A stretch of 64,000 bases of DNA from NCBI GenBank assembly GCA_004194705.1, contig SADC01001297.1, positions 310,001 through 374,000 of the forward strand, written 5' to 3'. The position numbers and the translations under genes were made by a program. The stretch comes from Ditylenchus dipsaci (lineage: Eukaryota; Nematoda; Chromadorea; Rhabditida; Anguinidae). Of this stretch, positions 1-64,000 are shown piece by piece. Numbering within the stretch: the stretch's first letter is position 1; every line of letters begins with the position of its first letter. The notes beneath the pieces were generated by a model that did no database searches, had not been told where the DNA came from, and saw nothing but the letters and a program-made list of their open reading frames with translations.

Positions 1-237
1 AAATTTAAAAAGCACAATTTATTTTAAGCAGGCTTTGAAAAAGTTAGACTTAACGGAAATCGGTGAAGCTTCTTTAAAAAATCGGTCCTTACTTTCCTTT
101 TTTTTCTTCTCTCTTGTTGTTAAATCTATGTTTTTTTGTTCTGTTATGTAACTTCTTGATTGCTAACAGATCATTTAGGGAATGTGATTATAAAAACAGT
201 GTGTAGTTTAGACTTATTTGTGATTCAAACTGTAAGT
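1..237. other. Leading flank, nothing recognised
   Basis: AT-rich sequence before the first fold-back element. I see no convincing open frame, splice pattern or inverted repeat here. Confidence 0.5.
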
Positions 238-519
238 GCAATGGCACTTGTGCACTTGGGGGGGCCCTTTTTTAGTCGACTGTGAACAGGATTCGAACGC
301 CTCTTAAGTAATTCTTATACGCTAAAAACGATAAAAAAGTACTTTCCAAACAATTTCCGCACTAAAAAGTTGGATTTTTGAAAAAAATTTGGTTACCAAA
401 GGTCAACCGATTGCCTTGGTCCCCCAAGCTAATTATACCATAAAGGGTACCTAGATATTTTTAAAAGACCGAAAAGATGGGATTGAACATATTTTTTGTT
501 AGCTGGGGCCTACCGCATA

Positions 520-770
520 AAAAAACTCTGGTATGCATACTGTTTTATGCATCCAGAGTCACTTTAGAGTGATTTGGGTCTAAGGTATGTGGGTGTGCGC
601 ATCTCAACCCCAAGCAACCAAGCCCCTGCGCCCCCTTCGGGGGCGCAGGGGGCTTGGTTGGTTAGAGATGCGCGCACTCACTTACCTTAGACATAATTCC
701 GAGCAAGACACTTGATCATAAATGCATTAGAGACTCTTTTTGCCAAGCTCCAGTGACCAAAACATGGTAG
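520..770. repeat. GC-hairpin cassette, copy at 0.5 kb
   Basis: The core at about 612-660 is a near-perfect hairpin (CCAAGCCCCTGCGCCCCC, then TTCG, then the complement). The flanks are imperfectly inverted: one carries CGCATCTCAACCCC and TCTAAGGTATGTGGGTGTG, the other TAGAGATGCGCGCACTC and ACTTACCTTAGAC. Full or partial copies occur near 4135, 12122, 17280, 24660, 25320, 31850, 33800, 39720 and 59740. The hairpin with a TTCG loop resembles a very stable stem-loop. I see no RNA gene promoter. Confidence 0.8.
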
Positions 771-945
771 GATACCCTAATATAAGATATTTCACCTTAA
801 TACACAATATTTTACCTTGGGGGACCAAGGCAATCGGTTAACCTTTGGTAACCAAATTGTTTTCAAAAATCCAACTTTTTAGTGCGGAACTTGTTTGGAA
901 AGTACTTTTTTATCGTTTTAGCGTATAAGAATTACTTAAGAGGTG

Positions 946-1125
946 TTGCGTCTTCGACGCAAGTGATGTCTACAAAATTCTTCACTTTCCCAGTCTGGGG
1001 TTGGTGGCCTACTGGTTAAGGCATTTCCCTGCGGATCCAAAGGGAGTGGGATCAAATATCCCCTCCATTCCCCTTTTTCCAATTCACGAGCTGTTGGCCG
1101 TGGCCGCTCGCGACATGGCGATCTT
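946..1125 (+). repeat. tRNA-derived SINE-like unit, copy 1
   Basis: Begins GTGTTGCGTCTTCGACGC. It contains an A-box-like TGGCCTACTGG at about 1005 and a B-box-like GGGATCAAATATCCC at about 1048, spaced as in a tRNA head. A second copy lies at 1461-1640. It is probably a degenerate tRNA-derived SINE head. No cloverleaf good enough for a functional tRNA is apparent. Confidence 0.5.
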
Positions 1126-1460
1126 GGCGTGCAACCGACCTGCAACTTCCTGGTCCAGTAGTCAAAGAACAGGTCCAGCAGGCAGAGAAGCAAAAAGGAC
1201 ACGGCAGTCTCCCCAGCGAAGAGCCCTCCAGCTTAAAGAAAAGCACAGAGAGAATAAGCCTAGTAGCAAAAGAAGGGAGCAGCTCTAACCAACAGCTTAC
1301 TCACCCACAACCTGGTCAGCAGTCTACAAAAAGCAAAAAGAAAAGGACTGTTGGCTGCAGATGAACAGACCAGGCAAAACAACAACAAAAAAAAAATCAC
1401 GGCCTGGGAAACACTCCAGCTGGCTAAAGCAAGCCAAGCACCCACTTCTCCTCGGTGGGG

Positions 1461-1640
1461 AGTGTTGCGTCTTCGACGCAAGTGATGTCTACAAAATTCT
1501 TCACTTTCCCAGTCTGGGGTTTGGTGGCCTACTGGTTAAGGCATTTCCCTGCGGATCCAAAGGGAGTGGGATCAAATATCCCCTCCATTCCCCCTTTTTC
1601 CAATTCACGAGCTGTTGGCCGTGGCCGCTCGCGACAGAGG
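1461..1640 (+). repeat. tRNA-derived SINE-like unit, copy 2
   Basis: Near-identical direct copy of the unit at 946-1125, about 515 bp downstream. It has the same GTGTTGCGTCTTCGACGC start, A-box-like and B-box-like motifs. The sequence between the copies (1126-1460) is purine-rich and non-coding as far as I can see. Confidence 0.55.
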
Positions 1641-2135
1641 CGTTCGAACCCTGTTCACAGTCGACTAAAAAAGGGGCCCCCAAGTGCACAAGTACCAGTG
1701 CAATTGTATAATGCCTTGTCACTAATGTCACTAAAAATTCCATTTTAGTGACTTAAGGGGTATTCAAGTACCCTTTTCTGGTGGCTTACCTTGGTCCCCC
1801 AAGTCAAAAAAGCAGATTTTGGTCAAAAATTTTTTTTCCAAAAAATCGATTTTTTATGTGGAAAAGTGTCACAAAATGACTTTCTTATCGTTTTAAGCAC
1901 ATAAAAGTTACTTGAGAGTCATTTAAACATGATTTTCCAATAAGTGAAAAACGGACCTAAAAATGACCTAAAGTAAAATCTCCTTTCAGTTTTTGATATA
2001 TGGATACTTTTTATTTTCTGCTAATAGGTGTCAATTCACTCGAAAATTGCCCGATATTAGCCATTTCGCAATATATTTTCTTAAATCAAGCATGACTAAC
2101 CAAAAAAAGCATCTGGTGACAACAAAACATAAGAA

Positions 2136-2310
2136 ATGGGAGTGCCGGCCAACTGTAGAAAAGCGTACAAAAATGTACAAAAAGCGTACAAAAACTGTAC
2201 AAAATTTTTGTACGGATATTGTACATCTTTGTACATTTCGCTTTGTCAAACGCCAAAGCATTTTTGTACGAATGTATCGTTTTTGTACGATTTCCTCACC
2301 ATGGGCACGG
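2136..2310. repeat. Palindromic array of GTACAAAA
   Basis: The left half repeats GTACAAAA several times and the right half repeats TTTTTGTAC, giving a fold-back array. Open frames through it are translations of the repeat. It fits the iterated-word design seen across the window. Confidence 0.6.
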
Positions 2311-3784
2311 CCCGTCAAAATTTGAATTTTATAGCATTAGAGAACTTTCGTTTAAGACTAGGTGCAAAAAAATTGTTGATTTCTTTTCCTTTTTCTTTTA
2401 TGGTGGCAAATTTTTCTTATCGATGAGAACATTGTAGTATTTGGTCTCAAAATTTTTTTATGTATTCTCAGCTTTCGAATCACACCAAATATGCAATAGC
2501 GAAAATAATAATAGCGCTAGATTTATTGATTTACACTGCCCATAATATTTTTGGAAAAACGACGAGCACTCTTCTCGAGTTCGTAACTTTTTTCACTCAT
2601 GTTTATTTTAAATTTTTCTATGTTAAAATGAAAGAACAGTGTTTTCCTACCCGCAGGTCAATTTTTTACATAAATTTGACCTATTTACAGGTTTTCCGAA
2701 CTGCTTGTGGTTTTTTTCTTTCGCGTTTTTAAGTATATGGAGACCAGAAAGTCTGCTTATGCTGAGTAACTTTTTGACCAAAAACATTACAAAAATTTGT
2801 TTTACAACCGAAATTAGTTTCTTTATCTAAATTTGATGAGATCTGGTCAAAATTACTATTGTTTTCTGAAATATGACCATTTTGAGTGACCACCCTAAAT
2901 TTAGACCACTGGATTCCTGATGATCGTATTACAGCTTTTTTGGCAAAATTTTAAGCATATCTTAGCTTAAGAAAAGTAGACCCTTGTGTTATTATTCATT
3001 TTGCATGCTTTTTGCACGAATTAAAAAACATAAATCAATACCAGAAAAGTAGGAAAACTAGTATTGCGCCAAAATGTTTAAAGAGTAACTTAAAATCTTG
3101 GCGTTCTGTTGGTTTTTAATTTCAAATTTTGACGAGCCGTGGGGGGGGGGGGAGGGTTGATTGGTGCGCATCGAAGAGAGAATATTTTGAAATCTAAGAT
3201 TGGATTCCCAGTGGGTGCACACCCTATTGTTTGTTTTACATTTGTAGTACGTTTACTGACTTCTAGGGCCTAAAATTGCAATCATTTCCAGCACTGATTT
3301 ACTGTCACTTACTGCCACAATTTTGCAATTTCAAGCAAATGACCATAAGAATGATAGCAAACCAGCCAAAATGACGCGTACTTAGTTTTATATCACCTCA
3401 ACCTCTCATTTATTTGTCGATGCGTTTAGTAACTTTCCAGAGTCAGAATTTCACGGAGGACCAGATAGAAATTTTAACATACTAAAATCACTTGATGAAA
3501 GCAAGGTAGCTAGCAAAGGTTTGACCAGGGAAGAAATGAGTACTATTGAGGGGCAAGATTTCGGTATTATTTTGCACTGACTTTTTTTCGCAATTTCAAT
3601 TTACATGATCATTTACAACAATATGCTGAAAATAAAGCCAAGAAGCAGGTCTACATATTGAGTGTAAGGTTGAAAATGATCATGTAAATTAAAATTGCAA
3701 AAAGCGTCAGTTCCAAAAGCGGGATGGAGTGCATGGAATTGGAAATCGTTGGATGTTTTTTTAATTTTGGCTATAAGTAAGTGC
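2311..3784. other. AT-rich spacer without a gene
   Basis: No conserved exon seen. The part at about 3400-3700 recurs near 33220-33560 (shared GCAAGGTAGCTAGC and GAAGAAATGAGTACTATTGA), so it is a dispersed repeat whose second copy lies in the receptor gene. A G run lies at about 3140. Confidence 0.5.
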
Positions 3785-3987
3785 ACCCCCCCCCCCCCGA
3801 ACGACACCCAACTGGCAGGACTCCCCAACTAGCAGCACCCAACTGGCAGGACTCCCAACTGGCAGCACCCGACTGGCAGGACTCCCAACTGGCAGCACCC
3901 AACTGGCAGGACTCCCAACTGGCAGTACCCAACTGGCAGGACTCCCAACTGGCAGTACCCAACTGGCAGGACTCCCAACTGGCAACG
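3785..3987. repeat. 30-bp tandem array, forward arm
   Basis: After a C run, the unit CCCAACTGGCAGGACT followed by CCCAACTGGCAGCA (30 bp in all) repeats about six times with slight length variation. The inverted counterpart lies at 5214-5413. It encodes only repeat-derived peptides. It could be the two arms of one element of about 1.6 kb or two unrelated array insertions. Confidence 0.8.
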
Positions 3988-4134
3988 AACGAGGGTCAAC
4001 TGCCGACGATTCTAACTGCCGACCCCAAACTGCCGACGAATTACCAAATTCTGATCAAAATTCAACTTTTAATTGAGTTTTTAGCGTTGCGAAACTTTGA
4101 CTTTTTGCCTGTTTTACCATGTTTTTCAACATGG

Positions 4135-4330
4135 GACTTGGCAAAAATAGCCTCTAAATGCATTTTCGATCAAGAGTCTTGCTCGGAATTATGTCTAAGG
4201 TAAGTGAGTGCACGCATCTCTAACCAACCAAGCCCCTGCGCCTCCTTCGGGGGCGCAGGGGCTTGGTTGCTTGGGGTTGAGATGCGCACACACAGAGTTT
4301 ATTTACGCAGTAGGGTCCAGTATTCAGAAC
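4135..4330. repeat. GC-hairpin cassette, copy at 4.2 kb
   Basis: Contains GTCTTGCTCGGAATTATG, TCTAAGGTAAGTGAGTG and the hairpin CCAAGCCCCTGCGCC with its complement around 4226-4270, then GGTTGAGATGCGCACACA. The right flank is shortened relative to other copies. Confidence 0.75.
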
Positions 4331-4994
4331 TATGTTCAACATATCTCTTTTTACCCTGGCAGCTCCCAACTGGCAGCCAAATTTTTCCTATATTCCTAGA
4401 CAAACAAATCATTTTAAACTAGTAACACTAGAGTTGACCCAAAACTGCGGTTCCGGTTTACCAGTCCTTTTTCGGATCCCGATTCCGGTTCCTGTCCTCA
4501 TCCAAATATCAATTCTAAGCCTAACTCTATCATGATTTTGCTCTTTCTTAGCTGACTTCAAACGCATATTTTCAACTTTTGGAGCTAATTTTTTGTGTTA
4601 AATACCGAAATAAAAAAACACATGTAAAGCTGCAGCGATTAGTTTCAATAATACGTTTTTGAGACTCCGGATTTGGTTTCGGCATAAATAAAATTCCGAT
4701 TCCGGCTGCGGTTTTTACAAAACTCAAATCCCGATTCCGCTGTTAGCAAAAGTCAAATTCTGGTTCCGGTCCAAATATCGATTTCGAGACAACTCTAATT
4801 AACACTATGTTATAGTAACACTAAGTCAAAATGTAAAACAAAACATTAATTCTCACGTAAAACCGTATAGGGAGTTGGGTTTGATAGTACTAAAATTTCG
4901 ATTTCACACACGCGTACCCGAAAAAAAATTCAGACCAGCGAGGGGGGATATCCACCTACTCGAAGATACCTACCCCAGAATATTCAGGTACATA
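4331..4994. other. Spacer between repeats
   Basis: Mostly AT-rich. The stretch at about 4450-4800 repeatedly shows variants of GATTCCGGTT and CCGGTTCC, possibly a degraded iterated-word array. No exon recognised. Confidence 0.4.
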
Positions 4995-5180
4995 CAGTCT
5001 ACTCTCGATAAACTGGCACCCCTGGGGACCAGCCTGGGTGCCAGTTTATCGGGGGTGCCAGTTTACTGGGATGTTACTTTGCCTAATTTCTCTGTCGGCC
5101 AGCCAAGTAGGGCTTTTTAAAAGTGCCAGTTTATCGAGGGTGCCAGTTTATTGGAGTGCCAGTTTAACGAGAGTAGACTG
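4995..5180. mobile_element. TA-flanked MITE, word ATAAACTGGCACC
   Basis: Flanked by TA (4993-4994 and 5181-5182). Ends are CAGTCTACTCTCGATAAAC on the left and its complement on the right. The word GTGCCAGTTTA(T/C) recurs five or six times in both orientations. The TA duplication and CAGT terminus fit Tc1/mariner-pogo-type MITEs. No transposase is encoded. Confidence 0.75.
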
Positions 5181-5213
5181 TACCCCAGTCAAACTACAAA
5201 ATTAAAAAAAGTG

Positions 5214-5413
5214 CTGCCAGTGGGAGTCCTGCCAGTTGGGTGCTGCCAGTTGGGAGTCCTGCCAGTTGGGTGCTGCCAGTTGGGAGTCCTGCCAGTTGGG
5301 TGCTGCCAGTTGGGAGTCCTGCCAGTTGGGTGCTGCCAGTTGGGAGTCCTGCCAGTTGGGTGCTGCCAGTTGGAGTCCTGCCAGTTGGGTGCTTCCTGCC
5401 AGTTGGGTTTTAC
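5214..5413. repeat. 30-bp tandem array, reverse arm
   Basis: Reverse complement of the 3785-3987 array: GTGCTGCCAGTTGGGAGTCC repeats about six times with a 30-bp period, followed by a C run. Confidence 0.8.
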
Positions 5414-5481
5414 CCCCCCCCCTTTATGCATTTCTAATTCTTCGTATATCATATTTGAACGTCTCCTAAGTAATTCTTATA

Positions 5482-5598
5482 CAGTTGACTCCCTCTATAA
5501 CGAACACCCTGGGACCGGTCTTAGGTGTTTTTTATGGAGGGAGTTCGTTACAGAGGGAGTCCGTTATAGAGGGGGTACCTTACAGAGGGACTCGACTG
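5482..5598. mobile_element. TA-flanked MITE, word ATAACGAAC
   Basis: Bounded by TA (5480-5481 and 5599-5600). Left end CAGTTGACTCCCTCTATAAC; right end complementary (GAGGGACTCGACTG). The word is GTTATAGAGGGAGT and variants. The insertion interrupts AAGTAATTCTTATA / CGCTAAAAACG. The uninterrupted form of this site exists at about 307-330, so the insertion and its TA duplication can be read directly. Confidence 0.85.
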
Positions 5599-5799
5599 TA
5601 CGCTAAAAACGATTTAAAAAATCGTTTTCTAACTTATTCTCCTGCAAAGATTCGATTTTTGAAGAATTTTTTTGGCTGAAATTTGACCTTGTGTCTTGAG
5701 GACCAAGGCAAATTAACATAAGATACACATATATCTCAAAAAATTCAATTTGAACATAGTTTTGTTGATTTGAGCCTACCGCATAAATAAACTCTGTTA

Positions 5800-6220
5800 C
5801 AGTCGAACCTGGATAAACGGACACCCCAAAAGTTTGTTGCCCCGGCTGGGTCCGACACTTTTTTAGACCTCTTTTGAATGTTTTTGTCAATTCTATTTTG
5901 ACAGTCTGGTCACAAATATCGCAGGGGTGCGATTTTGCCGATCGTTTTTCAAAAACCAATAACTTTTCACTATAAAAAAGCAAAACCTCGATAACAGGCA
6001 CCCTTTTTCAGAAATAGGTGTCCGTTTATCGAGGTTTTGCTTTTTTATAGTGAAAAGTTATTGGTTTTTGAAAAACGATCGGCAAAATCGCACCCCTGCG
6101 ATATTTGTGACCAGACTGTCAAAATAGAATTGACAAAAACATTCAAAAGAGGTCTAAAAAAGTGTCGGACCCAGCCGGGGCAACAAACTTTTGGGGTGTC
6201 CGGTTATCCAGGTTCGACTG
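5800..6220. mobile_element. TA-flanked MITE, long member with core
   Basis: TA at 5798-5799 and 6221-6222. Ends CAGTCGAACCTGGATAAACG and its complement; the arms are near-perfect over about 200 bp each. The core carries GTCCGACACTTTTTTAGACC and GATTTTGCCGATCGTTTTTC, shared with elements at 38.9, 43.6 and 46.1 kb. It has landed inside a GC-hairpin-cassette arm (ACTCTG before, GCATCCAGAAT after). No protein-coding potential beyond mirror-image frames. Confidence 0.85.
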
Positions 6221-6339
6221 TATGCCTGTTTTCCATGCATCCAGAATTATTTTCGGGTGATTTGTGTCTAAGGTGTGTGTGTGTGCTCGTCTCAAATTTT
6301 TTGGCATATGAAGCCAAAAAATAAGATTTTTGCTTGGTA

Positions 6340-6545
6340 CCCCTGTCAGTGTTGTGCGTTTGGCTCGTTTGCGAGCCAGTGGCTCGCGTCCCTTTGATGA
6401 GAGGACGCGAGCTGATCGCTCGCCAAATAGCTATGTCCGCGAGCCATATGGCTCGGCAAGTTAAAGAACAAAGTGACAAGAGCTTCTTAGCTCGCGAGCC
6501 ATTTGGCTCGCATCTATAATAAGCGTATGGTTCGGCTCGCAAAAA
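6340..6545. repeat. Palindromic array of GGCTCGC
   Basis: The words GGCTCGC and GCGAGCC recur about ten times in both orientations. It is a compact fold-back array. Outer boundaries are uncertain. Confidence 0.6.
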
Positions 6546-6744
6546 ATATTGTTTGCTGAAATAAAGCCTAAATCTAGTTTATTTTTCGTTTTTTTTCAAT
6601 TTTTTGACCTTAACCTTGTGACCTCAAAAAAACTCGCCCTTTTTTGATATGTCACAGAAAAGTTTTTTTGAACTATTTCAGTGTAAACGAGTGATGTTTT
6701 CGGATGCTTTTTGCATGAATAAGGCCAAAAAAACCAGACTTAGT

Positions 6745-6884
6745 ATTAAAGCTCTATATAACGGACAAAATTATTCATGAAGAAAAATGTCGCCCTGCAT
6801 AACGGACGCTCTAAATAACGGACGCTGTCCATAACGAACGGCTGAGCCCGTTCCCTTCGAGTCTGTTATGGAGAGGGTCGACTG
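6745..6884. mobile_element. Degenerate TA-flanked MITE, word ATAACGGAC
   Basis: The right end GAGAGGGTCGACTG is followed by TA. The left end is decayed (AAGCTCTATATAACGGAC). Words ATAACGGACGCT are iterated. It is related by its end to the other CAGTCGAC elements. Confidence 0.55.
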
Positions 6885-6974
6885 TAACATATTTTCTAAA
6901 AACGGCAATGTAGAAAGTTATGGCTATTTGAAGTGTTAGTATTTCATGAATAACCATGCATTTGACATAATTCA

Positions 6975-7200
6975 GCGGACCGCCAAAAACCTTCCGCGTA
7001 GCAATAACGAAAAAAAGTATCCGCGGATTTCTTGAAAAATCTGCGGATTAACTTATCCGCGGATACATATTCGTAGCAGTAACAAATTTTTGTCCGTGGA
7101 TAAGCAAATCCACGGATTCTCAAAGAATCCGTGGATTTCTTCAAAATATCCGCGGATTCTTTGAAAAAATCCGTGTATATGCTTATCCGCAAATATAAAT
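6975..7200. repeat. Palindromic array of ATCCGCGGAT
   Basis: ATCCGCGGAT, ATCCACGGAT and ATCCGTGGAT recur in both orientations, and GCGTAGCAATAACG pairs with CGTAGCAGTAAC. This is an iterated-word element with no coding content. Confidence 0.55.
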
Positions 7201-9101
7201 TTTGGACGTAGTGTCATAAACCGATATTTTTTTAAATCACATTTTTAGATCATTTTTTTAACTACCTGGGTATATTACAGTAGCGCCCCAATTTTGGTCT
7301 GAAAACTTTTGTCTAAAAATGGTCTACCGGGCCCTAAAACATGTTTTCTACACGCTTCAACCTCGAATTACCGAAAAAGTACTTTAAACCACTTTTTGAG
7401 TGAAAATTGGAAAAGGCACTCCTTCCAAAAAAAGCAATGTCAAAAACAAAAAATTTTGATTATGGTCTTTGTGAACTAAGGCTACCTTGTGTGCATCTTA
7501 ACCCCAAGCACATAAGAGGACCTAAAAGTTGACCTGTAAAATAAACTGAATCCGAGCAACACTTTTGATCAAAATGTATATAGAAGCCCTTTTTGCCTCG
7601 GCGCATAATCAAAAACATGTTAAAACAGTCAAAATTGGTGAAATAAAAAAGGTCCCCTATCTGCAAAAGTACATATTTCCAATGGAGTGATCTTGAAAAG
7701 ATCACAAAGAGGACAAAAAACATGTGACATCGACTTCATGCCGACCACGACCAACCACTGTGAGCAAAGCATTAACCATCTAGACCCATGTCTGACCATA
7801 AATTGATCATGTAATAAAAAATTTAGGAACGCTTTTTTAAGTGCTGGATTTTAGGAAATATAATTCCAGGAAATACAGATGTTTGGTCATGTTCTGACAA
7901 TTTTGATGTAGTTTTTCATTGATTGACAATTTATCAAGGGTCGTTTTCAGTATAGCAACAGATTGTGAAATTACATCAAAATAATTAAAAGTGGTCATGG
8001 GTCGAGAAAAAGTTTAAAACTGTTTTAGTATGGTGTAGTGTATAGTCACCATGGTTGATGATAAGGTGCTATTGTTACGTCATTTCTGACCAGAAACTAC
8101 CTACTATACACTAACAATGGTCTAGAAACCAGACTTTCTCTCAACTCTTCCTTTTCTCTTTTGCCATTACTTGCAATCATAGCCAAAGGTGAGAATACTG
8201 TTTACAAGAACAGAACCGGTATTTCTTCAACTCTGCTCCCTTAACCATCACCACTACCTGGTTTTCCACTTCTTACTTATTTGTGTACGTTTTAGTTCTA
8301 AGGCGAATTGATTCCACCCACCAACGTACAGCATTACGTTTCTGCCTTTCCTTTCTTCTGGTTTAGGGGTTTTCGATTAGGGACCTTTTAGTAGGTGCAT
8401 TTTGAAGGCCTTGTGCCTTACTTAAAAAAAGACAATTTTTAGTGCAAAACAAAGGATTATTTCTTAGAATGCCCTATTTTTTTATTTTTGAGGTGTTTTG
8501 GTGCAAAAAAAGTTTTTAGCTTCTTAGAAACTTCTTTGTTCAAAACAAACCAATTTTCGGGCAATAATAATCTCTCAGCGGGGAAAAGAAGATTAGTATT
8601 CTCGTTGATAGCTTTGATTTTTGAATTGTACGTTTGTTAAAAATATTTGTTGACAGATATTTAAAGCCTCTTGCTGAACAAAAATAAGCGATCTTTTTTG
8701 CCTTTGATCCACTAAAACTTGTTTTCCACGGAATACTTGTTCTGTTGGAAAATGAAGTGCTCTTTACTAACAAAAAGCTGCATGTGACAATAAAAATGGC
8801 CTCACGAAACTTCTTTTTGAGTGAATTGTAAGAGGATGACTTTTTTTCAAATGTGTTTTATATTGTCCATAGGTTTGTTTTTGATCTTTTTCCTCTCTGC
8901 CTCCCAATATTCTGGTCATTTGAATTGTTCGCCGTAAAAGAATTGACCTAAATCTCCCCTTCAGTTATATCCATTGATTTATTTGCATGTATTCCTCATA
9001 CAGAAAGGAATCTTTAAAAATTTCTTCGCCTCTCGACAACTTCTAAATTATTGCATTAATTATATTTTAATTCATTTTCGCTTACAGACTTATTGTCAGG
9101 C
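7201..9101. other. Region upstream of CD36-like gene 1
   Basis: About 1.9 kb without a recognisable exon. A fragment at 7265-7290 (TATATTACAGTAGCGCCCC) matches the ends of the palindrome at 39.5-40.5 kb. AT-rich, pyrimidine-rich sequence leads into the first exon; promoter and 5' UTR presumably lie here but I cannot place them. Confidence 0.5.
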
Positions 9102-12100
9102 ATGAGAGAAAATTCTCGTTACAAGCGTTGGCACCTTATTGCGCTTGGAGCCCTTCTTTTTTCTATTCTAGTTTTTTCATTGGCCTTGGGACACTCCTCT
9201 ATCTTCCGTCAATTATTGAAACAAGTATTAGACAGGTATTTTTTGGCTCTAAACATGTGCTTAAGTCAACGTCAAAATTGTGAAGAAAGTATATTTTATA
9301 GAAAAAGTACTTTTTGGCTACTTTTGAAGAAAAGGGTGGGTACTTATCCTTTATCCGGACCTCACTTTAAAACAGGACAGACTTTAGGGGGGGGGGCTTA
9401 TTTGGTAAAACAGCGATTGGGTACACATTGTGGTTGGGTACAGCGGTTGGGTACAATTGTGATTGGTACAGCGGTTGGGTACAGTTTAAAAATTAGTTTT
9501 CAATTTATTTAGTCCCACCGCATGTTTTTTGAAATTTTTTCACTTAGGCTTAGCCTTAGGTGCAAGGTAGACCAGTGCTCGATAGGACCGTTACCACGCA
9601 TTTGGGCACATCGCATTTGGGCACCCGCATTTGGCACCCGCATTTGGGCACACCGCATTTGGCCCCCGCATTTGGGCACCCGCATTTGGGCACCGCATTT
9701 GGGCCCCGATTTTAAAATTCTATATTTTTAAATTATAAATTGAAATTTGTCAATTTTTCGGGCCACGGACGTTTGACCTTAAGCCGCTTCGTTGACACGC
9801 ATTTAGGCCGCATCCCATACCATGTACCCCAAAGGGTCAGCCCTTATCCCGGACCATGTACCCCCAAAGGGGCTTCCTATTGAATTAGGTTGCCTGCCGA
9901 AGGCAGGCAGGTAAAAAATCTAGAAAAGTCAAAATTTTCGATGGAAAGTATTCGGACCTGAAATGAATACAAATTTTATTATAAAACAGTAACATATTGA
10001 TACATTTCAATTTATAATTTCAAAATATGGAACTTTAAAATCGGGGCCCAAATGCGGGTGCCCAAATGCGATGTGCCCAAATGCGTGGTAACGGTCCTAT
10101 CGAGCACTGGTCTACCTTGCACCTAAGGCTAAGCCTAAGTGAAAAAATTTCAAAAAACATGCGGTGGGACTAAATAAATTGAAAACTAATTTTTAAACTG
10201 TACCCAATCGCTGTACCCAACCGCAATTGTACCCAACCGCTGTACCCAACCGCAATTGTACCCAATCACAATGTGTACCCAATCGCTGGGCAGTCGCTGA
10301 GTCTGATCCTGAGCTTATTTCGACTAGAAAATGGAATTTCGCAAGCTTAAGTTAATTTTATTTTTAATGCAATCATGAGAAAATGGCAAACTTTTAAAAA
10401 CAAATTTTACAGCTTATTTATAATGAATAAACGCTGTTATGCACTGATTTAAACAAAAATGCGATCCGGATAAAGGATGACTACCAAAGCGTCATTTTAT
10501 GCAGTGCTTATTGCCATTTTCAAGTAAAATTTTTTTGACTACAAATTTTATAAAATAAAAAACATTTGGGGTATGAAAAAAGTGAAAGTCTCTTTGAAAG
10601 GTACAGTCTTTAATTATTGAATTTGCAGTCCTCCATTCTGGCGAAAGATAGTCAGCTGCTGGAAAAATGGACAAATCCTGAATACATGATCTCCACCAAT
10701 ATGTGGACATTTTCTGGTTCTATTTTTTAGTTTTTCTAATAGGAGTTGTAAGATTATGTATAGTGAGAAATCCGGATGATGTGTTGAATAATTCTGTGCC
10801 TGAGGTCAAAATGATGGGCCCATATGTTTTTGACCAAAAGATGAGGCGAAAGGTTGGACAATTGCTGAATTTTCTGTTTTAAAGTTGCATCTTTTAGGTC
10901 CATTCGTTAGAAAATGGAACAGTCAAGTAGGTTTAAAGAATTCTAGGAGTCTGGGCTTAATAAATTTTTTTTTAAATATTGTTAGGAACTTAGTCTTAAC
11001 AATGTTAGCAGACACGTTAATCTTGGCAAAATTTAAACATTTTTGATATTGTTATTTGGACCATACCATCTTTAACCGCTTGTAGGCTTGTTGATTACAC
11101 AAAAAATAGCCCAGAATCACAGATAAATTTTAAGTGGTCATCCGCTTATGGGTGATTTGAGTTGGCATTGTCAAAAAATACGATCCCCAGATGCTTACTA
11201 AAATAATTTGACCAACTTGTAATGGTGAGATCTGTGGATAAACATTTGCGGATACAACATTCGCTGACTTAAATTTGCGGCAAAACTTTTACAGAACAAT
11301 ATTTGCAGACCGACATTTGCGGAGCAATTTAAGCGAAGGGATATCAGCGGAATGGCTTTTGCGTTGCAACATTTATGGATTTCACATTTGTGGGAATAAC
11401 ATCTGCATAACTACATTAGCGACAGGACATTTGCGGTGCTATATTTGCGGAAACGACTTTTTCGCTCCGCGAAATAACTTTCGCAGAGCGAATTTGCGGA
11501 ATCACATAAAAACTATATGAAAAGTCTTTGAAAAATACCATTTTTACTAGTGCTTTTTAAGTATAACAACGAAAACCAATGAATTCATTAAATGAACAAT
11601 AAGTAACTCGATAATATTTTAAGTTTTATGTCGTTTCCACAAATGTCGCTCCGCCAAAGTAATTTCCGCGAATGTCGTTTGCGCAAATGTCCTGCCGCAA
11701 ATGTTGGTCTGTAAATGTCCTTCCGTTAATGTCGCTCCTCAAGTGTCGTTCCACATAAGTTGTTCTGCAAATGTGCTGCCGCTAATGACGGTCTGCAACA
11801 GTCGTCTCCGCAAATTTTATGTCCGTAAATACCCTTCTGCAAATGTACATCGGCAAATTTAGGTCTGCAAAGGTCTTTATGTTAATTTTACGTCCGCAAA
11901 TAACCCGCCACAAATGTTTATCCGCAGATCTCGCCATGCCACTTGGAATCAACCAAATCAACTTTTCAAAAAATTGTTACAAACACCCTATCTCAACCTA
12001 AAATCGGCGGAGATCAGAAAAACATTATTTTTTGATTCTGATCAATAAAAAATTGATTTTCGGGCATTTGAAATTTCGACCATTTGCCTGTTTTACCGTG

Positions 12101-15100
12101 TTTTTCAACTTTGGACTTGGCAAAAAAAGCCTCTAAATGCATTTTTGACCAAGAGTCTTGCTCGGAATTACGTCTAAGGTGAGTGAGTGCGCGCGGCAGG
12201 GCGATTTTTCCGCGCCGGATTTTTCTGCGCCAACTTTTTTCTTTAGATCAAAGAGATGAATTCTTTAGCACTTTTTTCAGAAGTGATAACACCATCAGGC
12301 AGTTCCAAGATTCTTGTTTCTAATGAGGTGTCATTTGCTGAAACATGTTTGCAAAATGTGGCACAAAAAAGTAAAAGTATGAAACGAATCAGGAAATAAA
12401 CGTTATTTTCTGATTTGTTTCATACTCTTACTTTTTTGTGCCACATTTTGCAAACATGTTGCAGCAAATGACACCTCATTAGAAACTAGAATCTTGGAAC
12501 TGCCTGATGGTGTTATCACTTCTGAAAAATTGCTAAAAAATTCATCTCTTTGATCTAAAGAACAAAGTTGGCGCGGAAAAATTGCCCTGCCGCGCGCGCA
12601 TCTCTAACCAACCAAGCCCTCTGCGCCCCCGCAGGGCAAAAAAGAGTAAAAGTAAATTTTGTGAATCCTAATTCATGTTTCCTATCTCTCTGTTTTGCGA
12701 GGAAATCCGGAGAATTCCTCGATATACAATACCTATTACAAACCATAGTCGTGTATATATTTTTGCGCTTAGGTATGAATCCTACCGTTCATATTATTTC
12801 AATGAAGAGAATTCCTGTGTTGAATGCTTCCTGCATAATCGTAAGTTTTACCCTAACAAGTAGTTCTTTTTATTTTATATATATTAGGCATTTGGATTCC
12901 AAATTTAATATTTCAAAAGTTTGTTGAAGCTGCTTCTAAACCAACTATGAGAGCGGCGACGGCTGTAATATTTTATGAAGAGCTAAAACAGTAAACGCTC
13001 ATTTTATTAAGGCACTGCTGGTTCAAACACCATTTTGGAAGTGGAAGTTGCTGAGTTGCTTTTTGTCGGATACGCGGATCCCTTTCTTGATCAAGTAAGG
13101 CAGTTATTACTAGGGTGAATTCGCCTGGATTCACCAAGTGCCCCTATATAAGAGCTCCTATCTATTTTTTTAAATGTTCTAAAATCCCATCTTATATTAC
13201 TACGATAAAACAGGCACGAACCGCAGGGGATACTGATCAAAATCGTGTTTTTCACATTACACACCACGAAATATTGTCGGCGAAAAAAATAGATTGGCCA
13301 AAACAGAATTACGAAAAACGTTATAGAGCAAAGTTCTGGCCATTTCAAAACCAGGAAAACCAGTAAATTTCTTGACACACCATGTATTTTTACTTTTAAA
13401 TTATTAATTTAGGTCTGTGCAATTCCTTTTGTTAACTTTGTTTGTGAGACTGTTTTGAACTTACCTGAACGTAAAATTTTCTTTCCATTATTCAAATTTC
13501 CAATTTGAACTTTTCAGGCATCGGGCTATTTTATGATGTATTTTGCATAATAATTTACTATTTGAATTAAAGGTTTTTGATTGTAGAAGAATGATACGAC
13601 TACTGGTGTATTTGAAATCATGGTAAAGCAAGTGGTTGTTTCTTTTACAGCAATTAATGAAACAACTTAGGATGGATCATCAGATGGTGGAAACAGCTTA
13701 GGTAAAATAGTCTCATTCAATGGAGAAAAGCAAATGCCGGAACATTGGTGGACTACTCCCCAAGCAACTGCAATTGATGATGCCACTGATGGCACTTTGT
13801 TCAAACCCTTCATAAACAAGTCTGAAAATCTTACAGTATTTGTGCCAGAGCTGTGCAAGTAAGTTTTAAAATTAATTTATTTTCACTTTTAGTATTTATG
13901 TTAGATCTTTGACGCTGGTTTTTCAAAAAGATGTGGATTACGCTGGTATAGCAGCCTATCGATATGTAGTTACTCAAGATGACTTTGACTTTTCACTTGA
14001 TCGTAATAAAGGTAATTTTTTGGCTGTAAGTACTTTTACCGCCAAATCGTAAAAATTTGTTTCTCTCGAGTATTTCTTAAAATTTTTTTTTAAATAATTT
14101 TAAAGTTTTATACCAACGTGTAGCCTTGAATTTAAGCTTTCTTACGAGCTATTAACTAACTTACTCAGATATTTAAAAGTTGGAGAAAAAAGTCTTTGTA
14201 TAGACCACTTTTTTTAAACAATTTTGTCCATACAAAGACTTTTTTCTGCAACTTTTTGAAATCTCAGTAGAACAGTTAATGGCTTATTAGAAAGCTGAGA
14301 TTCAGGGCTACATTTTGGTATGAAAATGTATAAAAATTTATAAACTTTTTGACGTGAAAACAGATTTCACGATTTGGCGCGGTAGATGAATAATTTGGCG
14401 GGGTGAAACAATTTGAGCCATTTTACCTACATGCTTAAATACAGGGGCACATTTTTTCGTAATTATAAAAGCCCTCTAGCTTTTTTATTTCTTAAAATTC
14501 CGTAGAGATATTTTCTGTTAGATTTACCGAATCCGAGCATTTCGTTCGACACCAAATCTACATGTAAATGTTTTCATTTTTGCATTTAACAAAGGCAATT
14601 TAAGCAAGCAAGGTTTTTCGCAGCAAGAAAAGGCCGCAGAAAAAATTGGCTTGAGGGAACAAGGTATCCAAAAATATTTTTTTCGTGATTTAACCCAGGG
14701 ATGACTGTCTGCCTGTTTTTGTCTTCGGCATGTCAAAAAAAAAGAAAAATGTTAAAAAAAACCAGTAAAATATAAGATGGGTTGGCTTTGTAAGGTTGCC
14801 TTAGTTCCGTTGTGAGCACAAGGCTTTTTTTTGGCGAAAGAATCTTGCTTGCCTAAATTGCTTAGGTTTAGCTCGAAAATGAAAACATTTACATGCAAAT
14901 TTGATGTCAAACAAAATGCCCCAATTCGGATAGACACGGAAAAGTTAGGTCCAGTGGAAGACCACTAAATGACCACTGGCCAACCAGTAACTCCCACTGG
15001 AATGCCAGAAAGTCGGAAATTCCAGCGGATTGCCACTGTCATTCCAGTAGTAAATCGCTCATTTAGTGGTAAATTAGTGGAATCCACCAATTTACCAATG

Positions 15101-18100
15101 GAATCCTAGTGGCAATCCACTGGAATTTTCAATTCGGTCATTTGGTGGAAATCCACTAATTTACCACTGGAATTCTACTGGTATTCCACTGGGATTTTGG
15201 ACTTACTGGCATTCCAGTGGCAAAATTTTGTTGGTATTTTCTTAGGAAATCCACGCGTTTGGGCGAATCGCATTTGGGCCCTAATTTTAGAACCCTGTAT
15301 TTTTCAATTAAGTTTTTTTCTTTGTGTTATTTTGCTTCTGTTTTGTCATTTCTTCTATTAATAAAATTCGGAACTCAGATGGTATAACCCAAACAATGGT
15401 CCCTATGAAACGGTAACCATGTGGTGTTACCGGAAGTACTCGGTACGACCAGTGATCCACCTCCCAACATGGTCTGATCCGTTCTCTGACATATTATTAT
15501 CCACTTGAAAACGGTCTTATAGACTAAGTACTATCACGTGTGTAACACAAACTGATTAATAGCATTCAAGTACCACTACCTAGGTCCACCATGTTAGTGA
15601 CGGTTTCTTTCATCGACCAGAGGATACCGGATTGGATTCGTGGTCTTGAGAACGAAATCCGGCACCGGATTCCATACGGACTCCAGTCCGGTCATGAGCA
15701 CTATTTGCAGCGACCGGGATTCCACAAACCGGTAACGAACCTGCAACCTTAAAAGGGTTTCACTATTATGTGGGGAAGGGGTGGGAATTTGACATGAAAA
15801 CCACAACTTCTCGAGTCTCCAGAATTTTTTTCTTCGGAATACCGTTCTCACGGTGGTCTGGTGAGAAATATTCTTAGAGAGAAACTAGAGAAATTCTCTT
15901 ATAATATATGTTAGTGGCTCAAGATCTGCCACTTGGGTGGTCAGTTCGACTCCGGACAGTCTGGATGTTCCCCACCAATTCAAAAAAAAAATTCTAATCA
16001 TAACACCTAACGGAGTGTACCCAGCCTGAGGATTCCTAGTATTATTTCTACTATTGACTTCCCATAAAGTGATATTTACTTTTTCGAGCCAATTTCACGA
16101 GGAATTATATGAAAATGTTTTCACACCACACCAACGATCCAGCGAAAAAAGAGTAGCCTTGAGCGGTAGGATGGCACGGAATCAAGCATGTTTTAATGTT
16201 TTTTATGTTGACTCCAACTTAATGTTAATCTATGTTTGATAGCTCAAATGAAAAACAATGATACCAAAAAAAAGAGTTGCGGAAATTGCAGTTGCACCCG
16301 GGGGAATTTGGAATTTTTGAAAATATTCGCATCTCGATGTGTACCCACCTTCAATCCCACAGACCAAAGGGGAGTCCAACCCAAAAATAATTCTATTTTA
16401 CATATGATTTTTTTTATTCGCTGGGAACATCACTAGGAACAGCCTGGAGCATTTTTGCAGAAAAAAGTTTTTCGACCCGTAAAGAAAAATATTGTAGAGA
16501 CAATAAAAAAATCTCCATGAACAAATGCTTTGTGGAAACACTCGGGAAATTGTGGTTTTTATATCAAATTACGTCCCCTTCCAATAGTGAAACCTCTTTA
16601 AAGGACCATGCTCTTTGCGCGCAGCGGCATGCGCAAAATTTGAATTGGCGGGGGACACTTCTGTTTCGTCTCGAACTTTACTCTTTGGAGTCCTTCGCCA
16701 TAACTCCAAAGAGTACAGTGCGAGACGAAAGATAAGTGTCCCCGCCAATTCAAATTTTGCGCATGCCGCTGCACGCAAAGAGCATGGTCCTTTAAAGGAC
16801 CGTGTCTCTACGTGTCACCAACGTTACTGGTTCGAATCCCTCTGGGTGCAATCAATCCAGAGTAGAGGACACCAATTCAAATTTAACCGTTTTCAGAACA
16901 CAATTTTGAATTGAATCGTTTAGGTTTTCAGCTCTTTCAGATAATAAAAAATTTGTGACGAAATCACCTGTAGACGAATTGATCTAGATGGTACTGGATA
17001 GGGTACCATGATTTTCAATTACTTTTAGCTAAATTTAAAGGAACTTGTTGGGTTAGGAAGGCGGGTTTTTCAATTATTTAAAAATAGTGTTAAAACAACT
17101 CCTAAGTGATTTTTATATGCTTAAAACGATAAAAAAGTTATTTTGTAACACTTTTCCACACAAAAAATGGATTTTTTGAAAAAAAAATTGACCAAATCTT
17201 GACTTTTTGCCTTGGGCGACCAAGGCATATTACCTTGTATAAAAGTATTCTACCCCGTTTTGGTCACTGGAGCTGGGCAAAACGAGTCTGTTTATGCATT
17301 TTATGATCAATAGTAATGCTCAGAATCATGGAACCTTCGGGGGCGCAGGGGGCTTGGAGTTGAGATGCGCACACCAACATAACTTAGACACAAATCACTC
17401 GAAAGTAACTCTGGATGCATAAAATGTATGCATACCAGAGTTTCTTTATGCGGTAGGTCCCAGTTAACAAGACTTTGTTCAAATTCCATCTTTTTTTTGG
17501 GTATACAGGTACCCTTTCAGGTTGGGTTGCCTTGGGGAAGCAAGGCAAAAAGTCGAGTTTTGGCCAAAAATATTTTTTTCAAAAAATCCATTGTTTTGTG
17601 GAAAAATGTCAGAAAATAACTTTTTCATTGTTTTAAGCATATAAAATTACTTAGGAGTCGTTAAAACACTATTTTAACACGGGAACGGCTGTACGTCCTG
17701 ATGGTATATCCTTGTGCAGAATTTCACGCTGAGCAAGATAGGAAAAAAAAGTTGAAAAAAAGTAACTCTACGGTGGTCAGTGGCCTTTGTGAACCGTCAA
17801 TGTCACGATGTTTGCCTCTGCCACTTCAAAGAGGTGAAACATGCCACTGTTTGAATATATATTTATTTAATTTCATGTGCAAAAGAAAGCGCAGATTGCG
17901 AGCTTTCAAATGACATATTGTTGAAGTATTTACGACAATCCAATAAAAAGCTTTACCTTGAAGAAATAATTAGTTTTTATTTTCAAAACGTTGTTCATAC
18001 AAAAATATGTACAAAAAGTGTGGAAACGCCGTTTTTTAGTTTATGATTGATAATATTCGACAGAGCAAGAATAACTGCACTAGGTAGTGCTTCAAAGTAA

Positions 18101-19509
18101 TCTGCAACCAAGCTTTTTGAGTGTTTAGCAAACGTTCAAAAGTATATACCAAAAGGCATCTTGACCTGAAACTTTGATTTTGCTAGATAAGTCTGAAATT
18201 CTGACACCTGATTCGTGTTCAGCATGGTTGATTCACTCAAGAAACTGTCCTTTGATTATCACAATCACCGTCAAATTTCAAATTCCGCTCGAGGCAAAAA
18301 TATTTGAAATTTGAAAAAATTCGAATTTAAATATTTTTGTCTCGAGCGGAATTTGAAGCGGAATTTATCTAGCAAAATCAAAGTTTCAGGTCAAGATGCC
18401 TTTTGGTATATACTTTTGAACGTTTGCTAAACACTCAAAAAGCTTGGTTGCAGATTACTTTGAAGCACTACCTAGTGCAGTTATTCTTGCTCTGTCGAAT
18501 ATTATCAATCATAAACTAAAAAACGGCGTTCCCACACTTTTTGTACATATTTTTGTATGAACATATATATATATATCATTATTTGTCTCATTCTTCGAGT
18601 TTAATTTCTAAATTTTTTTCCACAAATTTTTTACTCTAGGTTACTGCCATCCTAGCAAAAAGTTTATGAAGAGCAAGATGAGAGCTGTTTGCCCATGGGT
18701 TTGCTCGATATCAGTCATTGTCAGAGGGGTAATTTTGAAGTGAAATATTTTTATTTTCAATATAATTTATGCATTCTCAATTTTAGGCGAGCCACCCATT
18801 ATTGTCTCCTGGCCAAACTTTTTATTCGCTCCAGATTTTGTGAGGAACTCGATAAAGGGTATAAGGGATGCGAATCAAGAACGTGATCAAATTGAGGTAC
18901 AGTTTACTCTTCAAATCAATTGTGCCTCGGTCTACTTTTGGAAATTTTTTGGATTATAAAAAACTTAATTGACTTTCAGCTGCGACTACAATTTTTGCAA
19001 TTTTAGCTGGACTTGGAACCTCGGTTAGGAGCTATTCTACAGGCGAGAAGACGTTTTCAAATAAATATCAGTATGTGGAAAGGAGTTAATCTAACAATGC
19101 CGTAAGTTCATTATTTTTAAAACTTATCTTTCTTTTATAATAAAGAAGTTTCAGTGGTCTCGATTTAAGTAATTTTCGGAATTCCATTGTCCCAGTCTTG
19201 CAAGTAAACGTTTTTTTTGATTCATGAATTTCCAACTTTACATATCTTTTACAGATTGATGAGTATTCTCGAATCGACGCTGAAAGTTTGGAATTAATCA
19301 AGGACAAGTTGATAAATGCAGGTAAATTTGGGTCTATTTGAAACTAATTTTTTGTATATTTTTAGCAGTACTAAATGTTTTGATGATTTGTTAACTTCTA
19401 ATAAATTTTAGAGCTGGCTGCTCGTGTCAGTTGTTTTGGGGCTATGATCACTTCCCTGCTGGCTGTTGTTGTCGTGGCAATTTACGTCGTAAATAGAGTG
19501 AATTTTTAG
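9102..19509 (+). CDS. CD36/SCARB-family scavenger receptor, gene 1
   Basis: Two-pass membrane glycoprotein of the CD36/SCARB1/LIMP-2 family, which binds lipids and lipoproteins through a large ectodomain; the actual ligand is unknown. Exons: 9102-9224, 10629-10716, 10764-10852, 12702-12840, 12888-12964, 13012-13094, 13587-13622, 13671-13858, 13905-14011, 18640-18728, 18787-18896, 19007-19101, 19155-19203, 19255-19321, 19412-19509. Together they give about 479 residues, normal for the family. Seen: N-terminal membrane segment (LIALGALLFSILVFSLALG), GPYVF, SYYFNEE, IPNLIFQKFVEAASKP, AELLFVGYADPFLD, DGTLFKPFINKS, ELCKSL, GYC, ISHC, APDF, LDLEPRLGA, C-terminal membrane helix, and a tail of only a few residues. 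The family cysteines are present. Splice phases agree except before the exon at 13012, and exon 18640-18728 needs one extra base near 18657-18665 to stay in frame. The 4.6-kb intron before it is full of repeats. Assignment to the family is firm; the subfamily is not. Confidence 0.9.
9396..10290. repeat. Large palindrome in gene 1 intron 1
   Basis: Outer arms iterate GCGGTTGGGTACA (left) and its complement (right, to about 10290). An inner pair iterates GCATTTGGGCACC (9598-9710) with the complement at 10045-10095. Between the two word zones the arms share CTTAGGCTTAGCCTTAGG. The centre has CATGTACCCC repeated twice. Two concentric word arrays suggest one word-bearing element inserted in another. 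Confidence 0.75.
11224..11938. repeat. Palindromic element, word TTTGCGG
   Basis: Terminal inverted repeat TGGTGAGATCTGTGGATAAA (left) against its near-complement ending CAGATCTCGCCA (right). The interior iterates ACATTTGCGG and, after the centre, CCGCAAATGT, with many point variants. It lies in the gene 1 intron 10853-12701. Target duplication not found. Confidence 0.7.
12122..12640. repeat. GC-hairpin cassette copy split by an insertion
   Basis: The left part (CAAGAGTCTTGCTCGGAATT, TCTAAGGTGAGTGAGTG) stops at about 12194 and resumes at 12600 with ATCTCTAACCAACCAAGCCC. The gap is exactly the MITE at 12195-12591. The hairpin itself is partly lost. Confidence 0.7.
12195..12591. mobile_element. 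MITE with 8-bp duplication, in gene 1 intron
   Basis: Terminal inverted repeat GGCAGGGCGATTTTTCCGCG, with the complement ending CCCTGCC. Arms of nearly 190 bp pair almost fully (AAAGAGATGAATT, TGATGGTGTTATCACTTCTG, GCAAACATGTT). Flanks GTGCGCGC and GCGCGCGC differ in one base of eight, consistent with a hAT-type duplication. Confidence 0.75.
14100..14345. repeat. Short palindrome in gene 1 intron
   Basis: GAAAAAAGTCTTTGTATAGACC pairs with TACAAAGACTTTTTTC, and the outer CATTTTGGTATGAAAA pairs with the region around 14100. Non-coding. Confidence 0.5.
14520..14940. repeat. Palindrome with 90-bp arms
   Basis: ACATGTAAATGTTTTCATTT and GGCAATTTAAGCAAGCAAGG near 14560-14612 have complements at 14850-14895; CGAATCCGAGC at the left pairs with CAATTCGGAT at the right. 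Lies in the intron 14012-18639. Confidence 0.6.
14941..15245. repeat. Array of CCACTGGAAT words
   Basis: CCACTGGAAT, CCAGTGG and CCACTAA recur about fifteen times in both orientations. It is another iterated-word block and ends near GCATTTGGGCCC, the word of the 9.4-10.3 kb palindrome. Confidence 0.6.
15246..16600. other. Intronic spacer of gene 1
   Basis: No exon seen. A B-box-like CAGTTCGACTCC near 15940 suggests an old tRNA-derived SINE. An inverted pair around 15600-15850 is weak. Confidence 0.4.
16601..16800. repeat. Near-perfect 200-bp palindrome
   Basis: GGACCATGCTCTTTGCG through GTCTCGAACTTTACTCTTTG pairs with the right half, which ends CAAAGAGCATGGTCC. The short loop is near 16695. 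Adjacent to a tRNA-like B box at about 16830. Confidence 0.75.
16801..16890 (+). repeat. tRNA-like SINE fragment
   Basis: B box GGTTCGAATCCCT followed by CTGGGTGCAATCAATCCAG and GTAGAGGAC. The same tail follows the B box of the minus-strand copy at 62620-62700, so this is a dispersed tRNA-derived family. Confidence 0.55.
17065..17690. repeat. Fold-back element with central GC hairpin
   Basis: The left arm (ACTCCTAAGTGATTTTTATA, CGATAAAAAAGTTATTTTG) pairs with the right arm (ACTTTTTCATTGTTTTAAGC, ATTACTTAGGAGTCG). The centre holds the cassette with GGGGGCGCAGGGGGCTTGG at about 17340. It has the same plan as 296-945 and 25200-25745. Confidence 0.75.
17691..17830 (+). repeat. Dispersed repeat, copy 1
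   Basis: CTTGTGCAGAATTTCACGCTGA and the following GTGAACCG recur at about 50020-50120. Function unknown; not coding as far as I can see. Confidence 0.5.
17990..18565. repeat. 575-bp near-perfect palindrome
   Basis: The left arm from about 17993 (ACGTTGTTCATACAAAAATATG) to about 18300 pairs with the right arm to about 18565. Matched blocks include GTACAAAAAGTGTGGAAACG, CACTAGGTAGTGCTTCAAAG and CTTGACCTGAAACTTTGATT. The centre is CTCGAG flanked by AAATATTTG. Arms of about 260 bp with very few mismatches imply a recent origin. Confidence 0.85.
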
Positions 19510-21037
19510 TGGATTAATTTTTAATGACATTTTTTCGCATACGCAGGGTTAGTCATAAAATTTTGAAAAAAATTAGTAGATAGCCCTTTTCCCTATCGAT
19601 TACCAAATGAAAGATCGGTGACAGTAAGCTATATAGGGCCTATTTGATTAAAAATGCAGGGTTAAAATAGATTGACCACCACTTTTTACTTAAAGCAGCA
19701 ATAAAAGGAAATCCAACCACAAATTTTATGTCAAAAATCTTTACTGAGATTATTACGAAAATGTCCGTGTTTTTTGACTAACCCTTTTTAGTGGAGTGCC
19801 GATTTTATATACGTTCTCAATTCAACATACGGCTAGCAAAGTTAACTTGTTTCAACCAAAGACATTTTCAGTCATAGTGAAATGCTAATTTGAATATAAA
19901 ATACTCGGTCTCGCGGCTGTTTACGAAATCGGAGCTCGACTATAGCTTTTTTTCGAATATCGGTAAAACACATCTAAATATTGTTTTTTAGAGAAAAAAA
20001 AAAGTACCGGTCACAGCCTTTTCCGACCTAACAGAAACGTTATTTCCCCAAAGCCTAATGGTGTACAAACAGTCAGTCAGTCGGAATTCTAAAGGAAATT
20101 ATTTGTGCCTTCAGCCATGCAAGACAATCTCTACGGGACTAGCTACTGATTCGACTAAAGATGTTCTAAAACTATTTAATAGATACATATTATCATTTGT
20201 TAAAACTGTCTTATCTCAACCTGTTAAATTGTGGGTTTGTTGTTTTTTGATTGATTGTTTGGTGGTTTATTTTGCCGAAAACAAAATATATGTCCATATT
20301 GATTGCTGTTATCTGCCTTGGTTGAGTTGTCCAGATGTGTATTTGCCTGTTTTCTTTGCTATTATGTGACATACACACGGTTTTCTGGGTGTGACATTTT
20401 CTTAATATTTGCCTACTTCACTGTACACCATTTTATGTCTGCCTTGAAAATTTTCGATTTTCTTTTTATTTTAGGCTGATTTGCACTCTTCGGGAGAGAT
20501 GTTTGTAAACAATTCTTGCATAAAATAGATTTTTCCGTTCAAAAAAAATTCCTTGATCTGTGGACTTTTTGACTCTTTAGATCACATTTTTTATTAGTGA
20601 AAAAAAACGTTCTTGCTTGGCTCTTACAAAAAAAAGTCTTGAAATTCTTAAATTTTCAAATTATCAATTATTTGACAGCATCAGAATTTTTTTAGAACAT
20701 TTTATAAGCACTATTTTTAATAAATTATAATGAAGTTGGTCATCATTGTTATTTTCTTTATTCGAGAGCCCCTTTTCCAACTTAATTATTTCGCTACTCT
20801 GTCCATCTGCATTCTATCAAAAAGTATTTTTCATATACGGGTTTTTTACTCTCATAAATTCTCAAATGTATCTAAATATTCAAGTTTAACAGATTGTTTT
20901 GATTGAAAATAAAAATTATATCACTTTAGTTTTCCTATATTTTATTTAATAATTAACAGCAATTAAAAGACAATTTTTAACAATCAAGCACTTTTAAAAA
21001 TTCGTTTTTAACAAATTTATTTTAAACTAACTTCAGG
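19510..21037. other. Spacer between the two CD36-like genes
   Basis: Contains a small palindrome at 19547-19788 (GGGTTAGTCA left, TGACTAACCC right). The rest is AT-rich. A 103-codon frame at 20058-20369 has no family features. A TTCAG acceptor just before the gene 2 start codon suggests a 5' UTR exon somewhere here. Confidence 0.55.
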
Positions 21038-24000
21038 ATGCATATTAGTCGACGCCTCCAAAATATTGTCAAAATATGTTTGCTAGTCTTCGGTATTGTC
21101 TTCTTTGTTATTGGATTAGGTCTGTTGATGGCTGTTCCAGTCTTTGTGACTAGAGAAGTTGCTAAAGTGGACTCTTGCTTTTTTCCATTTTTTTTATAAA
21201 AATTACTTTTATAGCAAGACTACTTGGGAAGAGATGAGAACGGAACCGACAATTTAGTAATTTTTATTTTACCTCATTTAGAAGCTTCAGCGTTACTTAT
21301 TGTACTGTAGTCTGGGAGATACCGTACTCATTCTATTTATTCACCAACCCTAAATTTAAAATCATATTTTTAGACATTGTGGTTTTGATCCATTTTTGAA
21401 AAGTGCTCCTAGGCAAGTAACCCTTTAACTTGTAGCTCATCTCACTGCCTATATTAGAGGTGATAGTTTGCCTGAGAGGCGTCTTCAAAAAGTAGGTCAA
21501 AAGCACAATGCCAAGAATACGGTTTTGAATTTGGGGTATAGGGTTAATAGGGTGAATACGGTAACTAACTAAATATTTGGACGTTTGACTTGAAGTAGAA
21601 GAATCAACCGATTTTGTAAATGCAAAGCTTTTTTGCAGCTAAATGGTTTTTTAAAGCTAATCGACTTTCATTTGCATCTGAAAGGCTTTTTTGCAGCTGA
21701 CAAAAAATTGCATTTTTAGATGCAAATAAAAGTCACTTACAAGGGAGGGACCCTGACTGCGACCTAGGGTTTTTTGATTATTTTTTATGCGCGTATTCTT
21801 GTAGAGCGTGCCCAAATCCCATGTGAATTTGGCTCCCCACCTCTGTAACTCAATAAAAATTTCCGGAATGACCCATGGCCCAAGGGTCGGCTATGAAAAA
21901 CCATGATAGGGGTATCGAAGTGTTTTTAGAAGTTTAAGTGACCCTTCTACCACATTTTGTGGACCTTCAGATCTGCGGAGCCAGATTTGTCAGGATCTTG
22001 GGGACGCTCTACAATAATACGCAGAAAAAAAATTGTGATCGAAGTTCCCCCAGGTCACAATCAGGGTCCCTCCCTTGTTAGCTGCAAAAAAGTGTTTTTA
22101 GTCGCAAAAACAGTTAGATGCAAAAAACTCTTTTAGTTGCAAAAAACTTTGCGCATTTTATAATTAATAAAAAATGGGAAACTTTTTGCTAGTTGACTTA
22201 AGAAAAACCATTATAATAATTATTTATGGTTATTTGTAGGTTCTGAAGAGTTTTCGTAATCCAGAATATGCCGTTTTTCTTGATATCTGGACATTTTCCG
22301 TTCAAAATGCCGCACAAGTGGTCGGTGGTGCTAAACTGTGGTTGTAGAAAAAGGTCCCTATGTTTTTGTGTAAGCATGATAATTTAGAGTCATTTATTGT
22401 TGTGTTTTTGACTTGCAGTGAGACTCAAGCCAAAAACTTCCTTGAATTTTCACACAATGACACTAGAGTGTTATACCGTAACACGCGCACTTATCACTAC
22501 AGTCAACAATTGTCGTGTGACAACTGTAGTCTGGGGGACAGAGTGGTTGTTCCCAACCTTATTTTCCAGGTAATCTATATTTTCGAAATTATAAGTCCAT
22601 TCATTTTTTTCAGAAATTAGTAGATATTGCTCTGCAATCCGAAGCCAAGCGGTTTGCCATAGAGGAGGTGAATTTGCAACTTAGACCGTATAAAAGATAT
22701 ATTTATTAAGTGACATACATTTTAGGTGCTCAAACTCAAGGGAGAATCCGCATTTATCAATGTTCCTGTGGAGAATTACTTTTTGATGTAAATATTTTTA
22801 TTTTAAACGATGTCAAATTAGGCTATATTCTTTAGTAAATCCTATTCTTAGCAATTTTTTTAAAATGGGTATCAATGTTTCGACTTGTTTCGGCCGTTTT
22901 CTGCTTGTGCTTGGGCCCCTGGGCGTACCGAAGAGGAAGGAGGCGGGTAACCGGACTAACCCCTCCTCCACGTCCGGATTTTTTTATCAATGATTAGCCC
23001 CTCGTATAAATTCCTGTGTAGGCATGCCTTGGCTCAGGGTAAGCTAACGTACGTTAGGACCGATTCAAACAGTTTTTATTAGTTCTTTCGTAGTCCAACT
23101 GCGCTTTAGCACGAGCCGAAAAATCAACAGGACATCAAGTTAAAAATCAGTACATATCCTGGGATAACGTCTTAGGGTGCGCTCACAACACGTCCGCATC
23201 CGCTTCCGCATACGGATGTATTGTGAGCACCCATCCGCATCTGCGCGCTCACGCTCACTTTTCCGATCAATACTCTTGACAATACATGCATTTAGAGACT
23301 TTTTTGCCCAGCTCCAGTGACCGAAATGGCATAATATCGGTATACCCCCGGCACTCAGTCATTTCATGAAAACAAGATTAAAAACATGTTTCCTATCGTT
23401 TTTACTATGATTTTTACCTTAGGAGTGGTTTTGGCCGGATTTCAGGAGAGGGCCCGCAGCCGAATAAGTACCGAAAATTTGTGCAATGAGTAACCTTGCA
23501 AAACTACAGGGTTACAAGGATCCGATTGTAAGCAGCATCTGTGACCACTTTTTGATGCGATCCATCTGTGCGTCTGCTGGAATCCCCGACAGAGTAGGAT
23601 TGCTTTACAAGGTTTTAATTATTTTCTCACATCTTATGCTCCTAAACTATTCTGCTCTGTTTTCCAGCAAAACAATACTGATGATGGACTTTATGAGGTT
23701 TTTAAAAACAAATTAAGGTTGAAAATTTAGTATTGTTTTAGATAAATGCAGGTGTAGACTCAGTGTATAATTTGGGCAAGCTGTATTCCTGGAACAATAT
23801 GTCTGTACTTACAAACACTGCTTGGTATGGTCCTCAAGCAAGAATGTAGGCATTATATTAGTTTGTGTGTTCAAACAAATATCTGATAATTGTTTGTAGG
23901 ATCAATGGAAGTGATGGTAAGAGAGACTACACATACTTGTAGTCATACTTGTGTTTACTTTCAAATATATTTTTCAGGACAACTATTTCCACCCAATCTT

Positions 24001-27000
24001 TTCCTAACCAAAAATCTAGAAATATTTGTGGGTAAAATTTCGCGGTAGGTTTGTTGATTCATTGGATTAATTGGTTTTAATTATTACCCTACAGGTACAA
24101 TTTTTTGCAGTAGCTTAAAAGTTGCAAGGATTCCGATCCTCCAAGTCGGTTTTTTAATTACACTGATTCAAACCGTTCACTTTAGCCTTTAAAACTTTTT
24201 TGCGGGAAATTGAAAAATCCTCAAATTTTGCTAGAAAACCGTATTCCAAACTTAAAATGGCTTCCAGTTTTCTAAATTCTGTATTTAAAAAATTTGATCT
24301 GTATTTTTTGAAAGGGAGATCCTCAGCTTCCTATTGGTGTGGAACTCACCCTCTGTAATACAAACCTCGGCATCTACATACAAAAAGAAGTTCGTTATAG
24401 CTTTTTGCCGTCTATTTGATGTAAATTCTGGACTATCGAAGGACCTGTATAAATTTTTGAAGCTACTTGCATATAAATCCAACGCTCCTCCGAAATAAAC
24501 TTTTTAAAAGTGTTCCCAAACGCCTTATATCGACCTTAAATCACCTCAGGAGTTCAAAAAAGACATTATTTTTAGGTTCTGGTCAATAAAAAATTAAGCT
24601 TTGGCATTTCAAAATTTTGCTATTCGCCTGTTTTTCCATGTTTTCCAACATAGGGCTTGGCAAAAAAACAGCCTCTATGTGCATTTTTATCATGAGTCTT
24701 GCTCGGAATTACGTCTAAGGTGAGTGAGTGCGTGCATCTCTAACCCACCAAGCCCTTTTTAAAAGGAAAAGTTTAAAATCTGATATTTACGGCCCAAGTC
24801 TACTTTTCAGTTTTACGTCGAATAGGCTAATAATAAATAATGCTAAATAGAGTTATGTTAAATAGAGCGTGGACTGTATCAGTGAAAAATTCTGACCTTT
24901 GGAAAGGTTGCGCATTTTATATTGATTTAAAAATAGTGTTGAAAAGTCTCGTAGGTAATTTTTATTCTCTAAATACGATAAAAAACCTATTTGACACTTC
25001 TACATAAAAAACTAAATTTAAAGAAAGGCTTTTTTGATCAAAAATGGACCAAAATATTGATTTGTCTTGGTACCCCAAGGCAAAAGCTTAAACTTTGGTC
25101 GAATTTCTCTTTTTCCAAAATCGATTTTTTATTTATGACAGGGTCAGAAAGTGGTACTTGTGCACTTGGAGTGGGGGGGGGCAGCCTTTTTTGGTTAACT
25201 GTAAATATGGTTTAAACGTCTCCTAAGTAATTTTTATATGCCAGAAACGATAACAAAGTTGTTTCCTGACAATTTCCGCACTAAAAAGTAAAGTTCTCAA
25301 AAAAAAGTTGGCTACCAAAGATTGCAACCAAGCCCCCTGAGCCCCGAAGGGGGCTCAGGGGCTTGGTTGCTTGGGTTGAGATGCGCACACCCACATACCT
25401 TAGACACAAATCACTCGGAGTAACTCTGGGTGCATAAACACAATATGCATACCAGAGTTTTTTTATGCAGTAGGCCCATCTAACAAAACTATGTTCAAAT
25501 TCCATCTTTTTTGGTTTTTTTAAGATGTATAGGTACCCTTTTTGGTATAATTACCTTGGGGGAGCAAGGCAGTTTGTCAATCTTTGGTAACGAATTTTTT
25601 TTGAGAACTTCATTTTTTAGTGCGGAAATTGTTAGGAAACAACTTTTTTATCGTTTCTGGCATATAAAAATTACTTAGGAGACGTTTAAACCATATTTAC
25701 AGTCAACCAAAAAAGGCTGCCCCCACTCCAAGTGCACAAGTGCCCAGAAAATAGCTTTAATACAGGGCACGTAACTCAAATTTTCGAAAAAAGGACATTT
25801 TGGCCATTTTTGAAGGAAAAGGGTAATTTGATCCAGTGCTTATTGCTATTTCGAAGCGATAAAAAAAGATTTTGACTAAAAACATCGGAAATAAAAAAGA
25901 TTTTGGGTCCCAAAAAAAAAGGATAAATCTTTTTAAAAAAGACATATACGAGCCCTGCTTTAATATCATTTTTAGTGTATAAAAGTCACTTACGAAATGT
26001 TTAAAAAACCTTTCTCAAATCAATATTAAATGCGCCCCGAATTTCAAAAGTGCCGACAATTTTTTTACAAATTGTATGATTTTAAGTTTAAAAAGTGTTT
26101 CGAAATGCTTCCTCAATGTTTTTTTTTTATCAAAAAATAGCTTTTAACAGATTTGGGTCACTTTTAAGGATAAGGCAGTTAAAAAGAGCAGAAGTACCTA
26201 AATTACTAAAAATATATTTATAAATTTTTAATTACAGTTCGCTAGAGATGGAGCAAAGTGGATATGCAGAAGTGGATGACCTTCCAGCCTTCAAGTACAT
26301 CCCTGCCAAATCCATGAATTCGGTGGCCATTCAACGAGCCAAAGGCTTTTGCAACCCAGACAGTCCTCGTTTTTACAATGACACCAATGTGCAGGAAGGT
26401 GGCCACTTTTTATACTAGATTTTTATTTATTAATTGCCGCTGTTATTTTATAGAAGGCTGTGCACCAGCAGGTTTAATGGATGTGAGCAGTGTGGAGCCA
26501 GGCAACCCGCGCATCTACGTCTCCCAGCCCCACTTTTATAACTCACCCAAAGAACTGGGCGAATCCATTGTTGGCATAGCTGGAGCATCTCTGGAAAATG
26601 ACCAGACTTTTTTCAACATTGAACCCCTAACTGGAGTCATAGTGAGTGCTGCTGGAAAGTCTCAACTAAACGTGGGTGTAATCAAGGGAAACTTGAGGTT
26701 CTTTTTAAATTATTAACAGTTTCGGAAGAAACATCAAAAAAGATTTGTTGCAGAGCCTTTGCAAATATGAAAGATTTAATTGTGCCAATTGTGTGGATGA
26801 ATGAGGTGGGTTAAATGTCTTAGTGCAGACTACTCAGCTACTCTCTGTAATACACGAGCATCCCCCATTATGCTTTTCACCAATTTCACCCACATTCTGT
26901 CATACAATTTATTGCCATCAATTTGTAGCCTCTGCGTGGTTACCTTCCTGAGGGCAGCCTATGAAATGGGTTAAAAGCACAATTAACACTATTAACACTC

Positions 27001-28438
27001 TAAAGGCCGAGAAGCAGTTTTACTTAGTTGGACTCAGAATTTAATGATGAACACGATAGTGCCGGTCCTTCCCGCTTCAATGATGGGTTGAGTAGGTGTA
27101 AAAGGGTCCAGAAGGTAAAGAATTGTGCGTGATCAAAAAAGCTGAGTGGGTAAACCCTTGATTCTGACACCCGATTCGTGTTCAGCGTGGTTAGTTTGCA
27201 TGTAAAATTGCTTTTTAAATTCTAAGGTCACTGTTAAATTTCGAATTTCGCTCAAGTCAATAAACATTAAACATTGGTTTTTAAATGTTCCAATCTTCAT
27301 TGTCCTGAGCGGAATTTAAATTTGACAGTGATTTTATAGTTTGAAAAGCAATTTTACATGCAATCACGCACGATCAAGCACGAACCCAGTGTCAGAATCG
27401 ATGGCTTAGCTACCCAGCTGGATTTTGACCATGCACAATTCGCTACCTCCTGGACCCTTTTACACCTACTTAACCCATCATTGAAGGGGAAAGGACTGGC
27501 CCCATCGTTTCCAGCGTTGAATTTAGAGTCCAACTAAGTAAAAGTGATTCCCGGCCGTTGGAGTGTTAAGGGGTGCACGCCCAGGTATATCTTAGATGTC
27601 AGTGGCTTGAACACAATGCAAAGACAGTTTTCAAAAATTTTCATGGATTTCTCACTATAATGTTTGCGGTACAACCATATATCGTTTATTTTAAGTTCCA
27701 AAGTGAAAAAATTGTCGGTGCTCGAAATCTTATAAGCGAAAAATAAGATGACACTTTTCAATAAAAGAAGTCCCTAAAAGTCCTCATTTTTTAATTTTGA
27801 GATCTTTACTTCTGTATGGTTTCTGACCATTGGCCCCTAGTAAACATTTTTAATCTTTGTTTTTCTCTTTCCTCAACTCATTAGAGATTTACCGATAATA
27901 ATTCTTGTTACCCAAAAATACTCAAGAAGCTCGAAATCCACCCGAAGTTTCCTAGAATTTTTATAAGATCATAAGAGGGGCAGGTCACTTATATACTTCA
28001 TTTCTTAAAAAACAGACCAGGCCCGACGGACGGTGCGGTTGCTATGGTCGCTTGATGAGCCTTAAACTTTTTTTACTTAATTACACTTATTGCAGTCAGC
28101 CCTGATAGATGCAGGCACTAAAGCTCAAGTGATGAGAGCTGTCTCGGCTATTCACCTTACCTTTGTTTGGGGTGTAATTCTCATTGCACTAGGAGCTTCG
28201 CTGGTGTTCACTTTCGCAGGTGTCGTGGTGTTCAGCAAGTATATCAACAAGGTTAGCCATCTACAAGCCCTCCTAAGTTTACAAGCACTTAGTTTAGACA
28301 TCACAAAATCCAGCATATGATCCTTTGGCAAATGACACTGATAGCATTTCCTCAAATATCCACCACACACCGGTCGCTATTCAGCCAGAGACCTTTGCAC
28401 AAACTCCAGCAGTTCTTCAGCCAGTGCCGCAGTTGTAA
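21038..28438 (+). CDS. CD36/SCARB-family scavenger receptor, gene 2
   Basis: Second two-pass CD36-family protein, tandem to gene 1. Exons: 21038-21166, 21215-21256, 22240-22369, 22419-22569, 22614-22667, 22726-22787, 23510-23611, 23668-23697, 23742-23845, 23900-23916 (17 bp), 23978-24044, 26238-26398, 26454-26697, 26754-26805, 28096-28251, 28298-28438; about 547 residues. Seen: N-terminal helix (residues about 12-36), WTFSV, GPYVF, VPNLIFQ, GYKDP, NMSVLTNTAW, MINGSDGQLFPP, SRSLEM, GFCNPDSPRFYN, CAPAGLMDVSS, VSQPHFYNSPKELGE, IEPLTGV, C-terminal helix at about 469-495, then a 46-residue tail with NPAY. The cysteine usual before the RS motif and the one after DVSS are both missing. Two one-base losses break the frame: near 22336 (AAACTG for AAACCTG-like) and at the 23510 acceptor. 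Family assignment is firm; ligand unknown. Confidence 0.92.
21590..22145. repeat. Palindrome in gene 2 intron 2
   Basis: Inner arms about 21735-21830 and 22000-22080 share AAGGGAGGGACCCTGACTG and TTGTAGAGCGT. Outer zones iterate GCAAAAAAGC/TTTTTTGCAGCT words. The intron is otherwise AT-rich. Confidence 0.7.
22788..23509. other. Gene 2 intron 6
   Basis: Holds a GC-richer stretch (22890-22980) and a remnant of a GC-hairpin-cassette arm at 23258-23340 (CGATCAATACTCTTGAC, GCATTTAGAGAC). A short iterated word GCATCCGC lies at 23190-23250. No exon seen. Confidence 0.5.
24045..26237. repeat. Gene 2 intron 11 with fold-back elements
   Basis: Contains a half cassette at 24660-24760 and a fold-back element at about 25200-25745. 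The latter's arms share AACGTCTCCTAAGTAATTTT, CACTAAAAAGTA and GTGCACTTGGAGTG. Its centre is the hairpin CAAGCCCCCTGAGCCCC at 25327-25372. The plan matches 296-945 and 17065-17690. No exon seen between 24045 and 26237. Confidence 0.75.
26985..27540. repeat. Palindrome in gene 2 intron 14
   Basis: Left arm words (GACTCAGAATTTAATGATG, GATGGGTTGAGTAGGTGTAA, AAGGGTCCAGAAGG) pair with the right arm (CTCCTGGACCCTTTTACACC, ACCCATCATTGAAG, GTCCAACTAAGTA). The inner part, GATTCTGACACCCGATTCGT, is related to 18195-18215 in gene 1. Confidence 0.75.
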
Positions 28439-28556
28439 ACACTTCGTGTCGGGTCATTTTAATTATTTTTGTCACTTAAAATTGTTCTATTCATTCATAA
28501 TATCTTGTAAAAGTAGCAGATTTGCAGTTATTTCACAGAAAAACGCATTAAGTATA

Positions 28557-28860
28557 CATATAACACGCCTCAAAACAAAAAATTCTACCATCGAGGCCAA
28601 TTGGGGGTAAATGGCATATTTTGCCCAGGGCATTTTGGCTGTGCCACATTGCCCGGGCAGTTTTGCTGTGGGATTTTGCCCTAAAAAGCTTAAAAAGTGC
28701 CTTGAAAAATCCCAACTGATGGGTAAATGGCATATTTTGCCCGGTTTCGGGGCTAAATTCCACAGCCAAAGTGGCCGGGACAAAACGGCGCAGCCAAAAT
28801 GCCCGGGCAAAAAGGCTCAGCCTCGATGTTCAAAAATTTTGTTTCGAGGCGTGTTATATG
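28557..28860. mobile_element. Palindromic MITE just after gene 2
   Basis: Ends CATATAACACGCCTCAAAAC and its complement ending GAGGCGTGTTATATG. The interior iterates words such as GGCATATTTTGCCC, CATTTTGGCTGTG and GCCCGGGCA. It begins about 120 bp past the stop codon, so it may overlap the 3' UTR. Target duplication unclear. Confidence 0.75.
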
Positions 28861-29198
28861 AGTACTTCTTGCTGGTTGGAACCTCGGCCTTTTTGATTTA
28901 ACATTTAAAGCTTTTGAATTATGAATTTTCATAAAATGAATTTTTCATAGAAAATGTTATATGCGTAGACGTTTTCCAGTTTTTGGCAAATTTTTTGAAT
29001 TGGCTCCTATTTTGGTGTTTCTTTTGTGCTTTTCGCAGTTGGGGACACACCTTTGAGCCCGCTCGAACGTGTGCTGGCCTACCCTGAGCCTAAGTCTCAG
29101 TTTAAAAAAAACATAGTTGAAGGAAAAACACGAAAAATAAAACACTAAAATGGGCGCAAATTCAAAAAAATGTCCCTAAGGCTGGTAAAGGTCACTAT

Positions 29199-30305
29199 TA
29201 GAGATGATGACGATCGATTAATCGCACCTGCGATTAATCGCAAATCGCACCAAATTTGGCAAAAAATAATCGCATCGCATAATCGCATGCATGCTTTTGA
29301 AATAATCGCAAATCGCAATCGCAATTTGAGAAATTGCACGATTAATCGCAAATTTTGCCATACTGAAAAATTTTACCAGCAAAATTACTTTTAGTAATGG
29401 ATGGAACTTTTTTTACCGCAAAAAACTTGGAAATTACTGCAAAATATTTTTTCTCACCGTAATGTGATCTTCCGGCAAAATACTTTTCTCACCGCAAAAT
29501 ACTTTTTTTCTTACGCAAAAATACTCTTTTCTCATCGCAAATTTTTTTAATCAGAAAATAACTTATCTCGCTCAAAATCTCACCCAGAGTGGTCAGAAGC
29601 AATTGAAAGATGGTTTTTAGGATTCACTAAAAAGGAGTCAATTTTTCGCGAAAACTCGATTTCACGCATCAGTATCCCACTTTAATCGGCTTAATCGCTG
29701 AGAATCTAACTCTAAGCCATTCTCAACCACCTTAAAGCATCCTAAACTGTTCTAAACCAGAATGTAAGTATTCTGAAAAGTCTGAAGGGTGGTTCAGAGC
29801 GGTTAAGGGTGAGATTCTTAGCTATCGAGATGACCAAAGTGTGATTCTGATGCGCGCAATAGAATTTTCGCAATAAGTTCACCCCCAAAAAAGCAGCTTT
29901 TAAGTGCTTTTGACCACTCTCGGGTGGGATTCTGAGCGATCCAAGTGATTTTCTGACTAAAAAATTCAAATTCCCGCGAAATTTTGACTAAAAATCCTTG
30001 ATTTTCTCAACAATAATCTGAAGATGCTTAACTACAGGTACTTATTGTTGATAGTTGTCGCAAATGTCCACGTTTACTTTAAATAAAGCTTTTGTTTGTG
30101 CATAGTGTTAAAAGTTTTGATTTCTAGGAGCTAAAAGCAAAAGTAATCGCATAATCGCGCGATTAATCGCACCTGAATTTTTTTGCGATAATCGTTGCGA
30201 TTAATCGCATTTAATTTTTTCAAATAATCGCAATCGCAATCGCATCGGGTTAAGACCAAAATAATCGCAATCGCATAATCGCAAAAGGCCAAATCATCAT
30301 CTCTA
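29199..30305. mobile_element. hAT-type non-autonomous element, word AATCGC
   Basis: Perfect 12-bp terminal inverted repeat TAGAGATGATGA / TCATCATCTCTA, flanked by identical 8-bp duplications GTCACTAT (29191-29198 and 30306-30313). The subterminal zones at both ends iterate ATTAATCGC and AATCGCAATCGC. The interior shows a second repeat, GCAAAATACTTTT. No transposase; length 1,107 bp. Confidence 0.9.
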
Positions 30306-30450
30306 GTCACTATGCTGAAATTTTAAAATCTGAACAGTAATTTGAATAGTTGAATAGAAATCGAACTTTTCAAAAATACGGTGATCATTAGGTTCCTGCC
30401 CTGGCTGAGTTTAATTTTGGAATAGACCGTGCCAATTTCAATTTGACATA

Positions 30451-30628
30451 CAGTCGAACCTCTCTATAGTGTACACCCAAGGGACCGAGCCCAGGTGTAC
30501 ACTATAGAGAGGTGTACACTATGGAGAGTGTACACTACAGTCGAACCTCTCTATAGTGTACACCCAAGGGTGTACACTATAGAGATGTGTACACTATGGA
30601 GAGTGTACACTATAGAGAGGTTCGACTG
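30451..30628. mobile_element. TA-flanked MITE, word TATAGTGTACACC
   Basis: TA at 30449-30450 and 30629-30630. Ends CAGTCGAACCTCTCTATAG and its complement. The word recurs seven times. An internal copy of the whole left end starts at about 30538, so the element carries a partial internal duplication. Confidence 0.85.
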
Positions 30629-30632
30629 TATG

Positions 30633-31060
30633 ATTGTGAATTGAAATCATGTCCTGAGAACAGATGGCATCTAATCATGTCTAAAAATATTTATTGAAAT
30701 CGTTTGACTGAAACCCGTGTCGAGACTGACTAAAAAACTGCTCCAGTCTAAGTTTACTACCGTGAACTTTCTAATAGTCGGTCCCCGCCTCCATCCAAAA
30801 TTGAGTTTTTGGCACTTTGTTTTTGATCACCTTTTTGCGTATCGCTCTCAAGCAAGCTACACTCTCCCCCCCTTAACTAGTGAAATGAGGCAAGATCAGT
30901 ATTTAAAAAGTAGGTAAAAAACAATGCCATCGACACTGTTTTGACTTTAGGATGGGTAATGATAATTAGGGAGTTTGTGGTAACTTTACTTACTTCTCCC
31001 AAAAAAATAAGAAGTTTGTGCTTTTATATTGTCGAGAAATTTATTATTTGCCGTAATAAA
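30633..31060. other. Spacer downstream of the receptor gene
   Basis: No gene recognised. It separates the MITE from the presumed 3' end of the minus-strand receptor. Confidence 0.5.
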
Positions 31061-31078
31061 TTTATTTATTTATTTATT
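31061..31078 (-). promoter_or_regulatory. Candidate polyadenylation signals of the receptor gene
   Basis: Overlapping AATAAA hexamers on the minus strand (TTTATT repeats on +), about 190-205 bp past the receptor stop codon. Position and sequence fit, but AT-rich DNA makes chance occurrence likely. Confidence 0.35.
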
Positions 31079-31266
31079 GTTTTGTAAGCAGATTTTAACA
31101 AACGAATTAAAGAGAAATAAAATTTTGCACACAAAGCTTTAACAAGAGTAGTAGTAGACCCGTATATTCTGCACTTATTGTTGTGTGTGAGCTGCACCAT
31201 AGGAAGGGGAAGAAGCAACTTGGCAATACTCCTTAATTTTGTGTCGAAAATACATCAGCAGTTGTG

Positions 31267-34200
31267 TCAATATGGTTTGTTGGGCAGGCAGCAGCGTTTG
31301 ATGATTCTTTGGAAAGCCATGCGAAAATCCATTGAAAATATGGTGTCTGAAGTGTACAAAATATTTTTTGCTCTGAGTTAGTGATGGAATTTAAACTTAC
31401 AAATCACTGGATTTAATGCTGAGTTCAGGTAACCTAAAATGTTTTACTTGTTTTACACATATAAATAATATCTATGCTAATAGAGCACCATGGTGCTCTA
31501 TTAGCTTTTTAAATTTGTATAAAAGTGCAAATGGCTTAGATTTTGCAATCAATACTAAGCTATAATATGGAATGATCTCCCACCCCCCCCCCCATCCAGC
31601 TCAAAATTTACTTTTCCTGAATTAACTGGGACCCGTCTCATATTGATTCCCGTGCTATAAAACGGCACGGAAAGTATTTGGTTTCTGAAAAATCGAAAAA
31701 AAATCGGGTTTCCTTGGTCACCCAAGGTAAAAATCTAGAAAATTTCGAGAAAAAAATTGTTTTTTGAATTGGCTCAAAGGCTGTATTGGGAGGGAAAAGG
31801 ATAAAAGGGGCCACTTTTGTGGCAAAATGATGAAAATATAGGTGATTGTATTTTTCGGCTGTCATACCATGTTTTTTAACATAGGCCGTGGTAAAAAGAG
31901 ACTCTATGTGCATTTTATGATCAAGTTTACTTCTCGGAATCATGTCTAAGGTAAGTGAGTGTGCGCATCTCTAACTCTCAAGCCCTCCCTCTTCCCCCCC
32001 CCCCCCGCGAAGGGCTAAAAGAGTAAAAGTAAATTTTGTGCTAGCTGGGGGTGGGCATTCTATAGTCTTACCCAATACTGTCTGAAAAGTTATATTACAA
32101 AATGCTACTTACCCAACCAGGAAGTGACTGACTCAACTAGTGGAGGAATGCGACACCCGCAAATAGGTCTGTACAAGGACACCAAAAAGAAAGGTGTCCA
32201 GCAGGCCACAAAAGTGCCAGTGATTATTGCCTAAAAACACAATTTATATCAAAGAAGAAAAGAAAAGTCTGAGGAGAAGAAAAAAGAGGAAAAAAAGAAA
32301 TTAAAAGGAAAATTTTCTAGAAATAACTTCTAAACCACAGTGTTTTCTTGAATTATAATACGTTAAGATCAAGTCGAAAAAATTTCAGAAAGCTGACGTA
32401 AATCCTAAAGAAGATAAGTGGTGCGAATTTTACTAGCGGCCTGCTCAAATTAGTTATCTGAACTTTCGGGAATTTTTTGAAGATTTAAAATTTTTGGTTA
32501 ATGTCAATGATAAGCTTATAAACCAGCTCTTTTCCATATTTCTGTCCAGTTTTGCAATATATTTTAGCCAATTTACCAGAGTTCTCCAAGCTTTGCGTTC
32601 CCTCCTGTTCTCCATGCTCTCTTTAACCCGTTTCTTGCGTTTAGCTGCTGGTGTCCGCACAGACAACTGGCGTTTGGCTGAGGCAAGCGGCTTATCTTTG
32701 CCTGAAACTGGATATAATAATATAAGCCCGAAAAGAGATTTAGCAAAAAAACTACTCCTCCCATCCACCCCCTAAATCTATATCCAAACAGTTGACTTAC
32801 TGTGCACTTTGTTGAACTGTGTCTCAGCATTGACAATGATGGTTGTGGGGTTGTCTTCAGTCAATTGCATGGGAGTGCGCTCATCATCCGAGGTGGAGTT
32901 GTTAGCTGTACTCTCGTATTTCATCTGTAATTGGGCCTGCATATTTAGGGGTGGATTTAGCCAAATAAGTAAATTTAAACTTTAAAGGGGAAACTTTATA
33001 TACGCACCACCTATTGTCGAAAGTTCAAGTCCCTCTGGGGGTGTTTTAATTTACTTTTTCAGTAAGCTTTTTGACTATTAGGTCTAAAAATCATCGAGCA
33101 ATCGATTGCAGCCATTTCCAGCACTGCTTTGCTGTCATCAACTGCCTCAATTTAGCAATTTTGAGCAAATGACCACTAAAATTGAAAGAAACCAGCCAAA
33201 ATGATGCGTACTTAGATTTATGTAGCCTGAGCCTCCACCAATTCTATTTATTTGTCAACGCGTTTGGTGACTTTCTAGAGTCAGAATTTCATGGAGAACC
33301 AGTTAGGAAATTCGAGATGCCAAAATCACTTCATAAAAGCAAGGTAGCTAGCGAAGGTTTGACCCGGGAAGAAATGAGTACTATTGAAGGGTAGGATTTC
33401 AGTATTATTTAGGAACTGAGATTTTTTGCGATTTCAATTTACATTACAACCGTATGCTGAAAATGGCGGCAAGAAGCCGGGCTAGATTTGGAGTATAAGG
33501 TTGCAAATGAGTATGTAAATAAAAATTGCAAAAAAAACGTCAGTTCCAGGATACTACAGAAAAGTTCTGGGATAGTCCTATGGAGAATGGCATCAAATTG
33601 GACATGATTCAACGTTTTGACCCTACCGGAGTATACCCCCCCCCCCCAAATGAATTTTTTTTTGAAGTGTTTTTAAACACCCTATATCGACCCAAAATTG
33701 CCTCGGGAGTTCAAAAAAGACATTATTTTTGAGTTCTGGTTAATAAAAAATTGAGTTTTGGACATTTTGAAATCTCGACCATTTGCCTGTTTTGGCATGT
33801 TTTGGTCACTGGAGCTGGGCAAAATAGTCTCTAAATGCATTTTTGTTCAAGAGTTTTCTCCGAATTATGTCTAAGGTAAGTGAGTGCGCGCATCTCTAAC
33901 CAACCAAGCCCCCTGCGCCACCTTCGGGGCGCAGGGGCTTGGTTGCTTGGGGTTGAGATGCGCACACCCACATACCTTAGACGCAAATCACTCGAAAGTG
34001 ACTCTGGATGCATAAAAATGTATGCATACCAGAGTTTATTTATGCGGTAGGCCCCAGTCAACAAAACTATGTTCAACATCTTCCTTTTCACACTAAATTG
34101 GCCCTTTTTTGGTCCTTTCCCACCCTAATATGGCCCTAAATCCCTTCAAAAATGGTCAAAATAGGTATATTTGGGTGGTCCCAAAACTCAATTTTTTGTT

Positions 34201-37200
34201 GACTAGAACACAAAAATAATGCCTTTTTCGAGCTTCTGAGGCAATTTTAGGTCGATATAGGGTGTTTGGAAACACTTTAAAAAAAATTTCATTTGGGGGG
34301 GGGTATACTCCGGTAGCGCCAACGTTTTTTATATTTCAGCCTTAACTTTATACCAACTTTTTATCTGTATGATAGATCAAATGAAAGCCCAGAACCTTGG
34401 CTACATTTTGGATCTTCACTAAAATTGACCGGTAACGAGTATAGCACGAAGTAGGGTTGTCGAATATTCGCTTCAAGTCGATATTCGAAAAAAGTCAAAT
34501 ATTTTCGAGTAATATTCGTAATCGAGTATTCATTCAGTCGGAAATCCTATTCCCAAGTACAACGTTGAATAAAAACAGGGGTCGAAATCCACCAAATGCC
34601 GAGTTATCAGCCAGCTATTACAATAAAATTTTACATTCGCATCAACTTTACCGACAACCTAGTAAAAATACCATACATTGCATTTGAAGTGGCCATTTTC
34701 TGTGGGGCAATGGGACACAATTGACCAGTTGCTTCGTAGGTAGTAGTAATTTCATGGGAAGCATGATTGGAGGGGCCTGACATAGAACAATAACGGTAGA
34801 AATGCAAAAATAGATGTAGACTTACATTGGAATTCTGCACCACAGCGACCACCTTGTTCTTGGCAGTGTCATCAAACGCACAAGCAGCACTGAAAACACG
34901 AAACAATTATAGTATTACAAATGAATATGGACTACTGTAAACAATGTGGAATGGCGCCTTACAGGCGCCTTTTATAAATTATTTTAATGAGCTCTCGATT
35001 TTGGTGACAGATGCCACTGCTTGCAATTGTTTACTACGCTTATTATACTTTTATAAACATAATCGTGTAACTGCAGAGGCTGGTTCGGCGCAGAGTAAAC
35101 GTTTGTAATTTTTAGGCGATGGATCCGCTCCCGGCTCCTGGTGCCAATGCCCGGCAGCATGGTTGCGCCGCCGCAGGCGGCAGCCCGAAGCGCCACGGCA
35201 GCGAAAATTTTGGAGCGCCGGCATTTACGGTGGCGCCGGCGTCGTTTTTTGGCAGTCAGTGGAGGCGGCGGCGATTTTGGTGCGGCCAGCGTTGCCGCCA
35301 GAGGGCGCAATATCAAATTTATTAAAACTGGTGATTCAAATTTAAAATTTTTTCATTAAGGCGGAAAATCTGTGTGGTTAGTGTTCGTTATTCACCGATT
35401 GCATGCGTCGAAACCGTGGTGCCTGAGTGGGTACATTCAAACGATACGTTCCGTTATACAATTAATCACGTGTTAGAATGGTGAGAAGAGCAAGATAGAT
35501 AGGCTGATTGGACGGTATTTTTAAGACAGGCGAACCCCACGTAAGGTTAGGAAAATCATGTGGATGCTAAGCGGTCAACGTGAATATTATTTACAAGAGT
35601 CGGCAGGCGCCTATCGGCGCCTAATACAGACATTTTTGCAACAGACATTACCTAACTGCTGACAGTAAATTCGTGCTTAGCGTACTCAATTTGCTTACAA
35701 ACGGTTTTAAAATTCAAACTCGACTCTATATTTTTAAATCCCTCTCGAGACAAAAAATTTCAAATTTTTCAAATTTTCAAATTGTCAACAACAAACATAA
35801 GACCATAGGTCATTTTTAGATCCGACGCCAAACTTCAAAGTAGGAGATCCCCTATTTAAAATGCATCATTTTTGACGTTTTTATTTAAATTAAAGCTGAC
35901 ACGCTGGGGAATCTAGCGTACCTACGAAAAATGTTTGGCGCCGGCAGGGATCTAACCCGCGGTGAAAAATAGTTTTCCTGTCTAGAATAATGTTGTTTTG
36001 AACGAATTCAAAATTTGAATTTGATAACAAATTTTTTGATGACTATGAGACCTCTATACAAACAGACAGATCACCCCTTTAAAATGCGTCTTTTTCGATG
36101 TTTTTTTTAAACGAAAGCTGTCATTGAGGCGGATTCAAAAAAATTGGCAAATTTAATCAAACATGTTTTTTTGACTCACTTATACCCCTTTGAAGTCAAA
36201 AAAGTGCCCAAAAAATCAAAATTTGCGGAAAAACTCGAAAATTTCATTGAGACCCCCAATTCTGACATTGCCAAAGTGATTTTTGACCCTGATTTACGTT
36301 AGAAAGTGTTCTCAGAAAAAGATCTGGAGCACTCCCAATGGCTGCCATGCGTAGCGTAACACACACAGCCATTCCAAATACTATACAGTCGGACCTCGCT
36401 ATAGTGCGACCCCACTATAGTGCGACTTCCACTATAGTGCGAGTTCAGGACCAGTTTGGTTGGTTTTGCCCCAAATAAGGCTGACTAGACCTCCAATATA
36501 GTGCGACCCCACTATAGTGCGACTTCCACTATAGTGCGAACCTGACGCGGTCCCGACAAATAAAACGACCCTCGATATAGTGCGATTCATAAAAATTTAT
36601 GTTAAAAATCACAGGATTTTGAATTCCCGCCGAAAAATCAATTATTGGTACAGTCGCAAACAACTACTAAGATACTCATTCTTCTTTTAGTCTCTGACGT
36701 GTAACGCCATCGTAATTTTTATGGCTAGGGGAAGATTGCCAAAAACGAAAATTGCCAAAAACGAAAATTGCCAAAACGAAAATTGCCAAAACGAAAATTG
36801 CCATGACAAATGAAAGCTTAGTGAATACGAACATATACCACTCAGTTCCACATAACGTACCCTTCATTTATCTATTCGTCTAAAAATGACTTAAGTCAAA
36901 CCTAGATATAGTGACTCCTACAATATAGTGACACCTCAAAGTCAAGACAAATGTCGTTTTGGCAATTTTCGTTTTTGGCAATTTTCGTTTTTGGCAATTT
37001 CGTTTTTGGCAATTTTCGTTTTGGCAATTTTCGTTTTGGCAATTTTCGTTTTTGGCAATCTTCCCCTAGCCATTTTTATTATTTTAGTTATTTTGCAATG
37101 AGCACTCCTAACAAAAGTCGCGCTTCTTCACAGTCCTTTGATTGTTTATTGTTCATTTTGTTAATTTGTTCTTGTTATGGTTGTTTTACGAATGAAACTT

Positions 37201-40200
37201 TGATTTAATGCAGCGTTTTGAATGATAAGCTCGATATACAGTAGAAATCTCCCATTAACATACCCCCCCCCAATTAACATAAATCTCTCATTAACATAAC
37301 GCTGGTGTCGGTCCCTTTCAATTGATCTTCTATATAATTTACCCTCCCATTAACATAAACTTCCCATTAACATGATGGTTTTGCCGGTCCCTTGGCGTTA
37401 TGTTGATGGGAGATTTGACTGTAGTGCGAACATTGTTTTCAAATGGTTTGGAGACCCTCGATATAGTGCGACTCCCACCATAGTGCGAGTTTGGGCTGAC
37501 CCCAAGGGGTCGCACTATAGCGAGGTTCGACTGTATAAAGAGGTTCTAATAGAGGCCCTGAGTTTTATTTTTCATCCTCCCGCTAGAGAGGGGGATTCTA
37601 TTAAAACATTTGCGCTATTTAATATTTCCAAGCACCCACCGATTGATTGTGCGACGGTCCCTCTCCCTTCGAAACCTCTTCCTGGCTGCCCTCATAATCT
37701 TCCAATATACAATGATTATAGCACACAAGGGAATATAAAAGGCTGTCGCTGTGCTGAACACCTGCAAAAAATTACACTATTTACATAGAATTTCTTTATT
37801 TCAGTAGAAGTTTTTTTTTGCTATGAACCTCAAATAAATAACCAGAAGTACTTTTTCTGTCCATATCATTTATCAAGCCCAGTTTTAAGCGTAGTTCCTC
37901 AGCTAGAGGGTAAGCCAGTGTGTGTTGGATGGACTCAAACATAGACATGGAAAAGGGACGGGGCAATTCTGTCCCGCCTGGTCGAATTTTGAAGCATCGT
38001 CCCGTCCCGGAATCTTTCTCGAAATTTTTTGACACCTGTCCGTCCAGAAAATGTCAAATTGCCATCTCTACTCAGACATATGTCTCGAACTTCAAAAAAG
38101 GTTAAAAAACATGTTCAAGTCTATCCAACCCTAATCCTAAAAATAAGTCAAAAACAAAAAGGAAAACCAAAGCAAAAACAATTTATTTCATAAAATTTTT
38201 AGCATTTTATATTAAATGTTTAAAACAAAATTCAACTAATACCTGATAGCTAATTTGCTGGGATATTAGGCAAACATGTTGCTGCCTCACCCTATTTACA
38301 AATTGAGCATCTTTCCACCCGAATATTGGCGCTAGTGAGATAAGCAAGGAAAGTACCTGTAAAATTGTTAAAGTTACATTCGCCTTTTTTGGACACCATC
38401 CAATTTTGTATAGGTCTAAATGTCAATAAAAAAAGCCTTGAGATACTTCTCCGATATTGCTTTATATCAATCTTCCAATTAATTTAGTCACTCATGTATG
38501 GTAATATTAGGTGGGGTAAACCAAAAAATCCATTTCTAATAAAACTTTTTTCCATGAAAAATTTCAGAAAAAGCATAATTTATAAGCCCACATACCCATA
38601 TAATCATGAGCATAAAGAAAATGCGTTTAGGAGTCCTGTTCTGGACATAATAAATGTCTGTTACTGACCAATACCTAAACAAATTCAAACATCCTTAAAA
38701 ATTGTTTTTTTGACAAAATTGGTTTTAGCAGATACCTGTCCAGAGCAATGGCAACTAAGTGCAATATAGACGAGGTGCACACTAGCACGTCCATAGAAAT
38801 CCAGAAATCACATAGAGTGACTCCTTAAAATGAACAAAATAAGTTTTAAAAATTTTGTACCATAGAGCTTTGTCAAAATAAAGTTTTTGAGATACAGTTT
38901 GAAATGCAAGTAGTGTACACCCCTCAAGTTCGTTCCCGCCTTCAGTCCCATACTTTTTTAACCCTGATTTTGAAAACTCTTGCTAGTTCTGTTTTAACAG
39001 ACTGGTCCCTAATATTGCAGCGATTCCACTTTCGCCAATCGTTTTTCAGAATCACAAAATTTTTCTCTCCAAAAAAGCGAAAACTCGATTTAACGACATC
39101 CTTGAGGGGGTATCTTTTTAGCCACTCATTTTGTAGCCAGTAAGATGAGCTGCCGAATGAATGGTAATTTGCCGGAGAAGGGAATAACATTACTTGAGAA
39201 AAAAAGCTATTGATGAAAACATACCATTGCAGAATGATCTCATTGGCGAAAAGTAGCCATTGGCAAAAAGATCACATTGGCGAAAGTTTCATTGCCAAAA
39301 CGATTAGGCCCCTCATTTTTTCATGGTTCTGAAAAAAGAACGGCAAAATCGGAATCCCTGAAACATTTGGGACCCGTTTCTTAAAACAGAGCTGGCAAAA
39401 GTATTCAAAATCAGACCCTAGTAGCCAATACCCAAATACCATTTTTGGATTATTTTTATGGAGCATTTTGCTATTTTATTTTAGAAATCTTTTATAGAAA
39501 ATTTGACGCTACTGTCATATACCCCCCCCCAAAAAGCTACTGTAATATACCCCCCCCCCAAAAATCGGACCTACTGTCATATACCCCCCCCCCAAAACCG
39601 ACTTTTTAGGAGTGTCTAAAAACCATTTTTATGCAATAATTTTGCCATAAAAGGTCCAGAAAAGCAATTAAAAAGGGATTATGGGCTGTATTGGGAGGGA
39701 AGGGAATAATACAGGGGCCACTTTTTTTAGCTGCTTTACCATGTTTTTCAACTCGGGCCGTGGCAAAAATAGACTCTATATGCATTTTATGATCAAGTGT
39801 ACTTCTCGGAATCATGTCTAAGGTAAGTGCGTGCGCGCATCTCTAACTCTCAAGCCCCCTGCGCCCCTTCGGGGCGCAGGGGGCTTGGGGGCTTGGAGTT
39901 GAGATGCGCACACCCACATACCTTAGACACAAATCACTCGAAAGCGACTCTGGATGCATGAAAAAACATGCATACCAGAGTTATTTATGCGGTAGGCCCC
40001 AGTATTCAAAACTATGTTCAACATCTTTATTTTTCACGAAGAGCATTTCCCCTCGTTCTATAAGGCCAGGCCAGAGGCCCAGCATCCAAAAATTCAGCCT
40101 AGCACCCAAAAAGTGCTAGGCCTATGAGTAAACCACGAGGTCCACCCCGCTGATGGGCTTGGTCCATGAAAAGTACTTATACTTATGCCTGCACCACAAG

Positions 40201-41067
40201 TTCCTGGGTTTGAAAGCACCTTTAGACTCTTAGAGAATTATTACTCTAATGATCCCAACCATCTCGAGAAGTGGCCCCTGTATTATTCCCTTCCCATCCC
40301 AATACAGCCCGCAATCCCATTTAAATTGCTTTTCTGGTCCTTTTACGGCGAAATTATTGTGTAAAAATGGTTTTTGACCATCCCTAAAAAAGTCGGTTTT
40401 TGGGGGGGGGTATATGACAGTAGGTCGATTTTTGGGGGGGGTATATTACAGTAGCGCTTTTTGGGGGGGGTATATTACAGTAGCGCCGAAAATTTGATTA
40501 TAGAAAAAACTTGTTGTTTGCAAAGGTAGTTAGAGCAATTTTAAAAGGTCGGATGCTTGGGGGGGTATTCGCTACTAGCGCCAAAAATCAATATTTGGAC
40601 CAGTCTGTTAATTTGAGGAGTGCACACTATATCAAGCGTCGACTGTAGTATTCATAAAGTAATCCTAAAATAGCTCACCCAAATGCCAGGCCTGCCTTAG
40701 AGTAGCCCAAGCGCCAAGAGGCGTTACAAATAAGCCGACCATGAGGTCTGCGACAGCCAGTGAAAATATTAGGTAATACTGGGGCGAGAGCGTAGATCTC
40801 TCTCCAGCAATATGGCCAGAATTACAAAAAAGTTGCCGACCACACAGAACAGGATGAGCAACAACAGCAGGGACCCAATACCCACACTTGTCCAGAAGTC
40901 CAGGGGTTTGCTCCCCCTTCCTCTTCTCGCTGCTGTAGCAAGGCCTGCATGGTGGCGTTGACTAATGTAGTGGTGGTGGGACTGGCTAAATGCCTCCTTC
41001 CCAACGAACTTTCGTCAAAAAGACCGGCGGCTACCTGGTAGATGGCTGTGCCGTTGAGAAAGTTCAT
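31267..41067 (-). CDS. 5-HT1-like serotonin/aminergic GPCR
   Basis: Seven-helix rhodopsin-family receptor, probably Gi/o-type serotonin receptor by resemblance to 5-HT1 and insect 5-HT receptors. Exons on the + scale, in coding order: 41067-40679, 38823-38736, 38674-38596, 38356-38243, 37761-37640, 34889-34826, 34776-34672, 32936-32801, 32701-32577, 32230-32113, 31433-31401, 31346-31267; about 484 residues. Seen: N-terminal NGT and NAT glycosylation sites, helix 1 [12 protein letters not shown], helix 2 [10 protein letters not shown], helix 3 [14 protein letters not shown] with the amine-binding Asp, then IALDRYWSVTD, GWKD in loop 2, helix 5 [10 protein letters not shown], helix 6 CWTPFF, and NPVIYTIF. 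The tail is short (ends NKPY). Phases match at every junction except possible ambiguity in the 34776-34672 loop exon. Exon 1 needs one extra base near the C run 40913-40917 and another near the G run 40781-40784. Long intracellular loop 3. Ligand is inferred, not shown. Confidence 0.9.
31640..32040. repeat. Half GC-hairpin cassette in receptor intron
   Basis: TGTATTGGGAGGGAAAAGG and AAAGGGGCCACTTTT recur at 39690-39720 and in reverse at 40265-40300 and 59895-59935. Then follow ACTTCTCGGAATCATGTCTA and AGTGAGTGTGCGCATCTC, with a C run in place of the hairpin. Confidence 0.65.
32937..34671. repeat. Receptor intron with a 0.7-kb palindrome
   Basis: The palindrome (about 33620-34325) has ends with GTATACCCCCCCCCC and GGGGGGGGGTATAC. 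Arms share AACACCCTATATCGACC and TTGCCTC, and a full GC-hairpin cassette (hairpin about 33903-33945) sits at the centre. 33180-33560 repeats the 3400-3700 sequence. The rest is AT-rich with no exon seen. Confidence 0.75.
34945..35632. repeat. GC-rich block with GGCGCC words
   Basis: Starts ATGGCGCCTTACAGGCGCC and ends CAGGCGCCTATCGGCGCC. The interior 35110-35310 is strongly GC-rich (CGCCGCCGCAGGCGGCAGC) within an AT-rich intron. Open frames here are short and unlike any family I know. It is most likely another word-bearing element; exact ends unknown. Confidence 0.45.
35633..36385. other. Receptor intron spacer
   Basis: AT-rich, with repeated AAATTTCAAATTTTTC-type sequence and two copies of a module containing AAAATGC(A/G)TC and GACGTTTTT or GATGTTTTTT (35860 and 36080). 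No exon seen. Confidence 0.4.
36723..37071. mobile_element. hAT-like MITE, word AAAACGAAAATTGCC
   Basis: Ends GGCTAGGGGAAGATTGCC and complement. Identical 8-bp duplications ATTTTTAT flank it (36715-36722 and 37072-37079). The word AAACGAAAATTGCC is iterated about four times on the left and about six times inverted on the right. 349 bp, no coding capacity. Confidence 0.9.
37239..37421. mobile_element. TA-flanked MITE, word CCCATTAACATA
   Basis: TA at 37237-37238 and 37422-37423. Ends CAGTAGAAATCTCCCATTAA and its complement ending AGATTTGACTG. The word recurs five or six times. It interrupts the host element's word: CTCGATA before and TAGTGCGAAC after. Confidence 0.85.
37796..37935 (-). pseudogene. 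Ty1/copia RNase H relic
   Basis: A minus-strand frame contains [20 protein letters not shown], matching the DRKSTSGY(V/L)F hallmark of copia-type RNase H. Only about 45 codons remain, with no integrase, reverse transcriptase or LTR visible nearby. It lies in the receptor intron directly before the helix 5 exon. A chance match is possible but the motif is specific. Confidence 0.5.
38890..39190. repeat. Relic of the core-bearing MITE family
   Basis: Retains CAAGTTCGTTCCCGCCTTCAG, ACTCTTGCTAGTTCTGTTTT, and TTCGCCAATCGTTTTTCAGA, homologous to the cores at 5800-6220, 43575-43975 and 46079-46500. The word here is TAGTGTACACC. The right end is lost. Confidence 0.6.
39191..39507. repeat. ATTGGCGAAA word region in receptor intron 1
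   Basis: CATTGGCGAAAAGTAGCC and CATTGGCGAAAG variants recur at 39240-39300, probably one arm of another element. The rest is AT-rich. Confidence 0.45.
39508..40487. repeat. 980-bp palindrome with C/G-run ends and GC hairpin
   Basis: The left arm has three units of TACTGT(C/A)ATATACCCCCCCC and the right arm three inverted units. Inner blocks (ATTTTTATGCAATAATTTTG, GGGATTATGGGCTGTATTGG, GGGCCACTTT) pair with 40260-40370. The centre is a GC-hairpin cassette (hairpin about 39852-39890). It has the same plan as 33620-34325. The segment up to 40590 repeats the end of the 55.7-kb element. Confidence 0.85.
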
Positions 41068-43100
41068 GGTCAAGAGAGGGATCTTGTGAGCACCATGTTG
41101 TTCTGCACCTACTGCTCCTCCTTCTCCAATAAATAACTTGGATGCTGAAAACTAATTAAATGTTAATGATTGTTTATTTTCAAATAAGCGCGATTCAAAT
41201 AGATCGGTTAGAAATCTTCTTGTAGTCAATGACTATTTTGGATAATTTGGAAATTGTACAAAGCGCATTTTCTCCTCTACAAAATGAGATGTTATACACT
41301 TGTGAATGTCAGTGCCCGTCAACCCGAATAAGACCTATTTGGATTAGCGGTGACGAGTTTTTCATAACAAAACCAAAAAATTTCAAAATTTTCATAATTT
41401 TCAAAATTAAGCTTCAAAATATTTGAAAAAAAATTATAAGTATAGCATTGATGAATATCGAATAAATTTACATAAATATAAGAGAACTATAGCTTTTCAC
41501 AAGTACAATTTCTGCTAATAGCTAAACGGCAGTTTGTATTTTTCATAATACATTAAACATCCTGTGTATAAACAGGTTATATTAAAACAAACAAAACTAT
41601 GTGCAAAGTTTTATTTTAAGCTATAGATATGACAAAAAACTTAAAATAGCAAACAATAACAAACGTAAAAAGCATTTTAAAAACAAAAAATGGCAACGAA
41701 CTGATTGGACCATAAATAAACTTTTTGCTCCTACTTTCACGTACATTATTAACATGCTGAGAAAAATTGCTGTTAAAAAGTAATTTAGTCCAAATGGTTT
41801 GCACCCGCAAAAACGAAAATGCACAGATCTATTATTTGAAAAATTGAATCCTAAACAAGAGATAACTCATTTGGAATGCTCACACACCCATATTTTTGCT
41901 AAATATGCCTTGCTCCGCCCTGTTCTTTATAGTTATAGTTAAATTGTGATCATGGTGATTAAGGTGATTATGGTTAACCTATTCACCTTGTCGGAAAAAT
42001 AACAGGCAGGTCCATGTATTTTTCAGGAAAAAACAACAGGAGGTTCAAGGCATATTCTACAAAATATGGTGTTGTGATGATTTCGAATGAGTGACGAAGC
42101 TTTTTGCGTGCTAAATTAGTTGGCAGCATAATCATGTATAAACCCAAAAAAGGAATTGTTGCCTGCAAATAAGAAGAGCCGGTCAAACTGGAGACTATGA
42201 ACATCCTATCGCTTCGAGACAAAACAAACTTCACAAATTTTGCCGAAAATTATATAACGCGAAACATTTGAAAACTACCACACAATAAAAGATAAAGGAT
42301 TTTTTGCAAAAAAATCTCAGCAATATCTGTTGCACAAAAAGCAAACAACAAAAAATGTCTCCCACAAGTCTCAAAGACAAAAAAGCAGCGGCGTCGAAAT
42401 GCATAGATAGGGAAAAAAGATAGGCAGAAGATCTACACGTCACTTACGCACCGGAACCAACAAACTCATAAAATATTTGGCATCTCTTCCTGCTCCTTCA
42501 AAGTCAGCAACATTTAATAGGGGCATCTATTGCCCTTACACAGATTAATTGGTTATGTACATGCTTGAGCAGGGCACCCACAACCAGCAGCCACCTATTG
42601 ATTATTATGGCACGGGAATGCTACTACTGCCCATACAGAATATAAAATTAGTGGGCAGGAGGTGTGTGATATATATATTACTTCAAATAATTGGAGTAAT
42701 CAGCCGACCACAAATTTTTTGCTGCTGCATTAGCATAATAAGCTTAGGTTGGTGGCACAACAACAAATGACTGCTACTGCTTTTCAGATCACAAACAACA
42801 CCTCTTTTGTGTGAGGCAGTTGGAAATGTCAAACTGCAAAAATGGTTATGACCAAGATTTGTTATTATGAAGAGTGAAAAATTTTAATAATTTATGAAAT
42901 GGTATATTATGGGCTTGGACAATTAAAGTCTTGCAAAAATAACAAGGTGTTCACAATGCATGAAAAGGCTGAAAAAGATTCAGTGTCACAAGATTCTGAA
43001 TGTGAAACATAATTCACTCTCGCTAATTAGCATGCCATTTTTTTAAGTTTAACCTAAGTTTTGGCGTATTTTTACATGGCGCAAAGAGGTGTACCGAGAC
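41068..43100. other. Upstream region of the receptor gene
   Basis: AT-rich and apparently single-copy. Two minus-strand open segments (42005-42180 and 42440-42520) have splice-like borders, but their frames do not join and match no family I recognise. The receptor promoter presumably lies here; no element can be named. Confidence 0.45.
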
Positions 43101-43108
43101 CTGCTGAG

Positions 43109-43506
43109 GGTACTTGTTGCGTTTACGCCCCCCCCCCCCCGATCGCCAGCGTTTATATGTAAACATTGAATTTTTTTATTCGCATGCATATAACAACACA
43201 ATTTGTAACCACAAATGAAACATAATGTCTACTCCTTTGAATTTTCTACGCCAGACGAAATCAGAAATGTAGCTACGAAAGACAGATCGGTGCGTTCCAT
43301 ATTCATACTTGTGTCGAAGCTTGAACTTCTGCCAGGTTGTTTCTACCGTTTGAGTAGAGATTGGCGAGGTTGAAGCTACGTAGTTCTTCCATTATCTAAA
43401 ACATTTAAAATTTAAAAGATTTCCAAAAACAATGCTCCAAAAACAATGTCAAAAATCGAGTCAAGATTTGGCAATGGGGGGGGGGGGCGTAAACGCAACA
43501 AGTACC
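43109..43506. mobile_element. hAT-like MITE with C/G runs
   Basis: Terminal inverted repeat GGTACTTGTTGCGTTTACGC followed by a C run, and the complement. Identical 8-bp duplications CTGCTGAG flank it (43101-43108 and 43507-43514). The interior is non-repetitive. 398 bp. Confidence 0.9.
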
Positions 43507-43574
43507 CTGCTGAGAAATAAAGTCGGTCGTTTTTACCTTCTGAAGTAGAAAACCGCAGCTAACATACTGGTGCA

Positions 43575-43975
43575 AAAAATTCGTTCCCGCCTAGTGTCCG
43601 ACACTTTTTTACCGCTATTTTTGAAGACTTTTATCAAATCTGATTCGTTAGTCTAATTGGAAATATCGCAAGGATTCCGATTTTGCCGGTCGTTTTTGTA
43701 AAAGGCAACTTTTTCTGAAAAGACCCGCTCCTCTCGATATAGTGTAGCATTATTTTCAAAAAAAGGCTACACTATATCGAGAGGCGCGAGTCTTTTCGGC
43801 AAAGATGTTGCCATTCACAAAAACGACCGGTAAAATCGTAATCCTTGCGATAATTCTGAATAGAATGAAGAACCTGATCTGGTAAAAGTTTTAAAAATTA
43901 GACGTAACAAGAGTATCGGACCTTAGGCAGAAATAAAATTTTGCACCTACACTATATCGAGAGTAGGCTGTAGTT
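43575..43975. mobile_element. Core-bearing MITE, word GATATAGTGTAGC
   Basis: The arms pair around a centre near 43760 (CTCTCGATATAGTGTAGC and complement). Cores GTCCGACACTTTTTTACC and GATTTTGCCGGTCGTTTTTG match those at 5.8 and 46.1 kb. The right end GAGAGTAGGCTG is followed by TA; the left end is eroded. Confidence 0.7.
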
Positions 43976-44104
43976 TAAGCATTAAGATATCTGTAAAACA
44001 TTTGTTCCACAAAACTTAACACAATTGAGTCAAACTCTCAGGTCGGGCGTCAACTTTAGACTGTGCTAAACAACTTGGCTTAAAAAAATCAATCAGTTAA
44101 CACT

Positions 44105-44345
44105 TAAAGGGGCATGGTCACCTGTTTTTAAATTTGTACCCGGAATTCAAAAAATTTTCCGAATCATTGAACTTTTGTACAGATTTTGAGCTTGGTTTCT
44201 AACAAAACAAGGTCTAGAATTTAATTTTAAGTATAGTTTTGTTAGAAATCAAGTTGAAAAAAATCCGAACAGAAGTTGAATGATTTGGAAAAAATCTTTG
44301 AATTGGCGGGGGCAAAATTTGTAACAGGTGACCATGCCCCTTCAA
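44105..44345. repeat. Palindrome ending AAAGGGGCATGGTCACCTG
   Basis: The left end AAAGGGGCATGGTCACCTG pairs with CAGGTGACCATGCCCCTT, and the arms meet around ACAAAACAAGGTCTAG. Related ends (AAAGGGGCAT) appear at about 59558. Confidence 0.7.
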
Positions 44346-44755
44346 ATGGCCAAAAATTTACGACAACCCAGGTTTTTCTATCTTCAAAAGAAACTTTCAA
44401 TTTTTTCGCTAGGATTACTGCTCACCACATACCACAAATATACAAAAATGCCTAACCTGTATCTATTTTACAAAAACCCGATCTCCCATGATGGTCACAT
44501 CCTGGTTTTTTGAATATTTGTTGTCATAACAAATGATCAGAGCAAAACAAGTAATTGAACTGTCTTGAAGCAAAAATAACACGATTTTTGTGCTTTTCGC
44601 CATCATGGAAGGACGGATTTTATAAAGTAGACACAAGGTAGGCTCCATATTTTGTGTTATTTGTCGTATGTGGTGAGTATTAATCCAAGCGAAAAAAATG
44701 AAAGTTTCTAATAAAAATAGAAAAATCTGGGTTGTCGTAAATAGCGGCCCATTTA
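44346..44755. repeat. Palindrome with about 180-bp arms
   Basis: AATTTACGACAACCCAGG, GAAACTTTCA and CTCACCACATAC pair with the right half, ending CTGGGTTGTCGTAAAT. It abuts the preceding palindrome. Confidence 0.7.
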
Positions 44756-46078
44756 ATAGTTAAAATATTAATTATTTCCAAATTATGATGTGCAAAGCGC
44801 ATAGTGTCAAATCCAGCTTATGAGAACTCATATAAAAGAGTAAGAGCCTAAGCCTAAAAATTCTATCAATTAAAAGACCTTAAACTTCCTGACATGCACC
44901 AAAATATGTGGCACATTCAGCAGCAATGCGACTCCGGAAAACTCGGCTGGAGACGAGGGGGCTTTAATTACCACTACAACAACAAGCACCCTTCCGAACA
45001 CACTGAAGCCAGGAGCAGCAAGAAAAAAAGGGGAAGAACATCCCCTGAATTGGCAATTAGTTGGTGGTGGTGTCCAACAAAGTTTTAATCTGCCCCCATT
45101 TATCCCTCTCATATTGCTGCTGCTGTTGTGCACATCCTTGCCTAATCTTGATGGGGGGGGCAGGAGGACTTGTCAACTGCCCTTTCTATTCAGTGCTTTC
45201 AAGGAGGAGGGCATGCCGAAGCTTCAAATAAGCACAAGATAAATACTTTTTGATGAGAATTTCATAAACTCCGAGAGGCAATCGACACAAGCCATGCCCC
45301 TTTTCAATTCACACACTTTTCGTGGATCTTTTTGTGTTTGTCAAGCAGCTTTAGCCACAGGCTATTCATTGAAAAGTGGAGTAGTGGGGGTTTGCAAAGA
45401 AAGAACCAACAATAATAATAATGATGATGAGGCAAAAAGAAAAAGCTAGCCATCAATGAGAAGCAGGCAACATTAATGTTCGAAAATATTTCGCCAAAAT
45501 GCCGCTCCAATGCAGTCAATTTTTTTTGGTGTGGTGGGTGGGAGCCCCTTAGTTTAGAAGCTGCTTGCAAGCTCAATATTGTGAACAATGAAAAATATTG
45601 AGAAAATAGGATGTAAGCAATGGGGTGTGAAGACCAATTAGATAAAGTTGAGTGGACAACAATTAGGCATACAACAATGATGTACTTTAGGGAAATATAA
45701 ACAGATCGCAATTTTGGCTTGCAACAACCAAAAACACCACAATATACTAAAAATAACATTTTTCTCAAAAGAATAATAAAAGTTCATGTAGCTCGCAAGT
45801 GCACTTCGCAAGCTTGTTTTTCACTCGATAAATTGAGTTTGGTTTTATTGGAGAGCCGTTTTTTCACCTCCCTCTTTTAGCTCACAATTTAAGTTCATAA
45901 AATAAAAGTTATAGTTAGTTAATCAGGTTGGTTGAATAGTTGAGAGTCATTTTGAGCTATTGTTGAGATTTGCCAAAAGTGTGGGTGCCAAAAAAATTGT
46001 CGCCGAAAATGGGTAGTCGATGCGTTACTAATCGAGCTCAAAGTTGCTTGAGTTGTCATGTCTTCTTTAATTTAGATA
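44756..46078. other. Single-copy stretch without a gene
   Basis: Low-repeat, non-palindromic sequence rich in CAACAA/TTATTA motifs. A 154-codon minus-strand frame (45304-45768) has no family features and no supporting splice structure. It may hold distal regulatory DNA but nothing specific can be shown. Confidence 0.45.
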
Positions 46079-46500
46079 CAGTCAACTCACGATATAATGG
46101 CCCCACCTCAAGTCCGTTCTTGCCTAGGTTCCGACACTTTTTTTACTCTTATTGTTGAATCGTTTTGCGAGTTGTCTTTGGCTAGTCCAGTCCTAAATAT
46201 CGTAAGGATTTCAATTTTGCCGATCTTTTTTCAAATAAAAAAAAATTCTGCCGAAAAGATCCGCGGGTACCCGATATAAAGGCCCCTATTTTAGAGGGCC
46301 GTTATATCGAGTGTCCGCGGATTTTTTCAGCAAAATTATTTTTTATTTGAAAGACGATCGGCAAAATCGAAATTCTTACGATATTTAGGACTGGACTAGC
46401 CAAAGACGACTCGCAAAACAATTCAAAATCAGGGTAAAAAAGTGTCAGACCCTTAGTGGGAACGAATTTGAGGTGGGGCCCTTTTATCGAGGGTTGACTG
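46079..46500. mobile_element. TA-flanked core-bearing MITE, word GATATAATGGCCCC
   Basis: TA at 46077-46078 and 46501-46502. Ends CAGTCAACTCACGATATAA and complement-like GATAT.../TCGAGGGTTGACTG. The cores GTTCCGACACTTTTTTTAC and ATTTTGCCGATCTTTTTTC match the 5.8-kb element. Word variants: GATATAAAGGCCCC, CGTTATATCGAG. Confidence 0.8.
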
Positions 46501-46502
46501 TA

Positions 46503-47392
46503 GTTTTAAAAATTAAATTGCTGAAACAATAAATTTCGTTTTCAAAAATAAGACGAAGTTGCAAGCTTTGAATATATTTTGCAACAACAGACACAGCTCA
46601 CCAAAAATAAATGAAAATGGTTTTTAGAACGAACAAAATTTTCTATTTTGATTTGTTTTGTTGGACTCTTGTTCACAAATCTGTCGTTGTTGAGCAGAAT
46701 GCATTAGAAGGGGCAATGCAACATTGTTACAAAGGTTATAAAGTAAAAGTTAAAATCAAATTTTCTTTTTTCCTAGAAAAATAAGTCAATATTTGAGCAA
46801 GAGTAGAGGGAAAATACTAGTAAGGGGTGACATATACCTGACATTTGTAGATTTTAAGTCTGAACTAAATTAGCTCTTAAAATTTGACTAAGAAAAAACA
46901 TGGTTTCCTGAGAAGCTTTCAGTTTGGGGGGGGGGGTTAGGGAGAGGGGGAGGGTATAGGGGGTGAATATTTTTTTGCATTTTTAATATAAAGTCAAAAA
47001 AGTTGGAGGTTGAAAAGTAGGAAAAGTAGAAAACGACATGTCGTTTTATTAAAATAAGTATGGTATCAATGACCTTAAAAAAATAGTTTGAACGCACATA
47101 AAGTTTCAAGGAATTGCATCACTCGATAGCTCTGCCCCGTTGGTGAAATGAACTTTGAAATTTACATAAATAGTTATAAAATTGATTTTGGTAACTTTCG
47201 TTTCTTTTTAAACAAATCCAATTTTCTGTTTGTGGCCGTCCCTAATTGCAAATACCGTATTCTCTCTAATAAACCCACACCCTCGTTTTTTTGACTGGGA
47301 ATTTAGAGTTAGGGTCATTTTTCATTGCAAATGTCAACATTTTGGGGATTGAAGACTAATCCCACAGTGGGATTAATAGAGACAATACGGTA
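46503..47392. other. Spacer without a gene
   Basis: AT-rich. It holds a G run at about 46926 and a purine-rich block, and I see no exon or clear palindrome. A short inverted pair around CCCACACCCTCG/AATCCCACAGTGGG near 47275-47375 is weak. Confidence 0.4.
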
Positions 47393-47763
47393 CAGTCGAC
47401 GCTTGATTTAACATACGCTCGATATAACATACGATTTTAGGTTTTTTTTGGCAAAAAACTTTTATTTTTTACTTTTCTTTCTGAATTCTGAAGACACTCA
47501 CCCCCTTAAAATTCTTTGCTTGACATTTCTGTCTTTTTAGAATTTCTCGTTCCAAAAAAATTCTGAGAAATTTTGAATATTTCGAGTTTTGGCAATTTTC
47601 TCAGATTTTTTTCCCGAAGCCAAAAATTCTAAAAAGACAGAAATGCCAAGAAAATTTGGGAGGTGGGTATTCTCAGAATTCAAAAAATATTAAAATATTA
47701 AAAATTGCCAAAAAACGAAAGTCGTATGTTAAATCGAGCGTATGTTAAATCAAGCGTCTACTG
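47393..47763. mobile_element. TA-flanked MITE, word GATTTAACATACG
   Basis: TA at 47391-47392 and 47764-47765. Ends CAGTCGACGCTTGATTTAAC and its complement. The word (TCGATATAACATACG, GTATGTTAAATC) recurs twice per arm. The interior pairs over most of its length (CTAAAAAGACAGAAATG). Confidence 0.85.
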
Positions 47764-47849
47764 TAGTTAAATTCAATTTGATAAATTTTGCATAAACACA
47801 TAAGCAGACAAAGGCCATTAGTATTTGACATGTTGCAACTAAAAATAAA

Positions 47850-48847
47850 GGCTGGGGAAACTTGCCAAAAACGAAATTTGCCAAATACGAAATTTGCCAA
47901 AACGAAATTTGCCAAAACGAAATTTGCCAAATCGAAATGCGCCAAAACGAAATATGCCGAAACGAAATTTGGCCAACGAACCAACAGGGGGACCAAGGCA
48001 GTTTTTACGTATTTTTCAAAATTTTCGGAATTCTGTCCTAACTGTCCTAACCACCTAAAATCACCCCAAACCAGCGAAAACCATCCAAAATCACCCAAAA
48101 CCCCAAAATCATACAAAACCACCCCAAACCACCCGAAACAATCCGAAACTAAACTAAACAAAAATTTGCGGGAATTTGAATTTTTAGTCTGAACCAACCA
48201 AACCAAGTGGTCGTCGACTTGGATCGAAATTTTTTTTTACGTTTTGGATTCCAAATCCTATTTTCTGGACTTATTCGTGCACGCTGAACATGGTTTGACA
48301 GTGGTAAAATCACGTTTATGAAGAAATTTTTGAGTTTGGGGAATAATTGATTTTGGTAAAATCAATTATTTGCCAAAGCTCAAAAAATAACTGAGAAAAC
48401 GGCATTTTGCCACTGTCAAACCATGTAAGCGTGCATGAATTAGTCTAGAAAACTGGTTTTAGAACCCAAAAACGTAAAAAAATTTTTTGATCCAAGTGGA
48501 CGACACTTGGTTTGGTTGGTTCAGACTAAAAATTCAAATTCCCGCAAAAATTTTTGTTTAGTTTAGTTTCGGATTGTTTCGGGTGGTTTGGGGTGGTTTG
48601 TATGATTTTGGGTGTTTTGGGTGATTTTGGATGGTTTTCGCTGGTTTGGGTGATTTTAGGTGTTAGGACAGTTAGGACAGAATTCCGAAAATTTTGAAAA
48701 ATACGTAAAAACTGCCTTGGTCCCCCTGTTGGTTCGTTGGCCAAATTTCGTTTCGGCAAATTTCGTTTGGCATATTTCGTTTTGGCGCATTTCGATTTGG
48801 CAAATTTCGTTTTGGCAAATTTCGTTTTTGGCAAGTTTCCCCTAGCC
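47850..48847. mobile_element. hAT-like MITE, word AAACGAAATTTGCC
   Basis: Ends GGCTGGGGAAACTTGCC and the complement of GGCTAGGGGAAACTTGCC. Identical 8-bp duplications AAAATAAA flank it (47842-47849 and 48848-48855). Same family as 36723-37071 but a different word. Further inward the arms share an ACCAAACCACCCGAAAC-type array and AAGTGGTCGTC(G)ACTTGG. Frames through it are mirror images. Confidence 0.9.
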
Positions 48848-48855
48848 AAAATAAA

Positions 48856-49588
48856 TTGCGAAGAAAACTATATAAATACCAACTTTAACAAAAATAAAAA
48901 TATTTTTAATCATTTTAAACACAAAAAATAATTAAACCTTTTTTAATATTAAATGCAAATTAAAAATCGTGTAACAAAAATTTGTCTTTCTGCAACTATA
49001 ATTCACACTTAACAAGTGCCACTTCTAGTCCCAGTGTTTTATTTATAGAATTTCCGGTTGTCTTTTTCTGACTTTGCTTAGAAGCCAGCCTCCCGCAAAA
49101 GTTGCGCACTACATCTTATTATTAAATTAATATTTCTCTCTCTTGTTGCTTTTTGAAAATTTGTTGAACCCCCACACAGCAAGTGTACTACTGCTACTTG
49201 TGAACCACCCCCCCCCTTCCTCTAGTGAAGCGTGGAAAGGCCGCATAATTGGTTTAAGAGGTGTGAAATGGGCAAATCACAATATTAGTGACGTACACAA
49301 GGAAGCATACACTGGATGGATGGAGCACACAAGGGCCACTTCAAAGATTAGCACAGATTAGTGGAACAATAAAGATTGGAAAAATCTGATGGTTTAATCC
49401 ATTTTAATTAATAAGTGATGATTTAAAAAAAAATAAATATTAAAAATTTCACCTTTTTCTATAAATTTTTTTTACTTAAAAATGATGTCTTGAGAAAACT
49501 ACATACAAATTTAATTTTTTTTATCTCTGTTTGCTGAAAAAAAGGAATTTAAGCAAACTGTTTTTGCTGGATTTTTCGAATAATGGCT
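48856..49588. other. Spacer without a gene
   Basis: AT-rich, apparently single-copy, no palindrome. Short frames only. Confidence 0.45.
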
Positions 49589-51034
49589 TGGTTACAATGG
49601 CATGTCGATGTCGAAGTCGATGTCGATGTCGAAGCAAAGTGGTTACAGTGACATGTCGATGTCGAAGGTGGTTACAGTGACGTGTCGAAGTCGATGTCGA
49701 TGTCGAAGTAGGCTTTTTAATATAGATTTTGGGAATTTGAAATCGTTCGAATTTTTTTTCTTCTGCTTCGATAAGAGCTAGGTTTTTAACAGTCAAATAC
49801 AATTATTTTTTACTCATCTGGTGCGGAATTTCATGCGCTATCTTTTGTGCTATAAAATTTTTGAAAAAAGACAATGAAAAAATGTCTAACGAATTGATTT
49901 TTCAGAACTACATCGCATTTTTCTTTGCACTTCGACATGGACTTCGACAGGGACTTCGACATGCCTTTATTTTTCTAGTCTTTTATGATTTTCAACACCG
50001 GAGAGACCGTATGTCCTGAAAGTATATTCTTGTGCAGAATTTCACGCTGAACACGATGGTGGAAAAAAATTCACAAAGAGTCATTGTATGGTGGTCTGTT
50101 GCTCTGTGAACCGACCAAGTAACGATTTTTGCCTATGCAACTTCAAAGAGATAGACCATGCGAACTTTTTAAGGCTCAAATTGTTTTACCACCTCAAATT
50201 ATTTTTTATCCCCGAAGAATTTAAAGAAATATTTGCTAAAAGGCACATTTGCTTAAAAAAATTTCGCTAAAGACACACTTGGTAAACAAAATTTTGGTAA
50301 AGGCCTTTTCTGGTTCCTTTTGTTTCACAGGTATGATGACAATACGGTATTTTGAAAATGCAGGTACGTGGAATAGAACATGTGACCTTAAACATTTACC
50401 CCATCACTTTAACCACTGCACTATGAACTCAATTGCATGAAACCCCAAGTGCGTCACCCTCCAATGCAAGTCATTATTTTGAACATTTTTACCTACTTAA
50501 CCCACTTGGATAGTATCTAAACCACGTGTATAGTATATTTCCACCCATATGGGTTCGAACGGCGGTACCCCGAAATTTAAGAGGCATTTTGCATTTTGAA
50601 AAATTAAAATTTCTTAAAAATAAAAAAAAGCCATTTTTTCTAACTTAAAATTGTGTGGGGAATTGGGTTTGTTAAGCCCAAAGTTGCGATTTTACACACC
50701 CCAACTTCGATACCTGGCGTAGATGTCACCTGGCCAGGTGGATGTCTACCTGGATGGCCTAAAAATAAAAAAGTTCATTTAAATAAAATAATCCGTTTTT
50801 CCAAACTAAAAAATCTGTGAAGAGTTGGGCTTGTTTAGACCAAAAGTGCGATTTTACCTACCCAACCCAAATCAAGGTTGTGTACCACTTGGACAGGCTG
50901 ATATCCAAGAGTAGGGCAGATTCACCGAATGACCTGAAAGGTCAAACGTTAGTCTTTTTACATCTAAAATTATGGTAAAAAATGAAGTGTGCACCCAGGT
51001 GGATTCGAACCAGCAACATCAGCGGTGGATAACC

Positions 51035-51345
51035 AAGTGGTCGTCCACTTGGATCAAAAAACAATTCACGTTTTTCAGAATTTGAAACCTATTTTCTGGA
51101 CTGATTCGGGCATGCTGAAGATGGTTTGATAGGGGTAAAATGAAGTTTTCTCGGATATTTTTTGAGTATTGAGCAATAACTGATTTTGGTGAAATCAATT
51201 ATTGCCCAAAACTCAAAAAATACTCGAGAAAACGGCATTTTACTATTATCAAACCATCATCAGCATGCTCGAATTAATCCAAAAAATAGATTTTGGAACA
51301 AGAAAAACGTAAAATTTTTTTAGCACCAAGTGGACGACCACTTGG
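51035..51345. repeat. Palindrome around AAGTGGTCGTCCACTTGG
   Basis: The left AACCAAGTGGTCGTCCACTT and right AAGTGGACGACCACTTGGTT bracket paired ACTCAAAAAATACTCGAG and GATTTTGGTGAAATCAA. Related palindromes lie at 48195-48510 and 62925-63190. Confidence 0.7.
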
Positions 51346-51597
51346 TTTGGTTGCTTCAGACTGAAAAATTTAAAAAGGACCGCAAATTTACCGAAGGGTG
51401 GATTTACCACGAGTGAATTTACCGGAGGGTGGATATCCACCTGACCAGGCGGTACCTATCCAAGCTTTTGGAGACCGGAAGGGTTACCACTTTAAAGTGG
51501 GTTAGTTGCTCAGGTTATTTTCTGAAAACATTGTATATAGCAGCAGAATGCACCACTGATCAGTAAAGAAGATCAAAAATAAGACAGAAAAAATTCT

Positions 51598-51815
51598 GAA
51601 AAAAACTTTGACTTTGACTTTCTGTTTCAAACTTTTTTGAAACGCCAGTCAAAGTCAAGGGCAAAGTCATAGTCAAAGTCATGCGTAAACAGCCAAAAGT
51701 CAAAGTCAATGTCAAAGGCAAAGTTGACTTGCAGGTTGACTTGCAAGTCAACTTTCTGTGCGTACACACAAAACTTTGACTTTGCCCTTGACTTTGACTT
51801 GCTCTGCGTACACGA
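51598..51815. repeat. Palindromic array of GTCAAAGTCAAGG
   Basis: Words GACTTTGACTT and AAGTCAAAGTC alternate in both orientations around GACTTGCAGGTTGACTTGC. Low-complexity peptides read from it are artefacts. Confidence 0.6.
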
Positions 51816-52235
51816 GGCATTATGGTTGCAAAGCCTATTTCACACATTTTGCACGACAATACCAAGAATATTTGGCTGCTTCGCGGACGAAGACCAGCAC
51901 ATTACCCATTGCAAGGGATTGGGGTAAAAAAAACTCAAGGAACCGAAAAAGGTATTCTCAAGAAAAACACTCTTTGGAGGGGCTTTTACGTTTTGATACT
52001 ATCCAAGTGGGTTAGGTAGTTAAAAAAAGTTCAAAATAATGACTTCTTCTTCAAGATAATAAAAAAACAATAAAAAATATATGAAAAATATGGTGTGGTG
52101 ACCGATTCTCATTTCTCATTCCGATTTCTCATTATGGTGACCGATTTCCCATTGTAACCACCTTCGACATCGACTTCTATTGTAACCACCTTCGACATCG
52201 ACATCGACATAGACATCGACATGCCATTGTAACCA

Positions 52236-54160
52236 CGGGGTAAAAAACTCTTGCATGCATATATGTTATGCCAAAAATGGGGTCTATCCGCTTAGGTCAA
52301 AATTAAAATAAAGTGCACCTAAATTGGGGTGGGGTCGGGTTAAAAGAATAAAACCTTAGTTTGCAGCGATCTTTAATGGTTTTTAGGTTGGTTTAGTTTT
52401 CTGTGCTTGCAGTTCAGTTTTGCAATTATTTTGAAATATTTTCGGGGTCAGGCTACCTCACAAAAGTTTTAGAAAAAAAACTGAACAAAATGTAGTGAGA
52501 CGAAATAACGTGCAAATGATATCTCGTCAATCAGTAATTGCTTCATTAGATAAAAACATTTGAAAAATGCAAGCATCTAAACATGTATGCATGTAACATG
52601 CATACATTTTAGACTTATGTTTCGATTTGTCAAAGCATACGCTGTCTAACCCTTAATATCAGTTAAAGATTTCTTGGACAAATGAAATTTCGGTGCGTTG
52701 ACATCATGTACCTTTGTTCCATTTGTCCCAATCTCTTTTTTTATAAAACCTCATAAAAAGCACTGAAATATTAGTCTCAGTCCCAGATTATCCCGGAAAA
52801 AGTGCGTAAGACCTTTATTAGTCCGTCCTAACATACGCTGGCCTACCCCTAAGCCTAAAGGCTAAGTAGTTAGAACAAAGGGTAGTTCCAGATAGGGACA
52901 AAAGGTACATAACGTCGATATTCCGAAATTTTAATTTTAAATAAAAATAAAAAAATAATTCAAAAAACATTTTGATCATTTTAGAGTAAAAAGTGTCTTC
53001 CGTAAATTCATATTTCGCAAAGGCTGCTGTGTTCAAAAACTATGGTCCTTTAAAGAGGCATATCAGTGCCTACATTTTAAAGGCGTTTTAGCTTAGTCGA
53101 AAAAAGGTTTTCATTAGTTTTTAAAAGTAGTCTAAGATTTTAAAAGCGGGAAAACAAAAAGTAAAAAATTTCCCCAATTTTTTTCAGTGTAGTGCACTAG
53201 CATGCTTTTTTTAAACGGACAAAACATGAATTTAAACAAAAATTGATCATATAGTCTACCCTCACTTTTACACTCTTCTTGGGACCCACCCTAGGGCCTT
53301 TAAATCGAGGGTACATTTGTCGGACTTCCAGCCATATTAAGCTCATAAAGGAAGGCTGTTAAACTGAGGGTTGACTGCCTTTTCAAAACTGTAATTTGGC
53401 GAAAAAAATTTCAAGCAAAGATGTTGTTAAATTTTCAGGCCAGTGTATGTGCAGCAAGTTTATAGACCATATCAACTTCAAGCTGGTTAATGGTATAGGT
53501 TTGTTTAGGCAACTAAGTAAAACAAGGCCTAAGGGGAAATAAAAGTAAGAGAGAATAAGGAATAGATACACCACCATCGATCCGACAACCGCCATTTCTA
53601 CTAGTCCACACAAGAATTCCTCTGGATGAGGAGGGAAAAAATTATTTTTATTTATTCACACTTCCACTCCCCCTCTCCAGAAGACTATCCAAATGAAGTG
53701 GTTGGAAGGGGAGGAGGGTGTTCTTGTCTTCTATTTAATTATTTATTTATTCATTCCGCTAGCCTCAGAGGTGCGAGTCCCTCATTCACATCAGGCTATA
53801 TCACTGCACCCTCAGCTAGGTTAGGCTAACCGACAAAAAATGAGCATAAAGGGTAAAAAGAACAAGCAAAATAATGGTTAAGGGCAACAGCAGGCTAGCT
53901 TATTCCTATTTGTGAGCTGGTTTTGCAACCAAGTCTGATAATCGACTCCAGTTTGTGCAATAAACCAAGAACACAGGTGTCAGTTTGACATTGTTTGATG
54001 CTCTTACTAGTCACTAGTAAGCATGCGCCAATAGCCGCAAACTGCTTTTTTACAGGCCAGGAAGAATGCGATCCCTCGATATTTTTGTCGTCAGCTATCG
54101 GCTATTTCTTATTTTCCTGCTACCCGTCTGCCTTCCTTATACACGGATTGTGGTCATGCC
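52236..54160. other. Mostly single-copy spacer
   Basis: No gene recognised. It includes a repeat fragment at 52815-52870 (ACGCTGGCCTACCCCTAAGC, also at 55870 and 61830), a decayed CAGT-type MITE at about 53256-53375, and a B-box-like GGTGCGAGTCCCTC near 53770. Confidence 0.45.
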
Positions 54161-54163
54161 TTA

Positions 54164-54576
54164 TGGCTCATTCACAAACGTTGTCGTTTTCGTCGTTGTC
54201 GTTGGAAAAAATGTTTTATTTACGCCAACAACAACGACAAGGCCAACGACGACGACAACGACGACGACCTATTTACAAAAAATCCAACGACAACGCCAAC
54301 GACAACGAAATTTTTTTTCAAATTAGACAAATTTTGCATTTTAAGTCAGAATTTTGAGGATTAACTATATTCTCCACACGTTTTCCCTCGAAATCTCGAC
54401 TGAAAATGCGAAATTTGTCCAATTTGGAATGAAAAATTTCGTTGTCCTTGGCGTCGTCGTTGGTGTTGTCGTTGGATTTTTTATAAATAGGTCGTCGTTG
54501 TCATTGTCGTCGTCGTTGGCAAAAAAAACGGTTTTATAAAAAAAATATTCCAACGACAACGTCTGTGAATGAGCCA
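54164..54576. mobile_element. PIF/Harbinger-like MITE, word GTCGTT
   Basis: Terminal inverted repeat TGGCTCATTCACA / TGTGAATGAGCCA, flanked by TTA duplications (54161-54163 and 54577-54579). The arms iterate GTCGTTGTCGTTGG and its complement CCAACGACAACGAC. 3-bp TTA duplications are typical of PIF/Harbinger elements. 413 bp. Confidence 0.85.
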
Positions 54577-54579
54577 TTA

Positions 54580-55734
54580 AGCTTTTAGAAGACCTTATTT
54601 CTTTGGATTAAAACCAACTGCCTAGAGTTTTTTGAGAAAAAGATTCTTGATTTATTTGAAAAAATAAACATAACCTTCTAAAATGAAGCTTAGCCTGCCT
54701 TTTTATGAATTTTAATATGCCAGAAGAAACTCAAAGATGAATAACCCGGGCATTACAATTTTCGGTACCAAGACTGTTAGACAAAAAAAACTTGGCGAAT
54801 AAGTTCGAGACCCTGACTTTTCAAAAACATTTCAAAGTTTTATCCTCTTTTCCATTTCAGAAATGGAACTTGGTTCCTATCTTATTCTTAGGTCAAACCA
54901 CAAAACTAACAAATAGCTAGGGCCAGCACATGACTAAATTTACTGCTATGTCAGCTTAACATACCGCCATGAAACACATTTGCCAAGTCAAAGCCTTTAA
55001 GGCACGCTCAGAAGGACTATATATTTTTTCTCCATTAAACAAAGCTTCTGTCAGTACCATTTTGTAGCTAAGGTGCAGTACCTCCAAACAAGTTATTCAA
55101 AACCACATCTAATTAAAAATATTGAAAAAAAATCTTAGGTCAACAACTTCTCATCGAAGTTCTCGTAGGTGACAGTCAATGTCCCTTTCTTGTTAGACAT
55201 TTATTTTTCCTTTTAGGTAAAGACTTAAAAATACATAAAAAATGATGTTTAATTGATTTAAAAAATGAAAAAGAAAGAAAATTTTTGCATATTTATGATA
55301 TAATAACAAGGCAAAAAACGTGTTTACCTAGAAAAAAATAGGAATTTACACAGAACATAATAAACTGATTGCTTTTTTGACAAATTTCGCCGCCCTCTTT
55401 GCCCTCAATTTCCGCAGAAAATAAAATTGATTGTGGTTGGACCAACTTGTGACCCTCAAATTCCAGATTTAGGGATGAGGGGGACTACTGAAATCTCTTT
55501 TTTATTGAACAAAGAGAGTGGGACAAACTTAAGTATTGTGGCACTCCCAATTGGGTTGGGCCCCTTGTCACACCCAACTGTGACTTTAATTTGGGACAGC
55601 AACCAAAAATCGCCTTTCTTTTATGCTCCAATTAAAAGTTGTTGCACAAATGACTTGTTTGAAAATAGCATTTGGCATATTTTTATGGAGCATTTTGCTA
55701 GCCTTTATTTTATAAATCTTTTATAGAAAATTTG
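54580..55734. other. Spacer without a gene
   Basis: A slightly less AT-rich open segment at 55427-55640 has no family features or splice support. Nothing else recognised. Confidence 0.45.
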
Positions 55735-55995
55735 ACCCTACTAGCGAATAACCACCCCCCCCAAAGATTTTCACCTTTTTTACTTTAGTAAAAAGTACCC
55801 AAATTATTGTCCCAGACCCCGGGTGTGCGCAAATGTGCGCAAACTCTTTATTAGTCACAACTTCCGTACGCTGGCCTACCCTCAAGCCTAAGGGCTAAGC
55901 CTAAACTTGATGTTTGCAAAAATAGTTACAGCAATTTTAAAAGGTCGGATTCTTGGGGGGGAGGGGGGGGAGGGGTATACGCTACTAGCGCCGAA
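55735..55995. repeat. Element with C/G-run ends and CTACTAGCG termini
   Basis: The left CTACTAGCGAATAACCACCCC and right GTATACGCTACTAGCGCC bracket GTACGCTGGCCTACCC and AAGCCTAAGGGCTAAGCC. A second copy is at 61085-61945, and a right-end fragment at 40525-40590. Confidence 0.7.
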
Positions 55996-56124
55996 AATTT
56001 CTACTTGTGGCTTAGCACTAAATTTTTTTTAACCAGATGCAAGTCAACCTATATTAGCAGTAGGATCTAATTATTGATTAAACTAAGGAATGCACAAATA
56101 TTTAATTAATATATTTTAAAGTTC

Positions 56125-56157
56125 CAGGCGCATGGCGCAGTGCGTATGCGTTGCATT
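56125..56157 (+). repeat. 5' part of a tRNA-like unit split by a hAT element
   Basis: CATGGCGCAGTGCGTATGC matches the A-box part of the tRNA-like copy on the minus strand at 58300-58375 (CATGGCGCAGTACGTAAG). The rest resumes at 58133. Confidence 0.65.
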
Positions 56158-58132
56158 CAGTGTTTTCATAATCGAAGTCGAAATCGAAGTCGAAGAAGTC
56201 GAAGTCGAAGAAATTTAAATCGAAGTCGAAGAAATTTAATCGAAGTCGAACTAATTCGAAGTCGAAGTCGAACAAATTCGAAGTCGAAATCGAAGTCGAA
56301 CAAATTCGAAGTCGAAATCGAAGTCGAAGTATTTCGAAGTCGAAATCGTAGTCGCTCAAAGATATTGGAATTAAAACTATATTCGTAATCGATGTCTAAA
56401 TCCTTATTCTTTTATGGTTATCTTTTGATTTTCTCCTCAAAATGATGCAAGTACGGCTTACTGTACTAAATAGCGTAGCGAACTAGGCGTTTTCGACTAA
56501 ATACTGTACCGAAATACTATTACCGGCAAACCAAATTTCAGCAAACCAAAAGAAAGACTAGATATTTATACAAATCCATAAACAAATCAATACAGACTAC
56601 AGATTTTTTGAGTAGACATTACAATAAACAACGAGTGGCGAGTTCAATAAATCGAATGAGGTTCTATTTCTGTGTTTAGAGGAGGCCAGCCCTGCTTGAG
56701 AAAAGATTCTTTCAATAGGCGCACTCATTGCCGGAATGGAAAAAACCTCCAAAGCCAAGATTGCAATATCTTCGCATACTAAATGATTGAATTGCGAATT
56801 TTTGCGACTCTTGATAATCGAAAAAAGTCAGTGAATCTAACCGTCTTTAGCATATTTGCCCATAACTTGAGTGGATCGACGCCCACAGACGATGCAGTAT
56901 TGACTTGATTCAACGTTTGACGGATCCATGACATTACGCCTGCTTGTTGAGATCTTCTCTAGTCACGAGCATTTCTGTTTCCGCAGCCATCTCAACTAGC
57001 ACTTGATCCAAAGTAGAGTCCAGCGTATTTACTTGTCTGAGATCATTTACTTGGTTTGGTATTTTCAGTGAGCAGTTTTTCTGTTTCGCGGCGGATGAAG
57101 AAGCTAGTGTGCGAGCCTTCTAGCTGCTTGAGACCAAGAAAACCCTTTGAAGAAAAGCCCACTCATCAGAGTAATGAAGCGCAACACCTAAAGCGCCTTC
57201 AAAAGACAAGCAAGGATTTAATAGAAAAATATACCTAAGAACGCGTTTTTTAGCCCCCTGTCGGTCCACACATCACAGGTGATAGAGAAGCGCTGCCTTC
57301 ACCTCATAATTTGAATTCAAAGAATGAAACAGTTTGCGCATAAGAGGACGAAGGAAAGAATTTATTGGAAAAGCAGGAATTAAGAGAGGGGCAGCTAAGG
57401 CACTTTGAATCCTCTTATACCTAAAAAATAGTTGTAAAAGAATCAAAAACAAATATTTTACTTGTCTTTTGGCTCTGATAATTCTGAATTCACTTCTGCT
57501 TGGATCTTCTTGCAGGCTGATTGTTATCCTTGTGCTTCTTCACCCAGTGACTCTTCATGGACGTTGTGTATTTTGCGACAAGCTTAAAAAGTAGGCAGGT
57601 TTAGTGAACAAAAAATATTTAGGTTTTTACCTGTTGGCATTCGTTACACCTCATCTTAGCGTCTCCCATCTCTTCTATTTCCGTAAAATTAACCCAAATT
57701 TCGTGTCGGCTTCTTTTTGTTGGCTGCTTCGACGTTTGACTCGACGAATCTGCTTCCGTAATTGACATCTAAAACAGAAGATTTTTTCATAGCAGAAATC
57801 AGGGTAAACTAATATATGACCAAATAAAAACTTAGAAGACAAAACGAGACGAAAAAAATTGTGATACAAGATTACCCTCATGCGTAATAAGGATATCGGT
57901 ATAAGTCTCTTAAATTTTAATTACGATTTCGATAATTAATTACGATTTCGATAATTAAATTACGATTTCGACTTCGACTTCGATTTCGACTTCGAATTAG
58001 TTCGACTTCGATTTCGACTTCGATTAAAATGTGTTCGAATTCGATTTCGACTTCGATTCAAATTTGTTCGACTTCGACTTCGATTTCGACTTCGCTTCGA
58101 TTTAGCTTTCGACTTCGATTTTGAAAACACTG
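56158..58132 (-). mobile_element. hAT transposon with TCGAAG arrays
   Basis: Complete ends CAGTGTTTTC / GAAAACACTG. Flanking 8-bp duplications GTTGCATT (56150-56157) and GTTGCGTT (58133-58140) differ by one base. The subterminal arrays of TCGAAGTCGAAA (56165-56360) and the complement (57950-58120) fill both arms. The interior encodes a decayed hAT transposase on the minus strand. 1,975 bp. The host site is a tRNA-like sequence. Confidence 0.92.
56580..57768 (-). pseudogene. Decayed hAT transposase (BED finger, hATC region)
   Basis: Three recognisable pieces, 5' to 3'. First, 57768-57631: start Met, basic linker, HEIWVNFTEIE and CNECQQ, the first half of a BED zinc finger. After a likely 30-50 bp intron, LVAKYTTSMKSHWVKKHK supplies the two His of the finger (57595-57510) before a stop. 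Second, 57420-57235: AAPLLIPAFPINSFLRPLMR, then in a shifted frame FSITCDVWTDRG, the catalytic-domain WT motif. Third, 56795-56584: DIAILALEVFSIPAMSAPIE then RIFSQAG, the hATC dimerisation signature. Frameshifts separate the pieces, so it is probably inactive. Family assignment is strong from the combination of BED, DVWT and hATC. Confidence 0.85.
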
Positions 58133-58190
58133 GTTGCGTTTTTTTGGCCCAAAATTGTGTTGAAGGTTCGATCCCACGTGCTGGCATGCT
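58133..58190 (+). repeat. 3' part of the split tRNA-like unit
   Basis: GTTGCGTTTTTTTGGCCC, then the B box GGTTCGATCCCACGTG. It continues the unit begun at 56125 across the hAT insertion. Confidence 0.65.
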
Positions 58191-58299
58191 ATTTATTTTG
58201 GCTTGTTTGACCAGTTCTAGGGTGAGTAGACTATTTTGATCAGAATCAGCGACTCAAATTACCCCTAGAACTGGTCAAGCAAGCCAAAAATAGCATTCC

Positions 58300-58375
58300 A
58301 CCACGTGGGATCGAACTTGCAACACCACTTTGGGCCAAAAACGCAAACTCTTACGTACTGCGCCATGGAGGCCAC
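58300..58375 (-). repeat. Intact inverted copy of the tRNA-like unit
   Basis: On the minus strand: CATGGCGCAGTACGTAAG (A box), GGCCCAAAGTGGTG, and AGTTCGATCCCACGTGG (B box). With 58133-58190 it forms a palindrome whose inner part is GACCAGTTCTAGGGT. It could be a tRNA-derived SINE head; the acceptor stem is not convincing enough for a functional tRNA. Confidence 0.6.
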
Positions 58376-58379
58376 TTTT

Positions 58380-59738
58380 TCAAACCTTAGTAGCTCTCAT
58401 CCCCCCCCCCCTTTAAAGGGGCCTGCTTGCCGCCGATGGAATATTTTGAAAGGCGAGTTCCAGGTCAATTCAAAAAAGAATTATTTTAAAATTATTTTTT
58501 GTTGAGTACCCTACGTATAATAAGTAATCCAAAACACATCCGTTGTTTAATAGCATTGGTGGCATAGTGGTAAAGCGGTGGCGTACTGTAAAAGTCGAAC
58601 TTGTAAAAGTTGAAAACTGAATTTTCTGATATGGACCATAAAGTGGTCAACGTGGTCAGTGACGACCATTTTAACGTGGTCGTCTTAGGGTTGATAATGC
58701 TGAAATGTAGAGTTCTTTTCAAAAAGTGATTGAACAAGTAGTTTTGTATAGTTAAAAACTAGAAAAATGAAATAAGCTAAAAACTAAAATTAAGAGCAAC
58801 TGTTTTGCAAGAAGTTAAAGAGCACAATGAAAATATAAAATCGTTTTATGCCAAGTAAAATTTGTATAAACCAACTTAAAGCAGCAAAGTTGTGCAATAA
58901 AAAAGCAAATAATAGTGTTGCACTCGCCCCAAGGAGCAAAAACTAATTGAGCGGCGCCCTTGATTGGCACTTGCCTCTCTTTTGGACTGGCAACAGCCAC
59001 CAACCAGTGGACCACCAACAATTATTATTGCTGGTGCTCATCCAAACCCCTTTTTGGTGCCTCAATATTAACTGAAAAAATAATAATTGTTGGTCCACAA
59101 TCAATCGGGACTGCTGTTCGACAAATATAGACAGGACCAGGCTTTGTTTAATTGCTTTCAGTAGGTTGGGTATAGCAAACACACGCAGCCAACCAGATTG
59201 AACAATAACAGTTAGTGGAAGAATGCCCCGGCAACTATGATGAATATATTCACTAATTAGGGGTACACATAGATAACAAAAATAGGTGTCAAAATTGGAC
59301 ATTTAACACGGAAATAAAGGTAATTTAGGATAAAGAGATCGTTAATAAGGGCACGGAATTTCTCAAATACATCAAAAATATGTTTTTGATCATTTCTACA
59401 GCGTGAAACCATTCCCCCTCCCCCCCACCCCGCCCCCCCACACTTGACAAACGTTTGGTTTAGACTATAAATTTTTATTTTGGTTTCCCATTTTGTTGAC
59501 CTTTTTTAAATAACTTGTGATGTGTCGACCAACATGATGACACTAAATATTCCCTTAAAGGGGCATACCAGTGCGTTACACCGCAAATTAAGGCGGGACA
59601 AGCAAGTTAACCCGGGACCAAGCGGGACGGGACCAGCAAGTTAAAAAAATTAAAAAATCATCCTTGTTTTCACTCGTCTCATGTCAATTCTCATATTTAT
59701 GACCTTATCCTACTTTTAAAAAGTAGGCAGAAAACTTT
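58380..59738. other. Spacer without a gene
   Basis: Single-copy AT-rich DNA. A short GTGGTC word cluster lies at 58635-58690, and 58943-59302 is an unsupported minus-strand frame. A C run is at 59408. Confidence 0.45.
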
Positions 59739-59945
59739 CGAGTTAGAGATGCGCGCACTCACTTACCTTAGACATGATTCCGAGAAGTACTCTTGATCAA
59801 AAAATGCGTATAGAGTCTCTTTTGCCACGGCCCAGTTGAAAAACATGGTGAGGCAGTCGAAGAATACATATATTTACTTTTCTATCGTTCTGCCATAAAA
59901 GTGGCCCCTTTTATTCCCTTTCCCTCCCAATACAGCCCTTAATCG
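59739..59945 (-). repeat. Half GC-hairpin cassette
   Basis: TAGAGATGCGCGCACTCACT and CATGATTCCGAGAAGTAC, then AAAGTGGCCCCTTTTATTCC and CCCTCCCAATACAGCCC, match 31770-31960 in reverse. The hairpin is absent. Confidence 0.7.
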
Positions 59946-60619
59946 CTTTAAAATTCAAAAGGCGCCAACTTAAATTTTTGAAATTTTGGCAAAAACCCAT
60001 AATATCCAATCCCACCCCCCCCCCCTGTGGTTCGAATTTTTTTTCTCAGAATCAAAAACAAAAAAACAAACAAAAAAACAGCCGGCTTTCTCATGCGACC
60101 GGGTCGAGAAACACGAATATGAAGTTATCTCCTCCATCCGAGCACTCTGCGTGGGGGGGGGGGGGGGTTCTATACTGCAAACCGAATGGCTAAATTGAAA
60201 TCAACCAAGTCCAAAATTATTATTATATATTTATATATATATTTATTCACCGATCTTTATTTGATTCAAAATTTCAGATGACGAAACTGAATTTTTTCAT
60301 AATCATGAGGGGACTAAAGCAGCGGTTCGAATATTTCGAAATTTCCTAAGACGAGAATTTTCGAGTTTTTCGAAAACCCGTCTGTAGCCGCTCTCAAAAG
60401 AAGGTTGTCTAACTCAAGTTTGGTGTCCATAGTGACCGCCCAGCCGGACGGAGTAGGACGGCGACGGAACGGTGAACGGATGCTCAATTTTTTAAAAATA
60501 GGAAAATATAAATTTTAACAAATGAGATCCCGTTCAAACGGGCCCATCCTGCCAAAATTTCACGATCTCATTACTTAAATACTTAAATCTAACAAGCTTT
60601 ACTGCTAACTGAATTATTG
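59946..60619. other. Spacer without a gene
   Basis: C and G runs at about 60015 and 60154; otherwise AT-rich. No exon recognised. Confidence 0.4.
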
Positions 60620-61050
60620 TATTAAAAGGGGGGAGACTTTTATGGCTACTTTTTGACATCGACTGCTGCTTCACTTCAAATACTTTTTTTCCTTTTTTAT
60701 ATCAGATGTTTTCACACCGTTTTGTAGCTGAGATTTTTCTCTGTCGATTGAGTGGTCAAACACCCTGATTGAAAATAATTTTTGACAAAATCACACCAAC
60801 CTTACACTAAAAACCGTGGTTTTATACCTCGGTGTTTTCAGTGGAGTTTCATCTTATATTTGTTGTTATTTTCTCAAAAATTATTTTCAATCAGGGTATT
60901 TGACCACTCAATCGACAGAGAAAATTTCAGCTACAAAACAGTGTGAAAACATCTAATATACTAAAACAACAAATACGCAAAAAGGTATTTGAAGTGAAGT
61001 AAAAGTCGATGTCAAAAGTAGCCGTAAAAGTTCCTTTCTCCCTTTTCCCC
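60620..61050. repeat. 430-bp palindrome
   Basis: ATCGACTG, ACTTCAAATAC, CAGATGTTTTCACACCGTTT, GTAGCTGAGATTTT and CGATTGAGTGGTCAAACACC pair with the right arm, ending ACGGCTAC-like sequence and GGAGAAAGG. The centre is near 60830. Confidence 0.8.
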
Positions 61051-61084
61051 TCCTTTTTTTCCCGTCCTTTAATAAAAACGACCC

Positions 61085-61945
61085 TGGTATAGAATACCAC
61101 CCCCCCCCCCTCAAAATTTTTCCCTTTAAAAGTTTAGTAAAGAGTGCCCAAATTCATGTCCGAGACCCTCAGAAAAATGCGTTAGCCTATTCTTAGTCAC
61201 AACTAGGGCTGTTCACTCTTCCGGAAGATTCTTCCGGAGGGGAAAAATTTCTTCCTCTTCCGACCGGAAGAAGGATGAGGAAGATGGAAGAGACGAAAAT
61301 TTTAGGTGGAAGAGGAAGACGGAAGAGAAAAAAATTTTGGATGGAAGAGGAAGAGCAAATTTTTTCTGCATTATGCAAAGTTTTTCTGTTTTTCTGCTTC
61401 TGCGTCCGGTTGTGAAATTCTGAATCCCAAAATTCCGCAATTAATTGGCGAAGACATAGAAGGGATTTCAACATTCTTCACCGCATATCATTCGTCTACT
61501 TCTTTCACAAAATCGTCTAGTCTACCTTCTTCAGGCAATATGGAAAATCCGCAGCAAATCAGAAGTTTCAACAACAACAGCGTTTCCCGAAAGCGGCCTC
61601 GAAAGGATGGACCAAGTAGGCTTTCATCTCAACCTTCTTTCTCAATTTCACATCACCACCTTTTCAGGGTCCTCTTTCGACCGGAAGAAGGATGAGGAAG
61701 ATGGAAGAGACGAAAATTTTGGGCGGAAGAGGGATGAGGAAGAGGAAGAGACGAAAAATTTGGGAGGAAGAGGGATGAGGAAGAGGAAGAGCTAAATCAA
61801 ATTTGAACAGCCCTGGTCACAACTTCCGTACGCTGTCCGACCCCGAGCCTAAGGGCTAAGCCTAAACTTATTACTTAAAAGTGTAGTTACAGCGATTTCG
61901 GGAGGGTCAGATGTTAGGGGGGGGGGTATTCGATGCTAGCGCCAT
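61085..61945. repeat. Second CTACTAGCG-type element, carrying an insertion
   Basis: The left GAATACCACCCCCC, TTTAGTAAAGAGTGCCCAAA, and right ACTTCCGTACGCTG, AAGGGCTAAGCCTAAAC, GGTATTCGATGCTAGCGCC match the 55735-55995 element. The host is split at 61205-61815. Confidence 0.75.
61205..61815. mobile_element. hAT-like MITE, word GGAAGA
   Basis: Terminal inverted repeat TAGGGCTGTTCA / TGAACAGCCCTG (11 of 12), flanked by identical 8-bp duplications GTCACAAC (61197-61204 and 61816-61823). Purine-rich words (GAGGAAGATGGAAGAGACG) fill both arms; the middle 61400-61660 is unique sequence with no known domain. 611 bp. Confidence 0.9.
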
Positions 61946-62181
61946 AAAAAGTATTTAAAAAAAGTTATGCAACTAAATAGCTGTCCCTGTTAAATAACTG
62001 TCAAACGGCGAACGAATTCCAAGAAAAATTGTCACTATGTCGGTGTCATCGTTTTTCATAACAGACCAGCAAGATCGGAAACCGAAAAATACAAGACCAA
62101 GCATGCGACAAATTTGGGACACCCCACAAAATTTGGGAAAAAATCCGCAACAGACTGAAAATCAAAATGTTATTGGCTATG

Positions 62182-63761
62182 ATCATAGTCGGGGGTCAAC
62201 ATTGTTGACGCTCAACATTTAATGTTGACCCTTAATGTTGACCCACCCTCAACATTGTTGACCCTCAACAACGTTGACCCCTCAACATTTGTTGTTGTTA
62301 TTTTTGTTGAAAATCTATCTCATGCGGTTTAAATGCATCTTCACTGGTTTAGTTCATCGCAAGGGATCACTCAGACCACCAAACTCCTTAAACTACTACA
62401 AAACACGAGAACTACTTAATCCACCCCAAATAACACCAAACCATCCCAAACTAATTAAACCAGCCCAAATCAACCCAAACCATCCCAAATCACTCCAAAC
62501 TATTCAAACCATCCCAAACAGCTGAAACCACCCCAAATCAACCCAAAACATCTAAAAGCACCGTATGCTTCCCGAAGCTCGTTCAGCACCCCGTGACCAG
62601 GAGCCTGGATCGAGGTCCTCTACTCGGGACTGATTGCACCCAGAGGGGTTCGAACCAGCAATCTTAATGATGAGTATATGAACCTCTACACCACTCAAAC
62701 ACTCAAAATTATAATAAAAAATAAGGTATGCGCCCAGGTGGATTCGAACCAGCGACCAGTGCTGGTATTTCGAAATTTCTCGCTCCGGATCTGGCTCCCG
62801 GCTCCGTCGATACAAACTTCCCGCTCCAGATCTGGCTCCGGCTCGGATCCGGAGCAGAGCGGTTTGCCAACACTGCCAGCGACCTCTACATCACCCTTTA
62901 GAATCGCTCAGAACTCCATTCAGAGTGACCAAACCAAGTGGTCGTCCACATGGGTGAACTTTTTTTTACATTTTCCGGTCCCAAAACAATTTTTCTGCAC
63001 TAATTCGAGCATTCTGAAGATGGTTTGACGGTGGTAAAATCTCGTTTTATAGAGAAATTTTTGAGTTGTTGATGTAATTTCGATATATCGAAAATTTACG
63101 ATAACTCAAAATATCTCGATAAAACGTGATTTTATCACTGTCAAACCATCTTCAGCGTGCTCCAGTTGGTCCAGTTGTGCTCCAGTTAAGCCATACAGGT
63201 GGATAATCCACCTAACCAGGTGCTACCTACACCAGGTATTGAAGTTGAGGTGTGCAAAATCGCAATTTTAGACTTAACAACCCCAATTCCCCACAGAATT
63301 TTAAGTTAGAAGAATAGGGTATTTGTTACTTTTAAGAAATTTTAATTTTTAGGCCATCCAGGTGGATATCTACTTGACCAGGAGGTATCTACCACTGGAA
63401 TCTATATTAACGATTTGCACTTTACTCGATCTAACCACTCATAGAACTCGAAAAACCCATACGATGTTTCGAACTTTTCATAAGGTATTTATAAAAATGT
63501 TTGCTGAATTAAATTTAACTTCTTTGATAAAACTAAAAATAATAAATTCATGCGAAATTAGTGATAAAGTGGTTTGCAAACAGAAGAATTTGAGAAATCA
63601 GCAGTAAATTTTGAGTGGTAAGCACAAAAAACAGGGGTCAACAAAAAGTTGAGGGGTCAACAATGTTGAGGGGGGGGTTCAACATAGGGGTCAACATTTG
63701 GGGTCAACATTAGGGATCAACATTTTTGTTGAGGGTCAACAATGTTGACCCCGACTATGAT
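62182..63761. mobile_element. 1.6-kb element, word GTTGACC
   Basis: Ends ATCATAGTCGGGGGTCAACA and the complement ending GACCCCGACTATGAT. Words CAACATTGTTGACC and GGGGTCAACATT are iterated at both ends. The interior carries a CCAAACCATCCC array (62400-62550), a minus-strand tRNA-like unit and a CCAAGTGGTCGTCC palindrome (62925-63190). No transposase seen. Confidence 0.75.
62620..62700 (-). repeat. tRNA-like SINE unit
   Basis: On the minus strand: GAGTGGTGTAGAGGTTC (A box), then CTGGTTCGAACCCCTCTGG (B box), then GTGCAATCAGTCCCGAGTAG. The post-B-box tail is shared with 16830-16890. The 5' half resembles a real tRNA but pairing of the stems is incomplete. Confidence 0.5.
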
Positions 63762-63822
63762 TACAGCCATTGAAATTATTGTTTTCTTAAGCCTCAGTCA
63801 CAATGAGCAAGGATTTTTTGCT

Positions 63823-64000
63823 GACCCCTCACTCGGAAATGGCTATAACTTTTTTTTAATTTTTAAATTTTTTTTATGGCGCCATCTTGTAGCCGAGATT
63901 CAGGGCTTAAATATGCTATTGGTAAAGCAGATATTGTAAAAAAATGTGAAAAAAAAATCGAATGAATCCTCACTCGGATTCCTCACTCGCTCCGAGTGAG
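63823..64000. repeat. Element running off the end, word CTCACTCGG
   Basis: CCCCTCACTCGGAAATGGC at 63824 and CTCACTCGGATTCCTCACTC plus CCGAGTGAG at the very end suggest an iterated-word element truncated by the window edge. Confidence 0.45.

Follow-up and report, generated by a model that had tools for sequence, protein, structure and literature searches.

Repeated words in the ends of pogo/Tigger-like elements of Ditylenchus dipsaci as putative transposase binding sites

Pogo/Tigger elements, CENP-B and related systems

The elements described here resemble pogo/Tigger elements in their TA target, in their CAGT ends, and in a transposase with CENP-B_N, HTH_Tnp_Tc5, and DDE_1 regions; as in pogo/Tigger, non-coding ends far outnumber coding copies. 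There are two differences. At least 23 lineages, nearly each with its own repeated word, coexist in this one genome, and the two ends differ in layout, one having direct words and the other a word plus an inverted copy. The transposase of Drosophila pogo reportedly binds a 12 bp site in its TIRs. A short site within the ends, bound by the N-terminal HTH, is the putative arrangement here also; but Drosophila pogo is one element with one site, whereas here many words occur in parallel.

The two-HTH domain of these transposases is homologous to that of CENP-B. The CENP-B box holds ACG and has the pattern TTCG + 7 bases + CGGG, whereas the words here are, by eye, TCG + 6 bases + CGG-like. In the alignment to the structure 1hlv, a T of CENP-B takes the position of residue 40, and this T40, together with ACG in the box, fits the residue-40 rule given below. 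CENP-B is said to be derived from elements of one group, the 5′ TIR of which contains a CENP-B box (PMC7325037), and TTCGTTGGAAACGGGA, a string of letters of the box, is found in published alpha-satellite monomers (PMC4585704).

Two other systems are relevant. In the Tc3 transposase, the major groove is occupied by two HTHs and the minor groove by a basic, AT-hook-like sequence (PMC2170065). Such a bipartite domain would fit a helix reading the right half of the word and a linker reading its A/T core, an assignment that comes here from sequence alone. In yeast, template switching between the arms of inverted repeats is known to homogenise them (PMC8604942). It was shown there in strains and fits the single homogenised copy of the window described below, where one copy points to it and an assembly error may be responsible. 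Among the titles and abstract openings listed in literature searches, none describes a swap of words or such a recognition code, which is no proof of absence. The elements belong to a known kind, and the likeliest reading of the private word is as the putative address of its transposase.

Elements of the window and their families

The window is the whole 64-kb stretch analysed, in an assembly of 227 Mb in 1359 contigs. Its elements are collected in Table 1 and are named below by their first base. An earlier note, made on the letters of the window, listed eight TA-flanked places with a repeated word (its element starts lie 2 bases inside the TA relative to the coordinates used here), and all eight do start with TACAGT and finish with ACTGTA. 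The repeated word in these eight elements is 12–15 bases long. The common end given in that note, CAGT(C/T)(T/G)A, holds for CAGT; the following bases are less uniform than proposed, since several ends deviate: CAGTCGG at the left end of 36384, CAGTAGA and CAGTCAA at the ends of 37237, and CAGTCAA at both ends of 46077. The presence of one word in both arms holds in the main. The exceptions are 5480, with a decayed right word (TCTGTAAGGTAC vs. TCTATAACGAAC on the left, 3 of 12 bases different), and 4993 and 5798, the arms of which differ in word (in 5798, the outer word contains AAACGG on the left and AACCGG on the right). Genome-wide, TACAGTCGA occurs 8968 times per strand, against 1357 and 1430 for the reversed control, and the shared ends are therefore not due to chance. 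A second CAGTCGA end is present at 30536, within 30449–30630. The window contains three open frames of at least 150 amino acids, and an Rfam scan of the window at gathering scores gave no match.

Table 1. Features of the window (coordinates in bases of the window) and loci of lineage f01 with nested right ends
Feature	Position	Strand	Word and remarks
MITE	4993..5182	+	GATAAACTGGCACC; left end: word + inverted word; right end: three direct words
Small degenerate MITE	5480..5600	+	left word TCTATAACGAAC; right word decayed
Near-perfect palindromic MITE, skeleton type	5798..6222	+	outer word GATAA(A/C)CGGACACC; inner words near centre
MITE	30449..30630	+	TCTATAGTGTACACC
Longer element, no transposase recognised	36384..37535	+	GCTATAGTGCGACC; contains nested MITE 37237..37423
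Nested MITE, inside 36384..37535	37237..37423	+	CCCATTAACATA
Single arm of a further skeleton relative	38913..39100	+	outer AGTGTACACC and inner GATTTAACGACATCC disagree
Decayed palindromic skeleton relative	43575..43923	+	GATATAGTGTA at three sites (both inner ones, right outer), left outer site lost; limits taken from the profile matches, right end ~50 bases beyond
Palindromic skeleton MITE, another word	46077..46502	+	outer GATATAATGGCCCC / GATAAAAGGGCCCC; inner GATATAAAGGCCCC / GATATAACGGCCCT
MITE	47391..47765	+	GATTTAACATACGC in each arm, present twice at either end
Inverted array pair	3805-3984 with 5211-5393		MITE 4993 lies inside
Inverted array pair	9597-9712 with 10038-10085		
Inverted array pair	36731-36803 with 36957-37063		
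Inverted array pair	39508-39597 with 40392-40483		
Inverted array pair	47857-47976 with 48737-48839		
Inverted array pair	48049-48148 with 48576-48662		
f01 nested right ends	L033, L035, L036, L037, L041, L042, L046, L060 (3′ side)		

Genome-wide, the word is not private to a single element, as the earlier note had it: each of the seven window elements used as queries (36384 was left out) belongs to a multi-copy family. The DNA searches gave 2742 candidates for 5798, 2634 for 46077, 678 for 4993, 425 for 30449, 147 for 37237, 140 for 47391, and 117 for 5480; these totals are not copy numbers, because 40 candidates were scored per query and palindromes may count twice. For 4993, each of the best 40 of the 678 candidates has an identity of 97% or more across no fewer than 188 of the 190 bases.

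The window contains other repeats. Short tandem arrays occur in pairs, in inverted orientation and with a unit of their own in each pair, as in Foldback-like elements. The element at 9480–10202, with TACAGTTTAAAAATTAG ends and arms alike in 45 of 45 bases, is unlike the pogo words and may belong to another family.

Transposases and the words of their ends

The assignment of the elements to the pogo type, made in the earlier note, is right, and a pogo-type transposase with the same ends, which that note suggested looking for, is found in the genome. DDE_1 (PF03184) has 181 profile matches, the 150 listed of these exceeding the cut-off (E = 5.8e-26 for locus L015), and CENP-B_N (PF04218) has 82 (44.4 bits for L035; L016, with 17.1 bits, is below the cut-off of 21.2). 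With a profile of our own, built from the CENP-B_N matches, the region is present in 59 of 60 transposase loci (loci partly overlapping). HTH_Tnp_Tc5 matches L035 (E = 3.9e-12) and a piece of L015 (E = 3.1e-6); two more pieces score 19 bits, below the cut-off of 22.2, and span profile positions 3–28 only. The best solved relative of the N terminus is the CENP-B DNA-binding domain (1hlv, E = 1e-8). The name Tigger is carried by 6 among 120 relatives listed, most of which carry none. The second and third catalytic D are in separate frames; they are ~29 residues apart, by eye, in L025, with a putative splice site.

Thirty DDE_1 loci were cut out (L025 and L032 overlap), and in 23 of them the transposase lies between TACAGT...ACTGTA ends that agree at 24 or more of 36 bases. 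The TA flanks and CAGT ends are seen in the window elements and in the transposase loci, in both cases at filled sites alone. In the usual design of the transposase elements, one end has three direct words and the other a word, a spacer like CCCTGGGGACCGG, and an inverted word. The left part of 30449 corresponds to C120:9542-9634 (98%) and its right part to C120:11641-11798 (77%); between them are a CENP-B_N match (11370-11510) and a DDE_1 match (10682-10819). The MITE 30449, the parts of which bracket these matches, appears to be related to a transposase element by deletion. Among the window elements, 30449 is the only one found to be short, non-coding, and with ends shared with a transposase-bearing element. 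The window words compared with those of the lineages read have no identical 12 bases; the best agreements are 9–11 of 12, and 6 of 12 for 37237. At C1301:234928-235378, the right half of 37237 adjoins a CENP-B_N match, a possible partner transposase.

A protein N terminus and an end word are available for 22 lineages, told apart by hand, and for 23 with L061, added later; nearly each has its own word. For lineage f11, the left end was taken, by word identity, from L034, which has no N-terminal profile match, and protein and left end therefore come from different loci. Positions 15–26 of the word are 96% identical between left and right ends (17 lineages with both ends, lowest 75%) vs. 56% between lineages. 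Two lineages can share one word, the left end of f06 and f13 being identical at positions 15–26.

Word positions 21–26 follow the recognition helix of HTH1 and positions 15–20 follow the linker, more closely than the remainder of the domain accounts for. A scan of all pairs (57 protein columns × 13 word positions) gave mixed results, single pairs being weak after correction except for the best one, which joins position 18 to residue 62 of the linker (p = 0.010). The pair of residue 3 with position 21 (p = 0.036) is clade-like, with only three related lineages differing; residue 40 with position 21 gave p = 0.065 and residue 39 with position 24 p = 0.39. The scan pointed from the HTH1 recognition helix to the right half of the word and from the linker to the left half, and the two regions were chosen after it. 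With the rest of the domain held constant, the partial correlation is 0.216 between the helix and positions 21–26 (p = 0.005; r = 0.188, p = 0.008 with L061 included) and 0.480 between the linker and positions 15–20 (p = 0.007). The crossed comparisons are not significant (helix with the left half of the word, p = 0.17; linker with the right half, p = 0.93). The region tests are thus a double dissociation. The raw correlation with positions 21–26 is larger for the rest of the domain (r = 0.369) than for the helix (0.298). In nearest-neighbour prediction, positions 21–26 are recovered at 70% from the helix, 64% from the rest, and 53% from the linker (baseline 49%), and positions 15–20 at 80% from the linker, 71% from the rest, and 65% from the helix (baseline 63%).

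Individual rules can be written for some residues. With G, S, or T at residue 40, AC is present at positions 21–22 in 11 of 13 lineages, otherwise in 0 of 9 (22 lineages); L061 breaks this rule (D40 with ACG), and with its inclusion the counts become 11/13 vs. 1/10 (p = 6e-4). H62 occurs with T18 in 4/4 lineages (otherwise 1/18), and R35 together with Q39 occurs with G24 in 5/5 (otherwise 1/17). On a tree built without helix and linker, the traits of these rules change 4–7 times, not significantly fewer than shuffled traits, and common descent therefore does not readily explain the rules.

Since the word covaries with helix and linker, it is most likely the binding site of the transposase. We hold it very probable that the elements are non-autonomous pogo/Tigger transposons and that the word, the putative binding site of one transposase lineage, is kept alike by selection. 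The first bases, CAGTC.A behind the TA, would form the common end, with the lineage-specific word lying behind it. HTH1 would read positions 21–26, the basic linker the A/T core at positions 15–20, and HTH2, by analogy, the constant CTC side. Each end would offer several copies, one end as direct words and the other as a word plus an inverted one. Element copies with words that do not fit the enzyme would not be mobilised, and this would make the words alike within a family and different between families.

Palindromic skeleton, arms, and turnover of words

The palindromic elements 5798, 46077, and 43575 and the loci L042 and L088 have a homologous interior, 67% identical between families over 159 columns, and different words (L042 contributed one arm and 43575 three of four sites; 38913 was left out). 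A 34-base piece of this interior has 7696 matches with at most 3 mismatches, the reversed control 0. Within one skeleton element, outer and inner words agree at 0.88 (seven elements, five families); between skeleton families, the corresponding word sites agree at only 0.56 and 0.54 (ten family pairs), and in eight of these pairs the skeleton is more similar than the outer word, in two less similar. The arrangement of outer and inner sites is probably older than the skeleton families, and the words would therefore have been rewritten in concert. These five families bear out the earlier idea that, from one family to the next, the several word sites of an element change jointly. Selection by the transposase, which must bind all copies, explains the concerted change without conversion. 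The inner word of 38913 is unlike its outer word, so the concert is not universal.

In lineage f01, the present right end encloses a second, complete right end whose word, CCCTATAAGATACACC, is foreign; this is so in 8 of the 8 loci for which the 3′ side was available (Table 1). It contains four CCCTATAAGATACACC copies and one variant, and the word of the working outer right end is GATATAACGTACGG. The four bases past the outer end vary by locus and those past the inner end are constant. The left end pairs the first bases of the inner right end (GACGC) with the word of the outer one (GATACAACGTAC vs. GATATAACGTAC, the same save one base). In L036, the outermost word copies have CGTAC; of the interior ones, a single copy at the left end and three at the right end have CATAC. 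The f01 ends look like an exchange of ends plus copy-by-copy change.

New words could come mainly from exchange or capture of whole ends, rather than from step-wise change of sites. The nested and mixed ends of f01 and the finding of a single skeleton with several words argue for such an exchange. On the other hand, the interior CATAC of f01 looks like copy-by-copy change, and a skeleton element would need every one of its sites exchanged, outer and inner, in each arm; exchange as the main source is possible but somewhat doubtful. The earlier note attributed the uniform word to a process, such as arm-to-arm gene conversion or hairpin-templated repair, acting generally inside each element. This is not supported in the families of 4993, 46077, and 47391, where the words are shared by many copies and the arms are no closer to each other than copies are. 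In 4993, the left arm has GATAAACTGGCACC and the right arm GTTAAACTGGCACT in 12 of the 12 best-matching copies, window copy included; therefore, the arms differ in word while the same arm is constant between copies. The arms of the window copies are 84% alike in 46077 and 76% in 47391, vs. 86% and 82% to the best copies, an arm-to-arm difference slightly exceeding that from the best copies. General arm-to-arm conversion is rejected for these three elements. In the palindromic family of 5798, the arm-to-arm identity over nine copies is 0.905 vs. 0.889 with right arms permuted (p = 0.002; ten copies, with L085 dropped as the inverted duplicate of the L084 insertion). This weak overall excess derives mostly from the window copy, which has no arm-to-arm substitution over alignment columns 21–204 and carries 6 private variants shared by its arms and 2 confined to a single arm, vs. 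5 and 105 in the pool of the eight other copies (Fisher p = 4e-6). Once this copy is set aside, shared derived variants no longer exceed expectation significantly (16 vs. 11.9, p = 0.11). A homogenising process is supported for one element, 5798–6222 (6 of its 8 private variants), in which one arm was copied onto the other or the assembly produced that appearance. It is unnecessary for any other copy and, as the general cause of uniform words, conversion is very unlikely, the yeast precedent notwithstanding. L084 and L085 (C169:44536 and C169:65664) hold one and the same palindromic insertion in the two orientations; their flanks match, and they form an inverted duplication ~21 kb apart.

Two further readings concern the force acting on the words. 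A neutral family consensus, without selection, would account for words that belong to multi-copy families. However, outer and inner words agree better than do words between families or the skeleton itself (0.67), their arrangement appears older than the families, and the words follow protein residues; we regard neutrality as very unlikely. Selection of the words by a host CENP-B-like protein, rather than by a transposase, is suggested by the likeness, by eye, of the word to the CENP-B box and by a domain of the CENP-B type. Nevertheless, the words vary between lineages in step with the transposase on the same element, which makes a host protein extremely unlikely. Selection by the transposase is the reading that we retain. 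It is quite possible, though we stop short of calling it probable, that the skeleton was repeatedly re-addressed to different pogo transposases, with outer and inner sites rewritten together and the sequence between them drifting slowly, either by per-site selection or by exchange of ends. The nested ends of f01 would then be a fossil of this process, and the paired words and helices a natural specificity experiment for the CENP-B/pogo recognition code.

For a transposase and its ends to change specificity jointly, the enzyme and several sites must move together. If only the dullest reading were true, the genome would hold a rich but ordinary population of pogo/Tigger MITEs. The type of element is ordinary, but its abundance here allows a start on reading DNA recognition by transposases. 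Of interest are how many word–helix pairs this single genome holds in parallel and that words are rewritten while the skeleton stays constant. The parallel outcomes number at least 23, and in nearly all of them one element carries both protein and site, so that joint change of specificity can be tested by ordinary binding assays. Since the same domain made CENP-B, the code may help in reading other domesticated pogo proteins.
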